The position numbers were made by a program, and so were the translations under genes. Of a stretch of 47,377 bases of DNA, positions 1-47,377 are shown one piece after another; position 1 is the first letter of the stretch; each line of letters starts with the position of its first letter. Source of the DNA: a virus; the IMG/VR virus record IMGVR_UViG_3300049846_000788, positions 1 through 47,377 of that record, one strand, 5' to 3'. The notes under the pieces are model-generated. The model did no database searches, was not told the origin of the DNA, and saw only the letters and a program-made list of their open reading frames with translations.

Positions 1-172
1 AAGTATTTGTAAATATTTTAAATTCTTCATAAGTGTGCAAATTTGGCAAAGTTTGAAATTTTGGAGATGTTTTATGCCAATCTCCCTTTCTAATTAAATT
101 ATCAGTAAGTTTTATTGCTCTCTTTTGATCTTCTTTGCTTATAATATGAGAATAATTATACTTTAAAATCAT
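1..172 (-). CDS. hypothetical protein, 5' part only
   Basis: An open frame starts with ATG at 172 and runs off the left edge, so only the first 57 residues are visible. The segment is basic and hydrophilic, with KTSPKFQTLPNLH near residues 34-46. That stretch is faintly reminiscent of the N-terminus of phage 2OG-Fe(II) oxygenase-type proteins, but no catalytic residue is inside the window and I do not assign a function. It lies just downstream of the tRNA-Thr gene on the same strand. Coding looks real because the frame is open to the edge and the composition is protein-like. Confidence 0.55.
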   Translation of the reverse strand, partial: MILKYNYSHIISKEDQKRAIKLTDNLIRKGDWHKTSPKFQTLPNLHTYEEFKIFTNT

Positions 173-191
173 AAATTAAATTTATCACTTA

Positions 192-263
192 AGCCCCCTA
201 TCGGAATCGAACCGATGACCAACGGTTTACAAAACCGTTGCTCTACCGCTGAGCTAAAGAGGC
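192..263 (-). tRNA. tRNA-Thr (UGU)
   Basis: The minus strand folds as a 72-nt cloverleaf. The acceptor GCCTCTT pairs with the 3' arm using two G-U pairs. The anticodon stem ACGGT/ACCGT encloses the loop TTTGTAA, which reads anticodon UGU. The T-arm TCGG-TTCGATT-CCGA is standard. No 3' CCA is encoded. T4-like cyanophages commonly carry a few tRNAs. Confidence 0.9.
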
Positions 264-286
264 ATATTAAATTATGTATATAAACT

Positions 287-895
287 TTACTGAGGTTCCA
301 TAGGTTTAATTTCAGTAACCATGATATTTGCCGAGAATGTTTTTCTAATAATATCACTTTTATGTGGAGAGACGTTATGAAACAAATGAGTTGGGAAAAA
401 CAATATATCTCCAGCTTCTGCATGAAGTTTAAAAACCGTCGAAGATCTATAAATTTCAGTCCACAAATGATTTATGTGACTATGATTTACATCAAAGAAA
501 TAAAAGTCTGAAAAATTTTCACCATTATTTACAAAAAACACACAAGACAAATTAACTGCTATCTCATTAAAAATACCATCATGATTATGAATTTCTTGAT
601 AATCACCTTTTTTATATAAATTCAACCAGCAATTAATAACTTTCCAACCGAAATTTAATTTTGTAATTTCCGAAAATTTGTTTAGACTTGGAATTAAATA
701 TTTTTGCCATTCATCATTTTCTAAGGGGACTTTATCCGGAGAACTGTATAATTTCCCCCACTCAAATTGATCATTTTTTACCATCTGAGGATTTTTTTCT
801 AAAGCATCAATAAATTCTTCTGCATTTGGAGCACGAAACTTGATGTATAAGTCTTTTGGAAAGATAAAATTAGACTCATATTGTAAATCAATCAT
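287..895 (-). CDS. putative 2OG-Fe(II) oxygenase
   Basis: A 202-aa protein that resembles the small phage family of 2-oxoglutarate/Fe(II)-dependent oxygenases. Visible motifs are H103-N-H105 in EIHNHDG, then GDILFFPTHLFHNVSPH at about 162-178 with H173 as the likely third iron ligand, and R184 in the IIRKTFSAN strand as the likely 2OG-binding Arg. This matches the family pattern HxH, GD..FP...H.V, and R.S.N. The substrate is unknown. It overlaps the upstream unknown gene by 8 nt, so the two are probably co-translated. The assignment rests on motif reading only. Confidence 0.7.
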   Translation of the reverse strand: MIDLQYESNFIFPKDLYIKFRAPNAEEFIDALEKNPQMVKNDQFEWGKLYSSPDKVPLENDEWQKYLIPSLNKFSEITKLNFGWKVINCWLNLYKKGDYQEIHNHDGIFNEIAVNLSCVFFVNNGENFSDFYFFDVNHSHINHLWTEIYRSSTVFKLHAEAGDILFFPTHLFHNVSPHKSDIIRKTFSANIMVTEIKPMEPQ

Positions 896-1157
896 TTGGC
901 ATTAATTCGGGATTTTCCAGTTCAACTTCAAATAACATCGGATGGCATTCTTCATCAATCAAATAGAATGATGAATAGTATAAGTCCTCAGGTTCAAATC
1001 GTCTTTCGTTATCTGCTAATTTGATTAGTTCCAGATCGTAAATGGATTCGTCTGGAAGTTCATCAAAAGTAAACGGAACTTGATTTATGAAATACATCAG
1101 AACAATCATCGTTCCTTTATTGTACCAACAATATCTGGCATCAATTCTGTACTTCAT
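888..1157 (-). CDS. hypothetical protein, 89 aa
   Basis: An acidic soluble protein of 89 residues with no motif I recognise. It starts after a weak AGGA-type ribosome site and overlaps the start of the oxygenase-like gene by 8 nt, which suggests a two-gene unit. No signal peptide or membrane segment is seen. Confidence 0.65.
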   Translation of the reverse strand: MKYRIDARYCWYNKGTMIVLMYFINQVPFTFDELPDESIYDLELIKLADNERRFEPEDLYYSSFYLIDEECHPMLFEVELENPELMPND

Positions 1158-1201
1158 AGGAAGGTTCCTATTACTTTTGGTTATTTAGAGGATAAACCTC
1201 A

Positions 1202-1274
1202 TACCCGTGGTCGGATTCGAACCGACCCTGGATGGATTTTAAGTCCACTGCCTCTTCCGCTGGGCTACACGGGC
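1202..1274 (-). tRNA. tRNA-Leu (UAA), short variable loop
   Basis: A 73-nt cloverleaf on the minus strand. The acceptor GCCCGTG pairs with CACGGGT. The D-stem has 3 bp, the anticodon stem GTGGA/TCCAT holds loop CTTAAAA with anticodon UAA, and the T-arm is GTCGG-TTCGAAT-CCGAC. The discriminator is A, as expected for Leu. The variable region is only about 5 nt (CCAGG), whereas bacterial tRNA-Leu is normally class II with a long variable arm. No CCA is encoded. Confidence 0.85.
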
Positions 1275-1276
1275 AT

Positions 1277-1300
1277 AAAAAAACTCAGAGAAGACTGAGT
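1277..1300 (-). terminator. rho-independent terminator
   Basis: On the minus strand, ACTCAG-TCTTCT-CTGAGT forms a 6-bp hairpin followed by six T. The stop codon of the 59-aa gene sits inside the hairpin. It separates that gene from the tRNA-Leu gene just downstream. Confidence 0.7.
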
Positions 1301-1464
1301 TGATTGTTAGATTCTACCACATAAGTGGGGGGATGTAAACGACAGTATTCATTAAATGTAATCTTCATCTCTTTATTAGTCAGACCACAGTTTACTGCTG
1401 CAGTTGGCACATTCCATTTTGCTGAGAACAGCATTTCCATCGATTGTCTTGTCTCTGGACGCAT
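1285..1464 (-). CDS. small conserved-looking protein, 59 aa
   Basis: A short gene that begins MRPETRQSMEMLFSAKW and ends in LSLL. It has no membrane segment and no recognised domain. The start lies just after the GGGAA/TTCCCGGC repeat element (1468-1509), and the stop codon is embedded in a terminator hairpin. That tidy fit between promoter-like element and terminator supports a real gene. Function unknown. Confidence 0.65.
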   Translation of the reverse strand: MRPETRQSMEMLFSAKWNVPTAAVNCGLTNKEMKITFNEYCRLHPPTYVVESNNQLSLL

Positions 1465-1467
1465 TTT

Positions 1468-1509
1468 GAAAAAGTAATAGGACTAAAATTTTGCCGGGAA
1501 TTTTTCCCC
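1468..1509 (-). repeat. GGGAAAAATTCCCGGC intergenic element, copy 1
   Basis: On the minus strand this reads GGGAA-AAA-TTCCCGGCAAAA, then a short AT-rich stretch and TATTACTTTTT directly before an ATG. A second, closely similar copy lies at 18178-18220 in the same setting, between two same-strand genes just upstream of a start codon. It may be a combined terminator and start signal. Its function is not known to me. Confidence 0.6.
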
Positions 1510-1522
1510 CCAAAAATGGAAC

Positions 1523-1705
1523 TTAAAGTGGATTTGCGTAGGAGAGAGTATCCTCATCCACTGTGGCACGAACGAAGTCTAACACGTTCATAAATTCATC
1601 CACGGTCTCACAGACCACTTCCTTTTCCGACCCCTCACTGGAGTACAGATACACGGTTCGTTTGATTGGATCAACCACGCATCGTGTCAGATACTCGTCT
1701 TGCAT
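1523..1705 (-). CDS. hypothetical protein, 60 aa
   Basis: A 60-residue soluble protein with a beta-rich first half (CVVDPIKRTVYLYSSEG) and an acidic helix in the second half. No family is recognised. It is the first gene after a near-perfect sigma70 promoter (1732-1760), so it is probably expressed early by the unmodified host polymerase. Confidence 0.65.
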   Translation of the reverse strand: MQDEYLTRCVVDPIKRTVYLYSSEGSEKEVVCETVDEFMNVLDFVRATVDEDTLSYANPL

Positions 1706-1731
1706 TCGGTTCGTCCGTTGATTACCTTAGT

Positions 1732-1760
1732 AATATAGCAGGTCACGGGTGCCCTGTCAA
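1732..1760 (-). promoter_or_regulatory. sigma70-type promoter
   Basis: TTGACA at 1760-1755, a 17-nt spacer, and TATATT at 1737-1732, with a predicted start near 1725. It reads into the 60-aa gene at 1705. Confidence 0.8.
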
Positions 1761-1763
1761 GGG

Positions 1764-2048
1764 TCATGCGAGAGTAATATTTGCAGACCTTAACACACCA
1801 TCAGATCCCCTGACCTTGATTCTTAAGTTTGTATCACTAGTAAGTTCAAAGGTAAGTTGAGAGTTTGATGGTGCTGAAGTTGTTCCCAGACCAACAGTAA
1901 CTCCTGCGGAAACAACAGATAATGTTGATGTTCCACTTACGACCAAGGATCCAAAAGAACCACCTCCAGCAATACTCAAACTACCAGAGTTTGGATCATC
2001 AGGTAATTCTGGTGCTTCTCTTGGTGTAAAACCACTAAATTCAGGCAT
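1764..2048 (-). CDS. small virion structural protein (probable)
   Basis: A 94-aa protein that is rich in Gly, Ser and Thr in the middle (GGGSFGSLVVSGTSTLSVVSAG, about 28-50) and beta-prone. That composition is typical of phage fibre or baseplate decoration proteins. It is the last gene of the minus-strand tail operon. The upstream gene's final codons AAG GAG TAA supply its Shine-Dalgarno, so translation is coupled. I infer a structural role from position and composition only. Confidence 0.6.
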   Translation of the reverse strand: MPEFSGFTPREAPELPDDPNSGSLSIAGGGSFGSLVVSGTSTLSVVSAGVTVGLGTTSAPSNSQLTFELTSDTNLRIKVRGSDGVLRSANITLA

Positions 2049-2052
2049 TTAT

Positions 2053-2850
2053 TTACTCCTTAGTATCATAATGATATCCAGCAATCGATCTTTGAGAGTT
2101 ATCTCCAGGATAATCTTCAATAGATCCTTCATATTCTGGAATAAGTTTTTCTGTATCGATTCTTTCTGCCATGATGTGATAGAAGCAATCGATAGGCATA
2201 CCTCCTTTTGCTTGAAGATATACTTTTTCGTCATCCCATCTCTTGATGATAACATCTTGATGAGCACCGATTGCTGTTAGATTTACAGTAATGGTGGTAA
2301 TATCAACAAGACCTTTCCAATATTCAGGAAGTCTTATTTCATTCGATCTCACTCTTCCACGAATATAAACTGCTGCTTCAGGACCTTCTACACAAGTATG
2401 AGTAAGTCTCCAACCTTCCTTTGTTGGGTGAGGAATATCAAAGTTCTTCTTAGCAGAAAGTCTATGAGCACCACAGAAAGCAACAACATCTCCTTGAGAT
2501 TGAATGAGTGCTCCTGCTCTTACGATTGCTCCTGCAGTGATGATACCATCTACATCCAAATTGGAGAAAATAGCAGCATCACCAACAACAGAAAGTGAGT
2601 ACGGAGAATTATTTACGATTCCACAAGCAACCAGAACGCCAGGAATAATTGGTGGAGGAGATTCTGAGTTTGCAAGAGGACCAATCATTACGGTTCCCCA
2701 GACATTAGGGAAAGTTAATGGAGATCCAGTAATAGTTGGACCTTCTAAGTATGCAGATCCACGAATTTCAAGTGGACCTCTACCTAAACACTCGGGGTTT
2801 CCTATACCTACAAATAATCTCTTTCCAACAAATAAATCAGGTACTTTCAT
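2053..2850 (-). CDS. virion structural / tail-fibre-like protein
   Basis: A 265-aa protein. The N-terminal half is short beta-repeat-like (SAYLEGPTI, SLSVVGDAAIF, DVDGIITAGAIVRAG), as in phage fibres. Around residues 135-165 the stretch FDIPHPTKEGWRLTHTCVEG and then EAAVYIRGR is a pattern I know from the ends of cyanophage tail-fibre and structural proteins. There is no transmembrane segment. It lies in the tail operon, downstream of the spike-like gene. The exact virion location is unknown. Confidence 0.7.
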   Translation of the reverse strand: MKVPDLFVGKRLFVGIGNPECLGRGPLEIRGSAYLEGPTITGSPLTFPNVWGTVMIGPLANSESPPPIIPGVLVACGIVNNSPYSLSVVGDAAIFSNLDVDGIITAGAIVRAGALIQSQGDVVAFCGAHRLSAKKNFDIPHPTKEGWRLTHTCVEGPEAAVYIRGRVRSNEIRLPEYWKGLVDITTITVNLTAIGAHQDVIIKRWDDEKVYLQAKGGMPIDCFYHIMAERIDTEKLIPEYEGSIEDYPGDNSQRSIAGYHYDTKE

Positions 2851-2855
2851 ATTTC

Positions 2856-3443
2856 CTATAACACAAATCTAAGTTCATTTGTAAAGATTCCACCTTTAGA
2901 TCCTTTAATCTTTGTTGCACCATCAGCAACATCAACTAAACCACCATAGATGTTAAGAATTCCCTTACCAATACACTCTACAGTTTTTTCTGAGAATATT
3001 TTGGTGGATACTTTACTATCTATATCAATTTGCTGAGACTTTAAAATAATTTTTTCATCAGAATCTAATATTATAACACCTTTTTCATTCCCTGTCCCAG
3101 TCGCACGAATATCAACGTTCTCTGCACAAATTCTTAGTCTACCTTTTGGTACGTTGATAATAAAGTCTCCACTTTCTGCCTCCATGAATATTCCAGGAAT
3201 GTTTTTGGAGACATCCTCAGCAGCAATAAGATTAAAAGTTCCAGGACATACAACGTGAGTAGATCCTTTTCTACCACCCTCAGTGCTTCCAGTGGAATCC
3301 ATCATTAAGTAATGTCTTCCACCATCATCACCTGCTCGCACCATATAAGCAGACTGATTGTTGTCATTATGAATATGACCACGTTTAGTCTCACTATGGT
3401 GAGTTCCCTGTCTTGTCTGGTATCTATCTTTTTTCTGTGCCAT
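2856..3443 (-). CDS. baseplate spike-like protein (gp5 C-terminal beta-helix type)
   Basis: A 195-aa protein. From about residue 90 on it consists of short alternating strands (GDFIINVPKGRLRICAENV, IILDSDEKIILKSQQI, STKIFSEKTVECIGKGILNI) that resemble the trimeric beta-helix needle of T4 gp5 and VgrG. The first 45 residues are His- and Gln-rich and disordered-looking. The start overlaps the stop of the OB-fold gene. I infer that it supplies the needle that T4 encodes as the C-terminus of gp5. Confidence 0.6.
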   Translation of the reverse strand: MAQKKDRYQTRQGTHHSETKRGHIHNDNNQSAYMVRAGDDGGRHYLMMDSTGSTEGGRKGSTHVVCPGTFNLIAAEDVSKNIPGIFMEAESGDFIINVPKGRLRICAENVDIRATGTGNEKGVIILDSDEKIILKSQQIDIDSKVSTKIFSEKTVECIGKGILNIYGGLVDVADGATKIKGSKGGIFTNELRFVL

Positions 3444-5947
3444 TATGGAACTATATCAAACTGCTGTTTAGGTGGTATTTTACCAACACAATCAATCACA
3501 GAAAGTATTGGTTGTCCTGAAGTTATTCTTTCTTCAACTTGTTCTGGAGTTAGACGATTAATTCTAAATCTTGGAACAAGTTTAGCATTAAATCCAGTAT
3601 TACTTATAACAAATATATTTGGATAACTAGTATATGGACCTCTGTTTATAACTGTGACTTTTGTGATGCCACCACCTGGATCAACCTCTTCAACTTCACC
3701 ATCAGGATCATCTACATCTGTTGGAGGTACAATATCCTCATTAGGATCATCTGATGGGGTAGGAACAACAATAATCGGATCTCCTGGTTTATAATCATAT
3801 CCAGGATCCAAAGGAACATAATCTATTATTTCAATATCAATAGGATAGTTCTCATCATCAACTGGTTTTGGTGGGTTGAATGGATCTGGTTGTCTGAATA
3901 CTGGTGGTGGTCCTGGTGGTGGATTTGAAGAATCATAATCACCACATACTGGAGCAGTCACTGTTTGTGCCTCTGTAACTCTAACAGCAGCAGTTGAATT
4001 TGGATACTTAATCCAGTCTCCAGGATTTAATTGTATGGTTTGACCAGAAACATAAGGAAGATCGTAACAACCACTTGCTCTTCTTACCATCGTTTCGCAG
4101 TAATTAGCAAAGGTTCTTCCACCTCCACCTTCACTACCATCATAAGAGTAAAGATAATTCTTTCCAGGTTCTTCGATTATAACATCAACAACTCTACCAT
4201 TTTTTAATCCACTCAAAGGAATACAACCTTGAGCACTATCAGTTCTGTTTTGAATTGGAACAGGAACCTCAGGATCAAACTCAAGAATTGCTCTACCAAC
4301 AGCACCAGATCCTTTGCCACAGTTATCTTTAAACTTCACAAATGGTGGTTCTGCATAGTTTCCACCTTCGGTAATGATATCAACTCCTAAAATTTCACCA
4401 GTGAATCCGATGATTACATTTCCAGTAGCTCCTGATCCTTCTCCACCAAAGAACTCAACAATCGGTGGACCACAACGGAAAGGACCCACATTACATGTTC
4501 CACCTAAAGGACTGGTTTCAAATCCATTTACTGCGGATGAAATAGTTCCTTGAATAGAACCAATTGCTTTTTCAACTGCACCAATACCACCACCAACTTG
4601 ATCAACAGTATCTCTGGCAAAATCCTTTACCTGACCAATAAGACCTTGAATATCAAAAGAAGCAGTCTTATCAGGACCATCCCAAGGACTCCATGTATCT
4701 ACCTCAGGACATTCGGGTTTTGTATCACAAGTAAGGAATGAAAATATATCTGCAATAAATCCTAAGATGTCTCCAGCAATATTAATTGCTGTTCCAACAA
4801 TACCACTTATAGATCCAAGAACAGAAGTAACTCCAGAAAGAATATCATTCAATACACTACCAAGAATAACTGAAGTAAACTGTTCAGCAAAACAAATAGG
4901 AACATTTATAAGTTTATCAAACAAAGAAGTTAATAACTTAGAAACCAAGTTAAAAAGATTGCCAATTATCTTTTTGAATAAGCAAGCAAGAAGATCATTA
5001 GCAGTTTCTACAGCAGTTTTTAAGTTTGGTCTTTCATTTGGGAAGAGTAAAAAGTAAGTATCCTTTAGTGCATTATTGACTCTATTGATTGTTTGTTTTT
5101 CTATCTCAGTAATAATCCACTCAATTCCTTGAGTAATTTTGTCCGATACAAACTTTATTTTATCTTCAATCCATCTTTGAACATTCTCAATATTTGTAGA
5201 TACCTTTGTTTCCCAATCGGTCAGTGATTTTCTTGCCTTTTCAATATCTTGTACAAGATTTAGAATATCTAACTGAATTTGACCTAAGGGTTGCTTCTCA
5301 CATACAGATGTCTTAGGAATACTATGTTGCTTTTTACCTTTATCATATTGTTGTTTTGATGCAGCATCAGTCAGAGAGTTGTATCCAGTTACACCCTGAA
5401 CCTTTGTTGTGTTTATTCCTACTTGACTTGGAGACGATGCACTTTGTTTTGCTAAAGGATCTTCCCTCTCTGTTCGCATCGAAGCCTTTGCTACTCGTTC
5501 TTCCGCATACTTATAACCTTCAAAGGGAAGAAATCCTGCATCAGGGATATTATTTAAGACTTGAGTGTAATCATTAAATCCAATCACACCCATAATGATT
5601 GGTTGTTGTGCGTCTTCTCCATCCAAGAAGAATCCATACACAAACATACCCTGTTTAAGGTTTGGTGTTTGAGACAGTCCACCAGTTCCTGCACCAGCAG
5701 TTACTGGATACATCAAAGAAGCCCAAGGAAGATCATCATCAGAAAGTTCTGAAGGAACTGCAGTATGGTATCCCATAATGCGAACCTTATAACGATACTC
5801 AAATCCTTTATGATCATCTGTAGTTCTGGTTCTATATCCAGGAATGTTTCCACTCCATTTGGTTTCGTCAACGATTTGACCTATCCACCAAATGAAGTTA
5901 TCTCTTCCTACAAAATGTCTCTTAAATAAACCTTGCTCAACTGTCAT
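3443..5947 (-). CDS. gp5-like baseplate hub protein, OB-fold N-terminus
   Basis: An 834-aa protein. Residues 1-150 look like the gp5/VgrG OB-fold (YRYKVRIMGYH, DLPWASLMYPV, QGMFVYGFFLDGE, QPIIMGVIG). The T4 lysozyme insert is absent. Residues about 215-300 are helical and coiled-coil-like, and about 305-410 form a long hydrophobic helix-rich tract. The C-terminal third is Pro/Gly/Asp-rich, with repeats of the type PPIVEFFGGEGSGATGNVIIG. It sits between the spike-like gene and cp12 in the tail operon. Cell-wall hydrolase activity seems to have moved to the genes at 7508 and 9271. Confidence 0.75.
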   Translation of the reverse strand: MTVEQGLFKRHFVGRDNFIWWIGQIVDETKWSGNIPGYRTRTTDDHKGFEYRYKVRIMGYHTAVPSELSDDDLPWASLMYPVTAGAGTGGLSQTPNLKQGMFVYGFFLDGEDAQQPIIMGVIGFNDYTQVLNNIPDAGFLPFEGYKYAEERVAKASMRTEREDPLAKQSASSPSQVGINTTKVQGVTGYNSLTDAASKQQYDKGKKQHSIPKTSVCEKQPLGQIQLDILNLVQDIEKARKSLTDWETKVSTNIENVQRWIEDKIKFVSDKITQGIEWIITEIEKQTINRVNNALKDTYFLLFPNERPNLKTAVETANDLLACLFKKIIGNLFNLVSKLLTSLFDKLINVPICFAEQFTSVILGSVLNDILSGVTSVLGSISGIVGTAINIAGDILGFIADIFSFLTCDTKPECPEVDTWSPWDGPDKTASFDIQGLIGQVKDFARDTVDQVGGGIGAVEKAIGSIQGTISSAVNGFETSPLGGTCNVGPFRCGPPIVEFFGGEGSGATGNVIIGFTGEILGVDIITEGGNYAEPPFVKFKDNCGKGSGAVGRAILEFDPEVPVPIQNRTDSAQGCIPLSGLKNGRVVDVIIEEPGKNYLYSYDGSEGGGGRTFANYCETMVRRASGCYDLPYVSGQTIQLNPGDWIKYPNSTAAVRVTEAQTVTAPVCGDYDSSNPPPGPPPVFRQPDPFNPPKPVDDENYPIDIEIIDYVPLDPGYDYKPGDPIIVVPTPSDDPNEDIVPPTDVDDPDGEVEEVDPGGGITKVTVINRGPYTSYPNIFVISNTGFNAKLVPRFRINRLTPEQVEERITSGQPILSVIDCVGKIPPKQQFDIVP

Positions 5948-6155
5948 AGACTCTACATTCTAATGCATCAGGGTTCTCATCACAATACATTTCAAAACCA
6001 GTGGGATCGTGATCGGTGTCGGGATGATTTGCTTGATACTTCTCAAGATGTTCTACTTCATCCTCTAAATGACGACGACGTTGACCACTGGTATTAGGAT
6101 CATCGAGTTCATCCTTGTCGTCGTTGATATGTTGTTGGAGTGATTTGTCTGTCAT
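5937..6155 (-). CDS. cp12: CP12-like Calvin cycle inhibitor
   Basis: A 72-aa acidic, probably disordered protein that ends in MYCDENPDALECRVYDS, the C-terminal CP12 signature with C58 and C67 spaced for a redox disulfide. In cyanobacteria CP12 ties GAPDH and phosphoribulokinase into an inactive complex, and cyanophages are known to carry it to divert reductant to the pentose phosphate pathway. The N-terminal Cys pair of some CP12s is missing. Unusually, it is embedded between the gp5-like gene (10-nt overlap) and the hub gene (9-nt gap). Confidence 0.85.
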   Translation of the reverse strand: MTDKSLQQHINDDKDELDDPNTSGQRRRHLEDEVEHLEKYQANHPDTDHDPTGFEMYCDENPDALECRVYDS

Positions 6156-6164
6156 TTTGGTCTC

Positions 6165-7508
6165 TTAGAAAGGTTTTCTGCCAAAGCTATCTCTTACGAG
6201 AGTCATACTTGTGAAAGTAGTTCTTGGGGTAATGCGATGACACAAACTTGCTATCATATATATGCCGCCACTTTTCTTGTTTACTTCTGTATTCTTTTCA
6301 ATCGTAAGACCAGGAAAGTCACAGTGAACCAAATCACCTGCTCTGAGACTGAAATCACCAGGAATTACTACGTTAATTTTAATCAAGAACATCTGGTTGT
6401 ATCTCATGACAGATTGAACCATAGTGCTGGTAGCATCATAAGTTGGATCAAATGGACTATTCTTCCAGTTGGCAAGTTGCTCTTCAATATTCTTTCCTTT
6501 GGGAAGAGTTCCAACATCAAGTACATGACTCATTAATCTTGACACTGGTTTTCTAAACTCTTCGGATACAGATAAGATCTCATCAAGACCACCAGTTACA
6601 ATACCATCTTTCTGATTGTCGTCAACATTATATTCACGAACCTTATAGTCCATCGCAAAGAAGTCAAAAAAGATGCTGCGGTTTGCATAAGTTCCAAGAG
6701 TAAGATTATTACTCAAGTCAATATCTCTTTCAATATTATAAGAGAGAACTTTAGCATCATACTCCTCAGGTTTCAACTCCGTGTTTGTATAAACATACTT
6801 CTTCTTATACTTCTGATCAAACAAGGCATCAATCGATCTAAAATTATATCCATCATAAGTTTCGTAGAACAAATATCCAGCAGCACTATCTTTTTCACCA
6901 ACATCTTTGGGTACAGACTTAGATGCTAACCAGGTACAAACATAGAATGGTTTTCTATCATTACCAATAAAGTTGTAGTCAATTAAAGTATCATCAACCT
7001 TAACTTCTTTCTTAGTTAATAATCCTTTCTCCTTAAAGAGAGGTTCTGTAAGTATTGCTTTAATGTTATCCGATATGTTTCCATCATATCTTTTTACCAC
7101 ACGACTTTGTTCATTTGCAAAGTGTTCTCTTGGAACAAAGTCAATAGAGTATAAGTCCTGCTGAGTTCCTGGATCAATATCACGAACACGATTCACATAT
7201 AAAGAGTTATCATTTTGAGTTTTGAACTCAAGTTTATTTGGTGTTGGTTGTTTATCTTCTAAGAGAATATATGCTCTCTCCCCTCCACGAATAGGAAGAC
7301 CATCGACAATACCATTATTGCCAACAGGACTATCAGTAAAACCAGTATCGATTACTGTTGTGGACATCGACACTGAGTTTGATAAGATATTTTCGTAGTA
7401 GTTTAACTCAACGATACCAGGAGAAATGTCAACAGATTTACTTCCATCAGCAGACTGAAGAATAAATGCACCTATACTACCTGCTCTTGTTGATTGATTA
7501 TCTGCCAT
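6165..7508 (-). CDS. baseplate central hub protein, gp27-like
   Basis: A 447-aa protein. The N-terminal beta-rich region has VDISPGIVELNYYENIL and VSMSTTVIDTGF, and the C-terminus has FLIKINVVIPGDFSLRAGDLV, a pattern of tail hub proteins of the T4 gp27 / phage gpD fold. T4 gp27 has about 391 aa and binds gp5, and here the gene lies next to the gp5-like gene, with cp12 between. I see no enzymatic motif. The name is inferred from fold-like patterns and gene order, not from clear identity. Confidence 0.65.
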   Translation of the reverse strand: MADNQSTRAGSIGAFILQSADGSKSVDISPGIVELNYYENILSNSVSMSTTVIDTGFTDSPVGNNGIVDGLPIRGGERAYILLEDKQPTPNKLEFKTQNDNSLYVNRVRDIDPGTQQDLYSIDFVPREHFANEQSRVVKRYDGNISDNIKAILTEPLFKEKGLLTKKEVKVDDTLIDYNFIGNDRKPFYVCTWLASKSVPKDVGEKDSAAGYLFYETYDGYNFRSIDALFDQKYKKKYVYTNTELKPEEYDAKVLSYNIERDIDLSNNLTLGTYANRSIFFDFFAMDYKVREYNVDDNQKDGIVTGGLDEILSVSEEFRKPVSRLMSHVLDVGTLPKGKNIEEQLANWKNSPFDPTYDATSTMVQSVMRYNQMFLIKINVVIPGDFSLRAGDLVHCDFPGLTIEKNTEVNKKSGGIYMIASLCHRITPRTTFTSMTLVRDSFGRKPF

Positions 7509-9271
7509 TATCCTTGTTTGTATAAGAACCCAGTAAGTTGAGCTTGATAGTAACTATTTAATAGTGCTTGTTTGGATACTCCAACAGGAAGTAATCTTGT
7601 TCCTCCACCACCCATCATCATCGGTGAAGAACCACCACCGATAGGTATTGGAACTATTGTAGATGATGGAGTACCACCAGGAACCTCATATTCTGCCTGC
7701 TGCATAATCTGAGGAACACTTGCCGATACTGCTGGTGCTGGTTGTGTTGGAGCAACTTGTGCTTGTGCTGGTGCTGCTGGTTGTAATGATGGTGCTGCTG
7801 CCTGCTGTGGTGAAGGTAATGCGGGAGCAGGAGGTGCTTGTGTTTGTGCTGCTGCTTGTTGTGCTGCTTGTTGAGCAGTTGTATCTGCTTTTTGTTGTCT
7901 CTGTTGTAATTTTTGTTGAGGAGATGGTTGCGAAGAAACATTAAATTTTGGTACTGAAGCAACTTTAGTTCCACGATAATTCCAATCCCAACCAAAATAA
8001 TTATCACCAGACTTTCTTAAAACTTGCCCCTGTCTTTCTGATTGTGATTTTGAATACCCAGTAAAATCTGTTCTTCCTCCAACAAATTCTGCTGCATTTT
8101 TTTGTAGTGTTGGGTCCATCAATTGATTAGCAACAGAATTCATCGCACCCTCACTCATTCCAGTGGCTTTTGCTGCTGATTTTGCATCAGTTATGTTATA
8201 CCATTCTGGATTTGGAGTTCCATACTTACCTTTCTTAGGATAATCCCAAGTTGGTTGGAATTGAGTTTTTGCTAAGATTAATTCTCTTATGGTTTTTCCT
8301 GCATATGCTCCCGATGCAAGTCTATTATAAATTGACTGGGCAACATCAGCTCTTCCTTGAGGATCACCATCTTCTCGTGAAACAACAGCAACTAAAGTCC
8401 AAAAGTCAGATCCTCCACCAGATATTGGTGGAAATGTTTCATCTGGTTGTGTACTATCTGGAATTTTCATATCCGACTCTTCATCAGAAGAATCAAATCC
8501 AAAAAATTTAGAGATAGTAGTCCAAAGATCATCGGTTTTTTTTAATTCTTCTTTTGCCTTTTCTGCATATTCTTCATCCTCAGTTTTACCCCCTGCTCCA
8601 AAAAACTTTTTAATTTTATTAACTAAATTCATTCCCTCTCCAGTAATCCATTTAAGACTGTTCCAAATAGGACTAAAAAACTCACCAAGTTTTGTTATAA
8701 AATCTTTGATAGTTTGAAAAACATTCTTCAAAGTCTCCATAATCTGTTCAAGATTATTGAAGATTGCCAGAGCAAGAGATCCAAGTAAAACATTACCAAA
8801 GAATCTCATGATATTGAATTTATCTTCAGGTGCCTTTATGTTCGGCATCTTAAATGGTTTTTTCTTTGCTTCCTTCTCTAACTTTTCTTCCTTTTCTTTT
8901 TTCTCATCTACTCTTGCCTGTTGTTTTTTATTAGTCTCTTCTTCTTTTTGAGTTTGGTTTCTGTTACTCAATACATCAATAATACCTTGAAGAGTCTCAC
9001 CAACTCTATCAAAAATATCATTCAATCTGCCAGTCTTTACATCTTTCTTAACTTCAGCAGCAGGAGGAAGTGCTTTGATTTGTGCTGGTGGGAGAAGTAA
9101 ATTAGTTGATATTGTTTTCTTTTGAATCGTTGGTTGTTTTACTACAGCACCTTCATCATCAATCTTTTGAATAGAGGATGCTTTCTTCTTCTCAAAGAAC
9201 TTATCCTTATCAACTTTCTTTTCTGATGGTAGTAATGCCTTTGCGGCAAATCCGACGAGTGCTGGTAACAT
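7508..9271 (-). CDS. tail protein with SleB-type cell-wall hydrolase domain
   Basis: A 587-aa virion protein. Residues 1-150 are charged, with a Lys/Glu coiled-coil (105-140). A hydrophobic segment RFFGNVLLGSLALAIF lies near 156-171. A cell-wall hydrolase of the SleB/CwlJ type lies at about 288-440 (VAVVSREDGDPQGRADVAQS followed by IYNRL; E300 is the candidate catalytic Glu). A Gln/Pro/Ala-rich tail ends in PIPIGGGSSPMMMGGGG. It shares the scaffold (hydrophobic segment and Pro-rich tail) with the upstream M23 protein and overlaps it by one base (TAATG). Probably it opens the host peptidoglycan during infection. Confidence 0.7.
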   Translation of the reverse strand: MLPALVGFAAKALLPSEKKVDKDKFFEKKKASSIQKIDDEGAVVKQPTIQKKTISTNLLLPPAQIKALPPAAEVKKDVKTGRLNDIFDRVGETLQGIIDVLSNRNQTQKEEETNKKQQARVDEKKEKEEKLEKEAKKKPFKMPNIKAPEDKFNIMRFFGNVLLGSLALAIFNNLEQIMETLKNVFQTIKDFITKLGEFFSPIWNSLKWITGEGMNLVNKIKKFFGAGGKTEDEEYAEKAKEELKKTDDLWTTISKFFGFDSSDEESDMKIPDSTQPDETFPPISGGGSDFWTLVAVVSREDGDPQGRADVAQSIYNRLASGAYAGKTIRELILAKTQFQPTWDYPKKGKYGTPNPEWYNITDAKSAAKATGMSEGAMNSVANQLMDPTLQKNAAEFVGGRTDFTGYSKSQSERQGQVLRKSGDNYFGWDWNYRGTKVASVPKFNVSSQPSPQQKLQQRQQKADTTAQQAAQQAAAQTQAPPAPALPSPQQAAAPSLQPAAPAQAQVAPTQPAPAVSASVPQIMQQAEYEVPGGTPSSTIVPIPIGGGSSPMMMGGGGTRLLPVGVSKQALLNSYYQAQLTGFLYKQG

Positions 9272-11397
9272 TATCCTACGATGTTATAGATTGCTCTGAC
9301 AACCATAGTAGTTGTGTTGTTTGGATCCTCAGAAGAGAATCTTGGAACTGGTGCTTGATTGGGTGCAGTTCCACTTGACGACTGTTGCGCACCACCTCCA
9401 GTTGGTATTGGTAAAGGAACAATATTACCTCTTCCTGTTGGTGAAGGTATTGATGGTGTAGGTGCTGGTGTTTTTGCTACTTGTGCTGCTGGAGCAGTTG
9501 GGGATTCAACCGCCACCGCAGCAGATGGATTTAAAGAAAATGGTGCTGTGGAAGAATATTTGTTTAATGGATCAAATTTTCCACTAAGAGTTCCACCACT
9601 CCAAGCAGTTCCTGCTTCCCAGTGTAGATGAGGACCAGATGTTCTACCAGTCATTCCAACCTTAGCAATCTGCTCACCCTTTTTAATCTTACCACTCTTC
9701 TTGAATCCATCTTGGATATGCCCATACAAATGATATATTCCTTGATCGTCTTTATAAACTAAGAAATTTCCCCATCCACCAGGATCCCCTCTCTTCGCAC
9801 CACTTTGATTCAAATCACCATAATCAACTATTTCTCCATCAGAAACTGCAGTTAATGGTGTTCCTTTATCTACAGCCAAGTCTGTTCCCCCATGAGCTCC
9901 TGTAGATCGTTGCTCACCATATCTTCCACTTATAACTGGTTTTACTATTGTTGTCGGTGAACCAACTTGATTACCAGTAGGTCCTGTTCCTGGTTGTGCA
10001 GCACTTGGGGGAAGTCCTGGTACTTTAGAAGTTTGTGGTTGAACTTGAGGTTTTGTAGATACTATTTTTTTATCATAGGATTGAATAGATTCTAATAATG
10101 CTTTATTAAGTCTTAAATTTTTTTCAGATTGAGTTTCTCCACCCAAAGCAATTCCTTTTTCAATCGCGTGAAGAGGAGAGTTTATATGCTTTTCAAGTTC
10201 TTTTATTCTTTCTTTGATTAATGTTACTCTTTCTTTTCTTTTTTCATCAGTGGGAAGTTCAGAATAATCTTTTAATTTAGTTTCTAATGATTTTGATTCT
10301 AATGGATCCGTTACATATTTTTTAATAACATCACCAAGAACAGATTCTATAACCATTCCAGCAGCCATACCTAAAACTCCACCTCCCGGTCTAATTTTAG
10401 GTCCAGATGGAACTTTTGGTGTAGATGGTGTTGGTGCTTTGGGTGTTTTAGGTGGTTTTGGTTTTCCTCCAGGTAATTTGTTCTTTAGAAAATCAAATGC
10501 TTTATATAATCTTCGGGTCCACTTGAATATATTCCAACCAATTCTCAGTCCAATAAGAGCAAGGATACCATTAAATATCTTATCAAGATTATTTTCAATA
10601 AAGTTAGTAAAGTCATCAATTGCTTGCTTATTTTTAGGATCCTTTAACCACTTAAAAATAGCAAGAACAACAGAACCTAACAAAACATTTTTAAAGAATC
10701 TTTTAATTACATCAAAGAAATCATCAACAGGTTTTGTAAGTGCTTTAAGTATTGGTGACTTTGGTTTCTTCTTTTCTAATGTCGATTCTCTTTCCTTTTT
10801 CTTTTTCTTTTCAGTTTCTTTTCTATCTTCTTGTGCTGCTTTCTGTTCTGTCTTGCCTTGACTTGATAGTAAAGTTCTAATAGTGATCAGAGACTCTAAG
10901 ATGTTTCCAATACCATTTAACAAGTCTTTCTGTAAATTCTCAGTATCAACTACAGGTTTTTTCTCTTGCTCTGGTGCTACCTCTGCTGCTTGTGGTATAA
11001 GTTTCTGTGCTTTTACAATCGCACCAGATGGAGTTGGTTGTTTACGATCTAATACTTTATTAATGTCAACTTTCTTTGGTTTAACCTTAAATCTACCAGT
11101 CTTATTTCTTACTCTCTTGAGTTCATTCGTAACTAACTCAATACTCTCAGTTGTCATTTGAGAGTCTGGCATTCTTCCTTTAACTGCTGCTTCTTTTAAG
11201 AGAGAAGCATACTCTTCATAAGTTAAGTCAAAGACTTCTTCCAACCCTAAGATAGAAAGAATCTGAGAGTCTATATCTTCTTCTACTAAATCTTCTGGTT
11301 TCTTTGGTACGACAGCAAGTGCTGAGGATGATTGTGGTTCACCCTCTTCCCTAATATCTTTAAGTAGATCGTCTAAACTTGGAATGTTATCAGCCAT
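9271..11397 (-). CDS. tail protein with M23 (LytM-type) peptidase domain
   Basis: A 708-aa virion protein. Charged Lys/Glu helices lie at about 185-215 and a hydrophobic segment RFFKNVLLGSVVLAIFKWL at about 233-251. A Zn peptidase M23 domain spans roughly 487-605, with the ligands in GAHGGTDLA (near 500) and GPHLHWE (near 590). The tail is Pro/Ala-rich with PLPIPTGGG. Like its downstream neighbour, it pairs a common scaffold with a cell-wall enzyme. It would cut peptide cross-links where the neighbour cuts glycan. Its first codon overlaps the stop of the 54-aa gene. Confidence 0.75.
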   Translation of the reverse strand: MADNIPSLDDLLKDIREEGEPQSSSALAVVPKKPEDLVEEDIDSQILSILGLEEVFDLTYEEYASLLKEAAVKGRMPDSQMTTESIELVTNELKRVRNKTGRFKVKPKKVDINKVLDRKQPTPSGAIVKAQKLIPQAAEVAPEQEKKPVVDTENLQKDLLNGIGNILESLITIRTLLSSQGKTEQKAAQEDRKETEKKKKKERESTLEKKKPKSPILKALTKPVDDFFDVIKRFFKNVLLGSVVLAIFKWLKDPKNKQAIDDFTNFIENNLDKIFNGILALIGLRIGWNIFKWTRRLYKAFDFLKNKLPGGKPKPPKTPKAPTPSTPKVPSGPKIRPGGGVLGMAAGMVIESVLGDVIKKYVTDPLESKSLETKLKDYSELPTDEKRKERVTLIKERIKELEKHINSPLHAIEKGIALGGETQSEKNLRLNKALLESIQSYDKKIVSTKPQVQPQTSKVPGLPPSAAQPGTGPTGNQVGSPTTIVKPVISGRYGEQRSTGAHGGTDLAVDKGTPLTAVSDGEIVDYGDLNQSGAKRGDPGGWGNFLVYKDDQGIYHLYGHIQDGFKKSGKIKKGEQIAKVGMTGRTSGPHLHWEAGTAWSGGTLSGKFDPLNKYSSTAPFSLNPSAAVAVESPTAPAAQVAKTPAPTPSIPSPTGRGNIVPLPIPTGGGAQQSSSGTAPNQAPVPRFSSEDPNNTTTMVVRAIYNIVG

Positions 11398-11554
11398 TCT
11401 GTTGCTGTCTTAGTTTTTCATCTTCCAGATGTTGTTGTAGTAAACCAATATAGACATCTCGTTCCCAAGGAATCAAGTTTTCAACCTCTGTTAATGAATA
11501 TTTATGGAACTGCATCAAGGCAAAGTTAATCTTGTAGTAGTTCTCAAGGTCCAT
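11390..11554 (-). CDS. small baseplate/tail assembly chaperone-like protein, 54 aa
   Basis: A 54-residue gene that begins MDLENYYKINFALMQFHKYS. It contains LTEVENLIPWERDVYIGLLQ and a Gln-rich helix. The PWE.(D/E).Y...L pattern resembles small phage tail-assembly chaperones. It sits between gp26 and the M23 protein, where T4-like phages carry small hub-assembly factors such as gp51, but identity with gp51 cannot be shown here. The start at 11554 is preferred because AGGA lies about 8 nt upstream. Its stop overlaps the next ATG (ATGGCTGA). Confidence 0.7.
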   Translation of the reverse strand: MDLENYYKINFALMQFHKYSLTEVENLIPWERDVYIGLLQQHLEDEKLRQQQNG

Positions 11555-11565
11555 ATGGACCATTC

Positions 11566-12285
11566 CTATGCGAAAAAACTTGATAATCCCTCCAACACTA
11601 CAGTGCTTTCTACTTTTGTCTTAGGATTTATAAAGGTAATCTCATGAGATAACTTAGGCATCGTCTCAAAGAACTTCTCAATTTGCTTGAATTGAATAGA
11701 GTTCATCTGCTCTAAGAAGTCAACCAATTCTTTCTTAGTTACATCAGCAGCAACCCATACTTCTTCTTGACTATAAATCTTATCCACACAAGAAGCAATC
11801 AAATCAAATGACTGATCAATATCAACATTACCAGACATATCAAAGTTGTTCTTGATGAACTGATCAAGTGATGGATACTTCATTTCCATCATCAAATTAT
11901 CATCAAGTTTAATTCTATTGGTGTGATCTTCTTTCTTTTGAACTTTAATCTCATCAATATTGATCGTCACAGGCACTGATGTTTCTCCATCATCAGGGGC
12001 AATCAGATTCACTTGAATCTCTTCACCTACAGACTTACCACGAATATTTAAGAACAAATATTCAATATCAAAGGTTGGCAGTGCTTCTACCTTAATACCT
12101 TTTGTCTGAATACAGTTCTTCAATACTGCCTTGATAGCATTCGAGATTTCTTTTGTATCTTCTGTCTCAAGTGCTAAGACCAATAGTTTCTCTTCCTTAA
12201 CTAAGAATGGTCTGTACTTGATTGGTTTTCCTGTTGATGGCAACTCAAGTTCATAAGTTGGTGTCGCAATAGTTGGTAAGGGCAT
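11566..12285 (-). CDS. baseplate hub subunit gp26
   Basis: A 239-aa protein that matches the T4 gp26 family (T4 gp26 is about 208 aa). It has LELPSTGKPIKYRPFLVKEE near the start, then EEKLLVLALE, a central region with LFLNIRGKSVGEEI, and a C-terminal DFLEQMNSIQFKQIEKFFET. This family takes part in baseplate hub assembly and has no enzymatic motif. A late-type promoter element lies at 12311-12320 just upstream, overlapping the gp54 stop codon. Confidence 0.8.
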   Translation of the reverse strand: MPLPTIATPTYELELPSTGKPIKYRPFLVKEEKLLVLALETEDTKEISNAIKAVLKNCIQTKGIKVEALPTFDIEYLFLNIRGKSVGEEIQVNLIAPDDGETSVPVTINIDEIKVQKKEDHTNRIKLDDNLMMEMKYPSLDQFIKNNFDMSGNVDIDQSFDLIASCVDKIYSQEEVWVAADVTKKELVDFLEQMNSIQFKQIEKFFETMPKLSHEITFINPKTKVESTVVLEGLSSFFA

Positions 12286-12310
12286 AATGACCTATAGAAG
12301 TTTCAGTAAT

Positions 12311-12320
12311 GATATTTATT
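12311..12320 (-). promoter_or_regulatory. T4-type late promoter element
   Basis: The minus strand reads AATAAATATC, matching the TATAAATA-type late box of T4-like phages, 26 nt before gp26. It overlaps the stop codon of gp54. Confidence 0.55.
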
Positions 12321-13140
12321 ATGCAACTCCAGGATTCAATACACCAGTCAATCCAGGTATACCTTCACCAAGAGGGAATGGTTGACCATTTATATCTTTT
12401 ATAACAGGTGTATATGGTATTACTGGAATGCGCACTGGTGTATTATTTTCTGTTGGTGGTTGAGGAACTCCTGGTGGAGTTATTGGGGCTGGTAGAGGAA
12501 TTCTTTCACTTGGATCAAGTCCTCTACTTACAGTGTATCTAATAAAGGAGAATGATACATTACACTTTAAGATTTGACTTTCATCATAGGACACAGGCAT
12601 CGATGTAATGCTGATTGGGAATCCATAGACAAAAGTGTAATCTAAAGTTCTTGTAGAACCATTAAAGTGATGATCTCTTTCGAACTTGGTAAGATAAAAG
12701 TTGGTTTTATATTGATTAGCATATGCCATTCTGTGATGAACATATGGATTTTCAAATTGTTGTCTTGTAAAAGTATCACCTACACCTGTAATAAAATCAA
12801 TCCAACTTTCAAAGAACTCTATTACTTTATAATCTCTATCAACATAAAAAGTCATATCAGCATTCTCATCATAGAGTCTACGATAGACCATCTTCTCACT
12901 TACACCATGATAGTCATTCGTAACATCATGAGTTGCTAATGTAGAACCTGGAAGATTTGCTTCACAACACAGCAAAGATATTTCATTTACATCAATCGGA
13001 TACACGCCCCTCTGACTAATAAAAGAAGAAACCTCAGAGGGAACTGGAAGTGTCAAACGATATAAAGAGGTCTGAGCAAGATTTAAAAACCTCGATTTGA
13101 TATCACTTGTTCTTAGTCTTTCTGGGCGGATACCTGCCAT
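12319..13140 (-). CDS. baseplate tail-tube initiator gp54
   Basis: A 273-aa protein that begins MAGIRPERLRTSDIKSRFLN, typical of cyanophage gp54. Tube-like beta elements follow (NEISLLCCEANLPGS, MVYRRLYDENADMTFYVD, TRTLDYTFVYGFPISITSM). The last 60 residues are Pro-rich. In T4, gp54 caps the baseplate and starts tail-tube assembly with gp48, whose gene is nearby on the other strand (14015). It faces gp4 divergently across a 32-bp gap. Confidence 0.8.
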   Translation of the reverse strand: MAGIRPERLRTSDIKSRFLNLAQTSLYRLTLPVPSEVSSFISQRGVYPIDVNEISLLCCEANLPGSTLATHDVTNDYHGVSEKMVYRRLYDENADMTFYVDRDYKVIEFFESWIDFITGVGDTFTRQQFENPYVHHRMAYANQYKTNFYLTKFERDHHFNGSTRTLDYTFVYGFPISITSMPVSYDESQILKCNVSFSFIRYTVSRGLDPSERIPLPAPITPPGVPQPPTENNTPVRIPVIPYTPVIKDINGQPFPLGEGIPGLTGVLNPGVA

Positions 13141-13141
13141 C

Positions 13142-13149
13142 TATAAATA
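13142..13149 (+). promoter_or_regulatory. T4-type late promoter element
   Basis: TATAAATA on the plus strand, an exact late-box match, about 24 nt upstream of the gp4 start. It would drive the four-gene plus-strand unit gp4 to gp53. Confidence 0.75.
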
Positions 13150-13172
13150 CTTTTACCGATATATTATGTATA

Positions 13173-13619
13173 ATGGCAGAAAGCATCAAGAGTCGTTATA
13201 GACCTGAGTATCCAAAAAAGTATAAAGGTGATCCCAATAATATTATCTGTCGTAGCAGTTGGGAACGCCGTTTCTGTCGGTGGTGTGACTTAAACGAAAA
13301 CATCTTAGAATGGGGAAGTGAAGAGTTCTTTATTCCATACTATGATCCTACCACCAGCAGAATCAGAAGATACTTTCCAGACTTTATTATTAAGGTTCGT
13401 GAGCAATCTGGTGAGATTAAAAAGTATGTGATTGAGATTAAACCCAAAAGACAAACGATGCCTCCCGTTCAAACAAGTAAGAAAAGAACAAGAACTTATA
13501 TTAACGAAGTAAAAACTTATGCTGTGAATGAAGCAAAGTGGAGAGCAGCACAAGAATGGTGTAAGGATAGAATGCTTGAGTTTCGTATCATCACAGAAAA
13601 CGAATTAGGTATCGGTTAA
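13173..13619 (+). CDS. head completion protein gp4
   Basis: A 148-aa protein, the length of T4 gp4 (150 aa). It shows the family pattern SRYRPEYPKKYKGDPNNIIC, RSSWERRFCRWCD, EWGSEEFFIPYYDP, RRYFPDFI and EIKPKRQTMPP. The arrangement E..F.IPY, PDF and IEIKPK is that of a PD-(D/E)XK-like nuclease fold. gp4 completes filled heads before tail joining. The ATG at 13173 is chosen because it follows the late promoter. The stop overlaps the next ATG by one base. Confidence 0.85.
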   Translation: MAESIKSRYRPEYPKKYKGDPNNIICRSSWERRFCRWCDLNENILEWGSEEFFIPYYDPTTSRIRRYFPDFIIKVREQSGEIKKYVIEIKPKRQTMPPVQTSKKRTRTYINEVKTYAVNEAKWRAAQEWCKDRMLEFRIITENELGIG

Positions 13620-13999
13620 TGGCAAAAGGTTTCGGACAAGAAGTTCAGAGACAATCACCAAGAATATCTCAACTCAAAAGAAAGTTAGATGGTTCTGAAG
13701 ATGCCGACTTGATTATGATGAGCATCATGGAAGTATTCAGAGAAATAGAATACGTTCCTGATCCTGGTAACTATTATACCTTTATATACATACCTAAAAC
13801 TCCAGAGATTACTTATGATGAACACCCATTAGTTGCTGTGACTGAAGTACAACGATGGGGATTTAGAGGATTTAACTATCACTGGAGAATGATGAGGAAC
13901 TATACCTGGCAAGAAGTCGCAGGAGCACTTCATTTGGTGAAGTCAAATGAGATTGATTATCTTCGTTCATTACCTTATGGGAAAATCAGAACTAAATAA
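13619..13999 (+). CDS. conserved-looking protein between gp4 and gp48, 126 aa
   Basis: A 126-aa basic protein without a recognised motif. It has VPDPGNYYTFIYIPKTPEIT, a Trp/Tyr-rich middle (RWGFRGFNYHWRMMRNYTW) and a C-terminal HLVKSNEIDYLRSLPYG. It overlaps gp4 by one base (TAATG) and precedes gp48 by 15 nt, so it belongs to the late virion unit. A structural or assembly role is likely, but that is inference from position. Confidence 0.7.
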   Translation: MAKGFGQEVQRQSPRISQLKRKLDGSEDADLIMMSIMEVFREIEYVPDPGNYYTFIYIPKTPEITYDEHPLVAVTEVQRWGFRGFNYHWRMMRNYTWQEVAGALHLVKSNEIDYLRSLPYGKIRTK

Positions 14000-14014
14000 C
14001 TAAAAAAGTGTCTA

Positions 14015-15235
14015 ATGGCATCTAGTAAACCGTTCACATTAGGTGGAGACTATTTTCAGACTGAAGTTGGTGAGGAGGTATCTACTGTAAAAAGACTTTC
14101 AGTAACTCCTGCTCCACAATCAGTGGTTGATGCAGCAACGTCTTCAGGTAATCTGAACGGTGATGGATCAATTAACTATGTGAATGTTTTTGGTAAAGGA
14201 AATTATGAGCAGTTGGCAGCACCTGATAGTTGGATGGGTTCACTGGCAAATGATTCAACTTACTGGGGAGCAATAGATCAATCTATTGGCACAGAAAATC
14301 CTAATGTTGCCGGTGGAGATGAGAATCTGCCATTTAGTGGTGGAGTTTTAGCAACTAATACTACTACTAATAATCAACCAAATACACCAACTAGTGTTAC
14401 ATTAAGATATCCTGCAAACAATACTGGTGGTTATGATTTCTTACAGATTACTACTTATAAAAGAAAACCTACAGAAAATCTTTTTGGTGGGACTGGATTT
14501 GATTTAGGTGATGTAGATGACGTTGCTGTTGAACCAGTAAATGCTCCCGTAATTGCTCTCCCTATGCATCCAGGTATTTCTGATAGCAATTCTGTTGATT
14601 GGGGTGCTGATCAATTAAATCCTCTTCAACTAGCTGGTGCTAGAGTTGCCGAAGGATTAATGTCTGGTCTATCAAATTTAGATCCTGCAGCTGCTGGTAC
14701 TGCTGCATTAAACGTATTAAAAGGTGCTGTAGGTGGAGCTCTTAATGAAATATCAGAAAATGACATTAAAGCATACTTTGCGGGACAAGCAGTAGGGGCA
14801 AATATCTTTACTCGTGCTACTGGTAAAGTTATAAATCCAAACTTAGAACTACTTTTCAGAGGACCACAACTCAGAACATTCAATTATAACTATACGTTTA
14901 CTCCAAGAGATGATGCTGAGGCAAAAGTAATAAGAACAATTATAAGACACTTCAAGAAAAATATGGCAGTTCAAAGAAGTAGTTCTGGACTGTTCTTAGA
15001 AACACCAAATATATTTGAATTAAAATACATATACTCTGGTGGTGGACAACATCCTTTCTTAAATAAAATTAAAAAATGTGCCCTGACAAATTTTAACGTA
15101 GAGTATACTCCTGACGGAAGTTATATGACCTATAGAGATGGGTCTATGACTTCATATGGTGTGACGATGCAGTTCTCTGAGCTCACTCCAATATACTCCA
15201 GCAACTACGATAACTCCGACGATATGGGTTACTAA
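14015..15235 (+). CDS. baseplate tail-tube cap gp48
   Basis: A 406-aa protein (T4 gp48 has 364). The N-terminal half is Asn/Gly-rich. The C-terminal part is a tube-protein-like domain with LLFRGPQLRTFNYNYTFTPR, EAKVIRTIIRHFKKNMAVQ and FNVEYTPDGSYMTYRDGSMT. This is the gp48/gp54 tube-initiator pattern. gp48 caps the central baseplate and forms the first tube ring. It is part of the plus-strand late unit, with gp53 starting 2 nt after its stop. Confidence 0.8.
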   Translation: MASSKPFTLGGDYFQTEVGEEVSTVKRLSVTPAPQSVVDAATSSGNLNGDGSINYVNVFGKGNYEQLAAPDSWMGSLANDSTYWGAIDQSIGTENPNVAGGDENLPFSGGVLATNTTTNNQPNTPTSVTLRYPANNTGGYDFLQITTYKRKPTENLFGGTGFDLGDVDDVAVEPVNAPVIALPMHPGISDSNSVDWGADQLNPLQLAGARVAEGLMSGLSNLDPAAAGTAALNVLKGAVGGALNEISENDIKAYFAGQAVGANIFTRATGKVINPNLELLFRGPQLRTFNYNYTFTPRDDAEAKVIRTIIRHFKKNMAVQRSSSGLFLETPNIFELKYIYSGGGQHPFLNKIKKCALTNFNVEYTPDGSYMTYRDGSMTSYGVTMQFSELTPIYSSNYDNSDDMGY

Positions 15236-15237
15236 AA

Positions 15238-16260
15238 ATGGCAAAACCTTATTTCAGACAAGTTCCTAACTTTGAATATGTCAGCAGAGAACCAAATGCT
15301 GATAGTATCTCAGACTATGTTGCTGTCAAAAATCTTTTCAAGAGAGGAAAGTTAAGAGAAGATATCTTTGGAAATCTTAACTTCTTCACTAAGTATAAGA
15401 TCGTCGGAGATGAAAGACCCGATAATGTTGCATTCAAACTCTATGAAGATTCAACACTTGATTGGGTAGTTCTTCTTTCCAATAACATTCTGAACATTCA
15501 AGATGAATGGCCGATGACTCAAGCAACCTTTGATCAGGTAATGCTTGAGAGATATGGTTCATACGAAAACTTATATGCTGGTATTCATCATTATGAAACT
15601 AGAGAGGTTAAAAACTTCTCAGGTAAAACAATTATTGAAGCAGGTCTCAGAATCTCACCAACTTGGAAGACAAATGGTAACTTTCTTGAGATGGTAAATG
15701 CTCAGATTGCTGTAATCTCTTCTGGAGATTCTATCAATCCATCGACAACAGTTACAGTTTACATGGTAAACTCGATTCCAGATTTGGAAGTTGGAGATCA
15801 AATTGCTATCAATAATGTGGTTGAAAATGAATACAACGGAAGATTCACAGTAACAGAAGTTCTTGCTCAGAGTGGAGCAAATGTAACTGGATTTAGATAC
15901 GAGTTACCTTCTGTTCCAAATGTTGCCTCACCTATATTATCTGATCCAAGAAAAGAACAAGTTCTGTTTACAGTTCCAGAAACTTCATCAATCACAGCAA
16001 ACTCTTATTACTATGAATACTGGGATGAAGCATTAGGATACTCTGTTCAGGTTCCATCAGATTCATTTGTTAGAACAATCACTAATCATGAATATGAATT
16101 GCAGATTGAAGAAAACAAAAGAAATATCTTTGCTCTTAAACCAAGATATCTGAATGTAGTCTTTAATGATCTTGATACCTTTATGCCATATAAAAAAGGT
16201 AGCACTCAGTATGTGAATGCTACCTTAAAGAGAGGAGATAATATTAGACTGTTTGAGTAA
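15238..16260 (+). CDS. baseplate wedge protein gp53
   Basis: A 340-aa protein, longer than T4 gp53 (196 aa). The family core is at 1-115: FFTKYKIVGDERPDNVAFKL, DWVVLLSNNILNIQDEWPM and YGSYENLYAGIHHYET, a LysM-like N-terminal fold. An inserted domain spans about 160-265 (VYMVNSIPDLEVGDQIAINN and VVENEYNGRFTVTEV look like a small beta-barrel). The C-terminal EIQIEENKR-type stretch (YELQIEENKRNIFALKPRYL) returns to the family pattern. Its stop codon directly abuts the gp32 stop on the opposite strand. Confidence 0.85.
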   Translation: MAKPYFRQVPNFEYVSREPNADSISDYVAVKNLFKRGKLREDIFGNLNFFTKYKIVGDERPDNVAFKLYEDSTLDWVVLLSNNILNIQDEWPMTQATFDQVMLERYGSYENLYAGIHHYETREVKNFSGKTIIEAGLRISPTWKTNGNFLEMVNAQIAVISSGDSINPSTTVTVYMVNSIPDLEVGDQIAINNVVENEYNGRFTVTEVLAQSGANVTGFRYELPSVPNVASPILSDPRKEQVLFTVPETSSITANSYYYEYWDEALGYSVQVPSDSFVRTITNHEYELQIEENKRNIFALKPRYLNVVFNDLDTFMPYKKGSTQYVNATLKRGDNIRLFE

Positions 16261-17196
16261 TCAGTCTTCTGCCAGTCGTTGGAAGTAACTCAGAGCATCA
16301 TCTTCATCCTCATCGACAGTCTCGATCTTAGGAAGTGAAGGAGACTTACTGCGAGCAAAAGATTGCTCGAGTTCTGCGATCACACTCTCTTCCTTAGAAG
16401 GAGTTTGAGTGTAAGATTCATACTCATCTTCCTGTTCTTGAACAGCAGCACGAGCAGACTTCTGACCCAGAACATACTTCAGACGCTTCTCAAGATCCTC
16501 ATAAGACTTGAACTGATCGGGAGCAACAATTGCAGAGAGAGAATACTCTTTCTTCCACAGTGCTTCCAGAGCATCATCATCATCCAGCAGTGCTGAAGGA
16601 GAATCAAACTCGGACTTGTCGTAGTTCCAGTAACCTTCAACCTTACGAATCTTCAGACGGAAGTTAGCACCACCCCAGAAGTCAAAGGGATTGATGGGTT
16701 CTTCATCTTCAAACTCAGGTTGCATAGCATTCAAGATCTTATCAAAGATCTTCTTGCCGAACTTGAACAGGAAGACTTTACCTTCGTTCTCAGGATGAGC
16801 AGGATCTTTTACCACATAGATGTTGCTGTAGTAAGACAGTTTGCGTTTCTGCTTACGAACAGTTTCTTTATCTTTCTCACTACCACTGTTCCACAGTTCA
16901 CGGTTGTACTCAGACACAGGATCCTTCTGACCGATTGTAGTCAGAGAGTTCTCGATGTACCAACCACCGTTACCTTGGAAGGCATGTGAGTACATCTTTA
17001 CCCATGGAAGTTCTTCACCTTCAGGTGCAGGAAGGAAACGGATGATTGCAGAACCAACACCAGTCTTATCCATTTCTGGTTTCCAGAAACGTTCATCAGC
17101 ACCACCAGAACCGGTGTTCATTTTCTCTACTTCCTTCACCAGTTTCTCAGTGAGAGAACCCAGTTTGGATTGCTTTTTCAGATTTTCAAAAGACAT
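16261..17196 (-). CDS. single-stranded DNA-binding protein gp32
   Basis: A 311-aa protein (T4 gp32 has 301). The N-terminal LAST-like region KKQSKLGSLTEKL is followed by the OB core: GSAIIRFLPAPEGEELPWVK, SYYSNIYVVKDPAHPENEGK and FLFKFGKKIFDKI. The C-terminal tail is acidic. The T4 Zn ligands H64, C77, C87 and C90 are not conserved beyond the His in YSHAF; the region reads WYIENSLTTIGQKDPVSEYN with no Cys. It coats ssDNA in replication and recombination. A sigma70 promoter at 17242-17270 precedes it inside the upstream gene. Confidence 0.9.
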   Translation of the reverse strand: MSFENLKKQSKLGSLTEKLVKEVEKMNTGSGGADERFWKPEMDKTGVGSAIIRFLPAPEGEELPWVKMYSHAFQGNGGWYIENSLTTIGQKDPVSEYNRELWNSGSEKDKETVRKQKRKLSYYSNIYVVKDPAHPENEGKVFLFKFGKKIFDKILNAMQPEFEDEEPINPFDFWGGANFRLKIRKVEGYWNYDKSEFDSPSALLDDDDALEALWKKEYSLSAIVAPDQFKSYEDLEKRLKYVLGQKSARAAVQEQEDEYESYTQTPSKEESVIAELEQSFARSKSPSLPKIETVDEDEDDALSYFQRLAED

Positions 17197-17241
17197 TTGT
17201 ATACCTCGGATTGTTTGGATTTGGCCTTTGTGTACCCCATC

Positions 17242-17270
17242 AGTCTACAGGTCGGAACCTGTCTTGTCAA
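17242..17270 (-). promoter_or_regulatory. sigma70-type promoter of gp32
   Basis: TTGACA at 17270-17265, a 17-nt spacer and TAGACT at 17247-17242. It lies in the end of the 114-aa gene, whose TAG stop forms the start of the -10 box. The spacer holds a small hairpin, CAGGT-TCCG-ACCTG. Confidence 0.7.
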
Positions 17271-17589
17271 TACGTTCCTTCATGGTCTCCAGCAGTTGTG
17301 ACATGTTGTTAAAGATAACATTCATATCAACATTAGGTGGAAGACCCATCATCTGAGCAGACTCTTTGATCCTTTCCTTCATCTTGATTGCCTCAGGATC
17401 ATCAGAAAGTTTCAAACGAGTATAAAGAATCTGTTGTTTGTTCAACAGTTTTTCAAGGAGAGCAACATGAAACAACTTTTCCTCTTTGTTCATACGAGGA
17501 AATTCAAATACATTTCTGTATACATCTTCTTGTAATGCTGAGATTTCAGCCATCTCTGCACGAACAAGATCCGAATCAAAAAAACTCAT
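17245..17589 (-). CDS. hypothetical protein between gp59 and gp32, 114 aa
   Basis: A 114-aa mostly helical protein, coiled-coil-prone (LVRAEMAEISALQEDVYRNV, HVALLEKLLNKQQILYTRLK). It overlaps the gp59 stop by 4 nt (ATGA), so it is translated with gp59. No family is recognised. Its place in the gp33-gp59-gp32 block suggests a DNA replication or recombination accessory role, as inference only. Confidence 0.65.
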   Translation of the reverse strand: MSFFDSDLVRAEMAEISALQEDVYRNVFEFPRMNKEEKLFHVALLEKLLNKQQILYTRLKLSDDPEAIKMKERIKESAQMMGLPPNVDMNVIFNNMSQLLETMKERIDKTGSDL

Positions 17590-18176
17590 GTTCCTCCAAC
17601 AATCTGCTTGAGTATCTTTTTATAATGGAATACATCTATATGTAGGAACGGAGAATACTTTTTCATTTTTAAACTGACGGTTTCCCACACAGGATCTTTT
17701 AGTTTCTTATCAAAATTTTTCCCAAACAGGAATATTTTATCGTATATTACCAGTGTTTCTATACTAATTTTCCCGATCAGGAACATCTTTAAAAGGGGTG
17801 GATGTCCCTTTGAACAGTCAAAGACTTCTTCAAATTTATTTTGAAATAGTTGTTGCGACTCTTCCTTAAACAAATAGGATAGAGATTGTATTCTTTTTTG
17901 CCAGGACTTATATCGTGATTCTCCCTCTTTAATCATCTCTCCAATCCATACAGTCTGAGGATCAGTACAACTTACAAAGTTTGCTACAAAGAAATCTATC
18001 ACTTCTTTATCTTCTTTCTGTCGTGATAGTTTCTCAAACCAATAACGATCCTTCCTCTTATAAAAGGACTGAAGAGATGCACGACTTTTACCTTGATACT
18101 TGTGATAATCGTAAGAATCTTTCGTAAAGTGATTCTTCAGGGCAAGGTAAGTCTTATAAGTATCGAAAGGCACCAT
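17586..18176 (-). CDS. gp59-like loader of the gp41 helicase
   Basis: A 196-aa all-helical protein (T4 gp59 has 217). Shared pattern: FDTYKTYLALKNHFTKDSYD near the start (T4 has VYKLYLMIKQHMNGKYDVIKY), YKRKDRYWFEKLSRQ, DFFVANFVSCTDP, WIGE, and a C-terminal WETVSLKMKKYSPFLHIDV. In T4 gp59 loads helicase gp41 onto gp32-coated DNA, and here its gene is one gene upstream of gp32. It is preceded by copy 2 of the GGGAAA/TTTCCCGGC element. Confidence 0.8.
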   Translation of the reverse strand: MVPFDTYKTYLALKNHFTKDSYDYHKYQGKSRASLQSFYKRKDRYWFEKLSRQKEDKEVIDFFVANFVSCTDPQTVWIGEMIKEGESRYKSWQKRIQSLSYLFKEESQQLFQNKFEEVFDCSKGHPPLLKMFLIGKISIETLVIYDKIFLFGKNFDKKLKDPVWETVSLKMKKYSPFLHIDVFHYKKILKQIVGGT

Positions 18177-18177
18177 T

Positions 18178-18220
18178 CAAAAAAGTAATATAGGATTTTT
18201 TTGCCGGGAAATTTTTCCCA
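18178..18220 (-). repeat. GGGAAAAATTTCCCGGC intergenic element, copy 2
   Basis: The minus strand reads GGGAAAAATTTCCCGGCAAA, then an AT-rich stretch and TATATTACTTTTTT just before the gp59 start. It is the second copy of the element at 1468-1509, with the same orientation relative to the downstream gene. Confidence 0.6.
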
Positions 18221-18231
18221 TCAAAATGAAA

Positions 18232-18513
18232 TTAAAACACCAATCTTGCTCGGGAAGTTTTCTTCAGGAAGTTCAACTCCATAGCTTCATACTTAATCTT
18301 TTCCTTGAGTGGTTTAGAAATAAGTTTCGGAACAGACTCAACATCGATGCTATTCTTTTCACAGAAGTGAATGATAGCATCGATGTAGTTCATATCTTCA
18401 TTATGTTGGACGAGATTCTCGATCTCTTGGGCAAATCGAGAAGGGCAGAAAAACTTACTCTCTAATACTTTTTCTAATTCATTCTCCATTTGACCTAACA
18501 CAGTGATGTACAA
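18232..18513 (-). CDS. late transcription co-activator gp33
   Basis: A 93-aa protein matching the cyanophage gp33 pattern: FFCPSRFAQEIENLV, MNYIDAIIHFCEKNSID and LISKPLKEKIKYEAMELNFL. In T4 gp33 bridges the sliding clamp and RNA polymerase with gp55 at late promoters. The TTG start at 18513 has GAGGA 7 nt upstream. An in-frame ATG at 18489 (MENELEK) is the alternative. It has its own promoter at 18536-18563. Confidence 0.8.
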   Translation of the reverse strand: MYITVLGQMENELEKVLESKFFCPSRFAQEIENLVQHNEDMNYIDAIIHFCEKNSIDVESVPKLISKPLKEKIKYEAMELNFLKKTSRARLVF

Positions 18514-18535
18514 TCTTTTTCCTCAACTTTTATTC

Positions 18536-18563
18536 ATTCTAACACATAAGAGTATAAAGTCAA
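18536..18563 (-). promoter_or_regulatory. sigma70-type promoter of gp33
   Basis: TTGACT at 18563-18558, a 16-nt spacer and TAGAAT at 18541-18536. The TGA stop codon of the upstream nuclease gene lies inside the -35 hexamer. Confidence 0.6.
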
Positions 18564-19234
18564 GAAACCTGTCCGAGTTTATCGTTCACAAATTTCTTGA
18601 TGTATTGTGTGAGCAATCTGATGTATTTTGTTTTGTCGTATTCTTCGTAGACTTCTACTTCTCCGTTCTCACAAGTCATGATAATCACGAACTTCTTCAC
18701 AGATAATCCAGTGAGTTCATGAAGCATACAAGCGTATGCACAGCACTGAACAAAGTATCCGTCAATCCACTCTCGTGGTTTTGGTTGTTTGGAAGTTTTA
18801 AAATCGATGATTGATAGTTCCCCATCAAATTCAGCAATACAATCTACAGTGCCAGCAACACCTAAGTATTGACTATAAAGAGAACCTTCAAGAGCATAAA
18901 TGTTATTTATACGATTAAGAGCAGGTTTTGCAATTTTAAACAAGTGCTCTGAGATTGGTTGAACAGTTGGAAGATCTAAGTTTTTTAGATGATGCTCAAT
19001 TAAAGTGTGAGCATCAGTACCACGACTCGTTGCCTTACGAGTGATCTTATCTGCTTCCTCATTTCCAACTCTCTCACGCCAAGCAGCAAACTTTTCTTTA
19101 TTAAAGTGACTGATGACAGAGGTGATAGAAACGAACTTTTGCAGTTCATCACTATCACCTACTTTATAATAACGAACTCCATCAATCATTTCCCTCTCAA
19201 GAGAAGGAAGATTCAATTCAACATGATTAAACAT
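18560..19234 (-). CDS. PD-(D/E)XK exonuclease, RecB/AddB-like
   Basis: A 224-aa protein with the full motif set of RecB-type nucleases. GTDAHTLIE holds H76 and E80, GTVDCIAEF holds D131, LSIIDFKTSK holds D144 and K146, and YFVQCCAYA holds Q163. Such nucleases act in phage recombination or DNA degradation. The gene abuts phoH (one shared base), and its TGA stop is part of the gp33 promoter. Single domain, no helicase part. Confidence 0.85.
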   Translation of the reverse strand: MFNHVELNLPSLEREMIDGVRYYKVGDSDELQKFVSITSVISHFNKEKFAAWRERVGNEEADKITRKATSRGTDAHTLIEHHLKNLDLPTVQPISEHLFKIAKPALNRINNIYALEGSLYSQYLGVAGTVDCIAEFDGELSIIDFKTSKQPKPREWIDGYFVQCCAYACMLHELTGLSVKKFVIIMTCENGEVEVYEEYDKTKYIRLLTQYIKKFVNDKLGQVS

Positions 19235-19983
19235 CAGAGATTCAATTCCATTTTAGCAACAAGATATTCTTTACACAGACCAGAACGAACGATATCTTCT
19301 ACACCAAACTCGATCATGGACATCGAAGGCATGACTCTCAGAATACGCATGAAGTCAACGATACCATTACGTTCGTTAGTCTTTACAAGGTCTGATTGAG
19401 TTGCGTCACCACAGAACATGATCTTAGAGTTCTCACCAACACGAGTGATGATTGAATCAAGTTCGTGGAAGTTCAAGTTCTGGAATTCGTCTACGATAAT
19501 GATAGCATTATCCAGAGTAGTTCCCCGAATAAAAGAAGTGCTCCAAAAACTAATCGTTCCTTGAGTTTTGAGGTTCCCATAGAGCATTTCGAAAGCAGAA
19601 TCATCTGGCATTTCGAACATGTATTTAACCATGTTCTTATAAGGAATCTGATAAAGACTTGACTTATCTTCGTGATCTCCAGGCAGGAATCCAATCTCTC
19701 GTGTTGCTACCAGAGAACGAACGAGATAGATCTTTTCATAAGGAGTCTTCTCGTCAAGAACATCACGCAGAGCATTATACAGTGTAATGAAAGTCTTACC
19801 AGTACCAGCAGCACCGTAAGCCACAACATTTTGTTCAAGTTTATATTGTTTAAATAATGCCTCCTGATTATCTGTCAAGGGCTCAATCGTCTTCATTATA
19901 TCAAGATTGATTGGCTTCTTGCGTTTCATTTGTCTGTTGCTCATTCCAAATGGTACAGGATTCGGTGCTCTTTTACGTGCCAT
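19234..19983 (-). CDS. phoH: PhoH-family P-loop ATPase
   Basis: A 249-aa protein with Walker A GAAGTGKT at 57-64, followed by EKIYLVRSLVATREIGFLPG. Walker B is in NAIIIVDEFQNLN, and MFCGDATQSDL follows, all diagnostic of PhoH. PhoH is nearly universal in marine T4-like phages, and its role there is unsettled (an RNA-related ATPase is suspected). It lies between the FmdB-like gene and the nuclease gene. Confidence 0.92.
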   Translation of the reverse strand: MARKRAPNPVPFGMSNRQMKRKKPINLDIMKTIEPLTDNQEALFKQYKLEQNVVAYGAAGTGKTFITLYNALRDVLDEKTPYEKIYLVRSLVATREIGFLPGDHEDKSSLYQIPYKNMVKYMFEMPDDSAFEMLYGNLKTQGTISFWSTSFIRGTTLDNAIIIVDEFQNLNFHELDSIITRVGENSKIMFCGDATQSDLVKTNERNGIVDFMRILRVMPSMSMIEFGVEDIVRSGLCKEYLVAKMELNL

Positions 19984-19986
19984 ATA

Positions 19987-20235
19987 TTAAATTTTAAAAG
20001 GTTTTACAGTTGCACCAGGCATTTTTGAAGCCTTACGAAGGACTTCATTCCACCCTGGATTTTTCTTGACAAGTTTTTCTTGCCACTCACCTACCTCACC
20101 AACTCCTGCACATCCCTGAGACCAATCTTTATCCCAATCAGGATTGTCTTTTCTCCACTGCTCATAGTCAGCAACTGTCATGACAAGTTCTTGAGTCTCA
20201 CCTGTCTTTAAATTTTTAACTGGATATACTGGCAT
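19987..20235 (-). CDS. FmdB-like small protein, 82 aa
   Basis: An 82-aa protein that starts MPVYPVKNLKTGETQELVMT. This resembles the N-terminal beta-hairpin of FmdB-type zinc ribbons, but it has only one Cys (CAGVGE) and no CxxC pair, so it cannot be a normal zinc ribbon. The ATG at 20235 is chosen because a late-type promoter (20257-20265) lies just upstream. Function unknown. Confidence 0.6.
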   Translation of the reverse strand: MPVYPVKNLKTGETQELVMTVADYEQWRKDNPDWDKDWSQGCAGVGEVGEWQEKLVKKNPGWNEVLRKASKMPGATVKPFKI

Positions 20236-20256
20236 GGTTAAGAATAATGTATAGGG

Positions 20257-20265
20257 ATATTTATT
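20257..20265 (-). promoter_or_regulatory. T4-type late promoter element
   Basis: The minus strand reads AATAAATAT, starting within the last codon and stop of thyX, 22 nt before the FmdB-like gene. It may also feed phoH. Confidence 0.55.
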
Positions 20266-20950
20266 CGATAGTAATAGATGGGGCATCAACACATTCAGAG
20301 CATCCCTCACGAGTCCAACCAAGTGCTTCAGATACAGCAGGGAACTGACAAGTAAAGATACAACGAACGAGTTCTGCAATCTCCATATGCTCCTTCTGTG
20401 TGCCGTGAGCAGAACGCAGATCAATATAATGGATCCACGACCTTACAGAACCGGTCATATAGAGTCTTGTGGGGGTTGCTAGGGGCAGTACAAACCTTGC
20501 ACACTCCTTTGCCACACCCTTATCTAGAAGACGGTTGTAGAGTCGCAGAGCACTCTCAAAATGAACACGGATGTCTTCAGTCAGAGTCAGTCGCAGATAA
20601 TCAGGAATGTCATCAATACTATTCTGACGATTCTTTGTATCCTGACGACGAAGTTCGGGAAGAGGAATAGTGTTATTCAGAAGGTTCATGTCAGCATATC
20701 GTTGCGAAAATTCTTGATATGTGAACGAACGGTGCCGGAGAATTTGAGCTGCGATTCCACGAGTTGTATTGATCTCTACAGTCATCGATGCTTGCTCAAA
20801 GATGCTCCAGTGCTGATGCTGAATACAATACTTGAGTAGTCCAGAGAACTTTTCATTCTCCTGATTGGCAGGGTTACTTACGCGAGCACAATATGCCATG
20901 TGCTTTTCTGCGTCAGGAGTAACACTGATTAGTTTTACTTCTGGTTTCAT
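20261..20950 (-). CDS. thyX: flavin-dependent thymidylate synthase ThyX
   Basis: A 229-aa protein with the ThyX signature RHRSFTYQEFSQRYA at 72-86 (RHR-x7-S) and the C-terminal SVRSWIHYIDLRSAHGTQKE. It converts dUMP to dTMP using FAD, NADPH and methylene-tetrahydrofolate, which supports phage DNA synthesis. The ATG at 20950 is chosen for normal family length. An in-frame ATG at 20980 falls inside the upstream gene. It shares a transcript with the 56-aa gene. Confidence 0.92.
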   Translation of the reverse strand: MKPEVKLISVTPDAEKHMAYCARVSNPANQENEKFSGLLKYCIQHQHWSIFEQASMTVEINTTRGIAAQILRHRSFTYQEFSQRYADMNLLNNTIPLPELRRQDTKNRQNSIDDIPDYLRLTLTEDIRVHFESALRLYNRLLDKGVAKECARFVLPLATPTRLYMTGSVRSWIHYIDLRSAHGTQKEHMEIAELVRCIFTCQFPAVSEALGWTREGCSECVDAPSITIE

Positions 20951-20963
20951 AAACTCAAATTCT

Positions 20964-21134
20964 TCAATCTGGGTATCCATCATCGTCCTCAAAGATTTCA
21001 TCGTAGTCGGTAAGGTGAGGAGCAACATCCTCATAGTTTAAGTAGGAATCAACATCAGAATAAACTTCTGACTTAAGGCAATCAATAAGAGATTCCAGAT
21101 TCCTAATGATTAGTTTTAGTTTTTCTTTGTCCAT
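20964..21134 (-). CDS. hypothetical acidic protein, 56 aa
   Basis: A 56-aa protein that starts MDKEKLKLIIRNLESLIDCL and has an acidic second half. The start at 21134 is decided by a strong GGAGG 8 nt upstream and by the promoter at 21156-21184. Upstream in-frame starts would overlap the promoter. It probably forms an operon with thyX. Confidence 0.65.
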   Translation of the reverse strand: MDKEKLKLIIRNLESLIDCLKSEVYSDVDSYLNYEDVAPHLTDYDEIFEDDDGYPD

Positions 21135-21155
21135 CTCATGAACCTCCACAAGGTA

Positions 21156-21194
21156 ATTATAAGTAAAAAAAAGAGGAGTGTCAAGCACTCCTCT
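21156..21194 (-). promoter_or_regulatory. combined terminator and sigma70 promoter
   Basis: The hairpin AGAGGAGTG-CTTGA-CACTCCTCT (21194-21172) with an eight-T run ends the small-gene unit. The same bases hold TTGACA (21184-21179), and a 17-nt spacer containing the T run leads to TATAAT (21161-21156). It starts the thyX transcript. Confidence 0.8.
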
Positions 21195-21197
21195 AAA

Positions 21198-21296
21198 CTA
21201 TTTTGCTGCTATCAGAGACGCAAGAGATGCCTTATGACGACGATCTTCTTTTTGCTTCTGTTCTTTAATGAGTTGAAGTACATTAAGTTTCTTCAT
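21198..21296 (-). CDS. small basic protein, 32 aa
   Basis: A 32-residue Lys/Arg-rich helical peptide that begins MKKLNVLQLIKEQKQKEDRR. GGAGGGG lies 6 nt before its ATG, which itself overlaps the stop of the 45-aa gene (ATGA). It is co-transcribed behind the riboswitch-like leader. Function unknown. Confidence 0.65.
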   Translation of the reverse strand: MKKLNVLQLIKEQKQKEDRRHKASLASLIAAK

Positions 21297-21430
21297 TTAT
21301 GCCCCTCCTTTACAAACTTAACACCACGATAGGTTTCGTTGTATTGTTGGGGTTGCTGCATCATCTGCTGCTGATACTCAAGACGTTTTTGAGTATCGTA
21401 TTCTACACCACGATATACTACTTTAGACAT
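21293..21430 (-). CDS. riboswitch-controlled small protein with YRG motifs, 45 aa
   Basis: A 45-residue protein that begins MSKVVYRGVEYDTQKRLEYQ and ends TYRGVKFVKEGHK. The YRGV-x-Y/F motif appears twice and resembles the small cyanobacterial DUF4278 family. AAGGAG precedes the ATG. It lies directly downstream of a glutamine-riboswitch-like RNA, the usual place for the short peptides that name the downstream-peptide motif. Confidence 0.75.
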   Translation of the reverse strand: MSKVVYRGVEYDTQKRLEYQQQMMQQPQQYNETYRGVKFVKEGHK

Positions 21431-21456
21431 TAGGTTGCTCCTTTACTATGTGTAAA

Positions 21457-21505
21457 GTGCGTTCCTTCGGTTTCCCTACTTCCGTCCCTTAGGATGAACG
21501 TGCTT
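21457..21505 (-). promoter_or_regulatory. glutamine riboswitch-like RNA (glnA / downstream-peptide class)
   Basis: The minus strand carries, in order, CGTTCATCC, then GGGACGGAAGTAGGG, then CCGAAGGAACGCAC. These are the hallmark blocks of the glnA/downstream-peptide RNA family, whose members bind L-glutamine and are common in cyanobacteria and cyanophages. Outer stem CGTTC/GAACG pairs. It lies 27 nt upstream of the 45-aa gene. Confidence 0.85.
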
Positions 21506-21542
21506 TATATAGAAGTTATTTTTTGTATTTTTTGCTACAGTT

Positions 21543-21860
21543 TTAATCTCTTTGACGCCAATCGTCTGGTTTATCCCCAGTGAAGAAATCAATAATATCA
21601 TCAGCACCATTAAACCCAGTGCGATGATTTGAAGGATCAGGATCTCCCAGATCCAAAGCATTCATAAATCCATCAAGACTATCTTCAGTCATTTCAGGAT
21701 TCGCAGCACGTCTTCTTGCTTGTCTTAAAATAGTTGCAGCAGATCTATTTGACTTTGATAGTTTTTCTGCCCAGATCATTTCACTTAACTCTACGGATTC
21801 ACCTTTAACAATTCTCTCGCAGATTGCTTCAAGACGTAAACGATATTGAGTAGAGAGCAT
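21543..21860 (-). CDS. conserved-looking cyanophage protein, 105 aa
   Basis: A 105-aa protein. The helical N-terminal half (YRLRLEAICERIVKGESVEL, EMIWAEKLSKSNRSAATILR) includes an Arg-rich helix RQARRRAAN. The C-terminus is acidic, ending FFTGDKPDDWRQRD. No domain is recognised. It lies between speD and the riboswitch region on the same strand. Confidence 0.65.
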   Translation of the reverse strand: MLSTQYRLRLEAICERIVKGESVELSEMIWAEKLSKSNRSAATILRQARRRAANPEMTEDSLDGFMNALDLGDPDPSNHRTGFNGADDIIDFFTGDKPDDWRQRD

Positions 21861-21887
21861 ATACTTCTCCAGATATAGTGTATTTAG

Positions 21888-22214
21888 TTAACGCTCAATA
21901 TAACTTAAGGTATGATTCTGAGCATATAGTTGTTCGATAATAATGTCACATCCAATCTTAGGATTACAATCTCCACAGGTATAAACATCAACTGCTGCTT
22001 TACCTTCTTCAGGCCAAGTATGAATACTAATATGACTCTCAGATAATAAGCAAATCACAGTAACACCCTGTGGTTCAAACTTCTTAGAGATAGTCTGAAC
22101 CACAGTGGCACCACTGGCAGCAGCAGCATTTTCTAATAAGTCAATAAGACATTTTTCATCGTCCAAAAGAACGAAAGAACATCCGTAAAGATTTAAAAGA
22201 TAATGCTTACCCAT
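21888..22214 (-). CDS. speD: S-adenosylmethionine decarboxylase proenzyme
   Basis: A 108-aa bacterial-type AdoMetDC. MGKHYLLNLYGC opens it, LSESHISIHTWPEEG holds the self-cleavage site E59-S60 that makes the pyruvoyl group, and VYTCGDCNP holds the catalytic Cys. It supplies decarboxylated SAM for spermidine synthesis. The start at 22214 (AAGGA 8 nt upstream) is preferred over 22223. It overlaps the 60-aa gene by 8 nt. Confidence 0.92.
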   Translation of the reverse strand: MGKHYLLNLYGCSFVLLDDEKCLIDLLENAAAASGATVVQTISKKFEPQGVTVICLLSESHISIHTWPEEGKAAVDVYTCGDCNPKIGCDIIIEQLYAQNHTLSYIER

Positions 22215-22389
22215 TTTCTGCATCCTTCAGTAGTTCACTGACAATCTTTTCAGTTCCATCTAAAGTCTTGACAGTGAATACTGGAGACCGCATATATTTT
22301 TTAACCTTCTTATATTTCTTAAGAAGGTTTTTTACTTCATCTTTATTGATTGCTACTTCAATCTTTTCTTCACTAAATCCTTCACTCAT
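22207..22389 (-). CDS. hypothetical protein, 60 aa
   Basis: A 60-aa Lys/Glu-rich protein (EKIEVAINKDEVKNLLKKYK, FTVKTLDGTEKIVSELLKD). It overlaps both neighbours by a few bases, so it is likely translated as part of the 22.7-21.9 kb unit with speD. No family is recognised. Confidence 0.6.
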   Translation of the reverse strand: MSEGFSEEKIEVAINKDEVKNLLKKYKKVKKYMRSPVFTVKTLDGTEKIVSELLKDAENG

Positions 22390-22694
22390 CTCTTTTTCTT
22401 TTTCTCTGGTGCTTTATATCCCCACAATTTTGGGTTAACTCTTCCATATCCAAAATCAATCTTACGGACTGCTCCTGGACCATACTTATCATAATAGAAA
22501 TCAAATAGATCAACTCTCTTCCTGCAACGAGTTACATCCAAGAAAGTTTCACCATCGACATTATACCAAATAAGATATGCATCATTTGGAAGTGATGAAT
22601 CTTTTGCTTGAACCATCGTTGTTCTTTCAAAGAGAATCTCACATCCATATTCGTGAGGCAGATATCTTGTTTTTTCTTTTTTAGATTCTGCCAT
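22386..22694 (-). CDS. conserved-looking cyanophage protein, 102 aa
   Basis: A 102-aa protein that begins MAESKKEKTRYLPHEYGCEI. It has AYLIWYNVDGETFLDVTRCR and FDFYYDKYGPGAVRKIDFGY, and a Lys-rich end. The ATG at 22694 follows GGAGAG; a longer form from 22733 would overlap the upstream gene. Function unknown. Confidence 0.65.
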   Translation of the reverse strand: MAESKKEKTRYLPHEYGCEILFERTTMVQAKDSSLPNDAYLIWYNVDGETFLDVTRCRKRVDLFDFYYDKYGPGAVRKIDFGYGRVNPKLWGYKAPEKKKKR

Positions 22695-22714
22695 TTTTCT
22701 CTCCGCAACTACAC

Positions 22715-23251
22715 TCACGAACGATTGCCCCACTGAATATCAGGATAAGCTTTTTGTACAATATCAAAGTTGATATCGTATTTATTCTCCAAGTTCTTAT
22801 CCTTCACCAGAACAAGAATGTCTGCCTCAAGGGGATGGAGAGATTCAAGAATCTGAATAAAGATTGTTTCTCTACGAACCTTGGAAAGAGAATCATTACC
22901 ACCTTTCACAAAGTTATAAAGATTCTTATAGTCTCTGCGCAAAGATGAGTGATCTGTTCCCAGTGGATTTTCATTAGGACGATAAGGAACTTCACCTTCA
23001 GGAAGAAGAGAAACTACAGTGTCGTCATAGTTCCAAATCAAAAGTGATTTGAGAGCATCAGTTTCGTATTGCTTAAGAACTTTAATCTTATCTTCTTCTG
23101 TCTCTTGCTCATGAACAAGATCTAAGATCTCATTCATAAAAGGATTAGGAGGAAGTTTTTTAATCTCTTTTGGTTGTGTAGAGGCTGCTGTAGGTTTCTT
23201 TGCTCTACTAGTCGTCCTCTTCTTCGTCGTCGTATTCGTAGTCATTTTCAA
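22715..23251 (-). CDS. DUF6433-like phage protein
   Basis: A 178-aa protein with a Thr/Lys-rich N-terminus. A core common in marine phages follows: LPPNPFMNEILDLVHEQ, DALKSLLIWNYDDTVVSLLP, GNDSLSKVRRETIFIQILES, LHPLEADILVLVKDKNL. I recognise this as a widespread uncharacterised family (DUF6433). It overlaps the end of the membrane protein gene by 37-44 nt, depending on which of two ATGs is used. Confidence 0.7.
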   Translation of the reverse strand: MKMTTNTTTKKRTTSRAKKPTAASTQPKEIKKLPPNPFMNEILDLVHEQETEEDKIKVLKQYETDALKSLLIWNYDDTVVSLLPEGEVPYRPNENPLGTDHSSLRRDYKNLYNFVKGGNDSLSKVRRETIFIQILESLHPLEADILVLVKDKNLENKYDINFDIVQKAYPDIQWGNRS

Positions 23252-23432
23252 ATCTCACTGCTAAAATTTCGTCTGGAATTATGTTTCCATTTTGATCAAA
23301 CATTTCTGGGTGTGTATAAGAGGGATATGAGCTCTCATAGAAATGTTGCTTGGCCATCCATCCTATTACTCCACCAACAAAAAAGAACATCACTGAAACA
23401 AGAGTGCCGATGGTGAGTGTTACTGCTAACAT
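23208..23432 (-). CDS. small membrane protein, 74 aa
   Basis: A 74-aa protein with one N-terminal transmembrane helix (LAVTLTIGTLVSVMFFFVGG) and a very acidic tail ending in DDEEEDD. It could be a membrane-anchored regulator, but I see no catalytic motif. Its 3' end overlaps the start of the DUF6433-like gene in another frame. Confidence 0.65.
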   Translation of the reverse strand: MLAVTLTIGTLVSVMFFFVGGVIGWMAKQHFYESSYPSYTHPEMFDQNGNIIPDEILAVRFENDYEYDDEEEDD

Positions 23433-23450
23433 TTTTTCTTTCTCCGAGAG

Positions 23451-23657
23451 TTACTTTTTCCGAACGTCCAAATGAAATTCGAATAGTATGTGTATCTCCC
23501 GTCGAAAGAGAGAAATCATCTTACCAAATCTCATTTGGAATGTCTTTGGTTCTTCAGATTTCCTCCTCCGTTTTCTTAACAATAATTCCACACCCCGATT
23601 GATTTCGGGTTCAGAGTTATTTAGTTTCCTTTTTGCGTCTCCCTTTCCTTTTGTCAT
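23451..23657 (-). CDS. small basic protein, 68 aa
   Basis: A Lys/Arg-rich protein with ELLLRKRRRKSEEPKTFQMR and FRREIHILFEFHLDVRKK. The start is uncertain. ATG 23657 overlaps the upstream gene by 41 nt, and a GTG further in would avoid the overlap. The ordered C-terminus (hydrophobic alternation FEFHLDV) argues for a real protein, perhaps nucleic-acid binding. No family is recognised. Confidence 0.5.
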   Translation of the reverse strand: MTKGKGDAKRKLNNSEPEINRGVELLLRKRRRKSEEPKTFQMRFGKMISLFRREIHILFEFHLDVRKK

Positions 23658-23976
23658 GGTTATACTTCCAAGCATCTTCTAGGATGCCATACAAATAGTT
23701 TCTTATTTTTCGTGCTTCTGGTTTAGGGATGTGACCATAAGCTTCACGAAGTTGTTTATGAATCTCATCAGCACCTCCTTCAAGATAATCGTCGAGATCC
23801 ATCACTACATTACTAATGTTTGAAGCAGTAGAACTTTCAATAAACTCTTCAACTTCAAACTTCCGAACACCTTTTACTTTAAGGTAATCATAAAATTTCA
23901 GGACAAATTTTCCCTGAAATGCATAGTCAATTGCTTTTTCAACATCGTTATAAACTTCGTGAAAATTAGTTTCCAT
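23617..23976 (-). CDS. conserved-looking cyanophage protein, 119 aa
   Basis: A 119-aa protein with a helical N-terminal part (VYNDVEKAIDYAFQGKFVLK), EEFIESSTASNISNVVMDLD, and a basic end KRKGRRKKETK. The start shares one base with the glutaredoxin stop (TAATG), so it is translationally coupled to grx. No domain is recognised. Confidence 0.65.
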   Translation of the reverse strand: METNFHEVYNDVEKAIDYAFQGKFVLKFYDYLKVKGVRKFEVEEFIESSTASNISNVVMDLDDYLEGGADEIHKQLREAYGHIPKPEARKIRNYLYGILEDAWKYNHDKRKGRRKKETK

Positions 23977-24212
23977 TAAACTAAGTTTTGCTCCTTAAGG
24001 TACTGAACAGTATCGGTACAACCACCGATGTGTTGATCATTCACAATTACTTGAGGGAATGTAGAACCCTCTCCAAATTCTGCATAGAATTCTTCTTTAG
24101 TAAAATCAGTATTCAGTTTGTACACTACATGTTGCAGGTCTGCTAATTGTAGCACCTGCTGCACTTTTGTGCAATATGGGCAACCGTCTTTTGAATAAAC
24201 TGTAAACTTCAT
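23976..24212 (-). CDS. glutaredoxin
   Basis: A 78-aa class I glutaredoxin. MKFTVYSKDGCPYC has the C11-P-Y-C14 active site, then GSTFPQVIVNDQHIGGCTD has the cis-Pro and the GG-C-D glutathione-binding pattern. It probably supplies electrons to ribonucleotide reductase or repairs host thiols. The start at 24212 gives the normal length. The frame stays open upstream to an ATG at 24311. Confidence 0.9.
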   Translation of the reverse strand: MKFTVYSKDGCPYCTKVQQVLQLADLQHVVYKLNTDFTKEEFYAEFGEGSTFPQVIVNDQHIGGCTDTVQYLKEQNLV

Positions 24213-24312
24213 ATTATTTGTTAAGTTTTGAAAATTATTTAGTGAGTATAACTGAGGCCAAGTATCTCGGATAATCTCAGCAAGTTTATATGGTGTATCG
24301 GAACTGATCATT

Positions 24313-24334
24313 AAAAAAGGAGGGTTTCCCCTCC
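24313..24334 (-). terminator. rho-independent terminator after psbD
   Basis: The minus strand reads GGAGGG-GAAA-CCCTCC followed by six T, 7 nt after the psbD stop. Confidence 0.85.
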
Positions 24335-24341
24335 GAGTATA

Positions 24342-25403
24342 TCACAGAGCATTACCTCTCGGCAATACTTCCTCAGGGAACACAAAGTTCTCGTGAGGTT
24401 GATCTGTTGGTGCCATCCAAGCACGGAGACCTTCATTAAGAAGGATATTCTTCGTGTAGAACGTCTCAAACTCAGGATCCTCTGCCGCTCTAATCTCCTG
24501 ACTTACAAAATCGTAGGCACGAAGGTTAAGAGCGAGACCAATAATCCCAATAGAACTAGTCCAGAGACCCATAACGGGAACAAAAAGCATGAAAAAATGT
24601 AACCAACGCTTATTGGAAAAAGCAATTCCAAAAATCTGCGACCAGAAACGGTTTGCAGTAACCATCGAATAAGTTTCTTCCTCTTGAGTAGGTTCAAATG
24701 CTTTGAAAGTGTTTGCTTGATCACCATCTTCAAATAGTGTATTTTCAACTGTTGCTCCATGAATAGCACAGAGAAGTGCTCCACCCAGTATACCAGCAAC
24801 TCCCATCATATGGAACGGGTTCAGGGTCCAGTTGTGGAAACCCTGAAGGAACAGAAGGAACCTGAAGATAGCAGCAACACCAAAAGAAGGTGCGAAGAAC
24901 CAACTGGATTGTCCCAGAGGATACATCAGGAACACAGAAACAAATACGGCAATCGGACCAGAGAATGCAATTGCATTATAAGGACGGATACCTACAAGAC
25001 GTGCAATCTCAAACTGCCTAAGCATGAATCCTATAAGACTGAAGGCTCCGTGTAGTGCCACGAAAGTCCAGAGTCCCCCAAGTTGGATCCAACGGACGAA
25101 ATCTCCCTGAGCTTCAGGACCCCAAAGGAGTAGAAGGCTATGTCCGAGAGCATCAGCAGGAGTAGATACAGCAGCAGTAAGAAAGTTACACCCCTCCAGA
25201 TATGAACTCGCAATTCCATGGGTGTACCACGAAGTTGCGAAGGTGGTTCCTGTAAGCCACCCGCCAAGAGCGAGATAAGCAGTCGGGAATAGTAGTAAGC
25301 CAGACCAACCGACAAACACAAACCGATCACGCTTAAGCCAGTCATCGAGAACATCGAACCACCCCCTTTGTTGAATAGGTTGAGAAATTGTAGATGAAAC
25401 CAT
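24342..25403 (-). CDS. psbD: photosystem II D2 protein
   Basis: A full-length D2 of 353 aa with five transmembrane helices. It has [20 protein letters not shown] near the N-terminus, the His ligands in [20 protein letters not shown] and the C-terminal [15 protein letters not shown]. It pairs with D1 in the reaction centre and helps keep host photosynthesis running during infection. GGAGGA lies 5 nt before the ATG. It follows psbA after a terminator hairpin, so it is probably expressed by read-through. Confidence 0.97.
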
Positions 25404-25417
25404 TTATTCCTCCATAG

Positions 25418-25442
25418 AAAAGAAAAGGGGTCCGAAGACCCC
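25418..25442 (-). terminator. terminator hairpin between psbA and psbD
   Basis: The minus strand reads GGGGTC-TTCG-GACCCC then TTTTCTTTTC, a compact hairpin with a UUCG loop. No promoter is visible between it and psbD, so psbD may depend on partial read-through from psbA. Confidence 0.8.
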
Positions 25443-25462
25443 GTTGAAAAGTGGTAGTTAGA

Positions 25463-26542
25463 TCAACCGATTGCAGGAGCAGTGAGAGCAACAGGAGTTG
25501 ACTCAGCAGCAGCAAGGTCAAGAGGGAAGTTGTGAGCGTTACGCTCATGCATTACCTCCATTCCAAGTCCAGCACGGTTCAGAACATCTGCCCAGGTGTT
25601 GATCACTTTACCTTGTGAATCAACAATAGACTGGTTGAAGTTGAAACCGTTCAGGTTGAATGCCATGGTGCTAACTCCAAGAGCAGTAAACCAAATACCA
25701 ACGACAGGCCAAGCAGCCAAAAAGAAGTGTAGGCTACGACTGTTGTTAAAGGAAGCGTATTGGAAGATGAGTCGTCCGAAGTATCCGTGTGCGGCAACGA
25801 TGTTGTAGGTCTCTTCTTCTTGTCCGAACTTGTATCCATAGTTTTGTGATTCGTTTTCAGTAGTTTCACGAACGAGTGAAGACGTAACCAGACTTCCGTG
25901 CATAGCACTAAACAGAGAGCCACCAAATACCCCAGCAACCCCAAGCATGTGGAACGGATGCATAAGGATATTGTGTTCTGCTTGGAAGACGAGCATGTAG
26001 TTAAACGTGCCCGAGATTCCGAGAGGCATAGCATCAGAGAAGGAACCTTGACCGAAAGGATAAACAAGGAACACCGCAGAAGCAGCAGCAACAGGAGCGG
26101 AATAAGCAACACAGATCCAAGGACGCATACCAAGACGGTAAGAAAGTTCCCATTCACGACCCATGTAAGCATAGATACCAATCAGAAAGTGGAAGACGAC
26201 CAGTTGGAAAGGTCCTCCGTTATATAGCCACTCATCGAGAGAGGCAGCTTCCCAGATAGGATAGAAGTGCAGTCCAATTGCGTTGGACGAAGGGATAACA
26301 GCACCAGAAATGATGTTGTTTCCATACATGAGGGAACCAGCAACTGGTTCACGGATGCCATCGATGTCCACGGGTGGAGCAGCGATGAAAGCAACGATGA
26401 AACAGATGGTAGCAGCAAGCAGGGTAGGAATCATGAGAGTTCCAAACCAACCAACATACAGACGATTGTTAGTTGAAGTAACCCACTCGCAGAAATTGTC
26501 CCAAGTATTAAGTTGTTTTTGTTGTGAAAGTGTAGCAGTCAT
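25463..26542 (-). CDS. psbA: photosystem II D1 protein
   Basis: A 359-aa complete D1, uninterrupted by an intron. It starts [20 protein letters not shown] and ends with the processed tail [19 protein letters not shown]. The Mn-cluster and QB region [20 protein letters not shown] is intact. It replaces the fast-turnover host D1. The start is set by homology. An in-frame GTG 40 codons upstream is open but runs through the structured leader. It has its own promoter at 26709-26737. Confidence 0.97.
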
Positions 26543-26708
26543 TTGTAAGAGTGTTAGATAAGAGTTCGGGGGACGAACTGGTATCGTTATCTCCGCACCA
26601 CCCTCCAGTGCGGATATGAAAGACGTATTTACCCTCCCATAGGTCTTGGTTAACGGGAGCACAAGTGTTAAGAAAACCTTGATTTTCGTAACATTTGTTT
26701 ACCTATTT
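26543..26708 (-). promoter_or_regulatory. structured psbA 5' leader (PhotoRC-like candidate)
   Basis: The roughly 160-nt leader holds three hairpins: CTCCC/GGGAG (26659-26634), CCGCAC-TGGAGGGTG-GTGCGG (26613-26593, with a GGAGGG loop) and AGTTCG-TCCCC-CGAACT (26579-26563). There is no clear Shine-Dalgarno next to the ATG. Conserved RNAs upstream of psbA, named PhotoRC-I and PhotoRC-II, are known from cyanobacteria and cyanophages. Membership here is inferred from position and structure only. Confidence 0.5.
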
Positions 26709-26737
26709 ATCATATCACTGCTTTGAAACCCTGTCAA
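26709..26737 (-). promoter_or_regulatory. sigma70-type promoter of psbA
   Basis: TTGACA at 26737-26732, a 17-nt spacer and TATGAT at 26714-26709, directly after the stop of the secreted unknown gene. The predicted start is near 26702, giving a leader of about 160 nt. Confidence 0.8.
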
Positions 26738-26740
26738 TCC

Positions 26741-27748
26741 CTATGCCAAAGGAACCATGCTATACCCGGGACCAATATTTGGAACCATCATTTTCATATG
26801 TGGATCCCACCTCATATTCTTTTCTTGTCCACTGCCACCAGTTCCAGTTTGTCTCTTAGGTTGTCCTAGATTTTGTTTTGGGTCAGTGTCAGACACTTGA
26901 GCAATCTGCCCATAATCAATTGTCTGAACCCCTGGGGTAGTACCAGATTCTCCCGGAGGAACAGCACCACTTCCAGGAAAATTCTCTCCATACATTTGCT
27001 GCACGTATTCATCAGATGCTTCTAACATTTCCTTTATTTTCTCTTGCTTTTCCTCTGGAGTTAAATCACCACTACCTGTTCTAATAAATGATGTTGCCTC
27101 TGGACTATCAAGAGGAACAAAAACATTCATCGGTGTTCGTCTTTGGAATCTAATATCAGAAATTCTCCAATTTCCATACCCCGTAGTCTGTCCTTCAGAT
27201 CCAGAAGATATCCAAGCTATAGCTACACTTGGAATTCGATATTGATCAGGGATAGTAATTGTATATGTACCAGCAGATGATGGTATAGAATAAAAGGTTC
27301 CTTGATTAGATCCTACTGTAAAAAATCCAATTACTAATGATCCTGTTCCAGGACTTAAATCAAATACAACCGTATCATAATAGCTAGTATCATATATTAA
27401 ACCACCAGCAGCAGCAAAAGTGTCTGGATCATTTGAGTTAGGTCCAAAAGTTACATCATATTCATAAGTAGAAAGAGTTGTTTCTCCAGTAGCAGGTAAT
27501 GTAGTTGAAAATACATCACCTGTAGTCATGCCCTCAGAGATTTCTTCTCTCCAATTTGAATATAAAGGACTATTTTTGTACGTAAGTTCCTCTAAAAACT
27601 TTTTATTTTTTTCTTTTTGAATTTTTTTCTCTACAAGTTTTTGATGATGCTTTTGCTTAACATCATCCATATCAATATGTCTAAGAGCTCTCGAATATAC
27701 ATTCATAGGTAGTAGAGATATGAGTAATACATATAACAAATACTTCAT
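26741..27748 (-). CDS. secreted or exported protein of unknown function
   Basis: A 335-aa protein with a signal-peptide-like start MKYLLYVLLISLLPMNVYSR (cleavage perhaps near residue 19). A charged helix follows (QKHHQKLVEKKIQKEKNKKF). Residues 85-215 are beta-rich and Ser/Gly-rich (YDTVVFDLSPGTGSLVIGFF, GTYTITIPDQYRIPSVAIAW). The C-terminus is Pro/Gly-rich and disordered. It resembles a small extracellular beta-sandwich. A late promoter (27764-27774) precedes it, so it may be a virion or lysis-stage protein. No family is recognised. Confidence 0.65.
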   Translation of the reverse strand: MKYLLYVLLISLLPMNVYSRALRHIDMDDVKQKHHQKLVEKKIQKEKNKKFLEELTYKNSPLYSNWREEISEGMTTGDVFSTTLPATGETTLSTYEYDVTFGPNSNDPDTFAAAGGLIYDTSYYDTVVFDLSPGTGSLVIGFFTVGSNQGTFYSIPSSAGTYTITIPDQYRIPSVAIAWISSGSEGQTTGYGNWRISDIRFQRRTPMNVFVPLDSPEATSFIRTGSGDLTPEEKQEKIKEMLEASDEYVQQMYGENFPGSGAVPPGESGTTPGVQTIDYGQIAQVSDTDPKQNLGQPKRQTGTGGSGQEKNMRWDPHMKMMVPNIGPGYSMVPLA

Positions 27749-27763
27749 ATTGATAAACTTTTT

Positions 27764-27774
27764 ATTATTTATTT
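27764..27774 (-). promoter_or_regulatory. T4-type late promoter element
   Basis: The minus strand reads AAATAAATAAT, 16 nt before the secreted unknown gene. It is back to back with the plus-strand element at 27778. Confidence 0.5.
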
Positions 27775-27777
27775 TAT

Positions 27778-27786
27778 CATAAATAT
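27778..27786 (+). promoter_or_regulatory. T4-type late promoter element
   Basis: CATAAATAT on the plus strand, 19 nt before the 37-aa Lys-rich gene. Confidence 0.6.
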
Positions 27787-27804
27787 CTAAATATACCTAC
27801 CAAA

Positions 27805-27918
27805 ATGTCCAAGTCGCCAAATAAAGGTAAGAAGGGTTCTGCTGGTGGCAAGCAATCCAAACAAAATCAAGGTAATGCGACTGCGAAAAAAGCAAAGAAT
27901 GGTGGCAAGAAGAAGTGA
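27805..27918 (+). CDS. Lys/Gly-rich 37-aa protein
   Basis: A 37-residue, highly basic and disordered peptide that begins MSKSPNKGKKGSAGGKQSKQ and ends in GGKKK. It looks like a small nucleic-acid-binding or packaging peptide, though this is composition only. It starts a plus-strand unit of three small genes behind a late promoter; the next ATG is 3 nt after its stop. Confidence 0.6.
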   Translation: MSKSPNKGKKGSAGGKQSKQNQGNATAKKAKNGGKKK

Positions 27919-27921
27919 TAT

Positions 27922-28113
27922 ATGCCAAGAGAATGGAATACTCCAAAGCGTGAGCCTTGGAATGCTCCCATCCATAATATTTTAAAAGCAATCGATAATC
28001 ACACTCAAGAGTATTTCAAGAGTGGTGATTCGTGGCATCTTGAAAAAGCAGATATGTTAAGAAAATATCTTCACGAACTTAAGACTTGGATTCATAAGCA
28101 AGAGGGAAGATGA
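27922..28113 (+). CDS. hypothetical protein, 63 aa
   Basis: A 63-aa protein that begins MPREWNTPKREPWNAPIHNI, then a helical body rich in Lys and His (YFKSGDSWHLEKADMLRKYL). Its stop overlaps the next start (ATGA), so it is coupled to the membrane protein gene. No family is recognised. Confidence 0.65.
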   Translation: MPREWNTPKREPWNAPIHNILKAIDNHTQEYFKSGDSWHLEKADMLRKYLHELKTWIHKQEGR

Positions 28114-28370
28114 AAAATATCAGTTCATTCACAGCAATTAGATTAATTATTCTTGGATGGTCTGCTACTTTATTAACCCTCAACTACATGGATTACTTAA
28201 AAAAAATGGATGCTACTTTCATAGCATCCGTATTTACTTCTGCTTTAGCAACCTTTGGTGTTGATGCCGCAAATAAGAAATCAAAGACCAGCCTTGATAA
28301 ATCTGTAGATTGTGATACCTGCAGATCCAAGAGTAGCGAAGACAGCACCCAAACTACTAAAGAACTTTGA
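28110..28370 (+). CDS. small membrane protein, holin-like topology
   Basis: An 86-aa protein with two hydrophobic helices (about 8-30 and 34-53, FTAIRLIILGWSATLLTLNY and TFIASVFTSALATFGVD) and a hydrophilic, Cys- and Ser-rich tail. Size, topology and closeness to the lysis enzymes fit a holin, but no sequence motif proves it. Its last 90 nt overlap the 3' end of the convergent gene at 28281. Confidence 0.6.
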   Translation: MKNISSFTAIRLIILGWSATLLTLNYMDYLKKMDATFIASVFTSALATFGVDAANKKSKTSLDKSVDCDTCRSKSSEDSTQTTKEL

Positions 28371-29060
28371 TACTTGTTCTTCTAGAGATTCTTTTTCTAC
28401 GTGAAATAAATCTTTATTATCATAAATCCATTTCCACATAGGTATTCTCATATCTTTAGGAACTAGGGGATCAATCCAAGAACTTACTTCATTATTCCTA
28501 TCATCAACTAAAATTCCATTTCTATTATAAGTTCTAACTCTTTGAATGTTATACTCACCAGTATAATCTACTTTCTTATCAGCAATCTCATCAGTAACCC
28601 AAAAATCTACATCTGCCTGAACTCTCTCCCAGTGCGTTCTCATAAAGGTAATATCTAACTCAACATCACCATTCTCTGGTTTGTATGGATGAGAAACACC
28701 ATTAACGCAGACTTGTAGTTTGCCTGGATGTAGTTTATTTTTTGTAGGAAACTCGTGGCATATTATTGGTTTTTGAATAAACCAAGATGTTTTAGTCAAG
28801 ACAAGATAAGGAATGGCAATAGATAAAGTTATTGGTACTCCAAAAGCAAGTATTCTTTTTCTATGATTATTGATAAGTGATTGGGCAGCTTCACCAAGAT
28901 CTTTTGTTTTAGCAGCATGGATAACTAAAAGATTACGAAATGCTTGTAGTCTTTTACGAAATCCTAGGTCATAATCCGACTCTTCAGCAACAAGTATCAT
29001 CTTATCCAGCTTCTGTAACAAGATCACATGATCTGTGTTGTTACACTGCTCGGCGGGCAT
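28281..29060 (-). CDS. membrane-anchored protein of unknown function, 259 aa
   Basis: A 259-aa protein. The hydrophilic helical N-terminus (about 1-66) is followed by one transmembrane helix (RILAFGVPITLSIAIPYLVL, about 69-88), a predicted external domain of 130 residues (ELDITFMRTHWERVQADVDF) and a C-terminal amphipathic helix. The topology recalls T4 holin T (one TM and a large periplasmic domain), and it sits beside the lysis enzymes, but sequence likeness is not evident. A late promoter precedes it. Confidence 0.6.
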   Translation of the reverse strand: MPAEQCNNTDHVILLQKLDKMILVAEESDYDLGFRKRLQAFRNLLVIHAAKTKDLGEAAQSLINNHRKRILAFGVPITLSIAIPYLVLTKTSWFIQKPIICHEFPTKNKLHPGKLQVCVNGVSHPYKPENGDVELDITFMRTHWERVQADVDFWVTDEIADKKVDYTGEYNIQRVRTYNRNGILVDDRNNEVSSWIDPLVPKDMRIPMWKWIYDNKDLFHVEKESLEEQVSKFFSSLGAVFATLGSAGITIYRFIKAGL

Positions 29061-29082
29061 CTGTTTGACACTATACGATAAT

Positions 29083-29092
29083 ACTATTTATT
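29083..29092 (-). promoter_or_regulatory. T4-type late promoter element
   Basis: The minus strand reads AATAAATAGT, 23 nt before the membrane-anchored unknown. Confidence 0.55.
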
Positions 29093-29104
29093 GCTTGTAA
29101 CAAA

Positions 29105-29581
29105 TTATGAAGACCAAAGTTTACCTTCAGCACCTCTTCTTCTTAACAATCCAACCTCAACATTACTACCAGGATTACGATATAACTTTAAGGTTTCTGG
29201 GATTGCTTTCCAATTTTTTTGTTTAAGATTAGTTGTAATAGTGTTGAAGCCCCTACTACCGTAGAAGTTAGCACCGAGATTATAAGCAAAAGATAATAAT
29301 GCTCCACGTTGATTATCATTCATTTCATCCCAATAAGGTATCTTTTGAAGTGCTGGTAAAAACTTAGATTCAATATCAAAGATTAATAAATCATTTGCCT
29401 CTTCTTGAGTGATTGTTTCTTTCAGGTGAAAAGGTTGCCCATTTCTTTTACGGGTGGATCCCCAACCAATAGTAATTGGAAGTCCACCAGTTAGAGGATC
29501 AGGATAAGCAGTCAAGTGACAACCTTCAAACTGTTTGATTAGATCGACACCACACTGAGGAACCTGTGATGTCGTTTCTAC
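29105..29581 (-). CDS. GH24 (T4-type) lysozyme domain, read only after a -1 frameshift
   Basis: The open frame from G29581 encodes 22 linker residues (VETTSQVPQCGVDLIKQFEG, then CH) and a 136-residue GH24 muramidase. FEGCHLTAYPDPLTGG holds the catalytic Glu and, nine residues on, the Asp; PITIGWGST and NQRGALLSFAYNLGANFYGS follow the family. Between the upstream in-frame TGA and 29515 there is no ATG, GTG or TTG. The first start, TTG at 29515, would omit the catalytic Glu. The frame joins the C39-type gene exactly at its slippery A AAA AAG, so the product is probably a fusion of about 391 aa. Confidence 0.8.
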   Translation of the reverse strand, partial: VETTSQVPQCGVDLIKQFEGCHLTAYPDPLTGGLPITIGWGSTRKRNGQPFHLKETITQEEANDLLIFDIESKFLPALQKIPYWDEMNDNQRGALLSFAYNLGANFYGSRGFNTITTNLKQKNWKAIPETLKLYRNPGSNVEVGLLRRRGAEGKLWSS

Positions 29582-29587
29582 TTTTTT
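29545..29587 (-). promoter_or_regulatory. programmed -1 ribosomal frameshift signal
   Basis: Slippery heptamer A AAA AAG at 29587-29581 in zero frame (GTA AAA AAG), then the UAG stop and a 6-nt gap (TAGAAA). The stem CGACATCACA / TGTGGTGTCG follows (29574-29565 with 29554-29545; ten pairs, one of them G-U) around a 10-nt loop. Spacing and heptamer fit bacterial -1 frameshifting (dnaX-type). A G-rich stretch GGATGGGG lies 15 nt upstream. Confidence 0.8.
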
Positions 29588-30279
29588 ACATCAAAGATTC
29601 TACCCCATCCAGTTTTATCCTTACCTCTCTCCAACCAACGATAAGTAAGATCAGACTTTTTGTACACTGCACCTCTACCGTTAGTTACTGCTCCAGTGTA
29701 TCCATCATTCAGTGAACCATAAGGATCATTTACAACATAGTCTTCACCTTTCTTACCAATTACAACTACCATGTGTCCGCCTGTGGGACGAGATAAAGTC
29801 CCCCTATGAAGAATGCCAATAACAACAGGTCTTCCAGCGGCAAGCTCACGATCAAGATCAGCAAAAGAAAGATTGTAACTGAAGTGGGATTTAATACCGT
29901 AAGATTCCAGAACTTTTGTCTGAACTGTGTGGTCTGTTGAATCACCGATTGAAAATACTTTTTGAACATAGGCATCATCGCCCTTTGCTCCTTTGAGTGT
30001 GCCTGGTTTAAAATACTCTAAGCACATAGCACAAGAAGATGAATTACAGGTTCGATTTGCATCTCTGTAATTATCTGTCTGCGGATAGTATGGAACGTTA
30101 AGAACTCCAGGAACAACTGGATCTAATTTGGTTCTATAAATTTTTACCCAGTTTGCTGAGTCCTCAAGTAGATCTTCGCACTTACCTGCCAAATCAACCT
30201 CAAGTTGTTCTACTGCTGCCACATGCTTGGGGTTTTTTTCGTCGTAGTGCTTAAAGAAATTGTGAAGATCTACTCTCAT
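29578..30279 (-). CDS. C39-type papain-fold peptidase, N-terminal half of a frameshift-fused lysin
   Basis: A 233-aa protein of the Peptidase_C39-like type. VLNVPYYPQTDNY precedes the candidate nucleophile C78 in TCNSSSCAMCLEYF. GRPVVIGILHRG follows, then GGHMVVVIG with H169 and YVVNDPYGS with N184/D185. The enzyme would cut peptide bonds in the wall. It ends RIFDVKK-stop at a slippery site and continues into the lysozyme by -1 frameshift. A late promoter lies at 30301-30310, and AGGA precedes the ATG. Confidence 0.75.
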   Translation of the reverse strand: MRVDLHNFFKHYDEKNPKHVAAVEQLEVDLAGKCEDLLEDSANWVKIYRTKLDPVVPGVLNVPYYPQTDNYRDANRTCNSSSCAMCLEYFKPGTLKGAKGDDAYVQKVFSIGDSTDHTVQTKVLESYGIKSHFSYNLSFADLDRELAAGRPVVIGILHRGTLSRPTGGHMVVVIGKKGEDYVVNDPYGSLNDGYTGAVTNGRGAVYKKSDLTYRWLERGKDKTGWGRIFDVKK

Positions 30280-30300
30280 CGTTCCTATTCATTCGATAAT

Positions 30301-30310
30301 ATATTTATTA
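30301..30310 (-). promoter_or_regulatory. T4-type late promoter element
   Basis: The minus strand reads TAATAAATAT, just after the peroxiredoxin terminator and 22 nt before the peptidase-lysozyme gene, consistent with lysin expression late in infection. Confidence 0.65.
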
Positions 30311-30333
30311 AAAAAGGAGGGTTACCCCTCCTT
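30309..30333 (-). terminator. rho-independent terminator after peroxiredoxin
   Basis: The minus strand reads AAGGAGGG-GTAA-CCCTCCTT followed by T residues. It closes the hli-petF-hli-prx operon. Confidence 0.85.
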
Positions 30334-30336
30334 TAC

Positions 30337-30864
30337 TCAAACAGTTGCTGTTTCTCGAACTGTGGATTTTACATATTCGAGAACCACTTCTGGAGTAGTC
30401 GTCTCGTAAGGGTCGGTGTCTGCGTTGTCCCGTTGCCCTGCCTCAACGAATAGTTTTTCGATGACTCCGTTATCCACGACCATAGCATAACGCCAAGACC
30501 GATCACCGAAACCAAGGTTGGACTTATTGACAAGCATTCCCATAGAACGGGTGAAATATGCATTACCGTCAGGGATAAGTTTTACGTTCTTAATGTTCTG
30601 GTCTTGTGCCCAGGCATTCATTACAAACCCATCATTAACAGAGATGCAGTAAATATCGTCGATGCCACTACCAATAAAGTCGTCAAATTTCTCTTCGAAT
30701 CCAGGAAGCTGATAGGCACTGCAAGTAGGAGTGAAAGCACCAGGCAGGCTAAACAGGACCACACGCTTTCCATCGAAAAGTTCTGAAGTAGTACGGGTTA
30801 CAAACTCACCATTCTCACGAAATACAAATTGTACTTGTGGAACTTGATATTGTTCTTTACGCAT
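30337..30864 (-). CDS. peroxiredoxin (Prx5-like)
   Basis: A 175-aa thiol peroxidase of the Prx5 type. VVLFSLPGAFTPTCSAYQLP has the peroxidatic C48, followed by ISVNDGFVMNAWAQDQ, and the C-terminus keeps family length. It would detoxify H2O2 and lipid peroxides from light stress. The ATG at 30864 is chosen because GGAGG lies 6 nt upstream; longer in-frame starts run into the hli gene. It is the last gene of the redox operon. Confidence 0.88.
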   Translation of the reverse strand: MRKEQYQVPQVQFVFRENGEFVTRTTSELFDGKRVVLFSLPGAFTPTCSAYQLPGFEEKFDDFIGSGIDDIYCISVNDGFVMNAWAQDQNIKNVKLIPDGNAYFTRSMGMLVNKSNLGFGDRSWRYAMVVDNGVIEKLFVEAGQRDNADTDPYETTTPEVVLEYVKSTVRETATV

Positions 30865-30913
30865 TTTAACCTCCATAGTATTTTCTTTTTTCTTAAAAAT
30901 ATTAAACATTAAT

Positions 30914-31021
30914 TCACCAAATACCAGGAATAATTTGACCAGTAAGGGCATAAGACCCCATAGCAGCAACGATGCCGATCATCGCTGCCCATCCATTAAT
31001 ACGTTCTGCACGTTCGTTCAT
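30914..31021 (-). CDS. hli: high-light-inducible protein, minimal 35 aa
   Basis: A 35-residue single-helix HLIP with NERAERINGWAAMIGIVAAM and SYALTGQIIPGIW. It has the chlorophyll-binding ExxNGxxAMxG-type core with RING in place of NGR. It would dissipate excess light energy at thylakoid membranes. The ATG shares a base with the upstream stop (TAATG). Confidence 0.9.
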   Translation of the reverse strand: MNERAERINGWAAMIGIVAAMGSYALTGQIIPGIW

Positions 31022-31296
31022 TAGTTTGCTCCTTGATAAGAATGTTTTTGTTTAAGTTCAGGATTTGGTTGTGAAGGAACTACAGGATTCCTTGACTTGT
31101 TTTTGATTACGATGAAGGCATCGTTTTGATAAGAAACTGTTCCAAATGGTTTTGCCCATTTTGGATTTGCATTTGGACTGGTAGCAGTTCCTGTTACTGC
31201 TACACCACCAATCTCCACGGAGATTTCATCATCAGCATCCCATCCGAGTTTTTCAAGGGCAATAGCAAACTGCCCCAACATACCAGCAGTGCTCAC
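31021..31296 (-). CDS. hypothetical protein in the redox operon, 91 aa
   Basis: A 91-aa soluble protein. [20 protein letters not shown] opens it, and the beta-rich core has [20 protein letters not shown] and [15 protein letters not shown]. The tail is Pro/Gln-rich. The GTG start at 31296 overlaps the ferredoxin TGA (GTGA) and follows AGGAAGAG, which supports it over ATG 31281. No family is recognised. Its place between petF and hli suggests a link to photosynthetic electron flow. Confidence 0.6.
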
Positions 31297-31586
31297 AGGT
31301 TCTCTTCCTGTTCGGTGAGAATCACACAATCACTTGTGGGATAAGCAACGCAAGTGAGAACCCAACCTTCTGCTTGCTGTTCATCATCAAGGAACGACTG
31401 TTCTTCGTTGTCAACGGTGCCAGAGATGAGTTTGCCAGCACAGGCAGAGCAAGCACCTGCCTTACACGAAGAAGGGAGGTCAACACCTGCCTCTTCTGCT
31501 GCTTCAAGAATGTATTGGTCATCAGCACATTCGATAGTAGTTTCGGTGCCATCAGGGGACTGGAGAGTGACATTAAAAATGGTCAT
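31293..31586 (-). CDS. petF: plant-type [2Fe-2S] ferredoxin
   Basis: A 97-aa ferredoxin with cluster ligands C41, C46 and C49 in [15 protein letters not shown] and C79 in WVLTCVAYP. It carries electrons from photosystem I to acceptors such as ribonucleotide reductase partners or bilin reductases. The start at 31586 shares a base with the stop of the upstream 28-aa peptide, and its stop overlaps the next start. Confidence 0.95.
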
Positions 31587-31672
31587 TAGTAAGTCTCGCA
31601 AATTTTTTCAACGGATGCTGCCAACAAAACAAAGAAGGCAACTGATGTTATTGTAAAGATAATTGAAGTCAT
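31586..31672 (-). CDS. 28-aa single-span membrane peptide
   Basis: A tiny protein, [20 protein letters not shown] followed by VEKICETY, with one transmembrane helix. Its stop and the petF start overlap (TAATG), so it is translated with ferredoxin. Its size and topology are like the small photosystem subunits, but it is not one that I can name. No strong Shine-Dalgarno is visible. Confidence 0.6.
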
Positions 31673-31681
31673 CGTCAAGTC

Positions 31682-31891
31682 TCAGACTACTCCAAAGAAG
31701 AGGTGCCCAGTGAGAGCATAAGAAATAGCCCCAGCAACAATACCGAGCATAGCCCAACGTCCATTCATTTTCTCCGCTTTCTCAGCATAGGGTTCGATGC
31801 CATAACGCTCAAGGTCTTCCTTGGTCATATACATCGATGGTTCTTTGGCAAACATATTCATTTGCCCGAACTCATTTTTTGTTACAGTCAT
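31682..31891 (-). CDS. hli: high-light-inducible protein, 69 aa
   Basis: A 69-aa HLIP with the chlorophyll-binding core EKAEKMNGRWAMLGIVAGAI and the end SYALTGHLFFGVV, preceded by a hydrophilic N-terminus. It protects photosystems in high light. It is the first gene of the redox operon, behind a combined terminator-promoter element at 31920-31956. Confidence 0.93.
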   Translation of the reverse strand: MTVTKNEFGQMNMFAKEPSMYMTKEDLERYGIEPYAEKAEKMNGRWAMLGIVAGAISYALTGHLFFGVV

Positions 31892-31919
31892 TTTTGCATT
31901 CTTTAAGAATTGTTACACA

Positions 31920-31957
31920 ATTATATAGGAAAAATAAAGGGGCGTCAAGCACCCCTC
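31920..31957 (-). promoter_or_regulatory. combined terminator and sigma70 promoter
   Basis: The hairpin GGGGTG-CTTGA-CGCCCC followed by a T-rich tract ends pstS transcription. The same bases hold TTGACG (31948-31943), a 17-nt spacer and TATAAT (31925-31920), which start the hli-petF-prx operon. Confidence 0.8.
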
Positions 31958-31986
31958 ATAATCATTTATACTTATTTTGTTAAGAT

Positions 31987-32952
31987 TTACTGACCAATTC
32001 GGTTCACAGCAATACGTGCCTTGTTCAGAACTGCTCCTGCAAGAGGAACATAACCCAAGTCATCAGCAATCATTTGTGCCTTTGTACTCAGAGCATAATT
32101 CAGAGCTCCACGAATATCATCTGCCTTGGCACCATTACCACTACGATAAGCAAGAACCCAAGTCAGAGTGGAAATGGGATATGCACCAGCACCAGAAGGA
32201 TTAGGATTTTCTCCTGCAAGATTAGCATCCAGTTTAATACTATTCAGAGCAGCTGCTCCAGAAGTGGCAGTAGGAAGAATAAACTTACCTGCCTTATTTT
32301 GAATTGATGCTGCTTGGAGTTTATTTGCTTTGACAAATCCAGTATTCACATAACCAATCGCACCAGGAGTGTTACGAACAGTTCCAGAAACACCTTCATT
32401 ACCTTTAGAACCAATACCAGTAGGCCACTTAACTGCCTTACCTACACCAACAGTCCAACCACCAAAAGCATCTAGTGAATTAGTAAAAGCAAAGGTAGTT
32501 CCAGAACCATCAGAACGATACACTACACGAATGGGACCATTACCACAGTTAGGTAGTTTGCTCCAATCTTTGATACGTCCAGCAAAGATGTCTACAGTTT
32601 GCTTCTGAGTGAGTTTCAGATTACATCCTGGTTTGTTGTAAGCAACAGCAATCGTTCCACCTACCATAGGAATTTGAACGACACCACGCTTTACCTTTGC
32701 TGCTTCTGATGCTTTGATTGGTTCGTCGCTTGCTGCGAAGTCAACCGTGCCCGCAAGGAATTGACGAACACCAGCACCAGAACCAACGGACTGATAATTA
32801 ACCCTACTCCCAGAAGTTCGTGCATAATCTTGGAACCATCGTTGATAAAGAGGTGCGGGGAAGGTAGCACCAGCACCATTCAAAGTAGATCCAGCAAATG
32901 CAGCAGCAGGAGCAAGAGCAAGACCAACAGCAATAAAGTTTTTGAGTTTCAT
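31987..32952 (-). CDS. pstS: phosphate ABC transporter substrate-binding protein
   Basis: A 321-aa periplasmic phosphate-binding protein. The signal peptide MKLKNFIAVGLALAPAAAFA has AFA-GS cleavage and no lipobox Cys. Phosphate-loop motifs are GAGATFPAPLYQRWF, SVGSGAGVRQF, DFAASDEPI and YRSDGSGTTFAFTN. Phage PstS can raise host phosphate uptake for DNA synthesis. The ATG at 32952 is set by the signal peptide. The promoter lies within an inverted repeat with Pho-box-like elements. Confidence 0.95.
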   Translation of the reverse strand: MKLKNFIAVGLALAPAAAFAGSTLNGAGATFPAPLYQRWFQDYARTSGSRVNYQSVGSGAGVRQFLAGTVDFAASDEPIKASEAAKVKRGVVQIPMVGGTIAVAYNKPGCNLKLTQKQTVDIFAGRIKDWSKLPNCGNGPIRVVYRSDGSGTTFAFTNSLDAFGGWTVGVGKAVKWPTGIGSKGNEGVSGTVRNTPGAIGYVNTGFVKANKLQAASIQNKAGKFILPTATSGAAALNSIKLDANLAGENPNPSGAGAYPISTLTWVLAYRSGNGAKADDIRGALNYALSTKAQMIADDLGYVPLAGAVLNKARIAVNRIGQ

Positions 32953-32975
32953 AAAAAGTGAATAACTACAAAGAA

Positions 32976-33030
32976 ATTCTAAAGGAAGCAAAAGTAAAGG
33001 TCAACCAAGAGAAGGTTAAGGAAGTTGACC
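32976..33030 (-). promoter_or_regulatory. pstS promoter with inverted repeat / Pho-box-like operator
   Basis: TTGACC at 33004-32999, a 17-nt spacer and TAGAAT at 32981-32976. Arms GGTCAAC and GTTGACC (33030-33024 and 33005-32999) flank CTTAACCTTCTCTTG. CTTAACCT repeats are the core of cyanobacterial Pho boxes bound by PhoB. The overlap of -35 and repeat suggests regulated expression. Confidence 0.6.
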
Positions 33031-33032
33031 AA

Positions 33033-33063
33033 ATAAAAAGACCACTCCTTTCGGAAGTGGTCT
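33033..33063 (-). terminator. rho-independent terminator after the porin
   Basis: The minus strand reads AGACCAC-TTCCGAAAGGA-GTGGTCT followed by TTTTTATTT, just after the porin stop. Confidence 0.8.
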
Positions 33064-33084
33064 AACTCAACTTATGATGAATTA

Positions 33085-34551
33085 TCAGAACTTGAAGGTT
33101 GTCTGAATTACACCACCCCAGTTGGAGGAGTTACCAGCAAGACGTTGGTTATCACTACCGTAGATGATAGCAGGAGTGATGCTGATGTTATCAGACACTT
33201 GGTACTTGTAGAAGACTTCAAGAAGAGTGGACTTCTCAAGGTTCTCACCAGTAGGTGCCTGACCGATAGCAACACCAGCAGAGTTACCCTTAGCAAATAC
33301 ATCTGCCCACTGAAGACCAGCGAACCAGGATTGACTATTGGTAGCAGCACTTTGAGTACCACTTACAGTATTCCAACCATAACCTGCTGAGATCGAAGGA
33401 GCCCAACCAGATTGCGAAGGTTGCCAGTAAGCGTTCAGTGCATAACCATTAGAGGTTTGACCAGGAACCAGAGCACCAGAAGCACCATTCAGACCGTTAT
33501 AGGTGCGAACACGAGTGCCTTCAGTACCATAACGATAACCGAATGCAGCACCCCAGTTAGTACCACGATAACCGATTTGTGCCAGAGTATTCAGAGCACC
33601 AGATCGATCAAACTCACCACGGGTGCTATCTTGTCCTGCTTGGGCAACATAGTTGATACCAGCAACAAGACCCTTCTTACCATACTGGATACCGAAACCA
33701 GAACCAACTGCCTTGTTATAAACACCAGGAGCACCTGCTACTTGGAAGAAGTCAAGGATCTTGGACTCATATGCAGAAGGAACCCATGCGATTTCAGTAT
33801 TACGAACAAGAGCACCAGCAGTAATAGTAGTGGTGTTATTGAAAGCAGGGAATGAATAATACAGACGATCGATAACTACGTTGTTACCAACTTCACTGGT
33901 AGTGCTATCTGCCTTATCCAGTTTAAAAATTGAAGAACTGGAACCGAAAGGATCAGCACTGAAGTTGGAAGAACGCAGACGAGTGCGGAGAAGGTCATTA
34001 CCAGTGAACGAAGTGTCCAGGTTCAGACGCAGATCGTAGTTGAATGCAGTGTGAGTTACATCACCACTTTTGGTTTGGTAGTCATCAACACCACCAAGAA
34101 CAAAGTTTGCTTCACCACGCAGTTTGGTAGTAGTGGAGAACTGGGTTGCTTCAAGTTCACCAACCTGTGCTTCCAGTTTGTCTACACGACCACGGAGCAC
34201 AGCAAGTTCTTGTGCAAACTCTGCTTGAAGACGCTTGAGTTCATCAGTAACTTCAGTCACACGATCCAGGCAAGCATTCAGAAGTGCTGCTGCCTCATAA
34301 CGAGTCAAAGCACGACCACCAGCAAAGGTGCCATTAGGATAACCAGCAACACAACCATATCGTTCTACGAGGTTGCTGAGTGCCTGATATGCCCAATCGG
34401 TTGGACGGACATCAGAGAATTGAGTGACGCTTGTAACCTGTTCTGCGGAATTGTATTGGTTGACCCCATTCATATTAAGGTCTGCGGCAATCGCAGCAGG
34501 AGCAACCATTCCCAGAGCAACAGGTGCAAGCATCAGTTGATTGAGTTTCAT
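33085..34551 (-). CDS. cyanobacterial-type outer membrane porin with SLH domain
   Basis: A 488-aa protein. The signal peptide (about 1-22, ending APAAIA-AD) is followed by an S-layer-homology domain (FSDVRPTDWAYQALSNLVER, GYPNGTFAGGRALTRYEAAA, about 45-95) and a coiled-coil (ELKRLQAEFAQELAVLRGRV). A beta-barrel of OprB/Som type then runs to the C-terminal Phe (WGGVIQTTFKF). This is the architecture of the major Synechococcus porins. It follows its own promoter and precedes pstS, so it may assist nutrient, perhaps phosphate, uptake. It is a clear host-derived gene. Confidence 0.93.
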   Translation of the reverse strand: MKLNQLMLAPVALGMVAPAAIAADLNMNGVNQYNSAEQVTSVTQFSDVRPTDWAYQALSNLVERYGCVAGYPNGTFAGGRALTRYEAAALLNACLDRVTEVTDELKRLQAEFAQELAVLRGRVDKLEAQVGELEATQFSTTTKLRGEANFVLGGVDDYQTKSGDVTHTAFNYDLRLNLDTSFTGNDLLRTRLRSSNFSADPFGSSSSIFKLDKADSTTSEVGNNVVIDRLYYSFPAFNNTTTITAGALVRNTEIAWVPSAYESKILDFFQVAGAPGVYNKAVGSGFGIQYGKKGLVAGINYVAQAGQDSTRGEFDRSGALNTLAQIGYRGTNWGAAFGYRYGTEGTRVRTYNGLNGASGALVPGQTSNGYALNAYWQPSQSGWAPSISAGYGWNTVSGTQSAATNSQSWFAGLQWADVFAKGNSAGVAIGQAPTGENLEKSTLLEVFYKYQVSDNISITPAIIYGSDNQRLAGNSSNWGGVIQTTFKF

Positions 34552-34615
34552 AGATTGTTTTTTGTACTATAGGACAAAGATTAAGAATTACAACAGAATT
34601 CTTAAGTACTTATTT

Positions 34616-34644
34616 AGTATAAAGGGAAACTAAAAGGGTGTCAA
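34616..34644 (-). promoter_or_regulatory. sigma70-type promoter of the porin
   Basis: TTGACA at 34644-34639, a 17-nt spacer and TATACT at 34621-34616. The TGA stop codon of the last glycan-operon gene is inside the -35 hexamer. Confidence 0.8.
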
Positions 34645-35438
34645 GCGTTTGGTTGGGTTGCCGAACTTTCCACAACTCTTCCCAAATAAGGATCATAATC
34701 CATCAATTCCTCTACAGAAAGTTGTGCTCCTTTTTGACTCCAGAAGTTCATCTGACCATCATAATTACCACGATGGAATGCGTCGATGTGTTCTGGGTGA
34801 ATAGAGGAACCCAACTCAATCCTATAAAGAAGAAGAGGAACACTATAGGTATTCCCTGAGTTGTAAATTAAATCATCAGCAACTGGACGAGGTTTCACAC
34901 CATTATCAAGTTTATACTTATCATCACGAACATGAAGTCTTAAGAGTTTTTCTGCATGGTGTCTCGTAATAATATAACAAGCAGTAGAAAACTCGTTCAC
35001 AAATCTCTTATGAACCTTGACATGAATATCACCAGTGCAGATGATAGCAATCTGAACTACATCCCAATCATAAGGAATGCGACAATAGAAATCATCCCAA
35101 GTAAAGTTCCAGAATCTGACAAGATCTAAGTTACAATCATCTTCCATAATGATTGCATAAGGACTATCAGAAGTTTCATACCAGTGTTTGATAGCCTTGA
35201 GATGAGATGTTACACAACCAATCTCACCAGAAGACATCATCTCAGGATAACGACCTTTGATGATGTCACTCAGATCATCTTCTCTGCCATCATATGCAGA
35301 AATACGAGTATAGTTCTCAATCTCCCAGTACTTAAACTGGTTTTCCATATACTCTTTTCTTTCTGGTTGCCCATCAAGATTCAGATAATAGATAGGTCCA
35401 AAGTTTTTAAGTTTAAATGTTGATTTGTTTTTATCCAT
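34641..35438 (-). CDS. GT25-family glycosyltransferase
   Basis: A 265-aa enzyme of the LPS/collagen-type GT25 family. IYYLNLDGQPERKEYMENQF opens it, then GEIGCVTSHLKAIKHW and the DxD-like PYAIIMEDDCNL; YIITRHHAEKLL follows. Such enzymes move galactose or similar sugars onto glycans. It is the last gene of the glycan operon, and the preceding gene shares one base with it. Confidence 0.85.
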   Translation of the reverse strand: MDKNKSTFKLKNFGPIYYLNLDGQPERKEYMENQFKYWEIENYTRISAYDGREDDLSDIIKGRYPEMMSSGEIGCVTSHLKAIKHWYETSDSPYAIIMEDDCNLDLVRFWNFTWDDFYCRIPYDWDVVQIAIICTGDIHVKVHKRFVNEFSTACYIITRHHAEKLLRLHVRDDKYKLDNGVKPRPVADDLIYNSGNTYSVPLLLYRIELGSSIHPEHIDAFHRGNYDGQMNFWSQKGAQLSVEELMDYDPYLGRVVESSATQPNA

Positions 35439-36226
35439 TAGACTGTATAAACTGCTCCATGCTGATATGTGAAACCTTGTACTGGAATGACGTGTTCTGG
35501 TTCCATAAGAAGATTTACACCAAGATATTTAATTGGAGCATCACCCCATCTCTTAGTATAGAATCCACCAGTTTTATCCAATTCATTATAGAATCTCATG
35601 TATTCACTTGTCAAGAACCATGACACTTTACCCAACTCAAAGTTGGTATAGAACATCATGCCCTCTTCAATAAAGTTTTCTGGTATCAATTCGTTTACTG
35701 TTTGCCAAAGACCTTCGATTACTTTTGGATTATCTTTCTGAATGGCAGGAGCAATAAACCCGTAGTAACATCCAACATCATCTGCCCACTTAAAGATATC
35801 ATAGTTGAGTGGAGTATGTATAAAAGAATCTGTATCAAGTCTCAGGTAATAATCATATTCTCTTATAACACTATTATTATAAAGTTCACCAGAGAAAAAT
35901 CTACACATGTGACGATATCCCATAGAGAATCCTGGATGTCCCCAGGCTACGGGACCATTACCATGAGTGGGATGTGGGAAGAACTCTGGAATCTGATCTA
36001 AGATTTCTTGAGGGTAATTGGGAACATTAAACTCAATAGTCTCATACCTAAGATTTAGATTAGTCTGAACCTTAGATTTGTATTCTTCAAAAGATTTTTC
36101 ACAAAATACTAATACGTCAGTACTAGTAGTATATGGTATAAGATTTTCTTCTACTAACCTTAAAGATTTATTGAAGTCTTCTACATCTTGATCAGAGGAT
36201 CTTACAAGATAAAGGATACAGTTCAT
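35438..36226 (-). CDS. GT15-like alpha-mannosyltransferase
   Basis: A 262-aa protein with the KRE2/MNT1-type pattern: FSMGYRHMCRFFSGELY, EYDYYLRLDTDSFI (DxD), FYTNFELGKVSWF, and the diagnostic GGFYTKRWGDAPIKYLGVNL. GT15 enzymes are best known from fungi as alpha-1,2-mannosyltransferases, so a phage copy is notable. The start at 36226 is chosen for the ATGA overlap with the upstream stop. Confidence 0.8.
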   Translation of the reverse strand: MNCILYLVRSSDQDVEDFNKSLRLVEENLIPYTTSTDVLVFCEKSFEEYKSKVQTNLNLRYETIEFNVPNYPQEILDQIPEFFPHPTHGNGPVAWGHPGFSMGYRHMCRFFSGELYNNSVIREYDYYLRLDTDSFIHTPLNYDIFKWADDVGCYYGFIAPAIQKDNPKVIEGLWQTVNELIPENFIEEGMMFYTNFELGKVSWFLTSEYMRFYNELDKTGGFYTKRWGDAPIKYLGVNLLMEPEHVIPVQGFTYQHGAVYTV

Positions 36227-37611
36227 AACATCTGCCACTCTTTATATGGAATCATATTGTTACTGTGTGTTTGAGTAAATGATTTTGGATAAATTACCTT
36301 GTCATTTGGTTGATTTGGATCTAAAAATGCTGCCCAAAAACTAAAGGTAGATACATGCAAAATATGATACTCACATTCTACCATCTTTCTAAGTGATTGG
36401 AAAGCATCACCAACAAAGATCTCAAAATTTTGACTAAAGTTCTGACGGAACCAACTTAGTTTACTTCGTGCCATTCTATCATCATCAGAAAAAATATAAA
36501 CAGTAGAATCCTGAGGTATCATCATCAAAGCCTTTTCATAAAACTCATCATCAACATAACCATTTACGTGATCATCTGCTGGTCTTGTACAAAATCTAAG
36601 ATGAAGTGATACTGTGTTTGGTTTTGTTTTAGTTCCTACAGATAGTTTCTCTCTCACATAATCAAGATTCTCTGCTGTAGAAAACCTAAACATATCATTC
36701 ACGACAAACTTAGTATCAAAGTTTGCCTGAAGATTACCCTGCCAATTTAAATTTGGAAAACATGAAACCATATCTTTATGAGATCCATCATGTCCACCAA
36801 GAAGTCTATCCGAATTATAAGATGCAGGATACTTGCCACCACCATTCCATAAATCCCAAGTTCCAAACTTTGGTTCTGGAAGATTAAACTTTTTGCAGAA
36901 GGAAATTACCTCTGCCACTTGGAAAAGATTGTTTCCAAGTCCACCATGAAGTGATGTTGTAATTGTCTCTTCTTTAAAATCTACAGGAAGAGCAAGTGCC
37001 TTTGGAGCACTGGCAACACTAATATCAACTCCAATAACACCAAGACAGCAGAGTTGATATTGAGTATCACTAAAAAATGTAGGAGAATCAACAATTAAAA
37101 AGTTATTAGGATACCTTTCTTGCAACTCATTTGCTATTTGATAATACTCATCCCAATATCTTTCTGTTGCTTCAAACTCATCTTTAGAATCACTTAGATT
37201 TGGAAATTGATCAACAGCATAACGGTTGTGCCCAAGTCCAAGAGTTCTATCTTTTACATAACAAGGATTACGATAACCCCAAGAAGTTGCAAGAGACTTG
37301 ATCGAATGTTCTCTTCTTCCACGAAGACATAAAAACATCACATCTGGGTGAAGTTCCACAAACTCAGGAACATACTTCAGATATGAATGCGTAATATTTG
37401 TAGTAGTATCATGAAGTGAAACTCTTCTAATTCTTTCTTCCTTTGATAAAGATTCAGAATCCCAGATCAATCCATTATCATTCCAAGTTTCAAAACTATT
37501 CTGATACTTAGGACCACCACCCTTATACTTTAGTGACATATGATTTTTAAGAATATAATGAACCCTTAAGAATCCACAAGCACCAGATCCAATCACATGA
37601 AACTTACTCAT
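36223..37611 (-). CDS. sulfotransferase-like domain fused to a GT11-like glycosyltransferase
   Basis: A 462-aa two-domain protein. Residues 1-205 look like a small sulfotransferase-type P-loop-like domain (MSKFHVIGSGACGFLRVHYI, FLCLRGRREHSIKSLATSWG). Residues about 215-462 follow the alpha-1,2-fucosyltransferase GT11 plan (TSLHGGLGNNLFQVAEVISF, VSLHLRF, VYIFSDDD, CEYHILHVSTFSFWAAFL). The canonical HxRRGD motif is replaced by HLRFCTRP, so donor binding may differ. It overlaps both neighbours by a few bases. Confidence 0.7.
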   Translation of the reverse strand: MSKFHVIGSGACGFLRVHYILKNHMSLKYKGGGPKYQNSFETWNDNGLIWDSESLSKEERIRRVSLHDTTTNITHSYLKYVPEFVELHPDVMFLCLRGRREHSIKSLATSWGYRNPCYVKDRTLGLGHNRYAVDQFPNLSDSKDEFEATERYWDEYYQIANELQERYPNNFLIVDSPTFFSDTQYQLCCLGVIGVDISVASAPKALALPVDFKEETITTSLHGGLGNNLFQVAEVISFCKKFNLPEPKFGTWDLWNGGGKYPASYNSDRLLGGHDGSHKDMVSCFPNLNWQGNLQANFDTKFVVNDMFRFSTAENLDYVREKLSVGTKTKPNTVSLHLRFCTRPADDHVNGYVDDEFYEKALMMIPQDSTVYIFSDDDRMARSKLSWFRQNFSQNFEIFVGDAFQSLRKMVECEYHILHVSTFSFWAAFLDPNQPNDKVIYPKSFTQTHSNNMIPYKEWQML

Positions 37612-38419
37612 AAGGTAATCCCCTTAATTCATACTCCCAACGAACATCAGTATTGATTTTTGGTTTATTATTTTCATCAATAATTTGACCCACGAATATA
37701 CCATATTCCATGGGTTCATGTTCTGGGAATGGACGACTATCTTGATGGGTTGGATAGATTTCACGAAGTTGATTATAAACTTCCCTCTCAACATAGTTGA
37801 TTAAACCAACACCATAGGCATTTTCCCAACTTACATGATCTCCTGGTTGGTTAGTTGGTTGCCCAATAACTTTAGAGTGTCTCCAGTGATCATGACACAA
37901 GTGATCAAACTTAATCACAGGCCATATAAGATTGTGGAGAACTTTCTGATCGTCTTCACGATTAGTTGCTGCTGGATTATCCAAATCAATCTTACCATAA
38001 CGTTCATGGAATAGTTTGTTATTTACCCCAAACATCCCTGCCATAATCGTATACCCATGATTATGGCAGTCTCTCATTAAGTGAAAAGATTTATCTGATT
38101 GAATCCATTCATCAACTGCTCTGCGTTCTCTCCAACTTAATCGACTATCACAGTCTCTACTAATCCAAAAGTCAACACAGTCATCAATAAATGGACGGAA
38201 TCTCCAGTTCAATCCATCATAAGAACTATCTCTGCGACAGATAAAAACTTCAGCATCATAGTCTTTAAGTTGATAAACATACTCTTCAGGAACATCTTCC
38301 GCAACATAAAATCTCGCAATCCAATCTGGATAGATTTCTTTTGCGAGACGTGCGTTTTCTACTGCTCCAATACAATAAAGAGGGTTATCTCCAAAAAGAC
38401 TAAACGTTATCAGACGCAT
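37604..38419 (-). CDS. putative glycosyltransferase (GT-A-like), 271 aa
   Basis: A 271-aa protein that begins MRLITFSLFGDNPLYCIGAV. It continues NARLAKEIYPDWIARFYV, and DCVDFWISRDCDSRLSWRER has a DxD-like DCD, as in nucleotide-sugar transferases. MRDCHNHGYTIMAGMFGVN is shared with uncharacterised capsule-type proteins. The start at 38419 is chosen by the conserved opening; the overlap with the methyltransferase gene is 20 nt. Confidence 0.65.
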   Translation of the reverse strand: MRLITFSLFGDNPLYCIGAVENARLAKEIYPDWIARFYVAEDVPEEYVYQLKDYDAEVFICRRDSSYDGLNWRFRPFIDDCVDFWISRDCDSRLSWRERRAVDEWIQSDKSFHLMRDCHNHGYTIMAGMFGVNNKLFHERYGKIDLDNPAATNREDDQKVLHNLIWPVIKFDHLCHDHWRHSKVIGQPTNQPGDHVSWENAYGVGLINYVEREVYNQLREIYPTHQDSRPFPEHEPMEYGIFVGQIIDENNKPKINTDVRWEYELRGLPYE

Positions 38420-38996
38420 ACCAAGTTCCATAATAACAATCAGCACTGTGGAATCCTGCCTCTGTTCCACCTTTAAAAATTTCACCAAAGTCACCAAGAA
38501 CTTCTGTAAAGGTTTCTTTGGTAATGAGATGTGGATGTGCGGTATCTACGGCACTGTTAATACTTTCAAATACACGAATAACTTTTGATGTTTTCTTTGC
38601 AATTTCTAACTGCTTTTGTGGATCAATTACATGCTGGACCACATTAAAAAACCATGTTTCATCAACCTGTTCATCGATTTCCAAATCTTCATAGGCACCA
38701 ACAATAATTTCTACTCCAATTTTTTCATAATCATTTCTAATGTCAGCAGGCCAACGATCCATCAAAGGTTCTACGACAACACCTCTCTTGAAGTTTCCTT
38801 TGGTATGAAGAATACTGCCTCTTGGTCCTGCACCTACTTCAACAATTACTTTATCTTTAAAATCTTGCTCGTAATTAATTTTAAGATACTTCTCAATAAT
38901 TCTAGAGGCATGACTATATGCTTCTAATCTAGTATCTTGATGATGAGTAAACTCTGTGTCTTGAGCAAGTTCCCAACGATCCAAATCAATTTCCAT
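38400..38996 (-). CDS. SAM-dependent methyltransferase
   Basis: A 198-aa Rossmann methyltransferase: VIVEVGAGPRGSIL is motif I, GVVVEPLMDRW is the acidic strand-2 end, and ETWFFNVVQHVIDPQKQLEI is the post-motif region. The acceptor is probably a sugar hydroxyl in the glycan made by this operon, by context. Its start shares a base with the stop of the GT2 gene. Confidence 0.75.
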   Translation of the reverse strand: MEIDLDRWELAQDTEFTHHQDTRLEAYSHASRIIEKYLKINYEQDFKDKVIVEVGAGPRGSILHTKGNFKRGVVVEPLMDRWPADIRNDYEKIGVEIIVGAYEDLEIDEQVDETWFFNVVQHVIDPQKQLEIAKKTSKVIRVFESINSAVDTAHPHLITKETFTEVLGDFGEIFKGGTEAGFHSADCYYGTWYASDNV

Positions 38997-39808
38997 TAAA
39001 CCAATTCCCGATTTTCAATAATTCTACGAGTATTTATTAGATCCTTATGACGATCATAAAAGATCTTTGTATTCTTATGGTGTGCTTTTAGAAGCCATGA
39101 AGCAGGAGATCCAGAAACTCTGGTTCCTCCCCATGAATCTTCACTTTCATAATCAATCCAATAAGCACCAACAACTTTACCAAGTTCCTTGTAAGCACGG
39201 TAACAAAGATCATGATCATCCATATCCTGAGGGGCAAATGCTTGATCAAGATAATTCAGTTTCTTAAGATCTTCATGATCAATCATTAGAGGACCACGAT
39301 TAACAGAACAACGAACAGCAAAGACATCTCTTGGCAGTCCTTGTTTTCTATCAGCATGGTCTACATGATCTACAATATCACACCAACAATCATCAAGATC
39401 ATCAGTCATTCCAAGATGTTTTGAAATGGGATTTGAGATCCAGTTGTGAGCAGTTCTCGATGTTACGGCAAAGACATCATTAAATGCTTTGAATGGTTTT
39501 TCCATTCTCACATTCCAATCTTTTTCTTTGATAACCATATCATCTTGAATGATAATAATCTTATCTCCTTGTGCTGCTTTCATACCAAGATTGTTGGCAG
39601 TTGTCTCAAAGACATTAGGAGCATAAAGAATCTTTTTATTTACAGGAGTTCCACTCAAGGTATCCCAAATAACTTCTTCAGAGTTATCAGTACATCCATC
39701 AATTACTATAATAAGTTCATAAGGTTCTGTTGTGTTTTCAACTATACCTTGAATGACTTTATCAATTAACCATCCCTTATTATGAACCGTGAGAACTATA
39801 CTATGCAT
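38996..39808 (-). CDS. GT2-family glycosyltransferase
   Basis: A 270-aa inverting GT-A enzyme. MHSIVLTVHNKGWLIDKVIQ opens it, LIIVIDGCTDNSEEVI is the nucleotide-binding edge and GDKIIIIQDDMVI has the DxD-type DD. PQDMDDHDLCYRAYKELGK is the catalytic-base region. It overlaps the upstream gene by 8 nt. Confidence 0.85.
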   Translation of the reverse strand: MHSIVLTVHNKGWLIDKVIQGIVENTTEPYELIIVIDGCTDNSEEVIWDTLSGTPVNKKILYAPNVFETTANNLGMKAAQGDKIIIIQDDMVIKEKDWNVRMEKPFKAFNDVFAVTSRTAHNWISNPISKHLGMTDDLDDCWCDIVDHVDHADRKQGLPRDVFAVRCSVNRGPLMIDHEDLKKLNYLDQAFAPQDMDDHDLCYRAYKELGKVVGAYWIDYESEDSWGGTRVSGSPASWLLKAHHKNTKIFYDRHKDLINTRRIIENRELV

Positions 39809-40535
39809 TTTTAATACTCATTAAGAATGAATCGATTTCTCTACCAAAACCTCTTCCACCTCTCTCGTACCAATAATCATAATCACATTCTACATAATTT
39901 CTATATTCTTGTCCACCAACAGTGAGACCATCACGAATGGCTATGTTGGTCAACACACTTTGATCATTCCTATGAGAAACAAAACCATCTAATTCTTCAC
40001 CAAGAGTGCTTGCATCATTATTAATAATTTGAGAATCTGTACAGAACTCTAACCACTCAGAAACTGTTTTGATCGATTCTTCGCATACCTTCCACACCAT
40101 AAACCCAACTTCAAGTTGATTGGAATTATGATAGTCTTGCTCATCACAGTTCATCTTGATAAAGCAATCTCTCTTGGTATACTGTCCGTTGATGTTATTT
40201 CCAACTAACAAAAGACACTGATCATCTTCAGTAACAGTATTCTCAACATAAGATTTTAATCCAGGAGAGAACATATCTCCACAATCACAATAGATGATAA
40301 AGTCTCCCTCATTTGAAGACTTTAGTGTTTCGAGAATAAAATAAGGTTTCCAAATCCACCATCCAGCACCAGTTGACTCATCAAGAATTTGTTTATTCTC
40401 CTGATAGAAATCTGTGCTTTCTAAATTTTGTCGATTGTATGGATGATGTACAAATCCTTGCTTATGAGTTTGATGAAGAAACTTTTGTTGCTCTGCAAAC
40501 TTCTCGTCAGCATAAGTTACAAGGTGCCAGTTCAT
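39801..40535 (-). CDS. putative glycosyltransferase, 244 aa
   Basis: A 244-aa protein with GAGWWIWKPYFILETL and GDFIIYCDCGDMF. This pattern, with D-C-D as the likely metal-binding DxD, is seen in capsule-cluster sugar transferases. NDQSVLTNIAIRDGL is typical of the back half of GT-A folds. Substrate unknown. It overlaps both neighbours. Confidence 0.65.
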   Translation of the reverse strand: MNWHLVTYADEKFAEQQKFLHQTHKQGFVHHPYNRQNLESTDFYQENKQILDESTGAGWWIWKPYFILETLKSSNEGDFIIYCDCGDMFSPGLKSYVENTVTEDDQCLLLVGNNINGQYTKRDCFIKMNCDEQDYHNSNQLEVGFMVWKVCEESIKTVSEWLEFCTDSQIINNDASTLGEELDGFVSHRNDQSVLTNIAIRDGLTVGGQEYRNYVECDYDYWYERGGRGFGREIDSFLMSIKNA

Positions 40536-41413
40536 TTGATTCTCTCCTTCACATATTCTTGATTCTGATAATATTCAATCAGTTGTTCTTTCGTTAAGTT
40601 CTTAAGATACTCCCACAACTGATTGTTGTTTTGCATATGTGGATTATGATACCAAGAGTTTTGAGTTCTTTGGTGTTCCAGATGATAGGCATGATTATCT
40701 ACTCTACCAATATTATATCCAAGAACTTTCCATCTATGATGCCTCTCCACATCTTCAGGAGCATAGGCAATAAATCCTTCGTTCTCCAAGTATCCATCAA
40801 TATAAACCTGTCGATTGAAAAACTGAACCATACCATACTCAGCCCAACCTAATCCTTGATTGCTGGGATAATAGAAGAATCGGTCATCAAAACAAGTACA
40901 ATTATATCCAGATCCAATAAATCGTGATACGAATTCATCGTTCTCAAAATTGTCCATATCCTCTTGAGTTTCAATCGTAAATCCAAGATTTACTTTCCTT
41001 TCACCATGATTCCCGAAACGATAAGGATACACAACGTCACTATCTCCCTGAAGCATTTCAACTGCTTGAGTGTAGGAATCTAATGGAAGAATAATATCAG
41101 TGTCGTAGTTTACTACAATCTCAGTAGATGCTTCCATCACCATATCGTTCAGAACTTTGGTACGATGGAAAGAATCATCTGTACGAGTTTCTTCTTCAAA
41201 GATGTGCCGAAGATTACTTACATCAACCAACCTCTTAATGATTGGTAAAGCATACTCTTCAAATCGGTGCTCAGAGTCTACTTCCTTAATAATCACATTA
41301 GTATCAAAGTGATGAAGAAGATAAGCAGTTGTAAGAATTACGTTCCTAAGTCTATCTCCTGTATCAATCCTTAGAGGAACAATAAAAGTAGTATTTCTCA
41401 AATCAGTTTTCAT
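40532..41413 (-). CDS. GT-A glycosyltransferase (galactosyltransferase-like)
   Basis: A 293-aa protein. TTFIVPLRIDTGDRLRNVIL opens it, EIVVNYDTDIILPLDSY has the DxD, and IAYAPEDVERHHRWKVLGYN has the ED-x-E region common to beta-galactosyl / N-acetylgalactosaminyl transferase C-terminal domains. It overlaps the GT11 gene by 11 nt and the next gene by 4 nt. Confidence 0.75.
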   Translation of the reverse strand: MKTDLRNTTFIVPLRIDTGDRLRNVILTTAYLLHHFDTNVIIKEVDSEHRFEEYALPIIKRLVDVSNLRHIFEEETRTDDSFHRTKVLNDMVMEASTEIVVNYDTDIILPLDSYTQAVEMLQGDSDVVYPYRFGNHGERKVNLGFTIETQEDMDNFENDEFVSRFIGSGYNCTCFDDRFFYYPSNQGLGWAEYGMVQFFNRQVYIDGYLENEGFIAYAPEDVERHHRWKVLGYNIGRVDNHAYHLEHQRTQNSWYHNPHMQNNNQLWEYLKNLTKEQLIEYYQNQEYVKERIK

Positions 41414-42212
41414 TAATCATTCTCCATTCCTCAGGAAACAAGTCTTTAGTAGATTTATCTGCGTTATTAGGACCAAACCATTTATCTGGATAGATCACAG
41501 TCTTATTTTTATTCTGCGAGAGCCAAGCACCCCACCACGAAAATGTAGAGTTGGCAATAATATAATCAGAACATAAAGTCATCAGGCACATATCAACATA
41601 AGAATGTCCAGTCTCGGCAACTAGGAATCTATCTTCTTCGAATAATTTTTGAGACTTGCACCACTTAGGATCATCTGAGAAGATAACAACCTGCCGATCA
41701 CTATCAAACTCCTTTAGAGCATTCTCATAGTAACTCAACGAAAGATTGTAATGATTTCCCGAGTTGATTAAGAAATCTCCTCTACGAATATGAAGGGCAA
41801 TAGGATTATCTAAAAGTGGTTTTGCTTCCTCACATGCGTCATAGTATTCTTTCTTAAAAGTGAAATCTTTTCTAATGTCTTCTTCAATATGCTTGAAGTA
41901 CTTTTCACTTTGAAAGTATCCTACAAGGGAAACTCCATCAGGACAATTAGTAAAAAGATCTTCATCAAAACTAAAAGATTGTTCAGTTCTGGTAGAATCC
42001 GCCAAAAGAAATCCAACACTGTCTGGTTGGATTTCAAAAGCATCAAATAATTCAATCCGAAGAGTGTTTCCTAATCCATCTTTAACAGAGTTATCGTGTT
42101 GAGGAATGGTGAATTGATACCCTTTATTTCGGGCAACTCCTTTTACAGCAGCATACTGGAACATCTGGTTTCCCAGTTGCCCCATTCTACCAAGATAGTT
42201 TAATCCAATCAT
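41403..42212 (-). CDS. GT11 alpha-1,2-fucosyltransferase-like, copy B
   Basis: A 269-aa GT11 enzyme. MGQLGNQMFQYAAVKGVARN is the family start and IALHIRRGDFL the donor-binding HxRRGD. VVIFSDDPKWCKSQ and MCLMTLCSDYIIANSTFSWW complete the set. The start at 42212 aligns with copy A. It overlaps copy A by 26 nt. The donor may be GDP-L-fucose or, given the epimerase in the operon, GDP-L-galactose. Confidence 0.9.
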   Translation of the reverse strand: MIGLNYLGRMGQLGNQMFQYAAVKGVARNKGYQFTIPQHDNSVKDGLGNTLRIELFDAFEIQPDSVGFLLADSTRTEQSFSFDEDLFTNCPDGVSLVGYFQSEKYFKHIEEDIRKDFTFKKEYYDACEEAKPLLDNPIALHIRRGDFLINSGNHYNLSLSYYENALKEFDSDRQVVIFSDDPKWCKSQKLFEEDRFLVAETGHSYVDMCLMTLCSDYIIANSTFSWWGAWLSQNKNKTVIYPDKWFGPNNADKSTKDLFPEEWRMINEN

Positions 42213-43029
42213 CGGGAAGTAAATCTTTTGTATCGTTATCTTTTGCGAGTTGAGGACCAAACCAAGGATCTGGTGCAACCACAGGATTTGTGCAAGGATT
42301 TTGTAACCACGCACCCCACCAACTCAGAGTGCTTGGAGATATAATAGCACCATTACACAAACTCATCAAGCACAAATCAGTATAAGGAATGAATGATTTT
42401 CTATAAACTCCATCACCCTCCATACACCTATGAGAATACTGTTCTACATTCTCATTAATCAAGAATCTTTCTCCTGAGAAAAACTCTTGTTCCTTACACC
42501 AAGCAACATCATCACTACAAATAAGAACTGTAGCATCATCATCAAAATACTCAAGTGCCTTTGAGTAATAATCAAATGTAGGAACTGGATGAAGATGTTC
42601 TCTACCAACATTATCTCCACGACGAACATGAAGGAAGATAATTTTTTCAAACTGACTGATAAATTCTTTGCATGGTTTCAGAATACCATCGATAAATTCA
42701 AAGTCTTCACGAATCTTATCTTCAATATGCTTGAAATATTTCTCACTCTGAAGGTATCCATCAAGATTTGTATTATCTTGGAAGGTATTAAACAACTCCT
42801 CATCAAAATGAAAATGAGCCTCATCCCGAGTAGGATAAGGCACTGTGCCAATATGTTTTAGATTTTTAAGTTTGAATGGATGATGTATTCCATAATTAGC
42901 AGTTCGTGCTTCATCTGGAGGAATACACCACTCGTATCCATGCTGCTCCGCAATACCTTGAAGAGCAGCATACTGGAAGAGTTGATTGCCAAATCTTCCA
43001 TTCACACCAAGTCGATTGTAACCGATCAT
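42187..43029 (-). CDS. GT11 alpha-1,2-fucosyltransferase-like, copy A
   Basis: A 280-aa GT11 enzyme that is a clear paralogue of the next gene: MIGYNRLGVNGRFGNQLFQY, YLQSEKYFKHIEDKIREDF, IFLHVRRGDNV, LICSDDVAWCKEQ, SLCNGAIISPSTLSWWGAWL. Both share the GYFQSEKYFKHIE-type block. The start overlaps the dehydrogenase stop by 4 nt. Confidence 0.9.
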   Translation of the reverse strand: MIGYNRLGVNGRFGNQLFQYAALQGIAEQHGYEWCIPPDEARTANYGIHHPFKLKNLKHIGTVPYPTRDEAHFHFDEELFNTFQDNTNLDGYLQSEKYFKHIEDKIREDFEFIDGILKPCKEFISQFEKIIFLHVRRGDNVGREHLHPVPTFDYYSKALEYFDDDATVLICSDDVAWCKEQEFFSGERFLINENVEQYSHRCMEGDGVYRKSFIPYTDLCLMSLCNGAIISPSTLSWWGAWLQNPCTNPVVAPDPWFGPQLAKDNDTKDLLPDDWIKLSW

Positions 43030-44180
43030 AAGTTTACCACAAAATATGGTTCCGTAATATTTTCTTCTCTATCTACGAACTTGACCCGATCTCCATAAGA
43101 AGTGGTCATATAATCATAGACTTGATCAGTAACTTTCCTGTCATTTTGAACATAAACAGTATATCCTCGATCAAGAAGATCTAAACAGAGACGATACTGT
43201 TGACTCTCGGTAAGAATATCTGTTCCTTTCTTATAAGTGATAGAATCAAAATAGAATGGTTTCTTATTTGAGTTCATCTTTTCAAAATAATCACATACAA
43301 ACTTAGCATGTTGATTATTGATTTCATCAGTTACTGTTCCCAGATTATATTCCAGTCCAACCTTCTTGGCAAATGCTGCAAAGGATCGATTGTCTCTAGG
43401 AAGACAAGGACCACCATAACCAAATCCATATCCAAGATACTTTCTACCAATCCTACTATCAGTTCCTACAGCAGTAAGAACTGAACTAACTTCATCTCCG
43501 CATCCAGCATGATGAAGAACATCACCAAGCATGTTTGCGTAACTAATCTTAGTTGTTAAGAAGCAGTTGATAGCAATCTTAGTAATTTCTGCTGCTGTTG
43601 TTGACATAGAGCAGACAATCGCACGAGTTGTTTGAATCTTTTCATACAACTTTCTAATGTCAGAAATAACTTTATCGTTATCTGCGAAAGGATCTGCTCC
43701 AAGTAAAACCATATCAGCAGTGCGGAGATCATTAATGATTGATCCCTGTGCGATAAACTCTGGATTATAGAAAACTTTTACATTACTTGGAAGTTGCTTT
43801 CTAAAGTTATCACAATCACCAGGATTGGTTGTACATCCAACTACAAAATATTTCTTTGCAGTTACATCTTGAAAATCACTAACGACTTGCCATACAGCAG
43901 AGACATCATACGACCCATCTTCGAGAGATGGTGTTGCCACAAGAGTATAGATGAGATCACACTCATCAATAACCTCTTTGTTGTTTGTGGTTGCTCTAAA
44001 GTTTGTAGCAGCCTTAAGAAGATTTTCTACTTCTGGTTCGTGTGTCTTGATCTTTCTTGTGTTCAAGTCATTCACATAATCCTCTCGGATATCTGAAACA
44101 AGAACATCATACCCTGCTGCTTCACACAGCAGAGCAAAACAAATACCAAGTCTACCAGCACCAATTACGCCAATTTTCAT
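43026..44180 (-). CDS. UDP-glucose/GDP-mannose dehydrogenase family enzyme
   Basis: A 384-aa NAD-dependent nucleotide-sugar dehydrogenase. MKIGVIGAGRLGICFALLCE is the Rossmann start, YNPEFIAQGSIIND and AAEITKIAINCFLTTKISYA hold the family Lys/Asn, and YGFGYGGPCLPRD has the catalytic C259. It oxidises the sugar C6 to a uronate. Whether the substrate is UDP-Glc or another nucleotide sugar cannot be read. It overlaps nadE-like by 4 nt. Confidence 0.88.
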   Translation of the reverse strand: MKIGVIGAGRLGICFALLCEAAGYDVLVSDIREDYVNDLNTRKIKTHEPEVENLLKAATNFRATTNNKEVIDECDLIYTLVATPSLEDGSYDVSAVWQVVSDFQDVTAKKYFVVGCTTNPGDCDNFRKQLPSNVKVFYNPEFIAQGSIINDLRTADMVLLGADPFADNDKVISDIRKLYEKIQTTRAIVCSMSTTAAEITKIAINCFLTTKISYANMLGDVLHHAGCGDEVSSVLTAVGTDSRIGRKYLGYGFGYGGPCLPRDNRSFAAFAKKVGLEYNLGTVTDEINNQHAKFVCDYFEKMNSNKKPFYFDSITYKKGTDILTESQQYRLCLDLLDRGYTVYVQNDRKVTDQVYDYMTTSYGDRVKFVDREENITEPYFVVNL

Positions 44181-44917
44181 AGTTTGAATGTAGGAATAGG
44201 ATTCATTTTATGTTGATTCATTTTACTGAACTTAGTAAGTGCTTCAAGTCCTGGACCTGATCCAGTCTCCATGGCTTCTTCAAGTTCAGCATAGGAAGCA
44301 CCAATTTGATCTTCATCGGTTCTTCCATCATCCCATAGACCGTCAGTAGGAGAGGCATCAATAATGCGTTGATCTACACCAAAATGCCTGCCAAGTTCCC
44401 ATACTTCAGTTTTATAGAGATCTGCGATAGGAGCAATATCAACTCCACCGTCACCATATTTAGTATAAAATCCTACACCATAATCTTCAACCTTATTGCC
44501 TGTACCAACAACGATACCACCAACAGATGTGGCAACCTGATAGAGAGTCACCATACGAAGACGTGACCGACTGTTAGCAAGAGCATGAGTATCTACACCA
44601 AACTCTTTCATCGTAAACTTAAAAGTCTCAAATACTTTAGTAAGATCAAACTTATTTGTGATTACATTACTAAAGTTTGAATGAAGCCACTCAAGATGAG
44701 CATCGGAAAGAGTTTCTTGTTCTTCTTTCTGGTGAATCGGCATTCCAATTGCATATGTTGGAAGACCAGTTTTAGCGGCAAGTGTTGATGAAACTGCGGA
44801 ATCGATACCACCAGATACACCAATTACAAATGCCTTAATATTAAATTGTTGTGCATATTCTTTTAACCAAGAAACAATACGAGTTTCAAGTTCAGAATAA
44901 TCAGTAATGCGGTTCAT
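44177..44917 (-). CDS. nadE: NH3-dependent NAD+ synthetase-like ATP-PPase
   Basis: A 246-aa protein with the PP-loop SGGIDS at 35-40 and the NAD synthetase pattern SRLRMVTLYQVATSVGGIVV, GTGNKVEDYGVGFYTKYGDG, IAPIADLYKTEVWELGRHFG, and DASPTDGLWDDGRTDEDQIG. This is the full substrate-binding set, so true NAD synthesis is likely. No glutaminase domain is present. ATG 44917 is preferred over the TTG at 44926. Its presence in a glycan operon is unusual; two neighbouring enzymes need NAD+. Confidence 0.88.
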   Translation of the reverse strand: MNRITDYSELETRIVSWLKEYAQQFNIKAFVIGVSGGIDSAVSSTLAAKTGLPTYAIGMPIHQKEEQETLSDAHLEWLHSNFSNVITNKFDLTKVFETFKFTMKEFGVDTHALANSRSRLRMVTLYQVATSVGGIVVGTGNKVEDYGVGFYTKYGDGGVDIAPIADLYKTEVWELGRHFGVDQRIIDASPTDGLWDDGRTDEDQIGASYAELEEAMETGSGPGLEALTKFSKMNQHKMNPIPTFKL

Positions 44918-44922
44918 GATAA

Positions 44923-45975
44923 TCAAATAATCGAATCTACTTGTTCTTTAATCCATGCGTAAGTTTTAGAGATACCCTCTTCAAGAGTCATGGAGTAATC
45001 CCATCCTAACTCTTTTCGAATAATATCGTTGTTACTATTGCGACCACGAACACCAAGAGGAGCATCAAGTTTGTGCTGTCTCTTTACGGGAATACCAGCA
45101 ACTTTAGAAACAGTATCTACAAGTTGATTGATGGTTACCATCTCTTCAGATCCGATATTGACTGGACCGATGAAGTTAGAATCCATCATACGACGAGTTG
45201 CTTCAATACACTCATCAATAAAGAGGAAAGATCGTGTCTGTTCACCATCACCCCAGACTTCGATCGTTCCACCAACACCAGGAAGTTCTGCTACTTTCCT
45301 ACAGATAGCAGCAGGTGCTTTTTCCCTACCGCCAGTCCAAGTACCTTCTGGTCCAAAAATATTGTGGTATCGAGCAACACGTACAGGAATACCATAGTTG
45401 CGATGATAAGCAAAGTACAACCTTTCTGAAAAGAGTTTTTCCCAACCATATTCGGAATCTGGGTTAGCAGGATATGCGGATTCTTCACGACAATCGGGAT
45501 TGTCTGGATCAAGTTGGTTATGCTCAGGATACATGCAAGCAGAACCAGAATAGAAGATCTTGGTTACATTCTTACCGAGAAAATCATTAAACTTTCTTAC
45601 AGACTCAAGAACATTCAAGTTAATTGATACTGAGTTGTGCATGATGTCAGCATCATTCTCACCAGTAAATACGAAACCTGCTCCACCCATATCAGCAGCA
45701 AACTGATAGATCTCATCAAATGCCTGAAGATATCGTGATGGAACAAAGTTATAGAAGTTACCACGATCACCTTTGTATTGAATCACTCTCTCTACAAAGG
45801 CAACATCTCTCAGGTCTCCAATAATAAACTCATTTGCTTCAGTCTTTGAGAACTCAGGATACTTGAGATCCACACCACGAACCCAGTAACCTTCTGCTCG
45901 CAGTCTTTTAACCATGTGACTTCCAATAAATCCACCAGCACCAAGCACAAGTGCTTTCTTTACATATTGACCCAT
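44923..45975 (-). CDS. GDP-mannose 3,5-epimerase-like SDR enzyme
   Basis: A 350-aa extended SDR. LVLGAGGFIGSHMVKRL is the NAD loop, YQFAADMGGAGFV and FYSGSACMYPE follow, and the catalytic pair is in SEYGWEKLFSERLYF (YxxxK). YHNIFGPEGTWTGGREKAPA closely follows GDP-D-mannose 3,5-epimerase, the plant ascorbate enzyme that yields GDP-L-galactose. It is the first gene of the glycan operon, behind a combined terminator-promoter. Confidence 0.85.
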   Translation of the reverse strand: MGQYVKKALVLGAGGFIGSHMVKRLRAEGYWVRGVDLKYPEFSKTEANEFIIGDLRDVAFVERVIQYKGDRGNFYNFVPSRYLQAFDEIYQFAADMGGAGFVFTGENDADIMHNSVSINLNVLESVRKFNDFLGKNVTKIFYSGSACMYPEHNQLDPDNPDCREESAYPANPDSEYGWEKLFSERLYFAYHRNYGIPVRVARYHNIFGPEGTWTGGREKAPAAICRKVAELPGVGGTIEVWGDGEQTRSFLFIDECIEATRRMMDSNFIGPVNIGSEEMVTINQLVDTVSKVAGIPVKRQHKLDAPLGVRGRNSNNDIIRKELGWDYSMTLEEGISKTYAWIKEQVDSII

Positions 45976-46002
45976 AAAGAATTAATAATCTCTGTACTAT
46001 CT

Positions 46003-46039
46003 ATTATACGAAAAAAGAGGGGTTATGTAAACCCCTCTT
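46003..46039 (-). promoter_or_regulatory. combined terminator and sigma70 promoter of the glycan operon
   Basis: The hairpin AAGAGGGGTT-TACAT-AACCCCTCTT with a T run (46039-46010) could end upstream or leader transcription. TTTACA (46031-46026), a 17-nt spacer and TATAAT (46008-46003) sit on the same bases and start the 11-kb operon near 45996. Confidence 0.75.
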
Positions 46040-46165
46040 AGGTAACTCAGGCTCGCCACCAATTCTTTAACTGGAAATTGGAAACCAGGCGGAGAAAGAA
46101 TTTCCCCATCCGCACCACTTGCTCTTGAGAGAAGCAAGAAACTCATAGGGGTCATTTTGACTCCA
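46040..46165 (-). promoter_or_regulatory. structured intergenic RNA upstream of the epimerase (wcaG-motif candidate)
   Basis: A stretch of about 125 bp without a convincing gene but with hairpins CTTGCT/AGCAAG (46138-46118) and GCGGA/TCCGC (46113-46089), ending in the terminator at 46039. The wcaG RNA motif is described from cyanophages upstream of nucleotide-sugar and high-light genes. Position and structure fit, but I cannot confirm the consensus. A 52-aa ORF (46155 leftward) across it was judged spurious. Confidence 0.45.
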
Positions 46166-46169
46166 CCAC

Positions 46170-46403
46170 TTAGTTTTGTGAAACTAAGAAAAGTTGGGTT
46201 AACTTTGATATCTCGGTAATACCAAAGAATGCACATAAGAATAGTACATCCCAAAGTTTAAGTTTAATAGCAAAGGGAACTGTGAGTAATCCCCCAACAA
46301 CCTTTATCATTAAACCATATTTAAATTCTCCCCATAGCATAGTTTGATAACCAATTATGAGGAGAATGTTTCCAATCCACCGAAGCAAATCAGATTTAGA
46401 CAT
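46170..46403 (-). CDS. small integral membrane protein, 77 aa
   Basis: A 77-aa protein with two or three transmembrane helices (WIGNILLIIGYQTMLWGEF, LMIKVVGGLLTVPFAIKL, WDVLFLCAFFGITEI). No motif is recognised. GGGAGC lies upstream of the ATG. A perfect 8-bp hairpin CTTAGTTT/AAACTAAG (46188-46169) overlaps its stop codon. Confidence 0.65.
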   Translation of the reverse strand: MSKSDLLRWIGNILLIIGYQTMLWGEFKYGLMIKVVGGLLTVPFAIKLKLWDVLFLCAFFGITEISKLTQLFLVSQN

Positions 46404-46492
46404 AAGGGGTTTTGCTCCCGACCAGGGTTTTTAAAGACTTTCCATGTCTTATATATGAGTATTAGGGGTTGAAAACTAATTAGAATTTTTCC

Positions 46493-46771
46493 TTATGAAT
46501 ACTCATCATCATCCTTTACATAACAAGGAACACGATCTGGATCTAACCATTTCGAATACTCAGGATCCTCAATCGCAAGAAGCATTTGATCACCATTATC
46601 AAACAAATAGATATCAGAGTATTTTTTAGTATACTCATTCACTTTTTGAAGACGAAAATCAGGTTTACCATTTAGTTGAATATATCCTCTTTGCACAAAA
46701 CGATAAGGATATCGTTCGTGAATGATAATAGTCTTGGTTGACTTTACCGAATTGGGATCTAGATCGTTCAT
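46493..46771 (-). CDS. hypothetical protein, 92 aa
   Basis: A 92-aa soluble protein: TKTIIIHERYPYRFVQRGYI, VNEYTKKYSDIYLFDNGDQM, and an acidic end. No family is recognised. The start overlaps the preceding stop by 4 nt (ATGA), so the two small genes form one unit. Confidence 0.65.
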   Translation of the reverse strand: MNDLDPNSVKSTKTIIIHERYPYRFVQRGYIQLNGKPDFRLQKVNEYTKKYSDIYLFDNGDQMLLAIEDPEYSKWLDPDRVPCYVKDDDEYS

Positions 46772-46983
46772 GCAACCTCAACAGATTCAAGATCACTATA
46801 CACATACTCCATAAGCATTTCATAATCATCCAGAGGATCACCAGAGAACACTACACCTTCACTTTCATAGTACCGACGAACCTTTTTGTAGAGTTTCGGA
46901 TTCTTTACATCAAGATAAAATTCACCGTTTGCTGCACCACGAAGAGTTTGGATGTCTTTCTTGAATTTGGAATTGAGAGTCAT
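46768..46983 (-). CDS. hypothetical protein, 71 aa
   Basis: A 71-aa protein that begins MTLNSKFKKDIQTLRGAANG. It contains DVKNPKLYKKVRRYYESEG and an acidic helix DDYEMLMEYVYSDLESVEVA. The ATG at 46983 is set by the promoter at 47006-47034; the longer frame would overlap that promoter and the tRNA. Function unknown. Confidence 0.65.
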   Translation of the reverse strand: MTLNSKFKKDIQTLRGAANGEFYLDVKNPKLYKKVRRYYESEGVVFSGDPLDDYEMLMEYVYSDLESVEVA

Positions 46984-47005
46984 TTTTTTGATTGTTGACC
47001 TTAGT

Positions 47006-47034
47006 ATTATAAGGGTTTGACTTGTGAAAGTCAA
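47006..47034 (-). promoter_or_regulatory. sigma70-type promoter
   Basis: TTGACT at 47034-47029, a 17-nt spacer and TATAAT at 47011-47006, just after a GGACAG/CTGTCC hairpin that follows the tRNA. It drives the 71-aa and 92-aa genes. Confidence 0.8.
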
Positions 47035-47059
47035 GACGGACAGGTGCCAATCTGTCCTA

Positions 47060-47132
47060 TGCTCCTTGCGTGGATCGAACACGCCTCAGGCGAATTATGA
47101 GTTCGCTGCATTCACCAGATTGCTAAAGGAGC
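47060..47132 (-). tRNA. tRNA with CAU anticodon (Met, or Ile if lysidine-modified)
   Basis: A 73-nt cloverleaf: acceptor GCTCCTT/AAGGAGC, anticodon stem GCGAA/TTCGC with loop CTCATAA (anticodon CAU), T-arm GCGTG-TTCGATC-CACGC and discriminator A. Elongator Met versus Ile2 cannot be decided by anticodon alone. No CCA is encoded. Confidence 0.9.
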
Positions 47133-47134
47133 AT

Positions 47135-47161
47135 TTGCTATTCGCAAATAACGAATAGCAA
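47135..47161 (-). other. 10-bp hairpin between two tRNA genes
   Basis: TTGCTATTCG and CGAATAGCAA pair perfectly around a 7-nt loop and fill the whole space between tRNA-Ile and tRNA-CAU. It may guide processing of the two-tRNA transcript. Confidence 0.6.
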
Positions 47162-47233
47162 TAGGGATACTGGGAGTTGAACCCAGACTAAGCCCTTATA
47201 AGGAGCCCGCTCTGACCATTAAGCTATACCCCC
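47162..47233 (-). tRNA. tRNA-Ile (UAU)
   Basis: A 72-nt cloverleaf with acceptor GGGGGTA pairing with TATCCCT (two G-U pairs). The anticodon stem GGCTC/GGGCT has loop CTTATAA (anticodon UAU, reading AUA). The T-arm is CTGGG-TTCAACT-CCCAG and the discriminator is A. Most bacteria read AUA with a lysidine CAU tRNA, so UAU is notable. It could help AT-rich phage codons. Confidence 0.85.
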
Positions 47234-47235
47234 AT

Positions 47236-47260
47236 GAAAATCACGATCCCTCTTCGTGAT
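47236..47260 (-). terminator. terminator hairpin overlapping a stop codon
   Basis: The minus strand reads ATCACGA-AGAGGGA-TCGTGAT followed by TTTT. The TGA stop of the partial gene is in the 3' arm. Confidence 0.65.
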
Positions 47261-47377
47261 CAGTGTGAATGCGTATTATATCCTCATCCACATTACAATC
47301 TTCAAAGACTTGTACCACTTCTTTATATGGCACCATAACAGCATTACCATGCTCACTTGTTATGATAAATGATTCTC
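47241..47377 (-). CDS. hypothetical protein, 3' part only
   Basis: An open frame enters from the right edge and ends with TGA at 47241. The visible 44 residues are ESFIITSEHGNAVMVPYKEV followed by an acidic end (VDEDIIRIHTDHEEGS). The start is outside the window. No family is recognised. It lies just before the tRNA pair, with its stop inside a terminator hairpin. Confidence 0.6.
   Translation of the reverse strand, partial: ESFIITSEHGNAVMVPYKEVVQVFEDCNVDEDIIRIHTDHEEGS

Follow-up and report, generated by a model that had tools for sequence, protein, structure and literature searches.

A predicted programmed -1 ribosomal frameshift joins a C39-like peptidase to a GH24 lysozyme in cyanomyovirus endolysins

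We propose that a cyanomyovirus gene encodes a two-domain endolysin expressed via a programmed -1 ribosomal frameshift, a reading to which we assign a probability of roughly 0.92 on the strength of comparative sequence analysis. The same proposal, that such a shift joins a C39 peptidase to a GH24 lysozyme, had been made from this one sequence (hereafter the sequence-only reading). It is supported here by a slippery heptamer, by the position of that heptamer at the end of the peptidase frame, by the -1 relation of the lysozyme frame, and by the conservation of a covarying hairpin.

Results

The gene lies on a cyanomyovirus fragment of 47,377 bases (IMG/VR record IMGVR_UViG_3300049846_000788), which was analysed whole, is called the window below, and is assigned to its source on the basis of psbA, pstS and baseplate genes. 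On the minus strand, a C39-like peptidase ORF (Peptidase_C39_2; 29578..30279), whose zero-frame product has 233 aa and 26.1 kDa, ends with GTA AAA AAG TAG, the TAG stop occupying 29580-29578. The terminal codons AAA AAG form part of an A AAA AAG heptamer (29581..29587, minus strand), on which the predicted -1 re-pairing would be with AAA AAA. Because of an upstream TGA in the -1 frame (29591..29593, minus strand), the shift window spans just 10 nt and ends with the heptamer. From the GTA at 29581 the -1 frame reads GTA GAA ACG and continues to 29105, encoding a GH24 lysozyme by Pfam and PHROG profiles (29105..29581, minus strand; 158 aa after the slip). The predicted frameshift fusion (29105..30279, minus strand) is 391 aa long, or ~43.8 kDa, and in-frame fused homologues of it exist. 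The first ATG, GTG or TTG in the lysozyme frame is a TTG at 29515, which lies downstream of the Glu codon of an F-E-G motif (29525..29527, minus strand); from comparison with the GH24 lysozyme family we take this Glu to be the catalytic residue. A 10-bp stem begins 6 nt past the heptamer, and both its arms are on the minus strand. The 5' arm, CGACATCACA (29565..29574), falls in a variable linker, and the 3' arm, TGTGGTGTCG (29545..29554), falls in the codons of a conserved C-G-V-D-LIK motif, with a loop of 10 nt between them (29555-29564, minus strand). The sequence-only reading had described the peptidase terminus, the lack of a lysozyme start ahead of the catalytic Glu, the stem with its loop and spacing, and products of 233 and 391 (233 + 158) residues, and in all of this the sequence and a frame scan agree with it, coordinate by coordinate.

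Both domains can be recognized from profiles, folds and active-site residues. The 233-aa ORF matches Peptidase_C39_2 (Pfam PF13529, E 7.8e-15), and its C78, H169 and D185 are invariant in 30 C39 homologues. An AlphaFold model of moderate confidence (mean pLDDT 70) has a papain-like fold, with the C39-like peptidase 3erv as its best match (Z 12.3, rmsd 3.2, 153 aligned) and a further resemblance to the pseudomurein endoisopeptidase PeiR (Z 10.6); profile, fold and Cys/His/Asp set together place the domain among the C39-like peptidases. The lysozyme frame matches Phage_lysozyme (Pfam PF00959, E 1.2e-21), and the Glu/Asp/Thr catalytic set of GH24 phage lysozymes of the T4/P22 type can be read directly from its sequence, as the E in FEG, a D nine residues on and the T in ITIGWG. 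Its structural neighbours are endolysins of the P22/AbLys1 type, among them lysozymes from P22 and from Acinetobacter phage. A single profile of 405 positions, PHROG 3617, takes in both ORFs, and the AlphaFold model of a natural fusion (L245) is of moderate confidence as well (pLDDT 78). The predicted fusion would thus combine a probable peptide-bond cutter with a muramidase.

Cyanobacteria also encode C39 homologues that are 57-62% identical to the phage domain (L388:2548-3567, from Arthrospira PCC 9108, and also L389-L391), and Arthrospira has five matches; a homologue of this kind is possibly the source of the phage domain, or possibly a host autolysin. Just downstream of the lysin, the minus strand of the window encodes two ORFs with no Pfam or PHROG match, of 259 aa (28281-29060) and 335 aa (26741-27748), and the former, with a hydrophobic stretch near residue 70, is a candidate lysis partner. 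At 33085-34551, on the same strand, lies an OprB-family porin with an SLH domain that resembles a cyanobacterial outer-membrane porin.

Taken by itself, the window hairpin is moderately unusual for one sequence (-14.1 kcal/mol, z -3.06), and of 3000 minus-strand positions drawn at random, 71 (2.4%) have a helix of at least 10 bp in the same geometry. An in-frame A AAA AAG occurs only at this junction among the 8569 codons, with 56 Lys-Lys pairs, of the 24 window ORFs. Such single-sequence statistics are suggestive, and the significance of the junction comes from its conservation. Elsewhere in the window, at 18179 on the plus strand, a second AAAAAAG has a 10-bp helix close by.

Five IMG/VR protein scans, together with phage records, yielded 387 relatives, which comprise 190 different sequences in the region of the C39 terminus. 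At 142 distinct loci the end of the C39 frame is overlapped in -1 by the lysozyme ORF, and 119 of these carry a slippery heptamer (A AAA AAG in 118, A AAA AAA in 1) that ends 0 or 3 nt before the C39 stop; 103 of these 119 share the 10-nt shift window. Where no ATG lies across the C39 stop, A AAA AAG is found in 109 of 113 loci, and where an ATG does, in 9 of 29. C39 loci without a downstream lysozyme have A AAA AAG in 0 of 19 cases, and the comparison of 109/113 with 0/19 gives a Fisher p of 2e-19, which is indicative only, as the sequences are related. The codon preceding AAA AAG is GCA, GTA, ACA, ATA or GAA; the encoded residue varies and the third base is always A, a constancy that is in part built into the definition of the class. 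Upstream codons vary (GGTAGAATC, GGTCGTATT, GGAAGAATT), with no fixed Shine-Dalgarno-like motif evident by eye. A quick tree of the C39 domain, which has many weak forks, places loci of the frameshift type throughout the clade, intermingled with those of other arrangements.

The two arms of the hairpin covary. The linker that holds the 5' arm varies in length, with 10-26 residues between slip and LIK, and the 3' arm falls in the G-[VI]-x-LIK codons, where the lysozyme fold begins. Nearly all loci are covered by three pairing registers, whose arm sequences are unrelated to one another (GCCAAC../..GTTGGC; TCAACACCAC/GTGGTGTTGA; AGTTCTACTCC/GGAGTAGAACT). Within each register 91-93% of cells are paired, as against 13-52% when one side is slid, and independent pair counts gave 98.3% against 30-48% slid in a 21-sequence alignment (3 pairs, 4 cells double-changed) and 93.3% against 33-52% slid in a 10-sequence alignment (3 pairs, 8 cells double-changed). 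Third codon positions stand opposite each other in all three registers, so both arms can change together while the protein is unchanged. The codon-shuffle p for individual loci is modest (median 0.02) because the linker codons are partly self-complementary. The best helix score has a median of 9.5 in slippery loci versus 5.5 in heptamer-less overlaps, and a few slippery loci (L089, L146) have weak stems. With an ATG over the stop, the stem has 5-6 bp in 10 of 10 loci; among the others it has 8-14 bp in 102 of 108. The hairpin is retained in loci that need it and decays where an ATG spans the stop. An alignment of homologous loci had been put forward by the sequence-only reading as a check, and across more than 100 distinct loci it finds A6 to be the rule and the stem retained with compensatory changes.

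Natural variants of the junction alter the slippery sequence or the polarity of the shift. The S-PM2 isolate genome has the standard A6 frameshift form. The C39 frame of three S-CAM7 isolate genomes ends with GTT TTT TTT CCA CAG TAG and is followed by the lysozyme in -1, which places U UUU UUU where others have A AAA AAG, with a hairpin of -16.7 kcal/mol after the T run. The junction of one contig, L342, reads CTC CCA AAG TAG, a C CCA AAG slippery site with a GC-rich hairpin. Both substitutions leave the geometry of the junction intact. Of 45 ACG-2014f records with a match of at least 95% to the gene, several were inspected; they encode an in-frame fusion of 405 aa whose junction, GCA AAA AAG TCT GAG, retains the heptamer; a -1 slip there leads to one codon and then TGA, and a GGAGGG/CCCTCC hairpin lies downstream. 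The single contig L268 has the same inverted polarity. Many other in-frame fused homologues are without the heptamer, S-CREM1 and likewise PHROG 10051 have the reverse domain order (lysozyme-C39), and DSL-LC02/03 encode lysozyme and C39 as separate genes.

A further arrangement is seen in L025, L034, L042, L230 and similar loci, in which the frameshift is replaced by an ATGA stop-start overlap (junction TTCAAATGA). The lysozyme of the ATGA-overlap relatives carries an N-terminal extension of ~50 residues (MTIKFIDAVENHKDLEHQNRAWAFLQ...). Overlaps of the ATGA type without a heptamer comprise 20 ATG loci and 1 GTG locus, and another 10 loci carry the heptamer and an overlapping ATG together.

The S-PM2 'putative lysin' annotation (L082:3954-4172) starts inside the lysozyme domain and is without the catalytic Glu, and the S-CAM7 lysin annotations (L392:2499-2717, L401:1599-1817, L402:1545-1817) have the same internal start, with the catalytic Glu lost. 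These annotations are short because the lysozyme frame has no usable upstream start codon. Going by the comparison of loci, the S-PM2 and S-CAM7 lysins would need re-annotation as predicted frameshift products.

Discussion

The junction has the parts of a -1 frameshift cassette: an X XXY YYZ heptamer in the zero frame before a -1 overlap, a structure with covariation (a 10-bp stem after a 6-nt spacer) within the ~5-8 nt range downstream, and conservation beyond coding need, with loss where the site is unneeded. Stimulatory structures usually begin 5-8 nt downstream of the slippery site (PMC4066793), and A_AAA_AAG is highly shift-prone in E. coli, a property tied to a single tRNA-Lys (PMC5009743). 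A rough pattern test on cyanobacterial species other than the known hosts detected a tRNA-Lys(UUU)-like pattern in 141 of 145 genomes and a canonical CUU version in 1 of 145. In the mechanism we propose, a fraction of ribosomes would read the C39 peptidase and terminate at TAG, yielding a 26-kDa peptidase. Other ribosomes would pause at the downstream hairpin with AAA AAG in their P and A sites, where both tRNA-Lys could slip one base back (tandem slippage) into the GH24 frame, and these slipped ribosomes would yield a 44-kDa peptidase-muramidase.

The fusion could also be made in frame at the level of the transcript, if RNA polymerase slipped on the A tract and some mRNAs gained an A. Runs of A can slip, and T. 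thermophilus dnaX uses transcript slippage; A7 versions of the junction read through in frame, and S-CAM7 carries a T8 run. However, A6 is short, given that selection against slippage generally sets in at about nine A or T (PMC1088944), and the C CCA AAG of L342 contains no homopolymer longer than three. Nor would polymerase slippage require the run of A to be followed by a G in the -1 reading phase, or an RNA hairpin with covariation to lie 5-8 nt downstream; we consider it very unlikely as the source of the fusion. A7, which the sequence-only reading had set against a ribosomal shift, is confined to two lineages, where it gives a plain continuous fusion ORF with the stem still in place, and the reading does not fall on this account.

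Slightly less likely again is separate translation of the lysozyme, either by reinitiation beyond the C39 stop codon or at a non-standard start. The sister set with real ATGA overlaps and the 10 loci in which heptamer and overlapping ATG coexist lend this some credence. Nevertheless, the window and dozens of other slippery loci (56 distinct in all) have no ATG, GTG or TTG before the catalytic Glu, and heptamer and stem are specifically retained in loci with no ATG over the stop, the stem decaying in those that have one. An independent lysozyme start is real in the sister class and is rejected for the slippery class. The sequence-only reading had counted homologues with a normal lysozyme start against a frameshift; they do exist, yet mostly in loci that lack the heptamer. 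Least credible of all is a frame error or pseudogene, in which an A7 like that of the two relatives with a continuous ORF lost one A through sequencing or assembly. Such an artefact is ruled out by the A6 tract of the S-PM2 isolate and of over 100 distinct contigs, in which the lysozyme is still conserved at 63-95% identity.

Returning to the programmed ribosomal frameshift, we infer shifting in the host, the rate of that shifting, and a demand for both products, the last of these mainly because the in-frame fusion of ACG-2014f keeps the site, and a slip there makes a short product. This suggests that the free C39 form may be useful in itself, much as other lysin genes supply an additional copy of one domain through an internal start. 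Somewhat beyond an even chance, in our judgment, the frameshift is a selected ratio-setter, with free C39 and C39-muramidase both kept despite changes of polarity (ACG-2014f, L268) or of slippery sequence (S-CAM7, L342), and would represent a widespread, undescribed endolysin strategy of cyanomyoviruses. Against this, the A7 lineages read straight through and many fused homologues are without the heptamer, which means that the short product is dispensable in some lineages. Loci with separate genes, an overlapping ATG or reversed domain order show that phages can also manage without the frameshift. Frameshift, inverted frameshift, overlapping start, in-frame fusion, reversed order and separate genes form a rare evolutionary series, and this natural series of alternatives lets one ask why recoding persists. 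A frameshift would explain the short-fragment annotation of the S-PM2 and S-CAM7 lysins, would place endolysins, as a class, among the broadly conserved -1 frameshift genes of environmental phages, and would make the lysis of Synechococcus by cyanomyoviruses hinge on a translational ratio.

Among known systems, E. coli dnaX (tau/gamma) shares A AAA AAG and a downstream stem-loop, and likewise makes two proteins from a single start. The dnaX polarity itself, with a stop and a short product directly after the shift, recurs in ACG-2014f and L268, and in ACG-2014f it would give the same two products as the standard form. Unlike in dnaX, the shift in the window would give the long product, the gene product is a lysin, and no fixed upstream Shine-Dalgarno-like element was seen by eye at the window or its relatives. 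The tail-assembly chaperone of dsDNA phages (lambda G/GT type) and mobile elements of the IS3/IS911 type also use a -1 shift to give some of their protein molecules a further domain, and IS elements do so with A AAA AAG and stem-loops, but gene, function and position differ, and the domain added here is a catalytic muramidase. Other lysin genes are known to give a full-length protein and an extra copy of one domain, as with CTP1L, LysIME-EF1 and Lys170 (PMC9430671, PMC4777826, PMC7098653). Those genes, mainly from phages of Gram-positive hosts, use in-frame internal starts and yield an extra C-terminal binding domain, whereas the window gene would use a frameshift to yield an extra N-terminal catalytic domain. 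Fused lysins of the PHROG 3617 and S-CREM1 type have the same two domains as the window, but in frame or in reversed order (S-CREM1, PHROG 10051), and need no frameshift.

The sequence-only reading had held that no lysin described in cyanophages works in this way, and for cyanophages this stands, in that we found no frameshifted cyanophage lysin in the openly readable literature. Extended to lysins in general, it would have to be qualified. The PRFect paper counts lysins among frameshifted genes, citing a Lactococcus phage (Shearman 1994; PMC10885494), and for Alteromonas virus vB_AspP-H4/4 a slippery site after the endolysin gene was proposed to give a fusion to a virion protein (PMC5658483). 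The Lactococcus case, as cited there, concerns two overlapping genes and the Alteromonas case is a proposal, neither being a conserved cyanophage C39-GH24 cassette. The cassette belongs to a known kind of -1 frameshift, while the predicted addition of a muramidase to a peptidase endolysin by this means, conserved across cyanomyoviruses, is, as far as we have searched, new.
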